DNA of 38,580 nt, taken from Candidatus Binatia bacterium. GTDB taxonomy: Bacteria; Desulfobacterota; Binatia; UBA9968. The notes below the pieces were generated by a model. The model was not told the DNA's origin and made no database searches. It saw nothing but the letters and a program-made list of their open reading frames with translations. The DNA is taken from positions 1 through 38,580 of the forward strand of contig JAICEJ010000003.1 of the NCBI GenBank assembly GCA_025924215.1. The letters run 5' to 3'. Numbering within the stretch: the first letter of the stretch is position 1; the number at the start of each line of letters is the position of its first letter. A program made the translations under genes and the position numbers. Positions 1 through 38,580 of the stretch are shown here, piece after piece.

Positions 1-1050
1 CGCTACGTGACAGATGATCGTCCAGGTATTTCCCGGCGAAGAAACGGCGCAGCGTTCCAATACATCGATCCCTCAGGAAAAGTGATCCGTGATCCGGAAG
101 AATTGCAACGCATAAAATCTTTGGCGATACCGCCGGCCTGGCGTGAGGTTTGGATCTGTCCGATACGCAATGGCCACCTGCAGGCGACCGGACGCGATGC
201 CAAGGGCAGAAAACAGCATCGTTATCACCCCCGCTGGCGCGAGGTCAGAGATGAAAACAAATATGGTCGTATTCTGGCTTTCGCGAAAGCTCTGCCGCTC
301 ATTCGTCAAAGAGTCGACAACGACCTTCGGCGGCCCGGGCTACCACGCGATAAAGTCCTCGCCACGGTGGTAAGGCTGCTTGAAACCAGCCACATTCGTG
401 TCGGCAACGAGGAGTACGCTCGGCAAAATAAGTCTTTCGGACTGGCAACCCTGAGGAATCGCCACGTCAATGTCTCCGGTTCGACGATCAGTTTCGAGTT
501 TCGCGGCAAAAGCGGCGTAGAGCATGCGTTGGATATCAATGATCGTCGCTTGGCAAAGATCATCAAGCGCTGCCAGGATCTGCCGGGTTATGAGCTGTTT
601 CAGTATATCGACGATGATGGCGAGCGTCGCACCATAGACTCCACCGACGTTAACGAGTACATCCGCCAGATTGCCGGTGAAGAATTCAGCACTAAGGATT
701 TCCGCACCTGGGCAGGAACGGTGTTGGCCGCGCGAGCATTGGAGGAGTTCCAAAGCGCTGCTTCTGATGCGGAAAGCAAACGCAATATAGTTCAAGCAAT
801 TGACTCGGTCGCCAAGAAACTGGGCAATACAAAAGCGGTGTGCCGGAAATGCTATATTCACCCGGCGGTGATTCAGTCCTATACCGACGGGACTCTGTTG
901 CGCGCTCTACGTCGGCGGCTCAAAAAGGAAATCAACGACTCACATGACCTCGAACCGGAAGAGGCCGCTGTGCTGAGGCTGCTGAAAGCTGGAGTTACCT
1001 CGGATAGTAAAGCAGCGCCAAAAGCCTCCGGCAATGGAGCGAGAGGCTAG
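1..1050 (+). CDS. DNA topoisomerase IB (poxvirus/eukaryote-like type I), 5' end truncated by window edge
   Basis: ORF 7..1050 is open to base 1 (RYVTDDRPGISRRR...); motifs RNGHLQATGRDAKGRKQHRYHPRWR, HIRVGNEEYARQNKSFGLATLRNRHV, FRTWAGT and KAVCRKCYIHPAVI are typical of bacterial topo IB. Confidence 0.93.
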   Translation, partial: RYVTDDRPGISRRRNGAAFQYIDPSGKVIRDPEELQRIKSLAIPPAWREVWICPIRNGHLQATGRDAKGRKQHRYHPRWREVRDENKYGRILAFAKALPLIRQRVDNDLRRPGLPRDKVLATVVRLLETSHIRVGNEEYARQNKSFGLATLRNRHVNVSGSTISFEFRGKSGVEHALDINDRRLAKIIKRCQDLPGYELFQYIDDDGERRTIDSTDVNEYIRQIAGEEFSTKDFRTWAGTVLAARALEEFQSAASDAESKRNIVQAIDSVAKKLGNTKAVCRKCYIHPAVIQSYTDGTLLRALRRRLKKEINDSHDLEPEEAAVLRLLKAGVTSDSKAAPKASGNGARG

Positions 1051-1093
1051 CGCCCGATTGCGCATGCAAAGTGATAATTAGATAACCGCTGAG

Positions 1094-2704
1094 ATGATTC
1101 CGTACGCACCGGCTGTTTCAGCAGCACACCCTACCGAAACCGCCTGGTGGCAAAAGGGTTCGATCTATCAAATTTATCCGCTGTCATTCAAAGACAGCAA
1201 TGGGGACGGCAGCGGTGACCTGCGAGGAATTATCAGTCGGCTTGATTACTGCCGCTGGCTCGGGATCAATGCGGTCTGGCTATCGCCGATCTATCCTTCG
1301 CCGATGATTGATTTCGGCTATGACATATCAAATTTCACCGATATTCATCCGCTGTTTGGCACCCTCAGTGATTTTGACGCGCTGATCAGCGACGCGCGGC
1401 GTTTAAACTTAAAAATCCTTTTGGATTATGTGCCCAATCACAGCTCGGACCAACACTCCTGGTTCCTTCAGTCCAAGTCGTCCCGGAACAATCCCTACCG
1501 AGACTGGTACATTTGGCGCGATCCAGCGCCCGGAGGTCGGCCGCCCAACAATTGGTTGAGCGCATTCGGCGGCAGCGCTTGGGAGTGGGATGAAAACGCC
1601 GGGCAATATTATTTGCACTCCTACCTTAAAGAGCAGCCCGATCTAAACTGGCGCAATCCTGCCGTCCAACAGGCGATGATCGACGTGCTGAGATTCTGGC
1701 TTGATCGAGGCGTGAGCGGCTTCCGAGTAGATTCAATCGCTCACTTGATGAAAGATACTCAGTTTCGAGACAACCCCTTGAATCCCGATTGGGAGCCAGT
1801 CACGGGTCCGTATTTTCGCTATCTGCCGGTCCACTCGCGGGATCATCCGGACAGCGCGAACATAATCCGCCAGATACGGCAAGTCATCGATGAATACGAG
1901 GATTGCGTGATCATCGGTGAGGCCTACCTATCTTTGGAGCGCACCGTTGCCTACTACGCCGCCGGAGTCCATCTCCCTTTTAATTTTGCCTTGATTACCA
2001 GTCCCTGGACCGCTCGCGAGGTGCATCGCATAATCACAACCTACGAGTCACTGCTCGGACCTGATCAGTGGCCCAATTGGGTGCTGGGAAATCATGACCG
2101 CCACCGGGTTGCCACTCGCGTTGGCCGGGCACAGGCGCGCGTAGCGGCAATGCTTCTGCTCACCTTGCGTGGCACACCGACGCTTTATTACGGTGATGAA
2201 ATTGCGATGCTGGATGTTCCGATCCCGGCAGAGCTGGTCAAGGATCCCTGGGAATTAAACGTCCCTTGCCTCGGCTTGGGGCGAGATCCCGAGCGCTCAC
2301 CGATGCAATGGGATTCGACCAATCACGCTGGCTTCAGCACCGCCATTCCGTGGTTGCCTGTGGCCAGTGATTTCAATCGCTTCAACGTTGCGTTTGAGAG
2401 CCATGAACCCGACTCAGTTCTCACCCTGTATCGCCGCTTGATCGCGCTTCGGGCCGAAAAGACGGCACTGCACAGCGGTTCCTATGGCGAAGTTTTGTGC
2501 GAAGATCACGTCCTGAGTTACAGCCGCCACTCCGGGTCGGAAAGTTTTTTGATCGTGCTAAATTTCAGCAAGGAGCCTAGAACATTTGAGAACGTCGGCC
2601 TTCGCGGCATTATAAGTTTAACCACCGCTCTTGATCGCGCTAGTGAACCCGTTGCCGAAAAGGTTCTACTGCGCCCTGATGAGGGAGTCATCGTCGGAAT
2701 ATAA
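1094..2704 (+). CDS. GH13 alpha-amylase family protein (alpha-glucosidase / oligo-1,6-glucosidase-like)
   Basis: WWQKGSIYQIYPLSFKDSNGDGSGDLRGI; catalytic blocks GFRVDSIAH, IIGEAYL and VLGNHDRHR. Confidence 0.94.
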   Translation: MIPYAPAVSAAHPTETAWWQKGSIYQIYPLSFKDSNGDGSGDLRGIISRLDYCRWLGINAVWLSPIYPSPMIDFGYDISNFTDIHPLFGTLSDFDALISDARRLNLKILLDYVPNHSSDQHSWFLQSKSSRNNPYRDWYIWRDPAPGGRPPNNWLSAFGGSAWEWDENAGQYYLHSYLKEQPDLNWRNPAVQQAMIDVLRFWLDRGVSGFRVDSIAHLMKDTQFRDNPLNPDWEPVTGPYFRYLPVHSRDHPDSANIIRQIRQVIDEYEDCVIIGEAYLSLERTVAYYAAGVHLPFNFALITSPWTAREVHRIITTYESLLGPDQWPNWVLGNHDRHRVATRVGRAQARVAAMLLLTLRGTPTLYYGDEIAMLDVPIPAELVKDPWELNVPCLGLGRDPERSPMQWDSTNHAGFSTAIPWLPVASDFNRFNVAFESHEPDSVLTLYRRLIALRAEKTALHSGSYGEVLCEDHVLSYSRHSGSESFLIVLNFSKEPRTFENVGLRGIISLTTALDRASEPVAEKVLLRPDEGVIVGI

Positions 2705-2791
2705 CGGCCAGGCGATAAGCAGCTCAAATCTAAGATGACCATTCACGGCCTAGTGTTTTTCGCAAGTAAGTTTCCGGCGCAGGGCGTTGCG

Positions 2792-3097
2792 TCATGCGGC
2801 GCATTCGCAACCTCGATGGGCAAACTGCGACGCCATCAGAAGGTAAATAATGAACCGCAAAAAGTCGGACGGACGGTCGCAGCCGTCACCCGAATAGGCG
2901 GTTCGACGCGCTTCATTCTTGTAGCGCTGGCGCACGAAGTCTCGACGCTGACTTCTCGGCTGCAGGATTTCCAGGGGCACGGAGCGTCCCCGACAGGAGA
3001 GCTTGTTCCGAAACAGCGATCTTCCTTCGCTTGGATAGGTCAACGCGCCAATAACATCATAGCTAGGAGGTACAACGCCTTCCGTGGATTTGATCAC
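2792..3097 (-). pseudogene. possible eroded dienelactone-hydrolase-like remnant downstream of the phosphoribosyltransferase remnant
   Basis: Minus-strand GTG ORF starting with a 4-nt overlap at the PRT stop; patches DVIGALTYPSEGRSL and PRSQRRDFVRQRYKNEAR resemble N-terminal DLH motifs (LEGxLTVPEGARGLV... SPRNRFVAxxLxEA), but the GxGSS segment is not in frame and no catalytic part follows. Confidence 0.3.
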
Positions 3098-3533
3098 GAA
3101 TGGAGTGTAGAGTCCTGCGGGTGAGAGGCGATTCGGTCCAGCAACTGGCGAAGCTCCTCGTCGCTGGTCTGCTCAAAATCCGAATACCACGAGCCAACAG
3201 CCATAAACGGCTCAGGGGTTGCGCCGCAAATTACCTCGTCGACTTCGCTGCGCAAATCCGCACAAGTTTCGGCAGCTGCCACAGGCACCGCAACGATGAT
3301 CTTCGACGGCTGCATGTTGCGCAGCGCGGTAGCAGCGGCGCGCATTGTCGATCCGGTTGCCAACCCGTCATCGATGAGAATCACCGAGCGCCCTTGTATA
3401 CTGGGGCGCGGCCGATCTCCACGGTACAGCCGTTCGCGGCGTTTCAACTCTTGCTCCTCGCGCAATCGTTCCTATCGGAGGAGCCGAGGACCGTCTTCAC
3501 ATCGGAACTAAGAAGAACAACACAGGCGAAGTG
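3094..3533 (-). pseudogene. phosphoribosyltransferase family protein, N-terminally truncated and frameshifted
   Basis: ORF 3094..3465 (TTG start) carries the PRT signature GRSVILIDDGLATGSTMRAAATALR; upstream in another frame the DNA reads ...ACVVLLSSDVKTVLGSSDRNDCA, matching the expected preceding PRT segment, with an in-frame stop at 3472-3474. Confidence 0.65.
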
Positions 3534-3538
3534 GTCCG

Positions 3539-3709
3539 CTACTTTTTCATCATCGGCGGCTCGCCTGCTCCGCCAAACTGTCCGATGCGGCGTTTGGAAT
3601 CCTGCTCAAATGGTTGCTCGGTTTGCGGACTAATTTCGCGCTGTCTTTTGCGCTTCGACGTTTTCTTCTGGGAGCCTGCCTGCTTGCCTCTTTTCTTTGC
3701 CTTTGACAT
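3539..3709 (-). CDS. small basic hypothetical protein (MSKAKKRGKQAGSQKKTSKRKRQ...IGQFGGAGEPPMMKK)
   Basis: ATG at 3709 preceded by AGAGGAGATTCT (good RBS); Lys/Arg-rich with a distinct C-terminal GQFGGAGEPPMMKK tail. Confidence 0.6.
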   Translation of the reverse strand: MSKAKKRGKQAGSQKKTSKRKRQREISPQTEQPFEQDSKRRIGQFGGAGEPPMMKK

Positions 3710-3883
3710 AGAATCTCCTCTCTGCAAACTTTCCATCTGACCGCCGGCTCCCAATGTTGAGCCGTCCAAGCGATAATCGGGGATATGCCGCCTATCCCCC
3801 TCGGAATTTTGAGTGTGCGACGTTAATGGCATGGGAGACTGTGACGGCGAAATTGAACCGTGCGCAGCTTCTACAGGTTAGAT

Positions 3884-4261
3884 TCACGAAGTAGGGGTTT
3901 GTGGTGCTTTATCCAACGCCCGCTGCACCTTGAACAGCAGATCATCTAAGACGAACGGCTTTCGAATGAACTCGGTTGCCCCCGCAGGCACGGTTGAAAG
4001 CGAATCGGATACATAGCTCGTCATGATCATAACCGGAATCTGTGGCGCCCTGAACTGAAGCTGCTGCAGCAGCTTCAAGCCGTCCATCCGGGGCATGACG
4101 ATATCCGACAACACCAGGTCAAACGGTCGCCCGGCAAGTTTTTCAAGCGCGTGAACTCCGTCGCTTGCCTGATCTACGTCATAGCCCTCATCACTGAGCA
4201 GCAGCGAGAGATTTCGTCGGGTGATGGCATCGTCTTCAACGATGAGGATTTTGCCCGTCAT
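3884..4261 (-). CDS. single-domain response regulator (CheY-like receiver)
   Basis: MTGKILIVEDDAITRRNL...DLVLSDIVMPRMDGL...IMTSY...IRKPF; ORF track start at 4279 is an alternative. Confidence 0.92.
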   Translation of the reverse strand: MTGKILIVEDDAITRRNLSLLLSDEGYDVDQASDGVHALEKLAGRPFDLVLSDIVMPRMDGLKLLQQLQFRAPQIPVMIMTSYVSDSLSTVPAGATEFIRKPFVLDDLLFKVQRALDKAPQTPTS

Positions 4262-4580
4262 AGACTCTAGTCTCCGCAAAAATGATTCCAGCTCGCTCTA
4301 ATGACGAGCTGGATTATCGATATCAGGCGTTAGGAGTGAAACCGTCAGTTACTGCGAAAAGGTGCCCGTTTTAATTAATCGAATGACAGCTTTTCCGAAT
4401 TCTGGGTGTGTTATTCAGGCGTGTCCGAAAAAAGGGTCAGGTCAGCTATCGAAATCTGAGATGCAGCTCCTCTAATTCGTCGCATTTTCGACACACAGGC
4501 AATGCCATGCGTGGCCCACGCGAGAGCCATCGCGCCACTAGCGGACGCACTCCAGCCCAAGTAAAAGGCTCTGGCTATCC

Positions 4581-4596
4581 TGGCATCTTCGTTGCA
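4581..4596 (+). promoter_or_regulatory. candidate sigma-54 (-24/-12) promoter TGGCATCTTCGTTGCA
   Basis: Matches TGGCA-N6-TTGCW; 42 nt upstream of the PRC-barrel ATG (4638). Confidence 0.75.
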
Positions 4597-4637
4597 CAGA
4601 GCTTGCTACGCCACACAGCCTTATACACAGTGGACTC

Positions 4638-5399
4638 ATGCTGAGACCGATAGAGAGCCTCAAGAATTTTTCGATCGGCGCTAATGATGGCGAGATCGGA
4701 AGGGTAGTAGAATTTTTCTTCGATGACGACAAGTGGACGATCAGATATCTGGTTGCCGACACCGGAGGTTGGCTGAGCGGCAGAAAAGTGCTGATCTCGC
4801 CGATCTTCTTCGGCGCGGTGGATTGGGACGGCGAGGTTTTCAACGTCAACCTTACCCGACAACAAATCGAAAATAGCCCAAGCATCGACACCGATAAACC
4901 GGTGTCGCGCCAACAGGAGAGCAGCTTTTATGACTACTACAACTTTCCCTATTATTGGTTGAGTGCGGGGCTAACAACTCCAGCGGCGGTTGATCCTAGC
5001 GCAGCTACACCAGCCCCAAGCGGTCCGGAGGCCGCGGCGTTGGGCCAGCAATCGGATTTCGAGGACATTCATTTGCGTAGCACCAAGGACATACTCGGCT
5101 CTTATATTGAAACCACCGATGGCGACCTTGGCCATCTGGAGGATTTCATCATCGATGATCAAACCTGGGTAATCCGTTATCTGCTGATCGATACGACAAA
5201 TTGGTGGCCAGGTAAGACAGTGCTGATCTCGCCGGAATGGGTCAAGGACATGGTTGAGGCCGATTCGAGAGTCTACGTCGATCTGACCCAGGAACAGATA
5301 AAAACTAGTCCGCAGTACGATGAGACAACCGTTCTCGATCGTGACTACGAGTCGCGTCTCTACCAACATTACGGCCGCTCACGGTATTGGAGCGACTAA
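4638..5399 (+). CDS. tandem PRC-barrel domain protein
   Basis: Two PRC-barrel repeats: IGANDGEIGRVVEFFFDDDKWTIRYLVADTGGWLSGRKVLISP and IETTDGDLGHLEDFIIDDQTWVIRYLLIDTTNWWPGKTVLISPEWV. Confidence 0.92.
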   Translation: MLRPIESLKNFSIGANDGEIGRVVEFFFDDDKWTIRYLVADTGGWLSGRKVLISPIFFGAVDWDGEVFNVNLTRQQIENSPSIDTDKPVSRQQESSFYDYYNFPYYWLSAGLTTPAAVDPSAATPAPSGPEAAALGQQSDFEDIHLRSTKDILGSYIETTDGDLGHLEDFIIDDQTWVIRYLLIDTTNWWPGKTVLISPEWVKDMVEADSRVYVDLTQEQIKTSPQYDETTVLDRDYESRLYQHYGRSRYWSD

Positions 5400-5472
5400 A
5401 AAATACTCCCCGGCCACCCATCGCAACGCCAAAGCACCGATCAGAGTGGATTCAAAAGCAGGAGAAGCAAGT

Positions 5473-7032
5473 ATGAACACAGCATGGGAGTGGAACGATA
5501 TCAATGAGCAAAAGGCTAAACGGCGTTTCGGCATCAAACGTTATCGCGCCGGCCAGCGCAAGCTCATTCAGGCGGTCCTGGAGAGAAGGAACGCTTTGGG
5601 GGTATTACCTACCGGGGGCGGCAAATCGCTTTGCTATCAATTGCCTGCTCTGTTTCTTCCGCGTGCCGTTTTGGTTGTCTCTCCTCTGATCGCGTTGATG
5701 CAGGATCAGCAGGAGAAACTCGTAGAACGAAGCATTCCTGCCGTTGAGTTGAACTCGACGCTAAGCTCAAACGAAGAACAGGAAAACATCGATACCGTTC
5801 AAAGCGGACAAACAGAGCTGATCTACGTCACTCCGGAACATTTGGAGAATGCAGGATATCTCAAGATTCTAAAAAAGGCCGGTGTGTCACTGGTGGTCGT
5901 CGATGAAGCCCATTGCGTTTCGCAGTGGGGCCATGACTTTCGCCCGGCTTACCTGTCACTGCGTAATGCGATCCGAGAGCTCGGGCATCCTCCGGTGCTG
6001 GCTTTGACAGCGACAGCCACTGACGAAGTCGCGACAGATATATTAAAGCAGCTTGAGTTAACCGACCCAGAGGTGATCAGTATCGGTATCGAACGAAAGA
6101 ATGTCGCTTTCGAGGTCGTTCGTACCGTCAACGAGGACGTCAAAAGAGATCGGCTCAAAGAAATTCTACGGGAACAGTCCGGCGGCGCCGGGATAATTTA
6201 TGTGCCCACCGTGAAACAGGTCGATGCTCTATGCCAATGGTTGATCGAGGAAGGATTTCGCGCTGGCCAGTATCATGGCCGGATGAAGACACCGATGCGC
6301 GAAACCAACCAACAGGCGTTCATGGCCAACGAGATCGATGTGATGGTCGCAACCAAGGCGTTCGGTTTGGGCATTGATAAGCAGGATATTCGTTTTGTCA
6401 TTCACTATGCGGTTCCGGACTCCATCGAAACTTATGTGCAAGAGACGGGACGCGCGGGGCGCGACGGCGAGCCGGCCCGGGCGATACTGTTCTATCGGCT
6501 TGAGGATCGCCGCGTTCAGTCCTACTTTCTCGGCGGCAAATATCCGCGTCGAGATGAGTCCTTGGCGCTGTATCGGACATTGGACCAAATGCCGCAACCA
6601 GAAGATTTGGGGGACCGAACTACCGAGCAATGGCTGGCCGAGGTTACCGATCTGACCGAGAAACGAGTCAAGGTTATTCTCGCGCTCTTGGAAAGCACGG
6701 GAATAATACAGCGCAAACCTCACGTGAGCAAAATCCGTGACTTCAACACCGATCAGGAGTTCGCCGCGTTTCTCGAAGAATACGAGCAGCGTCATAACGG
6801 CGACCGGCAACGTTTAGACGCAATGATGCTTTTTGGCCAGATTACCACCTGCCGAATGCGTTATCTGCTCGACTATTTTGACGAGGAGGTCGATGGCGAT
6901 TGCGCTCGCTGTGACAACTGCCGCGCTGGACAGGAAGCGACGGAAAACAGTTTCAGAGACGCCTCTTTATCCGGCGCAATCAAACAGGCACCGTCATCGT
7001 GCGGAATCGGCGCCGCTGTGGCGAATTCTTAA
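5473..7032 (+). CDS. RecQ-like ATP-dependent DNA helicase (short form)
   Basis: MNTAWEWNDI..., Walker A GVLPTGGGKSLCYQLPAL, DEAH box VVVDEAHCVSQWGHDFRPAY, ALTATAT, ETGRAGRDGEP, Zn ligands in CRMRYLLDYFDEEVDGDCARCDNC; RBS AGGAG upstream of 5473. The longer ORF start at 5320 overlaps the PRC gene. Confidence 0.93.
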   Translation: MNTAWEWNDINEQKAKRRFGIKRYRAGQRKLIQAVLERRNALGVLPTGGGKSLCYQLPALFLPRAVLVVSPLIALMQDQQEKLVERSIPAVELNSTLSSNEEQENIDTVQSGQTELIYVTPEHLENAGYLKILKKAGVSLVVVDEAHCVSQWGHDFRPAYLSLRNAIRELGHPPVLALTATATDEVATDILKQLELTDPEVISIGIERKNVAFEVVRTVNEDVKRDRLKEILREQSGGAGIIYVPTVKQVDALCQWLIEEGFRAGQYHGRMKTPMRETNQQAFMANEIDVMVATKAFGLGIDKQDIRFVIHYAVPDSIETYVQETGRAGRDGEPARAILFYRLEDRRVQSYFLGGKYPRRDESLALYRTLDQMPQPEDLGDRTTEQWLAEVTDLTEKRVKVILALLESTGIIQRKPHVSKIRDFNTDQEFAAFLEEYEQRHNGDRQRLDAMMLFGQITTCRMRYLLDYFDEEVDGDCARCDNCRAGQEATENSFRDASLSGAIKQAPSSCGIGAAVANS

Positions 7033-7108
7033 ACTCTTTTTTCTGCTGGGCAGCTTACCCTGATTTCGCTGTGGTTCAGGTTTAGAACCTGACCAGATTT
7101 CCAATCAG

Positions 7109-8692
7109 TCAACGTGGAGATAACGTTTGTCCTAGACTCAGCAACCAGTTTTTCAAATTGCTCACCCCACGACTAAAAAACGAATCCTCCGTGGCGGAAA
7201 TTCCTTCATAGCGGTCTTCCTGATAAAAGGGACCTTCAGGATCGAACGGCAAGCCCTCCGGGAGCACAGAGGTCACCCAGAGATAATCTTCAGAGACAAT
7301 ATCCAGCGGGTGATGCCGGAGCCGGTAAGATCCGCTGTCTGCCAAGCTGTTCAGATATTTTACCAAACCGCGGCTCCGGCTTAGATTCTCGAGTACCTGA
7401 GCTTCCCGCGCTCCTACATGTTCGGCCAAAAGGTCAACGCGAACAGCGCGAATCGCGCGGCCAACTTCACTCTCCCCCGCAGGCGCTTCCCATGCAACGT
7501 TCAATTCGGTATCGAGTCCCAAGCTGCGATTGTTCATATTGGCCGAGCCGACACTCAGGAAACGATCATCGACCAGGAAAAGCTTCGAGTGAATATACGT
7601 GGCGCTTTCTTTACCGTCGCCTCGGACCGAAGCCGGATAATAAATGCCGAAGGAGTGCCCTGTCTCCGCTGCGACACTCTGCAGTTCTCGAAGCAGTTTT
7701 TCCTGTACAACACCGATCGAAAGCTGCTCAACAAAAGCTTCGGCATCTTTGGCGATGACTAGGACGATTTCCAAATGAGAGCGCCGCGCATTCATCATAC
7801 GATCGACCAAAGCTTTGTACAGCGCGTTGGAGCTGAAATACTGATTCTCGACATAGATCAACTCCTCTGCGGCGTCGATCGCATCGAGAAATAAGCTGCG
7901 GATTTCCTGAATCGGCTTTTGCTCCCCCGCAGTTCCGGCTTGGGTTCGGCTGATCGCAATGAACTCTGCCGGAATCGCCACGGTAGGTCGAAACGGGAGC
8001 TGGTAATTCGACGATGATTTCGGCAACTGAAGAGTCCCCGTGGTGACGCAGTTCCAGCGGGCGACAAACAGCTCGGCCAGCTTCTGAGCCGCCGGGCCGA
8101 CGTGGAAAGATTGGATGTCGTGAAACGGGCCATAGCCGTTCTGGTCGGAATTCACACGAACCGGACTATCGACCGGATGGTCGCGATCGTCCCACCGGCC
8201 TGAACAAATATCCAGGCCACCGACAAAGGCTAGCTTGCCGTCGATCACGACGAATTTCTGATGGTGCGCGGCGCCGAAACAGTCGCAGCAGTCAAAGGAG
8301 AACGTGAACCTCTCATTCGTAGTCCAATTGAAGTACCAATCCTGAAACCACTCGCGATCGAGGCTGTAGAGCACTGTAAAGTCCCAAGCGAGGATGTAAA
8401 TGTGCAGACGTTGGTTTTGCTCGCAGAGATTATTCAAGAACGTGAGGAATTGAACGGACTCTTCAGCGGCGTCGGCATCCCTGCCGCGAAGCAGCGCCAC
8501 GTCGCTGTCGAACTGCCAACCAGAGATGAGAATATAATCCTCGGCAATTCGGGCGGCCTGATAAAACGCGCGGTAATAATCCCTGCCATCGATGAGCAGG
8601 CCCGATTTGGTGACTTCGCTGATGGTCCAGCAGTTCTTCTCCGGCTGTAGTATCTTTCTGACCGACATGGACGTTCCATCCCTGCGCCGCAT
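7109..8692 (-). CDS. phospholipase D-family protein (two HKD motifs)
   Basis: HHQKFVVIDGKLAFVGGLDI and HSKLFLVDDRFLSVGSANMNNRSLGLDTELN; alternative start at 8668 (MSVRKIL). Confidence 0.92.
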   Translation of the reverse strand: MRRRDGTSMSVRKILQPEKNCWTISEVTKSGLLIDGRDYYRAFYQAARIAEDYILISGWQFDSDVALLRGRDADAAEESVQFLTFLNNLCEQNQRLHIYILAWDFTVLYSLDREWFQDWYFNWTTNERFTFSFDCCDCFGAAHHQKFVVIDGKLAFVGGLDICSGRWDDRDHPVDSPVRVNSDQNGYGPFHDIQSFHVGPAAQKLAELFVARWNCVTTGTLQLPKSSSNYQLPFRPTVAIPAEFIAISRTQAGTAGEQKPIQEIRSLFLDAIDAAEELIYVENQYFSSNALYKALVDRMMNARRSHLEIVLVIAKDAEAFVEQLSIGVVQEKLLRELQSVAAETGHSFGIYYPASVRGDGKESATYIHSKLFLVDDRFLSVGSANMNNRSLGLDTELNVAWEAPAGESEVGRAIRAVRVDLLAEHVGAREAQVLENLSRSRGLVKYLNSLADSGSYRLRHHPLDIVSEDYLWVTSVLPEGLPFDPEGPFYQEDRYEGISATEDSFFSRGVSNLKNWLLSLGQTLSPR

Positions 8693-8875
8693 CCACCGCG
8701 CGGCGCAGGACGATTCCTAAAGTAAGTTTCAATAAAAAAAGCCGCTATTCAGCGCCGCTGTGTGTGAGTGCTGCTCGCATGACACGCAAAAAGAAAATGG
8801 CCGAGTGTTTTGTCGGCCTAAGGATTCCTAAACAGCGCGAGATTGCAGCAGAGGCAGAAAAGAAAATCGATGTTC

Positions 8876-9163
8876 TCAATTATTCCGCAACGAACTCGAT
8901 TCGCGAAACTCAGCAAGAGCCTGGTTACCGTTATCGTAGAGGGCGTCATAAAAAACGCCGCCGGTCTCATCTTGGTCGGCCTGGTTAAACGCTTGGCTGT
9001 TTTTCAACAATTGACGACGCCGTTGCAAATAAGTGTTCGTGGGCCAGCGCCAAGGGGATGTCGTCAAATTCTCGCCATCATATCGAGCCCCATTAACTTT
9101 ACTTTGACCAAATACTAATTGCCAAAAACTCTGTTCTTCCCACCTGACGCGTTGCGACTTCAT
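8876..9163 (-). CDS. small hypothetical protein, 95 aa
   Basis: ATG at 9163 preceded by ACAGGAGGTGCGATC (near-perfect Shine-Dalgarno); family not recognised (MKSQRVRWEEQSFWQLVFGQSKVNGARYDGENL...). Confidence 0.6.
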   Translation of the reverse strand: MKSQRVRWEEQSFWQLVFGQSKVNGARYDGENLTTSPWRWPTNTYLQRRRQLLKNSQAFNQADQDETGGVFYDALYDNGNQALAEFRESSSLRNN

Positions 9164-9333
9164 GATCGCACCTCCTGTGCATCGACAAGATTAAAGCTGC
9201 GCAGCTGTAACTTGTAACCGCAAAGGCAAAACATATTCCAGCCAAGACGCTTTTTCAATATACCAAATACATTGGCGAAACCGACAGCATCGATGAGTGC
9301 TGTACTACTGTTGGGACGGTCTCCGTGAAAAGA

Positions 9334-9349
9334 CGCACTGGGTGTGCCA
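9334..9349 (-). promoter_or_regulatory. candidate sigma-54 promoter TGGCACACCCAGTGCG
   Basis: GG-N10-GC spacing, perfect TGGCAC -24 box, -12 box GTGC; about 170 nt upstream of the 9163 start. Confidence 0.45.
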
Positions 9350-9387
9350 AATCCGACACACTTACTGATGAGGTACTAACGCCAGGA

Positions 9388-9832
9388 TTATAATTCGTAC
9401 GGGGACCTAACCTTCGCTCTATCTTCGTTCGGAGCCGAGCGTGAAGGCAGACTGCGTCCAGAAACTATCTTATTTGCGTAGTCCCGCGCCAGGGCAACTC
9501 CGGCTGCTGTGGCTATGCTCCGAAGGATTCCGCCGCCGGCGGCTTTCTGTTTGCCTTCCAGGTAGGCGCGCCGTTCGGGATCGATTGAAAACTTGCGCCC
9601 TCGCCCTCGGGGTGGAGCTTTTCCGAAAATGATGCCTTCAAACAAGTAGCCCGTTGCCACTGCCAGGCCGACCATCAGCCATGGTCGCTTTTGCGTCTGG
9701 TACTTGGGGTCAACCGTACGTTTAGCTTCCTGTATGGCATCACCGACACGTGCTTCAAGCGTCTCGATTTTTTCTGCCATAGCGGCGCGGGTAGCTTCAA
9801 TTTCTCGTCTAATCTCATTCTTCGATGGTTCC
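9388..9832 (-). CDS. DUF3618-like membrane-associated protein
   Basis: MEPSKNEIRREIEATRAAMAEKIETLEARV...RPWLMVGLAVATGYLFEGIIF; likely start at 9832 within ORF 9388..9888. Confidence 0.75.
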
Positions 9833-9888
9833 ATCTGACATCCTTTGCGTTTTGCCCTCGTTGCTGTTCGTACTACCGACCGTAGCAA

Positions 9889-10257
9889 CTATCGTCGTAC
9901 TTTGCGGGCGAGCAATAAACCACTGACGACGCCGACGATCAGCGATGTTACCGGATTTTGACGTATATACCTTGTCGCCTTATCGATAAGTTGTTCGTAC
10001 TGCCTCTCCCTAAAATAAGCTCCACCCCGATCCAGCCTATCGGCGATAGTCTCTGCCGTGCTGTGCACGACAGCCTCCACCCGAGGCCCTGTTTGCCTTA
10101 CTCGTTCCGCGGCGGTCTTCATTTGATCACCGACCTTGGCCGCAGTACGACGAGCAGCCTCGGAGGCCTGCTCCCTTGCAGACCCAGCACGCTCACCGAC
10201 CTGAGATGCAAGATCTCGTACTTTATCCGATACTCTGTCTGAGCCGTTGTGTTCCAT
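9889..10257 (-). CDS. YqjD/ElaB (DUF883)-like protein
   Basis: Long amphipathic Ala/Arg-rich helix then ...YIRQNPVTSLIVGVVSGLLLARKVRR, a typical C-terminal membrane anchor. Confidence 0.75.
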   Translation of the reverse strand: MEHNGSDRVSDKVRDLASQVGERAGSAREQASEAARRTAAKVGDQMKTAAERVRQTGPRVEAVVHSTAETIADRLDRGGAYFRERQYEQLIDKATRYIRQNPVTSLIVGVVSGLLLARKVRR

Positions 10258-10459
10258 GTTAGCCTCCGCCTTTCACTTCAAACATTTAAATGTCTTCTAT
10301 CAAACTCGCGACTTGAATTACCAGCGTATACCATTACATGCTTCTAGCAATTTTCATAGGCGTGCCGTCCGGGAGCAACCGCCGGCGTTGTATAGAGCGA
10401 CCTACGAAGCGCAAAAGCCATTCCAATGCGAGCACCAACTCAGTACCAGTCCCCGACCG

Positions 10460-10475
10460 TGGCATAGCGGTTGCA
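10460..10475 (+). promoter_or_regulatory. candidate sigma-54 promoter TGGCATAGCGGTTGCA
   Basis: Exact TGGCA-N6-TTGCA, 27 nt upstream of ATG 10502. Confidence 0.75.
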
Positions 10476-10501
10476 CATCTCTGAGGCCGCGGGGGACCTA
10501 T

Positions 10502-10666
10502 ATGAAAAATGATACACGTGTACCTGAACGCAAAGACATCGACAATACAGAGTTCCCATGTCGTTCGTGCGGTGAAAAATTTAATTCGTTGGTGGAAGCA
10601 GAACAGCATGAAAAGGATTGTCGCAACCGAGAAACTTCAGGAGCTAAACCTGCCGAGCGAGAGTGA
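10502..10666 (+). CDS. small zinc-finger-like protein (CxxC...HxxxC)
   Basis: MKNDTRVPERKDIDNTEFPCRSCGEKFNSLVEAEQHEKDCRNRETSGAKPAERE; purine-rich RBS-like GGGGGA upstream; the ORF track start at 10247 is probably too long. Confidence 0.65.
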   Translation: MKNDTRVPERKDIDNTEFPCRSCGEKFNSLVEAEQHEKDCRNRETSGAKPAERE

Positions 10667-10885
10667 GTTTTTCGCGCCGCTGAGATCTCGAAACGAACTG
10701 GTACCCCTGACCTTTGATCTATTGGATCGGAGACACTTGTGTGCCGATTTCAAGACATGGCACTATATTTTGCGGCACTTCCGGGACGGTGAAATTTGTG
10801 TCAGCCGATACTAATCGCCTTAAATACCTCCGGTATGTCGATTGCTCCTATCGGACAACGAATAAAGCTATAAAGGAGGCCTGTC

Positions 10886-11083
10886 ATGAACTGGGATCAA
10901 ATGAAGGGCAACTGGAAGCAATTCAAAGGAAAGGCTAAAGAACAGTGGGGAAAACTTACCGATGATGAATTAGATCAGGTCGAGGGCAAGCGCGACCAGC
11001 TGGTCGGTAAGATTCAGAAGCAATACGGTTTGAGCAAGGAAGAAGCCGAGCGCCAAGTCGGTGATTGGGAACGCAGGCTATAA
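10886..11083 (+). CDS. CsbD family stress protein
   Basis: MNWDQMKGNWKQFKGKAKEQWGKLTDDELDQVEGKRDQLVGKIQKQYG; RBS AAAGGAGG. Confidence 0.95.
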   Translation: MNWDQMKGNWKQFKGKAKEQWGKLTDDELDQVEGKRDQLVGKIQKQYGLSKEEAERQVGDWERRL

Positions 11084-11122
11084 GCAAGTAGCGCAGAGTG
11101 GCGTACTTGTGTATTCCTAACC

Positions 11123-11165
11123 ACGGCGGTCATCGGCTGTGTAGCTCGATGGCCGCCGTTTTATT
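11123..11165 (+). terminator. Rho-independent terminator after csbD-like gene
   Basis: ACGGCGGTCATCG / CGATGGCCGCCGT 13-bp stem (one G-U pair) followed by TTTTATT. Confidence 0.8.
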
Positions 11166-11214
11166 GCGATCAGATTCAAAGACAACTGCAATCCTGTAAA
11201 CGAAGGGCGCATGC

Positions 11215-11970
11215 ATGGCCGACAACTTGATTCACATCGCCGCTATCGCCGACCTCCATTGTAAAAGTAATTTCGCCGGCAAATTCAGAGCGCTCTTTTC
11301 CCAAATCAGCGAAACCGCCAATATACTGTTGCTGTGCGGTGATTTGGTGGATTACGGCTTGCCTGAAGAAGCTCACGTGCTGGTAAAAGAATTAAGCGAC
11401 CTCACTAAACGGATCCCCGTCATCGCTGTGATGGGCAATCACGAGTTCGAGTCCGGCAAGATCGACGAGGTGCAAAAGATACTGACCGATGGCGGCGTTC
11501 TCCTGCTTGATGGCGAGGCATGCGAGATAGAGGGGATCGGCTTTGCTGGGGTCAAGGGTTTCGCCGGCGGCTTTGGCGAACGGCTGCTTGCGCCTTGGGG
11601 CGAGGCCATAATGAAGAGATTTGTGCACGAGGCTGTGGACGAAGCCCTAAAACTCGAATCGGCCTTGGCCAAGCTGCGCACGACGCATCGCATCGCTTTG
11701 CTGCACTACTCGCCGATCGCGGCGACAGTTATGGGAGAACCGCTGGAGATTTATCCCTTTTTAGGGTCGAGCCGGCTGGAGGAGCCGTTAAATCGATTTT
11801 CCGTAACCGCTGCCTTTCACGGTCATGCGCATCATGGCGTCCCTGAAGGAAAAACCAAAACCGGTGTGCCGGTTTATAACGTCGCCATGAAACTTCTCGA
11901 GTACAGTTTTCCCGGACAACTCCCCTACCGCATTTTGAATCTACCCCGGGGCAACGGATCCCCCAAATGA
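11215..11970 (+). CDS. metallophosphoesterase
   Basis: IAAIADLHCKSNF, LCGDLVDYG, VMGNHEFESG, LLHYSPI, FHGHAHHG: calcineurin-like phosphoesterase motifs. Confidence 0.93.
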   Translation: MADNLIHIAAIADLHCKSNFAGKFRALFSQISETANILLLCGDLVDYGLPEEAHVLVKELSDLTKRIPVIAVMGNHEFESGKIDEVQKILTDGGVLLLDGEACEIEGIGFAGVKGFAGGFGERLLAPWGEAIMKRFVHEAVDEALKLESALAKLRTTHRIALLHYSPIAATVMGEPLEIYPFLGSSRLEEPLNRFSVTAAFHGHAHHGVPEGKTKTGVPVYNVAMKLLEYSFPGQLPYRILNLPRGNGSPK

Positions 11971-11983
11971 AAGGCTGATCACC

Positions 11984-12781
11984 GTGCAAACCCCGCCTGA
12001 ACAGAAACTGAACCACGTCTTTTATCGAGACGTTTTAAATATTGTGCGACACGCGGAAATACCGTTTCTAATCAGCGGCGGGTTTGCGCTGCAACATTTC
12101 ACCGGCATTCAAAGAGAGGTGAGAGATCTGGATATCTTCGTACTCGAAAAGCACGTTCATGCGGCGCTCGAGGCGCTTGCCGAAGCTGGCTATCCGACCG
12201 AGCTGACATTCTCGCATTGGCTCGGCAAAGTTTATAACGACGGTCGGACCGAGTACGTCGATCTGATTTTTAGCTCGGGCAACGGACTATGCAAAGTCAC
12301 CGAGAGCTGGTTCGAGCGCGCCGTCCCCAGTGAAGTGTTCGAGATGCCGGTTTTTCTCTGCGCTCCCGAAGAAATGATCTGGCAGAAAGCGTTCATCATG
12401 GAGCGGGAACGCTATGACGGCGCCGATGTCGCCCATCTGATCCGTACGCAAAGCGATGCGATAGATTGGAAACGGTTAATCGGCTTGTTTGGCGATCATT
12501 GGCGAGTGCTTCTGAGTCATGTGATCTTGTTTGAGTTCATCTATCCGACCGAGCGGGCGAAAATTCCTCGCTGGGTGAAGCATAGGCTTATCGTTTTGCT
12601 CCAAAGGGAGTTCGGCGAATCGTTTACCGACGAACAGGTATGCCAGGGACCGCTTCTTTCCCGTTCACAATTTCGCGTTGACACGGAACATTGGGGCTAT
12701 AAAGACGCCCGTTTGAACATCATGTCAGCGGACGAGGTAGCGCATTGGACGAAAGCCGCGGAGGAAAAAGAAAAGCCTTAA
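11984..12781 (+). CDS. nucleotidyltransferase-fold protein
   Basis: FLISGGFALQHFTGIQREVRDLDIFV (GG..AL...R.T.DLD pattern) and downstream aspartate YVDLIF; GTG start 13 nt after the phosphoesterase stop. Confidence 0.75.
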   Translation: MQTPPEQKLNHVFYRDVLNIVRHAEIPFLISGGFALQHFTGIQREVRDLDIFVLEKHVHAALEALAEAGYPTELTFSHWLGKVYNDGRTEYVDLIFSSGNGLCKVTESWFERAVPSEVFEMPVFLCAPEEMIWQKAFIMERERYDGADVAHLIRTQSDAIDWKRLIGLFGDHWRVLLSHVILFEFIYPTERAKIPRWVKHRLIVLLQREFGESFTDEQVCQGPLLSRSQFRVDTEHWGYKDARLNIMSADEVAHWTKAAEEKEKP

Positions 12782-12813
12782 TCACCAGTGTTCATTCAGT
12801 CGCTAAGCTGTTT

Positions 12814-14391
12814 TTAGCGCCCTTTCCTGCCGCCGACTTCGATCTCCCGTTCCAACCCGGGAAGAATCGCTCTGAAGAAAGCGTTTTGCACAAGGCCCAG
12901 GATTATGTCGGTCACGCTGGTTTGCGGATCTGAAAGGTTGCCGGAAATTTTGGTCGTGGTAGCGATCTCCTCGCGCGGACGATTCTCCAGAATCCAGGAG
13001 AGCCCCCCTAAAATGCCTTCGTAGAGTTTAGTGAAGATCCCTTTCTTACGATCTTGTTTCGGATCGTAAACGTCGACGTCCTTGAACAATGGTTTGACGT
13101 AGCCGTTGATCGATCCATCACGCACCGCGATCTCTGAGTAGAAGGAGAACTGGCCGGCGACAACGTCGGCGCCAACATAGGCTCTGAGCAAAGGATTGAG
13201 GGCTTTGAGCTCCGACTGATCGATGGCTAATTGCAGGTCGAAGTTGGGGCTCTTCCCTTTGGGTCTCAAGCGCGCCACCAGACGAGTTTTTCCCGAATTC
13301 ATAAATCTGCCGCTTGCTGTGATCGTCGCGGTGCCCTCTTCGCCTTGATTACTGAGGTTTTGAATTTTGACTTGGGCGCCAGTGACAAACAACCGGTACT
13401 GGGGCTCGCTTGCCTTATTGACAATTCCCAACTCGCTGTCGCTGATATTGACGTCGTTGACGTCCAATTCAAGGGTAGGCTCGTTGCTGTGCTCTCGAAT
13501 GACCTTATCTGCCTTTTTCGACAGTTCCTTGGTGGGAGAAGTCGCGGGCTTGGTATGCACGTAATCCGCCAGCAGATTTTGGACGTTGAGCGTTGGCACG
13601 CTGAGAATTTTTTTGTTCTTCGCGTATTCGATAGTACCGGTGGTGCTAAGTACACCGCGACGGACTGAGAAATTGTAACGTTCCGTTATAGGCCTGAAAT
13701 AATCCAGCTCGATTTGATTTGCCTGAATTTCTGCCTTGATGGCAATATGCGGTTCCGCAAGAAAGTCCGCGTTTCCCTGAAGGACAATTTTGCCATTCTT
13801 AAATACAGTTCCGTCAATATAAACCTCCGACGGATATTCGCCTTCTTGAGAAATGACGTTACGAATATTATAAGCCGTGACGTTAACATTGGTGAGTTCG
13901 AGCGGACGGTACTGGCCTTGATCTACATAGGTAAGCTCGCCACCAGTAATGACCAACTCGTTGATCTTGAGCGGGTAGATAGCCTGCACCGCATCCTGCC
14001 AGCCTCGCTCTTTTATCGGAGTTTTATCTTTTATTTCGTTCTGGGATTGCTTGAAGTTGAGAAACAGCTTCGGGTTGTTTATTTCGAAATCCGCTACCAC
14101 GTGGCCGGAGAGCAAAGCTCTCCAGTTAACGCTGGCGGTCAAATTCGGTATTTCCGCAACGGCGGGTTCGGGGTTGGCGTCCTGTGTGATAACTGAATTT
14201 TCGAGATCCAGACTAAATCCGATCGGGTGAAAATCCAGCTTTTCGATTCGGACGGTATAGCCTTTTAATGCCGCGTTGATCTTGGCTTCCGTCCGGCGGC
14301 GTAACGGTTCATCAAGGAAAAAGGCGGCGATAAATACTAATACGACAAGCGAACCGAGAATGGCTGCGAGCCAAACTAGACCCCTTTTCAT
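12814..14391 (-). CDS. DUF748 / AsmA-like envelope protein
   Basis: N-terminal TM, KINAALKGYTVRIEKLDFHPIGFSLDLENSVI, NPKLFLNF, typical DUF748 layout. Confidence 0.85.
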   Translation of the reverse strand: MKRGLVWLAAILGSLVVLVFIAAFFLDEPLRRRTEAKINAALKGYTVRIEKLDFHPIGFSLDLENSVITQDANPEPAVAEIPNLTASVNWRALLSGHVVADFEINNPKLFLNFKQSQNEIKDKTPIKERGWQDAVQAIYPLKINELVITGGELTYVDQGQYRPLELTNVNVTAYNIRNVISQEGEYPSEVYIDGTVFKNGKIVLQGNADFLAEPHIAIKAEIQANQIELDYFRPITERYNFSVRRGVLSTTGTIEYAKNKKILSVPTLNVQNLLADYVHTKPATSPTKELSKKADKVIREHSNEPTLELDVNDVNISDSELGIVNKASEPQYRLFVTGAQVKIQNLSNQGEEGTATITASGRFMNSGKTRLVARLRPKGKSPNFDLQLAIDQSELKALNPLLRAYVGADVVAGQFSFYSEIAVRDGSINGYVKPLFKDVDVYDPKQDRKKGIFTKLYEGILGGLSWILENRPREEIATTTKISGNLSDPQTSVTDIILGLVQNAFFRAILPGLEREIEVGGRKGR

Positions 14392-14435
14392 AAACAGAAA
14401 ATGGCGTCACATCGCCAGTGGCATTCAGTTAGCGA

Positions 14436-14588
14436 TCATAGACGGCCCATCAACACGAGGATGATGATAATTAATAAAATTAGCCCAAGACCGCCGCTAG
14501 GATAATATCCCCAACCGCCACTGTAGGGCCATGTGGGAAGAGCTCCGATAAGCAAGAGTATTAGAATGATGATAAGAATAGTGCTCAT
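14436..14588 (-). CDS. DUF3309-family 50-aa membrane protein
   Basis: My translation: MSTILIIILILLLIGALPTWPYSGGWGYYPSGGLGLILLIIIILVLMGRL*; RBS GTGGAGGACAACAC. Not in ORF track (under 60 aa). Confidence 0.9.
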   Translation of the reverse strand: MSTILIIILILLLIGALPTWPYSGGWGYYPSGGLGLILLIIIILVLMGRL

Positions 14589-14659
14589 GTGTTGTCCTCC
14601 ACGGGTGCTATACAGACTCGATCATCCCTCTCGTACTTGACTGATACTACTCCGGTTGG

Positions 14660-14687
14660 CCGTGGCGCGCTTATCGACGCGCCACGG
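14660..14687. terminator. GC-rich hairpin between the PepSY-like gene and DUF3309 gene
   Basis: CCGTGGCGCG-cttatcga-CGCGCCACGG perfect 10-bp stem; the T-run GGTTTT lies on the + strand side only. Confidence 0.55.
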
Positions 14688-14758
14688 GTTTTCAGAACCA
14701 ATCGTTTATCAAGCTGCCTAGCGGGATCACGCCTTGTCGGCCGTTTCTCCGTTGCATC

Positions 14759-15511
14759 TTAGCGTTTCGCAGCTTTTTCCTGTCTTTGGCTGAGCGCCTT
14801 ATCCGTTGCGTCCGCTTGCCACAAATTCGAAGTCACGTCGACTTTGGTGGCCTTGCCGCTGTTCTTGTCAAAATCGATCTGCACCTCGTAGGTGTCGTTG
14901 CCTTTGACGATCTCATACTCTACGTAATCGGGCTTATCAGCATTGACGGATGTGATCTTGTAACCCATCTTCTCGAGCTGGCTTCGATAGCTCTGCTTGG
15001 TTTCGCCGGTCTTCAGTGTCTTCTCCAGCTTCTCCTCCTCGCTGTCGTAAGCCTTACGCCGGTCCCGGTCGCTGTAACGTTCAGGGTTAGCTATCGCACC
15101 CTTTGGCGCGGAAACCTTTTTTCCTCGCAAAGCGGCCTTGGTGGAATCTGTTCGCCATAGATTCGGAGCGATGTCTACTTTTGTGGCTTTGCCGTTCTTA
15201 TCAAAATCTATCTGCGCTTCAAACGAATTATTGCCTTTCACAATCTCGTATTCGGCGTAATCAGGTTTGTCATAATTCACTGAGGTAATTTGATAGCCCA
15301 TCTTCTCCAGCTCGCGCCTGTAGAAGTTTTTGTCCTGTCCAGCCTTCAGCGCCTGCTCCAATTTCTCCTCTTCATCATCATAATTTTTTCTCTGATCACG
15401 GTCACTGTAGCGACTTCGATCGGTGTCGCCCTTTTTGGCGGTGCCATCCGCCGCTATCAGAGGGGCAGGAGCGAGCAATACAGCTGTGAATATCAGATAA
15501 TGAACTTTCAT
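14759..15511 (-). CDS. secreted protein with two tandem PepSY-like ~90-aa repeats
   Basis: Signal peptide MKVHYLIFTAVLLAPAPLIAADG; repeats RYSDRDQRKNYDDEEEKLEQALK...YEIVKGNNSFEAQIDFDKNGKATKVD and RYSDRDRRKAYDSEEEKLEKTLK...YEIVKGNDTYEVQIDFDKNSGKATKVD; ATG 15511 with AGAGGAGGAATC RBS. Confidence 0.8.
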   Translation of the reverse strand: MKVHYLIFTAVLLAPAPLIAADGTAKKGDTDRSRYSDRDQRKNYDDEEEKLEQALKAGQDKNFYRRELEKMGYQITSVNYDKPDYAEYEIVKGNNSFEAQIDFDKNGKATKVDIAPNLWRTDSTKAALRGKKVSAPKGAIANPERYSDRDRRKAYDSEEEKLEKTLKTGETKQSYRSQLEKMGYKITSVNADKPDYVEYEIVKGNDTYEVQIDFDKNSGKATKVDVTSNLWQADATDKALSQRQEKAAKR

Positions 15512-15577
15512 GTTGATTCCTCCTCTTTGTTGAACAATCAAGATGGAAACCCGCTTCGATCGCACTAAGGTAAGTAG

Positions 15578-15593
15578 AGCAAGCGATATGCCA
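15578..15593 (-). promoter_or_regulatory. candidate sigma-54 promoter TGGCATATCGCTTGCT
   Basis: Exact TGGCA-N6-TTGCT, about 67 nt upstream of ATG 15511. Confidence 0.75.
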
Positions 15594-15831
15594 GCACCTC
15601 CGAGCAGCCGTATTCCAAAGGCGGCGCACCTAATTGAGCATCTCAACGAGTTGAGTCCGGCTTGACGGAAACCGTAGCCAACGCTTTGTAGCGATTGCGG
15701 CACATGGAACGGGACACTTTCTCAGATCAGCGACATACACGGTGTCACCCGAAAAGACGCGGATTCACCGACGGATGAATGAGAGACCCCCGGCCCGCTT
15801 TTAGTGAACTTCCTGGCTGGTATTCTGGTAT

Positions 15832-16611
15832 TTATGGTGTCTGGGTTTTAGCGAGTGGTCTTTCTCGCTCGGCATAATAGGCGCGACCGCGTTCATAGCC
15901 GCGACGAAAGGTTTCGTCGTCACAAATATCCGGCTGCAACTCGCGCAGCTTCGGTACCGCAGCTTCATAGGCTTTACCGCGGCAATCAGGATGGAGAGCT
16001 GTTTCAAAGCCGGTGCGATAGCGGCTTTCGTTTCTGTGAAAGTCGCCGTCCGGCGCGTCATACTGCGCTTCTTCGGCGTCACGTATTCCGATCCACCACT
16101 TGTCACGGGCAGCATCAACGCTTTCAGCGCCGTTGCGCTCGATCACAGCTCTTCCCTTTTCAATCACATCGTCGTCCTGGGACCTGGCAATCAACACAGT
16201 TCGGCCCTGCCTCAAAGCATCTTCATAAAAGAACAGTTCATCTTTGGGCAATCCCGTTGAAAGCTGATTCTCAAGCGCGCCGCCGGTCACCGCGCCAGCC
16301 ACTGCCCCACCGATTCCAAACGCCCCGGCACCTAAACCAATCGCCAGTATGGTGCCGACACCCGGCAAGACAATGCTTGCGACGACACTTCCGGCGGCTA
16401 GTCCAACCGCGCCGCCAACAACGCCACCGATGGCGCTTCCCATACCGGGCTGCTCACCCTCATCTGTCGGCACCGCATCGAGGTCTTTTGCGGAGCTTCC
16501 CGGCGCCAGCAGTACGATATCTTCATTGCGGAAGCCCGCCTCAGTTTGCAGCTCCGAAAATGCCCGTTCGGCTTCTTTCCTCGAATTGAAAATTCCGGCG
16601 ATCGTTCCCAT
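15832..16611 (-). CDS. general-stress (YflT-like N-terminus) glycine-zipper protein
   Basis: MGTIAGIFNSRKEAERAFSELQTEAGFRNEDIVLL... then Gly-rich GSAIGGVVGGAVGLAAGSVV...AIGLGAGAFGIGGAVAGAVTGG. Confidence 0.75.
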   Translation of the reverse strand: MGTIAGIFNSRKEAERAFSELQTEAGFRNEDIVLLAPGSSAKDLDAVPTDEGEQPGMGSAIGGVVGGAVGLAAGSVVASIVLPGVGTILAIGLGAGAFGIGGAVAGAVTGGALENQLSTGLPKDELFFYEDALRQGRTVLIARSQDDDVIEKGRAVIERNGAESVDAARDKWWIGIRDAEEAQYDAPDGDFHRNESRYRTGFETALHPDCRGKAYEAAVPKLRELQPDICDDETFRRGYERGRAYYAERERPLAKTQTP

Positions 16612-16659
16612 CTATTTGCCCCTTATCTGATTATCGTTGCCGTGTCTTCATTACACAAA

Positions 16660-16675
16660 CGCAATGCAAATGCCA
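16660..16675 (-). promoter_or_regulatory. candidate sigma-54 promoter TGGCATTTGCATTGCG
   Basis: TGGCA-N6-TTGC, about 49 nt upstream of the 16611 start. Confidence 0.7.
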
Positions 16676-16922
16676 CGATGAGTAAAATTGTTTTGACCGT
16701 CTCAGAGACTAGTTCTGTTTCGTGCGCTTCATAAGAACGCAGAAACTTCAACGAAAAACTATTGGGCAGATGTTCTCTTCCCACTCGTGGGACGACGAAA
16801 TCCGAGTAGTATGCCAACTCTAGGACGCTGAAGCACATTTAGCCTGATCGCTAAGTTCTGTATTCTAATGCTTCGCCATAGTCAGTATGACGCACTAGCT
16901 TCATGGCACGCATGCCCATCCT

Positions 16923-16938
16923 TGGCCCTCGCTTTGCA
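16923..16938 (+). promoter_or_regulatory. candidate sigma-54 promoter TGGCCCTCGCTTTGCA
   Basis: GG-N10-GC spacing with TTTGCA -12 box, one mismatch in TGGCA; about 205 nt upstream of the dksA-like ATG. Confidence 0.4.
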
Positions 16939-17066
16939 GACCAAGCTGACGCTTTTAGAGGAAGCTTCACGTTTGAAAACCATTAACGCGCACTCGAAGC
17001 AGGGCCTAACGTGGCGCGAGCAATCCAGGCTTGCGGTGAGAGCGGCGACACGAGGCAAAAAGATAC

Positions 17067-17116
17067 GAAGGATGACTCGTGACCGATGTCGCAGTTATCA
17101 TCTCGCGTCATCCTTC
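17067..17116 (+). promoter_or_regulatory. inverted repeat in the dksA-like leader
   Basis: GAAGGATGAC (17067-17076) and its perfect reverse complement GTCATCCTTC (17107-17116), ending about 28 nt before ATG 17144. Confidence 0.5.
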
Positions 17117-17143
17117 ATTAATGTAAACTAAGGGAGAACTTCC

Positions 17144-17575
17144 ATGAACAACCGATTGGCCAAGGAACTCGGCGCGACTCTGCGGCGCAAGCGATCCTCT
17201 CTGCTGCTGCAAGAAATTGTCGGCAGCCAGAACGAAGTCGGGCCATCGTTAGAAGACCGTGAGAGCGAGCTCGAAGAGAGCGCGCAAAAGGATCGCATGA
17301 CTCGCTTGGAGAGTCGCCTGACCGAGCGCGGCCAGACCCTTCTACGCCAGATCGACGACGCTCTTGAACGAATCGATGTGGGAACTTTCGGCGAGTGTGA
17401 ACGATGCGGCAATGATATCGGTCATGGCCGGCTTAAGGCGATGCCAACAGCGGCGCTCTGTATCGATTGTGCAACCGCCCGGGAAAAGAGACAGCGTATG
17501 CTAGGAGCAAATGGCGACATCGAGCGACTGCCATTCAAGGACGATGAGCTTGAAGGTCGCCTAGGCTCCGAGTAA
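17144..17575 (+). CDS. DksA/TraR-type C4 zinc-finger protein
   Basis: IDDALERIDVGTFGECERCGNDIGHGRLKAMPTAALCIDCATAREK. Confidence 0.93.
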   Translation: MNNRLAKELGATLRRKRSSLLLQEIVGSQNEVGPSLEDRESELEESAQKDRMTRLESRLTERGQTLLRQIDDALERIDVGTFGECERCGNDIGHGRLKAMPTAALCIDCATAREKRQRMLGANGDIERLPFKDDELEGRLGSE

Positions 17576-17627
17576 TCAGAGATTGATGCACACGGGCTTA
17601 GCTTGGCAGCGCGTTGTCGGCGTAACG

Positions 17628-19238
17628 CTAGTTGCGGCGAATGTCCGCAGCGGCTTCCGCTGTCACATTGGCTGGTAAGGTCAAGTGGAAGGTGGTGCCC
17701 TTGCCTACTGTGCTGGCATAAGAAACTACGCCATCGTGCGCAAGGATAATTTGCTGCACAATGAACAACCCCAGACCGGTACCGTGCGGCTTTGTCGAGC
17801 TGAACAGATCAAAGACCTTCAGATCATCGGGAATACCTATACCGGTGTCACTGATATCGATGCAGATCGAGCCGCCGCTCAAGTATCCCTTTACTGACAA
17901 AGTGCCGCCGTACGGCATCGCCTCTACGGCGTTTTTAAAAAGATTGAGTAACGCCTGTTTGAGTTTTGCCCCGTCGCCGCGGATTGGCGGCAGATCCGGC
18001 GAGCACTCCCACATAATCTGAACGTCCCCTTTGCCGTCCATATCCAATCCCGAGATCGTTTCTTGAACGACGCTGGCGAGCTTCACCGGCTGAAGACTAA
18101 GTTTTTGAGGTCGCGCAATCGTTTTGAACTCGTTCAGCAGAGAAGTAAGCCGGTCGATCTCGCTCTTCAAGTCCTTCAACGTCGCTAACATGTGCGGCGG
18201 AGCTTTGATGCCCTCTCGACTGATAAATCGCTCCAGCAGTTGGACCGTCGTGGAAATGCCGTTCAGCGGATTGCCAATCTCATGAGCCAGCATGGATGCC
18301 GCGGTTCCAATCGCCGCCAGATGTTCCTTTTCCCTTAACTTCTCTCGCAGATTTCGTTCCTGCGAGTCATCGCGCAACAAAATCAAAAATCCCTGCAAAC
18401 CGTCGGCATCGTCACGTAGCGCAAAGACGATGACCCTAGCATAAAACTGTGAGCCGTCTTTGCGCACCAACAGTTGGTAGTCGCGAAATGTTCCTTGATC
18501 ACTCGCCTCATCAAGCGCCTTTTTTATCAACGCCTGTCTGCCTTCCTGATCGGCGAAGAAAACCGACAACCGCTGGTCCGCCATATCATCACTCTCGCGG
18601 CCCAGGATGCGGGTTGCGGTGCGGTTCCAGTCAACGATGCGGCCATCGGCATCGGATATCAGAACCGCGTAATTTGTGATGTTGCGGAGCAAATTCCCGA
18701 GGATTTGCTCGACCTGCTTGCGTTGCGCCTCCTCGTGCTGAAGCTCCTCGGTTTTCGACATCAACTCGGATGTTTGTTCGATCACGCGCTGCGCCAAACG
18801 CTGATTTAATTCGAGAATAATCTTCTCCGCCTCGTTGCGTTCGGTAACTTCTCGAATCACTTTTACGACGTAGGCGCCCCTATCAGTTTGCAGAAGCGTG
18901 CATGTTGCTTCCGCGGCAAAAAGCGATCCGTCACGGCGGCGATACTGCCATTCACCGCGCCAGCAGCCGTTTTGCTCGATGTCGGGAATCGAGGTTTGAT
19001 AGATACGATCGAACCAATTCTTGTCGAGGTACAGCCGTTCGGTGGTCTGTTGCAAGACCTCCTGAGCCGAATAGCCAAACAACAAGGTTGCGCCCTCATT
19101 CCAGTAAACGATACAGCGCGACTTGAACTCGATAACGATGATCGCCTCAGGAATCCCTTTGTACAGTGACACCAGGACGTTCTCATCGAGAGGCGGCGGA
19201 CAGGTTTGGCTATGAATTGCTGGTTCGTTGGCAGACAT
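17628..19238 (-). CDS. PAS-PAS sensor histidine kinase, NtrB/AtoS-like
   Basis: Two PAS domains, H-box LAHEIGNPLNGISTTVQLLERF, N-box NLFKNAVEAM, G-boxes DTGIGIPDDL, GTGLGLFIVQQI; no TM segments or receiver. Confidence 0.93.
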   Translation of the reverse strand: MSANEPAIHSQTCPPPLDENVLVSLYKGIPEAIIVIEFKSRCIVYWNEGATLLFGYSAQEVLQQTTERLYLDKNWFDRIYQTSIPDIEQNGCWRGEWQYRRRDGSLFAAEATCTLLQTDRGAYVVKVIREVTERNEAEKIILELNQRLAQRVIEQTSELMSKTEELQHEEAQRKQVEQILGNLLRNITNYAVLISDADGRIVDWNRTATRILGRESDDMADQRLSVFFADQEGRQALIKKALDEASDQGTFRDYQLLVRKDGSQFYARVIVFALRDDADGLQGFLILLRDDSQERNLREKLREKEHLAAIGTAASMLAHEIGNPLNGISTTVQLLERFISREGIKAPPHMLATLKDLKSEIDRLTSLLNEFKTIARPQKLSLQPVKLASVVQETISGLDMDGKGDVQIMWECSPDLPPIRGDGAKLKQALLNLFKNAVEAMPYGGTLSVKGYLSGGSICIDISDTGIGIPDDLKVFDLFSSTKPHGTGLGLFIVQQIILAHDGVVSYASTVGKGTTFHLTLPANVTAEAAADIRRN

Positions 19239-19455
19239 CGTATCCTTATCTTTGCAGCCACACTTAAGTGACTGCGCGAATTCTATTGAGGTCCTACGAC
19301 CTGGGTCATCATTTAACTATATCTCTGATAAATCAAGATCCTGTCAATCTAGCTAGCTTGGCACAGCTCGATGGCCGCCTCACCGAAGACGCACCATAAA
19401 AGGTGAATTCCGACCTGGGACAAACCCTTTTGTAAAAACGAATCGCTACTTGTGC

Positions 19456-19471
19456 TGGCATGCTCGTTGCG
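19456..19471 (+). promoter_or_regulatory. candidate sigma-54 promoter TGGCATGCTCGTTGCG
   Basis: TGGCA-N6-TTGC, about 25 nt upstream of the ASRT-like ATG with RBS TTTAGGAG between. Confidence 0.7.
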
Positions 19472-19496
19472 TTTTTGCGCTGTTTAGGAGACACAC

Positions 19497-19868
19497 ATGA
19501 AGGCAATCGGAGCGAGGATTTGGGCAATCCCGGAGGGCTATATTCCCGGCTGGAGCAACGGTCCCGAACCTGAATTTACCAGCCATGAGACCGTCTGCTT
19601 GCTCAACACCGCGGATGAGAATGCTCACGTCCTCATTACTGTTTTCTTCTCTGATCGCGAACCTGCCGGCCCCTACGCGATTACAGTGGCGGCGCGCCGG
19701 ACAAAGCACGTGCGGTTTAACGATTTGAGGGATCCGGAAAAAATTCCACTTGCTACCGATTTTGCCAGCGTCATCGAATCGGACGTGCCGATCGTGGTGC
19801 AGCACACACGCCTCGACTCACGCCAAGCAGAAAACGCTTTACTCAGCACGATGGCTTACCGGGAATAG
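19497..19868 (+). CDS. Anabaena sensory rhodopsin transducer (ASRT) family protein
   Basis: ARIWAIPEGYIPGWSNGPEPEFTSHETVCLLNTADENAHVLITVFFSDREPAGPYAITVAARRTKHVRFNDL...TDFASVIESDVPIVVQHTRLDSRQAENALLSTMAY, which closely matches the ASRT sequence as I recall it. Confidence 0.93.
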   Translation: MKAIGARIWAIPEGYIPGWSNGPEPEFTSHETVCLLNTADENAHVLITVFFSDREPAGPYAITVAARRTKHVRFNDLRDPEKIPLATDFASVIESDVPIVVQHTRLDSRQAENALLSTMAYRE

Positions 19869-20224
19869 GCCATGCTCCTAGATCAACGATAGAATCAGAA
19901 CACACGACGGCCGCGTTCTCAGCAGCCTTGCCGGCATTTGTCAACGCTTTCAGAGCCCACCCCGTTTCGAGCTCCCATCACCCGGACACACTGTAATGAT
20001 TAGCGAAGCCTCGAACCAGAAAGGCACGGACGGATTCATTCTGTTTGGGTGCGCATGCTGTGCGCCGGCTGCGGACCTGTTGAGCCCGGGGATAAAGGGT
20101 GGAAACTTAAATGAACGGAATCTGCAGGACGCGATAAGCCCAGAGAAGCAAGGCAAGAAAGCGAACGATTCACTTGCGTTGATCACGCTGTTAGTTGAGA
20201 ACTAGGATTCGAGATTAGCTGGAA

Positions 20225-22051
20225 ATGAAATTCATACCCTGTTTGTTTTCTGCACTGGCGGTGTGGCTGATATTGGCGTGCCGCGCTTCAGCTATTCAAG
20301 TCGAAGAACTCGATCCAAGCCGCGAGTGGCGGGTGGAAAAAATCGAGATTTCGGGCAACCAACGTTTTCCTGATAACCAACTTCTCACGGAGATGGTAAT
20401 CCAGGCACGCCCCTGGTATCGATTCTGGGAAGAGCGGCCACTTTTCGATCCGCTCACGTTTGCCACCGACCTTGACCGCCTGCGGCGGTTTTATCAATCG
20501 GAGGGTTTTTACAAAAGCCGAATAACTCACAACATCGATCCCGATGAGACGCGAGGTCTCGTGAGTCTCGAGATTTACGTGGAAGAGAATAGTCCGGTCG
20601 TGATCTCGCAGGTGCTTATAGAAGTTAACGATGAGTCGCCAGACCGTCCGCCTTTGCCGGATAAATTTCCCATAAAACCCGGCGAGATTTTCCGGGAACA
20701 GAAGTATCAAGATGCGGAACTCTTGCTGCGTAATCATCTGATGGACAACGGCCATGCGCATGCCCAGACACAACGCCGCGCCGAAGTAGATCTGGAACAA
20801 GACCAAGCTGGCGTCCGGTACTGGGCGCAGCCGGGGCCCAAGGCTGTATTTGGTGAAACCGAGATCAAGGGAACCGAGCAGGTTGAGCCCTATTTAATAG
20901 TGAGAGAGCTGGCCTACGAGCCTGGCGAAATGTTCTCGTTAAAAAAGATCCGGGAATCCCGCCAGCAAATCCTGGCGTTGGATCTATTCAGCGCGCTTAG
21001 AATCAATCCCCGGGAGAGTGCCGGAACTCCAACGGTGGTTCCGATGGGAGTCCAGGTAACTGAAAAGCCACCGCGCCAGATCAGTGTCGGATTGGGTTAC
21101 AGCACAGAGGAGGAATTCCACGTTTCACTGGATTGGCGATATCAAAACTGGTTGGGCGATGGAAGACGATTATGGATTCGAGGCAAATACTCTTCGATCG
21201 TCGCCAGCGGCGACATCGATTTTACCCAGCCTCACTTCTTTACACGGCGCACCCAGGCCGGGCTACACTTGCGCCACGCTGTGGAAGAAGAAGAAACCTT
21301 CAAACGAACCCTAAGTCGATTCTCCGGCCGTCTTGAGCATCGCTTCACGCCAAGGCTTCTCAGCTTTTTCGGCTACCGCGTCGATAACAATCAACTTAGC
21401 GATGTTGCGGAGGCCACGACACAAGTCTTGGGAGAGATCAGAACGAAAGGTATTTTGACCGGTCCTTTTTTGGGGCTGGTCTGGAACAGCACTGATGATT
21501 TATTGCAGCCAACCCAAGGTGAGATCGTATCCTTCAACGCGGATCAAGCCGGCGGCATCTGGGGTGGCCCTTACGAATTCTTCAAGCTGACAGGCGAAGC
21601 GAAAAAGTACTTCCCGATTGGTTGGGACACCATCTTTGCCGGACGTCTAAAGTTGGGAGTCGCCGACGCTATCGGTTCAAAAGAGAACTATCCGTTGTTC
21701 GAGCGCTTCTTTGCCGGCGGCCAAGGCGGTGTCCGCGGCTATGGCAGGCGCCGCCTGGGCCCGCTCAACAGTGACGACGAACCGCTCGGCGGTCTCAGCT
21801 TGATTGAGGGTTCGGTGGAAGTGCGTCGTCCGGTTTGGCGGGAATTAGGGGGCGCCCTGTTTGTCGACTTCGGGCAGGTCTCGTTAAAATCATTCGATAT
21901 TCCCGTGAACGATCTCCAATTCTCAACAGGCTTCGGCCTGAGCTATACCACGCCTGTGGGTCCATTGCGGCTAGATATCGGTTTTCCGTTCAAACCGCCG
22001 CGCGGCGACCGTGCTTGGCAAGTTCACTTCAGTGTAGGGGCATCCTTCTAA
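20225..22051 (+). CDS. Omp85-superfamily outer-membrane protein with POTRA domains (TamA/BamA-like)
   Basis: Signal peptide, POTRA-like repeats, C-terminal GGQGGVRGYGRRRLGP...PVGPLRLDIGFPF...WQVHFSVGASF. Confidence 0.9.
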   Translation: MKFIPCLFSALAVWLILACRASAIQVEELDPSREWRVEKIEISGNQRFPDNQLLTEMVIQARPWYRFWEERPLFDPLTFATDLDRLRRFYQSEGFYKSRITHNIDPDETRGLVSLEIYVEENSPVVISQVLIEVNDESPDRPPLPDKFPIKPGEIFREQKYQDAELLLRNHLMDNGHAHAQTQRRAEVDLEQDQAGVRYWAQPGPKAVFGETEIKGTEQVEPYLIVRELAYEPGEMFSLKKIRESRQQILALDLFSALRINPRESAGTPTVVPMGVQVTEKPPRQISVGLGYSTEEEFHVSLDWRYQNWLGDGRRLWIRGKYSSIVASGDIDFTQPHFFTRRTQAGLHLRHAVEEEETFKRTLSRFSGRLEHRFTPRLLSFFGYRVDNNQLSDVAEATTQVLGEIRTKGILTGPFLGLVWNSTDDLLQPTQGEIVSFNADQAGGIWGGPYEFFKLTGEAKKYFPIGWDTIFAGRLKLGVADAIGSKENYPLFERFFAGGQGGVRGYGRRRLGPLNSDDEPLGGLSLIEGSVEVRRPVWRELGGALFVDFGQVSLKSFDIPVNDLQFSTGFGLSYTTPVGPLRLDIGFPFKPPRGDRAWQVHFSVGASF

Positions 22052-22052
22052 A

Positions 22053-25000
22053 ATGAACAGATTGTTGGCCATCTTGTATCGCGTAGCCGTGAGCCTTGGG
22101 TTTTTGCTGCTGGTCTTGATCATCGCGGCGGCAATCATCACTCACACCGACCGGTTTCGTGAATTTGTCCGCGATAAACTGGTGACGGCAATCAACGATA
22201 CGATCGTGGGCTCCATCAGTTTAGGTCGAATAGACGGTTCTATCTGGGGCAATGTCATTCTGCATGATGTCGTCGTACGTCACGAGGGCGCCGAAATTCT
22301 CGAGGTGCCCGACCTGACCATTTCCTACTCACTATTCCCACTGATATGGGGTCGCTTGCACGTTTTTCAACTCGCAGGCAGCCGTCCGACGCTTCGTTTG
22401 AGACGCCACGAAGATAATCAGCTGAACATCGTGCAAGCTTTTTCCCCAAAGCAGCCACAGAGCGAAGAAACCTCAAGGCTCGTTTTGTCCTTGAACTCGG
22501 TCAGTCTACGAGAAGGACACATCGAACTGAGACTTGAGGGTCCGAAACCGCAAAACTACACCCTAGAGGACGTAACTGTCGCCGGCCGGATTGATGCTCG
22601 CCCTAAAATGGTCACCATCGATCTTAGTCGCATGGCCGCGCGCCTGAATTCCCTAGGTCTGCCTGAGCTGAGTCTCGATGGCGCCTTGGCGTACCGTGAA
22701 ACTGACGGCACAGACACATTTGAAGTGGCAAATCTCCTAGTTACGACTGGAGACTCGCGGGTCAAACTCAATGGCAAAATCGCCGACCTGCAGGCCACCA
22801 ACTTGGACGTGAAAATCGCCGTTGAAACGCTTGCCCCGCCTGACATTCGCCGTGTGTTTGCCGACTGGCCGATTAGACAAGACGTCGTCGGGGCTCTCGC
22901 AGTCAATGGACCGCTCAATGCGCTGTCTTTTGATATCGATTTGGCGGCGGCGGGCGCTAAATTGGCAGCGAATCTTGAGCTCGAAGAGGCGGGCGAGACA
23001 CCACGTTATCGCGGAAACATTAACCTAAGCGGTTTTGATCTAGCGAGATTGCTTGGCAGGAACGATATCGGCGGGGTTGCGAGCGCGGCTCTTGAGGGCC
23101 GCGGCACGGGTTTCTCGCTGGCTAATCTCGATGTCAAAGGCGCTATTCGAATCCAAAGTGCGGCTGTTCAAGGATGGGCCCTGGGAGAAGTCTCCATCGA
23201 CGGTCGCGTCCATGATAGCGTTGCGCAGATCAATGGAAACTTAAAGGGCAAAATGGGTCTCGCTTCATGGCAGGGCGAAGTTTCTCTCAAGGAGAGACCT
23301 GCCTACGAACTTTCTCTTGGCGTGGAGAATCTCGACGTACAAAAAGCGGCTGGGAATGAGAAGCAAATTGCAGGTAAGATCAACCTAAAAGGCACTGTCA
23401 TAGGCGCCGGGCTCTCGCCGCGCGACATGATCGTCCGCGCGGAGCTAAAGATCTTGCCGTCCACGATTGGGCCGGTGGAGGTGCAAGAAGGTTCTGTGGT
23501 TGCCAATCTCGCACAACAGCGACTTCAGATTCTGGAAGCAACGGCCAGGACTCAGGATGCAATGCTCAAGGTGCAGGGCGATGTCGGTCTCGAGCCAAAG
23601 CAAAACGGCAAGCTTGATTATGTTGTTCGCTCAGCGAACCTAACGCCGTGGCTGGCTTTAGCGAATCAGCAAGGTTCCGGTTCTATGGAGCTGACCGGAC
23701 GCGCCAGCGGCAATATTGCCGACCTCCGGTCACAAGGCACAATGAAGCTGGCGGGATTACGGCTGCAGAATACGACAATCAAGAGCGGCAGCATCGATTT
23801 TGACCTCCGCCTCGCCGGCACGCAGTCCCTGCCGCAAGGAACCATGAAGGTTGAACTCGCTGAGATCCAAGCAGGCATCCCGCTGCAAAGACTCGACGGT
23901 TCCATCGGACTCTCCTCTAAAAAAAATTACGAAATAGGGATCGACTTGAAAGCCGTGGATCAGGCCAAGCGCACGCATATTCTCGCGGGGCAAGTAGACT
24001 ATCAGCCGCAACTGATGGTCGCTCGACTGGATAGAGTCGGCTTGAGCCTCGAAGATGGAGTTTGGCAGCTCTCCCGACCGGCAACGATCACCGTACGCGG
24101 CGATAACTTCGACATCGAGGGTTTGCTGCTAAGAAATCGCGTCCAACAGGTAGCGATCAACGGCCGATTCGCCACCAGCGGCAAACAGGATCTCGCTGTC
24201 ACGGTGGAAGGCTTGCCGATCAGCGCAGTCTCGGCTTTTTTACCCAAGCCGCTTCCCATGAGCGGGATTTTGAATATACGTGCTCAGGTCACCGGCACAG
24301 CGGCAGCGCCGCAAATCACCGCATCAGCGAATCTGACCGATGCTAGCATCGGCGGACAAAGCTACGGCGGTGTTATCGGTGCTATCGACTACAGATCTCC
24401 CAACGCGGATATCAAGTTGACGGTGCGCCAGGACGCCGATCATGTGTTAACCGCATACGGCACGATTCCACTCATTTTGAGATGGAGCCCTCAGTGGCAA
24501 GCGGAAACCACCGGCGATATGAACGTACGCGTTCAATCAAGCGCTTTGAGCATCGCTTTTTTAAACGCGTTCAGTGGAGATGCGGCCCAGGGCATCGCTG
24601 GTATCATCGCTTTGGATGTCACTGCCCGAGGCCCGATGACCAAGCCGATACTTCGCGGCACATTTCAGTTGCAAGATGGAGGTCTCGCGATTAAGCCGCT
24701 GGGGGTGCAGATCGCCGCCATCAATGCAGACGCAACGTTCGACGGACAGACTGTTTCGCTGCGCCAGATTTCGGCCCGCGCCAAAGATGGACGTTTAAAC
24801 GGCAGCGGTATCCTGTCTCTGAAAGATTATAGCCCGGAGGACTTCAAAGTTTCTATCGCCCTTTCGGGCTGGCCAGCGATCGAAACACAACGATATCGCG
24901 CAACGGTGGCGGGCAATATCGAAGCGCAGGGACCTTTGGGAAAACCTTCCTTGAAGGGCCAGGTCGAAGTGCTCAATGCCGAACTGCGCCCGGATTTAGC

Positions 25001-25850
25001 TTTTCTTGGTCGTGGTAAGAGACCGCTCACCCGCGATGAAACCATTATCATCGTCCGCGGTGAAGAACCCGCCCAGGCGCAGACCCAAGAGAACAAAACC
25101 GCGCGACCAGCCGAGAATGAACTCCTGAGAGACGCCAGAGTGGATTTGTCAGTGGTCGTGCCGAATCAGGCGTGGATCCGACACCCGGAAGCCAACGTGG
25201 AGCTAAGTGGAAAACTACGGGCCGTTAAAGAAGCCGGAAAAGAGATTAGTCTGACAGGAACAATCAGAGTCGTAAGGGGATGGATCGGTTTTCAAGGCAG
25301 GCGCTTTAATTTAACTCGTGGCTCGGTGGAGTTTAGAGGCGATGAAACACTCAATCCCGCGCTCGATATCGTAGCGCAGTACCGTTTACCGCAATACCAA
25401 GTTGAAGTCATTGTCACTGGCACTGCGGACAAACCCGTTCTGACGCTGCGAAGCCAGCCGGCATTGGAGCAAGCCGATATTTTGGCGCTCCTGCTCTTTG
25501 GCAAGCCGGTCAGTAGTTTGAATCGAAACGAACAGGACACACTGCAGCAAAGTGCCGCCGAGATGGCCGGCGGGCTTGCGGCGGCGAAAGTTGCAGGGGC
25601 GGTATCTGAGGCGCTGGGATTGGACAGATTAGGACTCGACCTCGGTGAGATCGATGCTGGCGGAGGTCAGATCGGCTTCGGCCGGTACATAGGCGAGCGT
25701 ACCTATGTTTCCATCTCTCAGAAACTGTCGGGAGAAACCGCACAGGAAGTTTCGATAGAATACCAGATCGGACCCGATTGGAAGATCACAAGTTCGACGT
25801 CCACTGCTGGATCAAGCGGTGTTGGTATTCTCTGGCACAAACGTTACTGA
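22053..25850 (+). CDS. tamB: TamB (DUF490) translocation/assembly module homologue
   Basis: N-terminal TM, long beta-rich AsmA-like body, C-terminal DUF490: SVEFRGDETLNPALDIVAQYRLPQYQVEVIVTGTADKPVLTLRSQPALEQADILALLLFGK; directly after the Omp85 gene. Confidence 0.92.
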   Translation: MNRLLAILYRVAVSLGFLLLVLIIAAAIITHTDRFREFVRDKLVTAINDTIVGSISLGRIDGSIWGNVILHDVVVRHEGAEILEVPDLTISYSLFPLIWGRLHVFQLAGSRPTLRLRRHEDNQLNIVQAFSPKQPQSEETSRLVLSLNSVSLREGHIELRLEGPKPQNYTLEDVTVAGRIDARPKMVTIDLSRMAARLNSLGLPELSLDGALAYRETDGTDTFEVANLLVTTGDSRVKLNGKIADLQATNLDVKIAVETLAPPDIRRVFADWPIRQDVVGALAVNGPLNALSFDIDLAAAGAKLAANLELEEAGETPRYRGNINLSGFDLARLLGRNDIGGVASAALEGRGTGFSLANLDVKGAIRIQSAAVQGWALGEVSIDGRVHDSVAQINGNLKGKMGLASWQGEVSLKERPAYELSLGVENLDVQKAAGNEKQIAGKINLKGTVIGAGLSPRDMIVRAELKILPSTIGPVEVQEGSVVANLAQQRLQILEATARTQDAMLKVQGDVGLEPKQNGKLDYVVRSANLTPWLALANQQGSGSMELTGRASGNIADLRSQGTMKLAGLRLQNTTIKSGSIDFDLRLAGTQSLPQGTMKVELAEIQAGIPLQRLDGSIGLSSKKNYEIGIDLKAVDQAKRTHILAGQVDYQPQLMVARLDRVGLSLEDGVWQLSRPATITVRGDNFDIEGLLLRNRVQQVAINGRFATSGKQDLAVTVEGLPISAVSAFLPKPLPMSGILNIRAQVTGTAAAPQITASANLTDASIGGQSYGGVIGAIDYRSPNADIKLTVRQDADHVLTAYGTIPLILRWSPQWQAETTGDMNVRVQSSALSIAFLNAFSGDAAQGIAGIIALDVTARGPMTKPILRGTFQLQDGGLAIKPLGVQIAAINADATFDGQTVSLRQISARAKDGRLNGSGILSLKDYSPEDFKVSIALSGWPAIETQRYRATVAGNIEAQGPLGKPSLKGQVEVLNAELRPDLAFLGRGKRPLTRDETIIIVRGEEPAQAQTQENKTARPAENELLRDARVDLSVVVPNQAWIRHPEANVELSGKLRAVKEAGKEISLTGTIRVVRGWIGFQGRRFNLTRGSVEFRGDETLNPALDIVAQYRLPQYQVEVIVTGTADKPVLTLRSQPALEQADILALLLFGKPVSSLNRNEQDTLQQSAAEMAGGLAAAKVAGAVSEALGLDRLGLDLGEIDAGGGQIGFGRYIGERTYVSISQKLSGETAQEVSIEYQIGPDWKITSSTSTAGSSGVGILWHKRY

Positions 25851-25940
25851 AGGCTGCATTTCTAAGCCTGTTCGACGATTGCTGCGCTATTCGATGATGC
25901 GTACTCCGCTGCCGGATCGCTCAGATGGCCAGCCCTTCTG

Positions 25941-25966
25941 CAAGACCCGAAGATGCCGGGCTCTTG
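25941..25966. terminator. possible hairpin between convergent tamB and AI-2E genes
   Basis: CAAGA-CCCG / CGGG-C-TCTTG stem with one bulge; weak T-run. Confidence 0.35.
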
Positions 25967-26012
25967 ATGATCAGGCTAAAATGATGGGACGAGTACGTTC
26001 GATCTTGGTTGG

Positions 26013-27158
26013 TCAGGAAGGCGCGGCCTTGCTCTCAGTCCCGAGGAATTCACCGATCGGCGCAAGTTGCTCGACCTGATCGCAGATGATCTTGATGATC
26101 GCCAAGAGCGGAACGGCCAATAATGCTCCGATGATTCCCCAGATCCAGCCGCAGAAGATGAGCCAAATAAAAATCATTACGGGGTTCAACGCCAGCCTTC
26201 GGCCCAGGGCCATCGGGAAAATCAGATTGGCCTGAATCGTGTCAACGGTAAAATAGACAAGCGGGACCAGAACGATGCGAAAAACATCTTCAAATGTGAG
26301 AATTGCCACGAGCGTGACCGTGGTGAGTCCCACCAGCGCGCCCAGATAAGGGATGTACGAGAGAACGGCGGCCATGACTCCCCACAACCAAGGATTGGGC
26401 ATGCCGAGTAGGTACATGGCAATCCCGATCACACATCCAAATCCGATGTATATAAGAGTCACCACTGACAGATAGGTGGATACGTCCTTTTCGATGCGCC
26501 GATAAATTTCCACTGCGACTTTTTTGTTCTCCATAGTCGGCAAAACCTTCACTAGCTTCAACAAAAACAAATCTCCTGAAGCGAGCAGGAAGTAGAGCAG
26601 GACCAGCATCACACCGGTAGATAGGGCGAAGTCCTTGGCGCCGCTGAAGATAACCTGACTCAATCCGGGTTTTTTGAGCTCCACGGCGGCGGTTTGCTGA
26701 TCGTTGCCCAGACCCGCCATTTTCTCGATTTGTTTGGTAGTCTCCTGCACGTCTGCAACCGGGCGGATGAAGTTCTGCAGCTTGGCGCGGACATCAGTGA
26801 GAACCTGCGGTGCTCTTTGAATCCAGGACGCAACCGGATCCGACATACGATAGATGCCCAAAGACAGTATGCCCAAGAGCGCGGAGATAATTAGTAAGGC
26901 GCTCAATGGCTCGGCAACGCGAACGCGCTTGAGAGCGCGCACGACCGGCGCTAGGAGAGAGCTCAAGATCCACGCCAGCAGTATCGGTAAAATAAAATCC
27001 CGGGCAAAGTAGAGTGTATAAAAAGTAGCTAGTACGAAAAGACCGGTGAGCGAAACCGAGCGAATATCCAGAGCTCGTTCGGTGGGCAGCAAGTCCTGGA
27101 GATCGGCCTTGCCTTCATCCTGCCGAGGCTCGGGCGATTCGTGCCGGGCAGGCTTCAT
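26013..27158 (-). CDS. AI-2E family transporter (PerM-like)
   Basis: Multi-TM; FILPILLAWILSSLLAPVVRALKR, YFLLASGDLFLLKLV, PNPWLWGVMAAVLSYIPYLGALVG, LAVPLLAIIKIICDQ. Confidence 0.9.
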   Translation of the reverse strand: MKPARHESPEPRQDEGKADLQDLLPTERALDIRSVSLTGLFVLATFYTLYFARDFILPILLAWILSSLLAPVVRALKRVRVAEPLSALLIISALLGILSLGIYRMSDPVASWIQRAPQVLTDVRAKLQNFIRPVADVQETTKQIEKMAGLGNDQQTAAVELKKPGLSQVIFSGAKDFALSTGVMLVLLYFLLASGDLFLLKLVKVLPTMENKKVAVEIYRRIEKDVSTYLSVVTLIYIGFGCVIGIAMYLLGMPNPWLWGVMAAVLSYIPYLGALVGLTTVTLVAILTFEDVFRIVLVPLVYFTVDTIQANLIFPMALGRRLALNPVMIFIWLIFCGWIWGIIGALLAVPLLAIIKIICDQVEQLAPIGEFLGTESKAAPS

Positions 27159-27457
27159 GGCACAGACTGGTTATGGCTCCACCCCTTGGAAGACCGCGCC
27201 CAGATGAGGGGGGGAACAAGCATAACCGTTGCGCTGAGTTTCTTCGGCGGCCGTTTGGGCGGAGGATCGCCGGCTGGAGGCGGGTCTCGCGGATCTGATA
27301 TCTCCGGTTCACGTGAAGGTGGCTCCTCGACCGGCGGCTTCTTTCGCCGCTTTTGCGGTTCCCGCCTGGGCGCGGGCGGTCTCTTGGCTGGCCCGGCATG
27401 GAGAACGGATCCGATCCGGCATGTTGCCTGCCGTCTCAGATCATGGCGGTTGTCCAT
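27155..27457 (-). CDS. possible proline-rich small protein
   Basis: Minus-strand ORF with PPAPRREPQKRRKKPPVEEPPSREPEISDPRDPPPAGDPPPKRPPKK; its TGA overlaps the ATG of the AI-2E gene (ATGA). Competes with a Gly-rich + strand ORF. Confidence 0.35.
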   Translation of the reverse strand: MDNRHDLRRQATCRIGSVLHAGPAKRPPAPRREPQKRRKKPPVEEPPSREPEISDPRDPPPAGDPPPKRPPKKLSATVMLVPPLIWARSSKGWSHNQSVP

Positions 27458-27530
27458 CGGCTGCGCCGCCAAATCAGCAAGCCGCCCGAACCGCGATATA
27501 AGAACGTAACATGCAGCTCGTCGAAGCAAT

Positions 27531-27842
27531 CTAAGATTTGCCTAACTGAAGGTTATTGACCACCTTCTTAACACCGTCAACCCGACCCGCTAATTGCTCG
27601 GCCCGCGCTTTCTGTTCGGCGCTTTGTACCGTGCCGTTTAAGTAAACCACGCCGTTTGTGGTATCGACATCGATACGAGTAAAATTCGACGCCTTGTCGG
27701 ACGTCAATGTGGCCTGTACCGCAGTCGAGATGCGCGCGTCGTCAACATTTTGCCCAGCCGTTCGCCCGGTCATCGCTTGACACCCGGAGAGTGCGACAGC
27801 TAGGAGCGCTACTGCGGCAAAATGTCTACTCGGTTTCTTCAT
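27531..27842 (-). CDS. BON-domain lipoprotein
   Basis: MKKPSRHFAAVALLAVALSGCQAM lipobox; DDARISTAVQATLTSDKASNFTRIDVDTTNGVVYLNGTVQSAEQKARAEQLAGRVDGVKKVVNNLQL; RBS ACAGGAGGAATCACA. Confidence 0.9.
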   Translation of the reverse strand: MKKPSRHFAAVALLAVALSGCQAMTGRTAGQNVDDARISTAVQATLTSDKASNFTRIDVDTTNGVVYLNGTVQSAEQKARAEQLAGRVDGVKKVVNNLQLGKS

Positions 27843-28244
27843 TGTGATTCCTCCTGTTTTTTGTTCATTCTTCTGGTGATTAGCAAAACACTCGACCAGC
27901 CGGCGCAACTCGTCCAAGTGAAACGGCTTGCCTAGCACTCGGTCACATCCGGCAGCGATCCAGAGATTTTTCTCCCGAATTGAGCCCATCGCCGCCATGG
28001 CTATCACCGGGATATCGGTGAAGCGCGAACCGCTCTTGAACTCGCTAAGCAACGAAGAAGCTCCACTGCCTGAAATCGTTACGTCGAGCAATATCAAATG
28101 GGGCCTTTGCCGCTCGAGCTGTAGCCAAAAATCCTCCTGGCTGTTTGCTGCCGACGCGCGCCAACCGCATAGCTCCAAGTACTTCACGATAAGTTCGAGA
28201 AGATCCTGATTTTCCTCGACGACGAGGATGCGAAAAGATTTCAC
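27843..28244 (-). CDS. receiver domain, in frame with and without a stop before the BON lipoprotein
   Basis: MKSFRILVVEENQDLLELIVKYLEL...HLILLDVTISGSG...VLGKPFHLDELRRLVECF; single 237-aa ORF 27531..28244. Confidence 0.8.
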
Positions 28245-28322
28245 GATACTTCACCTCGGCAGTCCGAAGCTCCGGATGCTGCGCAAACATATTGCTATTC
28301 GCTACTTTAATGTATGGCCGCC

Positions 28323-28487
28323 TCAAACCCCTGAGCGGCGACCCATTACTAAACTGACGACAAACAAAACTAGGAATACTACAAACAGGATCCAGGCAAT
28401 CTGTGTCGCCGCTCCGGCGATTCCGGTGAGTCCCAGAACCCCTGCGATTAATCCGATAATTAGAAAAGTGATTGCCCAACTGAGCAT
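28323..28487 (-). CDS. DUF1328-family 54-aa membrane protein
   Basis: My translation: [70 protein letters not shown]. Not in ORF track. Confidence 0.92.
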
Positions 28488-28582
28488 GGCTTTATCCTCC
28501 TCCGCGTATTAGGCGGGTTTGAAAAACACAATATTAAACCGTTCTCGTGTTGAAGCTGTTCGTGCTTTCAGAAATTTCCCTT

Positions 28583-28720
28583 CTACATTCTCGTAAGCCC
28601 AAGAATCCCGGTGACGATTAAGTAAATAGCCACGACATAATTCAGCAATCTGGGCACCAGCAAAATAAGGATTCCGGCAATCAAGGCGATCAGCGGCTGC
28701 AAGGAAATGTAAAACTGCAT
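28583..28720 (-). CDS. DUF3096-like 45-aa membrane protein
   Basis: My translation: MQFYISLQPLIALIAGILILLVPRLLNYVVAIYLIVTGILGLTRM*; RBS-like AAGGAGAATCATCG. Not in ORF track. Confidence 0.88.
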   Translation of the reverse strand: MQFYISLQPLIALIAGILILLVPRLLNYVVAIYLIVTGILGLTRM

Positions 28721-28736
28721 CGATGATTCTCCTTCG

Positions 28737-29348
28737 TCACTCGGACCGTTTGAGAATTCGCGTTAATTCGAATCGATTCTCGCCTAGGAAGATGCCTTGA
28801 AACCGAACAAAATCGCCGGAGCGCAATTGGCTAAACTCTTCCTCAGTGATTTCAGTAGAATTCTGCGGCAAATACACGCTGGTCGAAGCGGCCGAGGAAG
28901 TACGCAGCTCGATGATCCGGCGATCGCTGAGCACCCGCTCAACGGTCCCTTCGACGATAGCGTCGCCGTTTCCACGTTCACGCAAGCTGATCGAGTCCGC
29001 CACCACGCGCCCGTCGGCTGTTCCATGCATCCGAACCTCGATCGTATCGCCGCGACCGAGTTCGGTGGGAGAAATTTCCTTTCGCTCGACGACGACCCGC
29101 GTGTGATTTGTATACGTGACAATCTGGCTGTGCCCTTCTTGGGTGCGTAGGTAAAGCTCGCGACGGCTATGGTCCAGCTCCTCAATCGTGCCGTTAAACT
29201 CGACATTCTCGCGGCGGGAGTGTGCGTCCAGTGCTGGTCGCCCCACCAAGGCAAGCTCTTCACAGCCCCAATGGATCATGGGCATTGCCGAAACCGCAGC
29301 TAGAGTGAAAATCGCGCGAGGCGTCGTTAGCGCGGGTTGTGGTTTCAC
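28737..29348 (-). CDS. exported DUF5666-like beta-rich protein
   Basis: Likely GTG start 29348 (VKPQPALTTPRAIFTLAAVSA...); repeats of the type FNGTIEELDHSRRELYLRT...VVVERKEISPTELGRGDTIEVRMHGTADGRVVADSI. Confidence 0.6.
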   Translation of the reverse strand: MKPQPALTTPRAIFTLAAVSAMPMIHWGCEELALVGRPALDAHSRRENVEFNGTIEELDHSRRELYLRTQEGHSQIVTYTNHTRVVVERKEISPTELGRGDTIEVRMHGTADGRVVADSISLRERGNGDAIVEGTVERVLSDRRIIELRTSSAASTSVYLPQNSTEITEEEFSQLRSGDFVRFQGIFLGENRFELTRILKRSE

Positions 29349-29362
29349 GTGCGCGTCCTTTG

Positions 29363-30058
29363 CTAACGCAATTTTTCTAACTGCGCGATACGATCTTCCG
29401 TGGCTGGGTGGGTAGATAGAAAGCCGCCGCCACCTCCACCTCCCGAACTTCGAGAAACCCAATTTAGCGCATTGATCAAAACATCTTTGGAGTATCCGGC
29501 GCGCCGCAAGATTTCGACACCATGTCTATCCGCAGCATACTCTTCGTTCCGGCTATAGCCACGGGCGATGAGACTGCCGGCGATCGGCGTCACCGCGCTG
29601 CTGCCCGGTATGAGCTGCTCAAGAAGTATCACTCCCAAATTCAAGCCGACGCCAAGACCCTGAGCTTTGGCGACATGGCCTAAGTCATCATGAGCGATTT
29701 CGTGGGCCATAATGCCACGCAACTGTTCGTCGTTGGCTTTTTCTAATAGACCGGTGGTCACGTAGAACTCCCCACCGCCGGCGTTCGCTGCATTGATGTC
29801 GGCTTCATCGATAATGCCGATCCTCACATCTTTTGGCGATTTCGGACGATCCATATTCTTTAGCAGCGGTGTCATGATGCGGTAAAACCGCTCCGCTTGC
29901 CGAGAATCTATTTGGCGTGTATTCGCCGGCTGACGCCGATCATCGTTCCTACTGTCGCCCCGCGGCGCTGCGCCATCCGCGACAACGCAACCTGAGATCA
30001 AGGTCGCGACAATCGCTATTGGGACGAGATAGAATTGTTTTATCGATTTCACGATCAA
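29363..30058 (-). CDS. M48 family zinc metalloprotease (lipoprotein-like N-terminus)
   Basis: IVATLISGCVVADG lipobox; zinc motif IMAHEIAHDDLGHV; YSRNEEYAADRHGVEILRRAGY; STHPATEDRIAQLEKL. Confidence 0.94.
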   Translation of the reverse strand: MIVKSIKQFYLVPIAIVATLISGCVVADGAAPRGDSRNDDRRQPANTRQIDSRQAERFYRIMTPLLKNMDRPKSPKDVRIGIIDEADINAANAGGGEFYVTTGLLEKANDEQLRGIMAHEIAHDDLGHVAKAQGLGVGLNLGVILLEQLIPGSSAVTPIAGSLIARGYSRNEEYAADRHGVEILRRAGYSKDVLINALNWVSRSSGGGGGGGFLSTHPATEDRIAQLEKLR

Positions 30059-30066
30059 GAGCTCTG

Positions 30067-30291
30067 TTAGTAAATGATCGATCCTCTTTCTATTTGCTTT
30101 TTGCGATCTTCATACTCTTCGCGCGATATTCTTCTTTTTTGGAAATCTTCATCCAAGCGATCCATCTGCCGTTTCGCCTGTATCTCATAACCCGCGCCCG
30201 TGGCCACCGCTCCAGTCGCTGCTCCACCAAGAAACGCACAACTCGATTGTGTTAGCCCCAATAACGCCAGTAATAGTAAATAATTTCGCAT
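30067..30291 (-). CDS. small SHOCT-like lipoprotein
   Basis: MRNYLLLLALLGLTQSSCAFLGGAATGAVATGAGYEIQAKRQMDRLDEDFQKRRISREEYEDRKKQIERGSIIY; RBS GAAAGGAAGG. Confidence 0.75.
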   Translation of the reverse strand: MRNYLLLLALLGLTQSSCAFLGGAATGAVATGAGYEIQAKRQMDRLDEDFQKRRISREEYEDRKKQIERGSIIY

Positions 30292-30334
30292 AAACCTTCC
30301 TTTCGTTTGCACCCGATGTCGAAAAGGTACAAAG

Positions 30335-30350
30335 AGCAATGGATGTGCCA
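30335..30350 (-). promoter_or_regulatory. candidate sigma-54 promoter TGGCACATCCATTGCT
   Basis: Full match to TGGCAC-N5-TTGCW, about 44 nt upstream of ATG 30291. Confidence 0.8.
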
Positions 30351-30622
30351 CAACTGGGAATTCTATTCGGAAGTTCAATTAAGCCTAGTGCGAAGACGAA
30401 AACTAGACATCCAACCGTGCTCCGTCTTGAAAGTGGAACAAACTGAAAGCCAATTAGCGCAGTTGTGGGACGGATTTAATATGCCGCTGCTGGATAGGCG
30501 CAAATCTGAATCACCGATGCGATTTCCGAGGGCCCTACTTATCCTTGAAACGTGCCAAGAGAGAGTTCCGGGAACGCGTTCTAACTGTTAACAGCGAGTA
30601 TACCGAGCCTTGTGTACAACGC

Positions 30623-30658
30623 AAAAAGGCTTCTCACCTCCCGGTGAGAAGCCTTTTT
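30623..30658. terminator. bidirectional Rho-independent terminator
   Basis: AAAAAGGCTTCTCACC-tccc-GGTGAGAAGCCTTTTT perfect 16-bp stem; downstream of the beta-barrel gene on the minus strand. Confidence 0.93.
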
Positions 30659-30694
30659 ACATTCGTGGTATCTCTTTAGATGGCGGAAGAAAGG

Positions 30695-31252
30695 TTACGG
30701 TCTTCTCGTGCCGGCTCCGGAACCGCCCCACGTAAAACCAACGCCGATATTGAATATATGGTTGCCATTGTCCGATTCATTATTGATGCGCTCGAACTTA
30801 TCCCAAAACCATTCGTACCGGTAACCAAGATTTACGAAAGTCTGTTCATGAACGAATAGTTTGACACCGACCTGGGGGCCCAGAGTTCCGGTGATGTCGT
30901 CATCGTTCCACGCTGCACCAATGAAAGCGCCGAGATAGGGAACGATGATGTCGGTCACTCGAAAATGATAATTAATGAAAGGCGCGGTCGTGGCGATCCA
31001 TTGATCACTGGCATCGTCTACGAAGAGGTAATTGAGCGCCTGTCGAAAGCCTAATTGCCATCCTGGACTGAGATAATACCCATAGCTCAAATCCAAGTTT
31101 AAATTGCCGAAGTCAGTATCTTCGGCATGAAAAAATCCGCCCGATACTTGAAGCTCACTAGCGCCCTGTCGGGGTGCGGCAGCGACAGGCGCAACTCCAG
31201 CGAGCGAACTGATCAAAGCCCAACTCACTAGAGACAGGAAAACTTTTTTCAT
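30695..31252 (-). CDS. outer-membrane beta-barrel protein
   Basis: Signal peptide MKKVFLSLVSWALISSLAGVAPVAAA; alternating aromatic strands, ...NHIFNIGVGFTWGGSG. Confidence 0.82.
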   Translation of the reverse strand: MKKVFLSLVSWALISSLAGVAPVAAAPRQGASELQVSGGFFHAEDTDFGNLNLDLSYGYYLSPGWQLGFRQALNYLFVDDASDQWIATTAPFINYHFRVTDIIVPYLGAFIGAAWNDDDITGTLGPQVGVKLFVHEQTFVNLGYRYEWFWDKFERINNESDNGNHIFNIGVGFTWGGSGAGTRRP

Positions 31253-31289
31253 AGAATACCTCCAACTGATAAAATTTGAAGCTTTTGTG

Positions 31290-31305
31290 AGCAATGAAGA
31301 TGCCA
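31290..31305 (-). promoter_or_regulatory. candidate sigma-54 promoter TGGCATCTTCATTGCT
   Basis: Exact TGGCA-N6-TTGCT, 38 nt upstream of ATG 31252. Confidence 0.78.
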
Positions 31306-31617
31306 ACTCCGCGAAAAGACTAGCGCCTTGTAAATACAGAACTAATACAATGTAAATGCCTTAACGGTGTCCGGCAAACGCTACTGTGTATTGCTTCGCC
31401 TGTATTGTGAACGCTACACTTCGGGCAACCACTGAGATGCAAAATACCTGCGTCTCGTCTTGGTCTAATGCGTACAAACCATACGCATGCCACAAGCAGC
31501 GGCAATGATTACCAATCTTTACGCGACTGTCGTTTGGGATTATCTATGTTTTCACGAGGCGTAAGTTGTCCATACTATCACAATTACAAAAAGTCAATCC
31601 TAAACTGAGGTGTCGGC

Positions 31618-31767
31618 TCAGATTGAACTTCGCCCTTGAATCAATTGAATCAACAACACCACCACTGCGATTACCAAAAGCAGATGAATGAAGCCGCCAA
31701 TGGCGTAGCCGCTAACAAAACCTAGTGCCCAGAGAACGAGAAGTACCACGAATATGGTCCAAAGCAT
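31618..31767 (-). CDS. lmo0937/DUF5670-like 49-aa membrane protein
   Basis: My translation: MLWTIFVVLLVLWALGFVSGYAIGGFIHLLLVIAVVVLLIQLIQGRSSI*; RBS CCAAGGAGGCGATC. Not in ORF track. Confidence 0.92.
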   Translation of the reverse strand: MLWTIFVVLLVLWALGFVSGYAIGGFIHLLLVIAVVVLLIQLIQGRSSI

Positions 31768-31811
31768 GATCGCCTCCTTGGTTTTAACCTTGTTGTATCG
31801 TGGATGCCCAT

Positions 31812-31827
31812 CGCATAGGACATGCCA
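31812..31827 (-). promoter_or_regulatory. candidate sigma-54 promoter TGGCATGTCCTATGCG
   Basis: TGGCA-N6-ATGC, correct GG-N10-GC spacing, 45 nt upstream of ATG 31767. Confidence 0.55.
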
Positions 31828-31848
31828 ATAACCAACTGACTCTAACCG

Positions 31849-33114
31849 CTATGCTGAGCCATCTGGATTCGCTAAATCTTTGAGAGTGACCGCTGCCAAA
31901 TTTTCGTGAATGATTGCCTCACGCCTTCGCAGAAATTCTGCTACCGGATCGCTGTTATCGCTGCCGGGATCAGCCGGGCCATGCAGAATGTCGAGAATTT
32001 CCGTTGCCGGTATCTGTTCGGGGGGTCTCGCTAGACTGACGCCGGCGGGCTCGGCGGACCTCAGGACCAAGCCGCGGCCGATGTATTTCTCCAGCAAACT
32101 GTCGAGTTGGTCGGGCGGCACTCCGAGCGCGCGGCTTAAATTTTTTTCCGTTGCCGGAGGCTTGCCGGTAATGAATCGCTGGCCAATCTCACACATCAAT
32201 GTTAAGGCCAATTGTTCTTCAAACAGGTGACCCTGCTTCGCCGCAGCAGCGCCCGGCAGGTAAACCGAGGAGTGTTGATGTAGATAGCCGACTTGGGCGC
32301 CGATCAGGATTACCAGCCAGGCCGCATACAGCCACACCAAAAAGACCACTAGAATCGCGAAGCCCGAATAGATCGCGGCATAGCTCACCGAGTTAACGAT
32401 GAATGCGGTGAAAACGATACTCATCAACTGCCACAGAATTGCCGCCACCCCGGCGCCGATCATCGATGAACTCAGAGGCACGTGCGTGCTAGGCATAAAC
32501 TTATAGAGAAAAGCGAATGCCGCCCAGAGAAATAATAATGGCAGAAAGCGCGTTAGCAGCGCGAACCTGAGGCCAAATACAGTCGTGTCCACCAGCCGTT
32601 GCACGAGCCAGTAACTCTGGGCCGACGCAATCACGGCAAAAGCGGCGAAGATGAGAACCGGACCGACCAATAGCAGCCCCATGTATTCACCGTAGCGTCG
32701 GGTCCAAGTGCGGGATGGCTGTGCTCGCCAGATCTGGTTCAATGCTTCCTCAACCGTGCTTACGAGATAAATCACCGAATAAAATAGCCCTGCGACACCA
32801 ACGGCGCCGAGAACATCGACGCGAGTATTGTCGACGAACCCGATCAAGCGGCGAGTGATCTCAATCCGCTCCGGTCCGAGAGGGGCGAGAGCTTGAGTCA
32901 AGAATGGCTCGATCAACTGCTGAACGCCGAAAGCTTTGAGCACAGAAAACGTCACCGCGAGAAGCGGCACCAGAGACAGCAATGTCGCATAGGTTAAGCT
33001 TGCCGCACGCAAGCCCAGCATATTCTCGTAGTACTTGAGAAAAAGCAGGTGGAAAAATTGCGCGGAACGTATCCGCAGCGGCTTAAGCACCCGCAAAAAC
33101 GAGCGCACTTTCAA
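31849..33114 (-). CDS. YihY/virulence factor BrkB family membrane protein
   Basis: LRAASLTYATLLSLVPLLAVTFSVLKAFG, multi-TM, YAAIYSGFAILVVFLVWLYAAWLVILIGAQVGY. Confidence 0.93.
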   Translation of the reverse strand: MKVRSFLRVLKPLRIRSAQFFHLLFLKYYENMLGLRAASLTYATLLSLVPLLAVTFSVLKAFGVQQLIEPFLTQALAPLGPERIEITRRLIGFVDNTRVDVLGAVGVAGLFYSVIYLVSTVEEALNQIWRAQPSRTWTRRYGEYMGLLLVGPVLIFAAFAVIASAQSYWLVQRLVDTTVFGLRFALLTRFLPLLFLWAAFAFLYKFMPSTHVPLSSSMIGAGVAAILWQLMSIVFTAFIVNSVSYAAIYSGFAILVVFLVWLYAAWLVILIGAQVGYLHQHSSVYLPGAAAAKQGHLFEEQLALTLMCEIGQRFITGKPPATEKNLSRALGVPPDQLDSLLEKYIGRGLVLRSAEPAGVSLARPPEQIPATEILDILHGPADPGSDNSDPVAEFLRRREAIIHENLAAVTLKDLANPDGSA

Positions 33115-33189
33115 GCTTCTCCCCGGTGCGGATTAGGCAATCGACGCGCGGCGCAACTATGCCTCAGATAGAACATAAGAGGGAGAAGC

Positions 33190-33205
33190 GGCAAAAAATA
33201 TGCCG
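33190..33205 (-). promoter_or_regulatory. candidate sigma-54 promoter CGGCATATTTTTTGCC
   Basis: GGCA-N6-TTGC with correct spacing, about 76 nt upstream of the BrkB-family start. Confidence 0.45.
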
Positions 33206-33420
33206 GTTGGTGACTTAGTCGACTGGGCGCAGCTCTTCATCGCCGCAATTTGATCGGAATTAGAGATGTCCCAAAGATGACTTGGCGATTCACCGACGGT
33301 TTTTTATCTGAGCAACGGATTTATTCCCCGTGCAGGATCGGTTCTAGGCAGGGGAACGCGAACGATAGATGAAGGGGCGAGTGCTGCCGAGATCATACCA
33401 AGCTTAGGGTAGACAGAGCC

Positions 33421-36400
33421 TTACAAACGTCTGTCTTGAGCTAAGTTAACCGCAATCAGCCTGTCGACTTCTTTGATATCGAAAGGCTTCATCAGATAAT
33501 CGTCAAAGCCAACTTGGCGCGCGCGTAGACGCTCTTCGTAACCATGGCCGGACAAGGCCACAAATACAGTTCCCGCGAGTGACTGGTTCGCTTTGAGCCG
33601 GCGGAACACCTCATACCCGCTGATGTCCGGCAGGCTGATATCCAACAGCACAAGATCCGGCGCAAACTCTCGTGCAACGCGAATCGCTGCATGTCCCGTC
33701 GAAGCGCTGCGGACCGTATGACCCTCCAGTTCAAGCAAACGGCTGGTCGCATTCAGTGCCACCGGACGATCATCGACCACCAAAATGCGCCAGTGCTTTG
33801 GCGTTGAGGAAGCCGTCAAAGAATCGTCAGCAGCCGCAGTATCCGGGCCCGGTTGAGGCTCAATTAAGCTCAACGAAGCTTGATCAGGGACCGGCTTGGC
33901 GGTGTAGCGCGCGATCATAGATAGCAGTGTTTCGAATTCGATAGGCTTCGGGAGGTAGTCATCGCAACCGGCCTTTAAGCATTTCTCTCGGTCACTGGGC
34001 ATAGCCGCTGCAGTTACGGCAATCACTGGTTTGCGAAATCCCAACTGCCGGATTCGGCGAGCAACCTCATAACCATCGAGCCGCGGCATTTGAATGTCCA
34101 AAAGAACCACATCCAAGTCATCCCCGGCTTGCTGAACCACCTCAAGCGCCGCCTCGCCGCTATCGGTCAAGGTCACTCGACCCCCGGCATCTTCGATAAA
34201 ACAGCCCATGAGGCGGCGGATCTCCGGTTGGTCTTCGCAGATCAAGACCCGCGCAGCCATCTTCTCGGCGAACAATCGCGCCACGCCGCCGTTCTTCTGG
34301 ATCATCGAAGAAGCGTAGGAGGCATTGGAGAGCACTTGGACTGGAATCGTCACCCGGAAGGTGCTGCCGCGACCACATAAACTCTCGACCGCAATAGCAC
34401 CGCCGAGAGCGCCAACCAAACGCCTCGTAATTGCCAATCCGAGGCCCGTGCCGCCATAAACTTTCGTTACCGAACTATCGCCTTGTGTAAACGGACGAAA
34501 TAAGTTTTGCTGCTGTTCTTCGGTCATACCGATACCCGAGTCGCTAACTTCAAACTGCAGCTGCGACTCCGCTCGTAGAAACCGCACGGCAAACTCGACC
34601 TTGCCGTGATCGGTAAACTTGATCGCGTTGCTCAATAAGTTGATCAGAATCTGGCGCAATCTTTTCGAATCGCTCTCGATTTTTTGCGGAATAAACCCGT
34701 CGTATTTTAAAAACAGCGGCAATGCCTTTTCTTTCGCATTCACTTCCATGAGCGCGTAAACTTCGCTTAAAAAAGCCGGCAAATAAATCGTTTCTCGATC
34801 AAGCTCGACACCCTGTGCCTCAATTTTGGCCAGGTCTAGAATGTCATTGATGATCTGCAACAGATACTGGCCGCTTTGCTTGATCGTGCGCACGCAATCG
34901 AGATCGTTGGGATCCTTCAGGCGGTTCAATAAGATTTCAGCGTATCCCAAGACTCCGGTGAGGGGACTGCGAATCTCATGACTCATGTTGGCGAGGAATT
35001 CACTCTTGGCGTAGCTCGCCGTATCGGCCGCCTCTTTGGCATCTATCAACGCCTGCTCCACCTGCTTGCGGCCCGTGGCGTCACGCACCAGACCGGTGAA
35101 GAATCGGCGCGGGCCGATCATGGTCTCGCTAACCCCTAAATCCACCGGGAACTCGCTGCCGTCCTTGCGCCGGCCCCGCACCTCGCGGCCAACGTCGATC
35201 ACCTTGCGTTCTCCGGTCCGGCGATAGTGATTCAAGTAGTCGTTGTGTTCGGACCGGTAGGGTTCGGCCATGAGCATTGAGAGATTGCGCCCGATCAGTT
35301 CGCGCGTTGAATAACCGAACATCTTCTCGACGGCTGGATTGACGGAGGCAATGATGCCATTCTCATCAATGGTGATGATTCCATCTACCGCAGTCTCAAC
35401 GATGGCTTTTAAATGAGCGGCCGCCTCAGCCACCGCCTGCTCCGCTTCCTCAAGAATTGTGATGTCTCGATTGACCTCGAGAATGACTTCGCCATCGGGC
35501 CGTGCGATCCGCTGCTGCCGGCTGAGAACTGCCACCTGGCCGCCGCGTTTGTTGACATGGCTGATCCGCCCTTCCCATTCGCCTTCACGGCGAATTTGAT
35601 CTTCGATCTCCTGCAGGGACACCGACTGGCTAGTTTTTAGTAGATCCTGCATCGACCGACCAGTGGCCTCCTCGGCGGAATAGCCGTAGAGCTTTTCAGC
35701 GCCTTCATTCCAGTACTCGATACCGTGAGCCACGCTCCAGACGCTGATCGCATCCAATGACAGATCCAAAAGCCGCGATTGCTGCTCGCGCTGTTGCTCG
35801 ATTCTCTTGCGCTCGGTAATATCTCGCGCAGTCACAGACACGCCGATGACTTCTTGATCGACCTTGATCGGTGAGATGGTTAAAGACACGTCAACCCGGC
35901 TGCCGTCCTTACGCCGGCGTACCGTCTCCAGCTGATCGATAGCTTCGCCACGTCTCAATGTTTCCGTTATTTGCGCCGATTCATCCGAATAATCTGGCGG
36001 CACATAAATCTCGGCAGTCTGACCTAACGCTTCCTCTGCCGCCCAGCCGAAAAGTTTCTCTGCCGCCCGATTCCACGTGACGATCTTGGAATCTCGTGAG
36101 AACGAGATGACGGCGTCCTGGGATGATGTGACGATGGCGGCGAGATGAGCGAGGCTCTGTTCCCATGATTTGCGGTCATGGATATCCAAGCTAGTGCCGA
36201 ACCAGTCGGTAATCAGGCCGCCCGCATCCTTGACCGGAAGAGCTTTCGCGATAAACCAGCGATATTCGCCATCGTGACGCCGGCAACGCAACTCCATCTC
36301 GTAACCATCCCCTCGAGCGACAGCCTGATCCCATTTTGAGAGCGCCTGCTCCCGATCTCCCGGATGTAGCGCGTCCAACCAACCAACACCGAGCGCCTGC

Positions 36401-38580
36401 TCCGGCTTAAAACCGGTATACTCGTACCAGCGGTCGTTGAGCGAATAGCACCAGCCGTCCGCACGGCAAGCCCAGACGAACACCGGCACATAGTTGGACA
36501 GCATGCGCAGCCGTTCTTCACTGTCCCGCAGCGCGCGCTCCGCCTTCTTCTCTTTGGTGATGTCCTGGGCCTCGATCACGGTGCCGACGGGCATGCCGTC
36601 TTGAATTATCGAGCTGGCGGCGCAACGCACAGAGAAAAAGGTGCCGTCCTTGCGCACGAACATCTCTTCGTGACCTGTAATTCTTTCGTCAAACGGCAGC
36701 ACACTATGAAGTCGACAATCGCCGATCGGGTAAGGCGAGCCGTCGGGCCGGCTGTGATGAATCTTTTCATGCAGAATCTGGCCGATCAGCTCTTGCTCAT
36801 CATACCCGGTCAAATGCCTTGCCGCCGGATTGGCGAAGGTAACGCGTCCCATCGGATCGGTCATAAACAACATCGATGGTGCATTATCTGTAATTGTTTC
36901 TAGCAGTTGCTTTTGGTGGCGCAGCTCTTCTTCGGCTCGCTTGGTTTCAGTAATGTCGATGTTGACGCCAAGAACGCGAGTTAGCTCGCCGGCGGCGTCG
37001 TACCAACCCTGGCCCTTGGAAGATACCCAGTGAATCTTTCCGGAAGGATGCAAAATGCGATATTCCAAAGTGAACGGCTGCCGCTGCCGAATGGCCTCAG
37101 CACGCTCAGCCTCCACTCGCTCAAGGTCCTCCGGATGAACCAGCTTTTGCCAGTGCTCGTAACGGGTCATGCCGCGGGCGGGCACTCCATAGACCATCTC
37201 TTGCTCGGGTGTCCATGCTAAATCGTTGGTTCGCGCGTTCCAGTCGAAGATTCCAAGATGAGCGCTGACCTGCGCCAAACGAAGCCGCTCAGCAGTCTCG
37301 TGAAAGGCATCCTCAGCGCGTTTCCGGTCGGTGAAGTCAAACACGATGCCAAGAAACCGAACCGCCGCACCCGCATCATCGTAGAGAAACCGGCCGAATG
37401 GCGCCAGCCAGCGAATCTCGCCATTGTCGGCGCGTATGATTCGGTGTTCCAGACAATAGAGGGATCGGGACGACTTTGCCCGCTCCATCGCTTGCGCGAC
37501 ACCGGCGAAATCCTCAGGGTAAATACGCGAGCGCCACATCTGGCGGGTGACGGGTTCGGCATCCGAATCGTATCCCAAGAGCGAGTACAGCTCCCGATTC
37601 CAGACTAAAGTGTCGGTTCGCAAATCCACATCCCAGATTCCCATGCCGGCGCCGTCCACCGCCAGCCGGAGCCTGCTTTCACTTTGCTCCAGCCGCTCCA
37701 CCTGGTGCCGTGACTCCGCCAGGAGGCGCAGACGCTCTTGCGCCATCGCCACGTAATGGCAAATCGTCCGCATGAAGTCGATTTCGTCATTGTCAAAACC
37801 GTCGCGTCTCTTACTCGCGAAACATAGTGTGCCGATCAAACGCTCGGCAAGCAGCAGAGGATGACCGGCATAGGCCGAAAAGCCCCGCGCCTGGGCAGAC
37901 TTTGCCTGTTGATCATCGACCTTCTTGAGTGCTTCCCGGATAACCTCCTGGCGTAAATGCGCAGGAACCTCATGGAGCGATTTGCTGATATCGAGTGGCT
38001 GTGAGGCGGGCAACGCATCAGGGTCTGCATCGCCGCGGGACTCCAGCACGAGGGCGGAACCGGAGCTGTCCACCCGGTAATTGAAGTAGGTATCCAATGC
38101 GAGGTGCTGTCGCACCGTCTCGAAAACTTCTCTGATCATCACAGTGGGATCATGCGCGGTAAGCAGTCGCTCCGAGACTTGCGCAAGCAACGCCAGTCGT
38201 TCGTTCTGCCGGCGCGCTCGCTCTTCAGCGCGCTTGCCCTCGCTGATGTCGACGACGACAGAGATTGTCCGCTCCGGCACGCCCGTGGCATCGCGGATCA
38301 ATTTGACGTTGATCGAGACCCAGAGAATTCGCCCGTCTTTGCGCACCAGACGTTTTTCTCCGACCAGGTCCTCGGTTTCGCCTCGCAATAATGCGGCTAT
38401 TAACTCGGCTTCACGGCGGCGATCGTCTGGGTGAGTCAGGTCGGATGGCGACAAGCCCAACAGCTCTGACTCGGTATAACCAACCAGCTCACAGAAACAT
38501 TTATTGACGCGAATGAATTTTCCCGTTGAGGCATCGATTTGCGTCTTGCCGACGCCGGCCAGCTCGAAGCTGGCGCGAAA
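33421..38580 (-). CDS. giant multi-PAS/GAF hybrid histidine kinase with two C-terminal receivers, 5' end truncated by window edge
   Basis: Frame stays open to 38580 (FRASFELAGVGKTQIDASTGKFIRVNKCFCELVGYTESEL upstream of the listed TTG start); about 8 PAS domains, one GAF, HisKA LANMSHEIRSPLTGVLGYAEIL, HATPase DSGIGMTEEQ/GTGLGLAITRRL, REC x2 (VLLDIQMPRLDGYE; VLLDISLPDISGYE). Confidence 0.95.
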   Translation of the reverse strand, partial: FRASFELAGVGKTQIDASTGKFIRVNKCFCELVGYTESELLGLSPSDLTHPDDRRREAELIAALLRGETEDLVGEKRLVRKDGRILWVSINVKLIRDATGVPERTISVVVDISEGKRAEERARRQNERLALLAQVSERLLTAHDPTVMIREVFETVRQHLALDTYFNYRVDSSGSALVLESRGDADPDALPASQPLDISKSLHEVPAHLRQEVIREALKKVDDQQAKSAQARGFSAYAGHPLLLAERLIGTLCFASKRRDGFDNDEIDFMRTICHYVAMAQERLRLLAESRHQVERLEQSESRLRLAVDGAGMGIWDVDLRTDTLVWNRELYSLLGYDSDAEPVTRQMWRSRIYPEDFAGVAQAMERAKSSRSLYCLEHRIIRADNGEIRWLAPFGRFLYDDAGAAVRFLGIVFDFTDRKRAEDAFHETAERLRLAQVSAHLGIFDWNARTNDLAWTPEQEMVYGVPARGMTRYEHWQKLVHPEDLERVEAERAEAIRQRQPFTLEYRILHPSGKIHWVSSKGQGWYDAAGELTRVLGVNIDITETKRAEEELRHQKQLLETITDNAPSMLFMTDPMGRVTFANPAARHLTGYDEQELIGQILHEKIHHSRPDGSPYPIGDCRLHSVLPFDERITGHEEMFVRKDGTFFSVRCAASSIIQDGMPVGTVIEAQDITKEKKAERALRDSEERLRMLSNYVPVFVWACRADGWCYSLNDRWYEYTGFKPEQALGVGWLDALHPGDREQALSKWDQAVARGDGYEMELRCRRHDGEYRWFIAKALPVKDAGGLITDWFGTSLDIHDRKSWEQSLAHLAAIVTSSQDAVISFSRDSKIVTWNRAAEKLFGWAAEEALGQTAEIYVPPDYSDESAQITETLRRGEAIDQLETVRRRKDGSRVDVSLTISPIKVDQEVIGVSVTARDITERKRIEQQREQQSRLLDLSLDAISVWSVAHGIEYWNEGAEKLYGYSAEEATGRSMQDLLKTSQSVSLQEIEDQIRREGEWEGRISHVNKRGGQVAVLSRQQRIARPDGEVILEVNRDITILEEAEQAVAEAAAHLKAIVETAVDGIITIDENGIIASVNPAVEKMFGYSTRELIGRNLSMLMAEPYRSEHNDYLNHYRRTGERKVIDVGREVRGRRKDGSEFPVDLGVSETMIGPRRFFTGLVRDATGRKQVEQALIDAKEAADTASYAKSEFLANMSHEIRSPLTGVLGYAEILLNRLKDPNDLDCVRTIKQSGQYLLQIINDILDLAKIEAQGVELDRETIYLPAFLSEVYALMEVNAKEKALPLFLKYDGFIPQKIESDSKRLRQILINLLSNAIKFTDHGKVEFAVRFLRAESQLQFEVSDSGIGMTEEQQQNLFRPFTQGDSSVTKVYGGTGLGLAITRRLVGALGGAIAVESLCGRGSTFRVTIPVQVLSNASYASSMIQKNGGVARLFAEKMAARVLICEDQPEIRRLMGCFIEDAGGRVTLTDSGEAALEVVQQAGDDLDVVLLDIQMPRLDGYEVARRIRQLGFRKPVIAVTAAAMPSDREKCLKAGCDDYLPKPIEFETLLSMIARYTAKPVPDQASLSLIEPQPGPDTAAADDSLTASSTPKHWRILVVDDRPVALNATSRLLELEGHTVRSASTGHAAIRVAREFAPDLVLLDISLPDISGYEVFRRLKANQSLAGTVFVALSGHGYEERLRARQVGFDDYLMKPFDIKEVDRLIAVNLAQDRRL

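Follow-up and report, generated by a model that had tools for sequence, protein, structure and literature searches.

Most accounts describe the Anabaena sensory rhodopsin transducer (ASRT) as the protein that passes on the light signal of Anabaena sensory rhodopsin (ASR). In a 2011 study of xenorhodopsins, the pairing of ASR with ASRT was considered specific to PCC 7120 (PMC3198991), and the Anabaena asr–asrt operon is listed among FurA/FurB-responsive genes (PMC12282138). Residues R109, Q110 and N113 have been reported to contact DNA; ASRT altered a reporter in E. coli, the reported affinity for DNA was weak (∼10 μM), and looping was better with a random sequence than with the promoter (PMC8660804). 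De Souza, Iyer and Aravind (2009) described further relatives, the solo ASRAH-domain proteins, among them Thermotoga TM1070. They treated TM1070 and ASRT as binding domains and predicted sugar binding, the H and C of TM1070 touch a diol, and links of ASRT to amylase, pyruvate oxidase, dehydratase/racemase and FAD oxidoreductase were reported in the same year (PMC2739507).

The gene considered here occupies positions 19497–19868 (+ strand) of the window, by which we mean the whole 38,580-nucleotide stretch that was analysed. It is an additional member of this known family, in which orphan ASRTs with predicted sugar binding have been known since 2009 (PMC2739507); the preliminary description had noted that ASRT-like proteins occur outside rhodopsin operons. 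The assignment draws on the open reading frame (123 aa, ATG start), Pfam, a PDB match and a residue alignment, and the start codon is preceded by a Shine–Dalgarno sequence, AGGAGA (19486–19491, +). A reverse-strand reading frame overlapping ASRT (19446–19805) was rejected as a shadow ORF. There is one ASRT copy in the draft genome, which comprises 745 contigs and is 98% complete. Inheritance of ASRT as a phylum core gene was ruled out, as only 3 of 395 sampled genomes gave a match at E ≤ 0.001, two of them above the cut-off; with the gene this rare in the phylum, transfer is likely. In a member of the same family (G028/L084, identical as a match with L013), the ASRT is a different one and lies inside a TPP-enzyme/racemase operon.

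Conserved residues and gene neighbours of ASRT

The PF07100 profile scores the window protein at 190.6 bits over profile positions 1–118 of 119 (curated cut-off, 25 bits), and the match to Anabaena ASRT (PDB 2ii7, Nostoc sp. PCC 7120) reaches 197 bits (E = 8e-58), which bears out the close kinship to the Anabaena family that was first noticed. The two proteins belong to the same subfamily and correspond over their full length, with identical SHETVC and LDSRQAENA segments and the same pocket and DNA-contact residues; unlike Anabaena ASRT, the window protein has no rhodopsin partner and its gene has a sigma-54 promoter. The fold predicted from the homologue 2ii7 is a small beta-sandwich, which is tetrameric in solved relatives. 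With the solo ASRAH proteins the window ASRT shares the fold family, the orphan state, the predicted sugar binding and the SHEshChhN pocket signature, here SHETVCLLN (residues 29–37), together with the conserved strand-1 Trp (W9) and the Asn after strand 2 (N37). TM1070 (PDB 1nc7) is nevertheless distant (67 bits): it retains the H and C, whereas its three DNA-contact positions read G, K and Y in place of the R109, Q110 and N113 of the window protein.

The residues H30, C34, R109, Q110 and N113 are jointly present in 81 of 82 main-clade ASRTs, the exception having Y at position 30, and the full set is absent from nine divergent second copies. Identity across phyla is 65–80%, with ∼54 positions conserved at ≥95%; the highly conserved polar positions include H30, E31, C34, R68, H71, R73, Q102, R105 and D107. 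The published numbering of the DNA contacts fits R-Q-x-x-N letter for letter if the Anabaena initiator methionine is left uncounted (PMC8660804). Conservation of R109, Q110 and N113 is compatible with DNA binding, although it may instead reflect packing of the tetramer. The earlier proposal of possible ligand or DNA binding stands as a possibility, its support being this residue conservation and the literature (PMC2739507, PMC8660804).

Gene neighbourhoods were compared in the best 80 of 236 ASRT loci, which come from many phyla and are not a random sample; ASRT was located by tblastn, its neighbours were clustered, and representatives were named with Pfam/NCBIfam. A sugar or redox gene lies near ASRT in 55 of the 80 loci and within 250 bp in 41, as raw counts without a background rate, and a rhodopsin accompanies ASRT in four. 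The neighbours include GH13 genes (some trehalose-synthase-like), TIGR03885 flavin oxidoreductases, pyruvate-oxidase-like TPP enzymes, glucose-dehydrogenase-like SDRs, racemase/dehydratases, FAD-linked oxidases, and GH15 trehalase-like and lactone-oxidase-like genes. Seven loci (L047, L051, L058, L064, L068, L073 and L080) have two ASRT copies beside a lactone-oxidase-type flavoenzyme gene, sometimes flanking it; the second copies are 35–41% identical and lack the full DNA-contact motif.

Neighbourhoods of this kind could mean that ASRT binds a metabolite and acts allosterically on the adjacent enzymes (pyruvate oxidase type, GH13, sugar oxidases) through protein contacts, DNA binding having no physiological part (De Souza et al. 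2009). Consistent with this, GH13 is found within 250 bp of ASRT in 18 loci, a TPP enzyme in 13 and a lactone-oxidase-type flavoenzyme in four, and ASRT is a solo domain with a conserved pocket. Taken alone, however, a role as enzyme partner leaves unexplained why the main clade never varies at R109, Q110 and N113 when the second copies and TM1070 differ at some or all of these positions, and no such enzyme adjoins the window ASRT; we consider it rather unlikely, if still a serious candidate. The window gene lies outside any sugar operon, being flanked by a kinase gene and by Omp85 and TamB genes, with the GH13 alpha-amylase-family gene (1094–2704, +; Pfam, neighbour comparison) 18 kb away. 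Among the fetched neighbours, this GH13 gene best matches the GH13 genes that immediately precede ASRT in Salinimicrobium and Gillisia (E ∼1e-200). A type IB topoisomerase gene lies directly 5′ of it (the two spanning 7–2704).

ASRT might also be a small enzyme in its own right, with a sugar lactone or similar product of oxidation as its substrate, for example. This would account for the very high conservation (65–80% identity, with many of the ∼54 most conserved positions polar) and for the linkage to glucose-dehydrogenase-like, lactone-oxidase and racemase/dehydratase families, but no catalytic activity of ASRT was found in the literature surveyed, where TM1070 and ASRT are described as binding domains, and the idea seems to us improbable.

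Rhodopsin and its relics

The window genes that were scanned with Pfam include no rhodopsin, as the preliminary description had noted for the window. It had also proposed a search of the whole genome for rhodopsin and retinal genes, with a co-regulated rhodopsin elsewhere as the finding that would speak against its reading. When this was done, the type-1 rhodopsin profile PF01036 had no match in any of the 745 contigs, nor in two congeners and one family member, all of them ASRT carriers; the same search gave matches in 7 of 54 ASRT-bearing genomes. The Blh-type retinal-forming oxygenase (PF15461) was likewise without a match in the draft genome, the control search finding it in 2 of 10 genomes, both rhodopsin-bearing, and heliorhodopsin (PF18761) gave no match in the draft genome in a search run without a positive control. 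The conserved gene order around ASRT in the genus contains no rhodopsin either. The case for absence from the genome is strong, though not final at 98% completeness in 745 contigs. With no type-1 rhodopsin gene adjacent or elsewhere in this draft assembly, the window gene falls outside the rhodopsin-coupled (ASR–ASRT) class, and its orphan state matches that of most ASRT-carrying bacteria.

A phylogeny of rhodopsin-linked and orphan ASRTs, also proposed at the outset, was built from 92 rows and 121 alignment columns, its deep forks being weak. All rhodopsin-linked ASRTs fall in one 12-row cyanobacterial clade (100/95) nested among orphans, and the window ASRT groups with its congeners (100/88), outside that clade. 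Besides that of PCC 7120, four or more cyanobacterial loci show ASR–ASRT-type pairing, and 7 of the 12 members of the rhodopsin-linked clade come from genomes without a PF01036 match. From the close similarity to Anabaena ASRT and a 745-contig draft at 98% completeness, one might imagine a photosensory transducer that lacks its rhodopsin only through incomplete assembly, but this is highly improbable, given that two congeners and a family member carry ASRT without a rhodopsin, that the genus synteny has none, that the genome itself has no Blh, and that the rhodopsin link is limited to one cyanobacterial clade.

Three of these seven rhodopsin-less members have a deleted rhodopsin relic just 5′ of an intact ASRT. 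In L033, rhodopsin residues 1–23 are fused in frame to residues 218–248; in L043, residues 1–24 and 232–260 remain, in different frames; and in L055 only residues 229–260 are left. The L043 and L055 relics were recovered again as L134 and L133. Because the junctions differ, separate deletions are suggested, the alternative being decay of a single, shared early deletion. The L033 relic forms a 74-aa ORF (L033:5774–5998), consisting of the N-terminal 23 residues of rhodopsin and its C-terminal tail, that may still be translated. Values of dN/dS among rhodopsin-less cyanobacterial ASRTs are 0.03–0.08, and that between the window gene and its congener L003 is 0.06. In the order to which L055 belongs, 14 of 245 sampled genomes have ASRT, three with an adjacent rhodopsin and two with a relic. 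As these sequences read, the rhodopsin link is derived, and rhodopsin has been repeatedly lost in cyanobacteria while ASRT was kept.

The sigma-54 promoter and its setting

A match to the sigma-54 (−24/−12) promoter motif, TGGCATGCTCGTTGCG, lies 41 bp before the ASRT ATG (19456–19471, +). It fits the consensus spacing, with the conserved GG and GC elements, and an rpoN (sigma-54) gene is present in the genome; on these two grounds we place ASRT in a putative sigma-54 regulon. Between the same two genes, near 19360, another sequence resembling a sigma-54 site, TGGCACAGCTCGATGGC, was rejected because its spacing is wrong.

The promoter is kept in both congeners, which are MAGs labelled Deltaproteobacteria. 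In L002 (L082), whose ASRT is 93% identical, it stands directly before ASRT as TGGCATGCTCGTTGCT. In L003 (L083; ASRT 84% identical) there is no site immediately 5′ of ASRT; instead, TGGCATGCGAGTTGCA precedes degP, a Do-family protease gene that, unlike in the window, lies between the promoter and ASRT, ending ∼42 bp before the latter. Either degP entered behind the promoter in one line, then, or the other line has lost it by deletion. The −24/−12 core and an upstream TGGGACAAA are retained in the alignment of the two promoter regions, much of the remainder having diverged, and sigma-54 control of ASRT has probably persisted. The sigma-54-type promoter of the preliminary description is thus upheld in form by the site itself, its conservation in two congeners and the presence of rpoN. 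Such a promoter was ruled out as a trait common to orphan ASRTs, being absent from most of the best 80 of 236 loci. Two Nitrospira genomes carry a similar site, AGGCACCTCGCTTGCA, but they are so closely related that they add no information. With the site mostly absent outside the genus, sigma-54 control is best seen as a lineage trait.

Promoters of the same type, which the preliminary description does not mention, recur before several further window genes, ∼40–85 bp 5′ of each. On the + strand, sites at 4581–4596 and 10460–10475 precede a PRC-barrel gene (4638–5399) and a 54-aa zinc-finger-like ORF (10502–10666). On the − strand, sites precede an exported repeat protein starting at ∼15511 (site at 15578–15593), a general-stress-like gene at 15832–16611 (16660–16675, with the last base off consensus), a lipoprotein-like gene and an M48 peptidase gene at 29363–30058 (30335–30350), and an outer-membrane beta-barrel gene at 30695–31252 (31290–31305).

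Genome-wide, the strict consensus TGGCAYN5TTGCW occurs at 40 sites, compared with 11 for the reversed pattern. Five of the 40 lie in this 38.6-kb contig, where 0.29 would be expected (Poisson P ∼1e-5, calculated by hand). With its final G, the ASRT site is not part of the strict set. Elsewhere in the genome, sites precede PII-like, hemerythrin-like and lipoprotein-like genes, as named by eye. PII genes are classical sigma-54 targets, and the site before a PII-like gene therefore supports the motif. No shared activator-binding motif was found upstream of 33 sigma-54 sites. We also observed that the sigma-54 regulon of this MAG is rich in small proteins and lipoprotein-like genes (e.g. L105–L128).

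Upstream of ASRT and divergent from it is a PAS-PAS-HisKA-HATPase histidine kinase gene (17628–19238, −; Pfam), whose product is closest to AtoS/NtrB-type kinases, at scores below the curated cut-offs. Kinases of this type usually serve sigma-54 activators, which makes this one a natural candidate for the controller of the ASRT promoter. A DksA/TraR-type zinc-finger gene (17144–17575, +; Pfam, neighbour comparison) is syntenic with ASRT across the genus. On the other side, an Omp85/POTRA outer-membrane protein gene of TamA/BamA type (20225–22051, +; Pfam) starts 356 bp after ASRT and is followed by a syntenic TamB-type gene (22053–25850, +; Pfam, synteny). The kinase, DksA-type, TamA-type and TamB-type genes keep this arrangement in L002 and L003. 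The wider surroundings had been called a stress-gene neighbourhood, a fair description in view of the PRC-barrel, DksA/TraR-type, general-stress-like, BON, M48 and AI-2E family genes. Relatives of the general-stress-like gene at 15832–16611, which is 3 kb from ASRT in the window, occur near ASRT in L005 and L009, both rhodopsin-linked cyanobacteria. The window also encodes a fusion of a response-regulator receiver to a C-terminal BON domain (27531–28244, −), which looks uncommon, and a 1679-aa hybrid histidine kinase with GAF, ∼6 PAS and two receiver domains (33421–38460, −).

Proposed role of ASRT

The explanation we favour, with about an even chance of being right, is that ASRT is a rhodopsin-independent, metabolite-gated, predicted DNA-binding regulator under sigma-54 stress/envelope control. 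A stress signal, possibly passing through the divergent AtoS/NtrB-like kinase and a sigma-54 activator, would raise ASRT as part of a sigma-54-controlled stress/envelope regulon. The H30/C34 cleft of ASRT would hold a sugar-like metabolite, and ligand occupancy would alter DNA binding or bending by the tetramer, with low sequence specificity, and so tune how carbohydrate and stress genes are expressed. In cyanobacteria, a rhodopsin would have been coupled onto a pre-existing ASRT and since lost more than once. Several points count against this regulator: the weak published DNA affinity and the better looping of a random sequence (PMC8660804), the possibility that R109, Q110 and N113 serve tetramer packing, the rarity of ASRT in the phylum and of the sigma-54 site outside the genus, and the failure to find an upstream activator motif. 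Nor is a sugar gene adjacent to the window ASRT, which differs from the solo ASRAH genes of sugar operons in lying within a sigma-54 stress island. The non-photosensory role suggested by the preliminary description is supported by the genome without type-1 rhodopsin or Blh, by the genus-conserved sigma-54 promoter, and by the confinement of rhodopsin linkage to one lossy cyanobacterial clade.

For the family as a whole we suggest, more tentatively and with the balance somewhat against it, that ASRT is a widespread one-domain regulator in which a metabolite pocket (H30/C34) is coupled to a DNA-bending face (R109/Q110/N113), that control by rhodopsin in cyanobacteria was a late and repeatedly discarded add-on, and that the window lineage wired the module to sigma-54 envelope/starvation stress. 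We found no mention of the rhodopsin relics, the sigma-54 wiring or the co-conservation of pocket and DNA face in the literature accessible to us, which mostly excluded subscription papers, among them the primary DNA-binding studies, and priority for these three points is not established.

The relics 5′ of intact ASRTs, together with the pocket and DNA-contact residues shared by rhodopsin-less bacteria, indicate an older, light-independent function. The real job of ASRT is thus probably to sense a sugar-like metabolite and act on DNA, rather than to relay light. Such a role makes the ligand, the DNA and the target genes of orphan ASRTs testable questions, and the window adds a lineage in which ASRT stands under a recognisable sigma-54 stress promoter.
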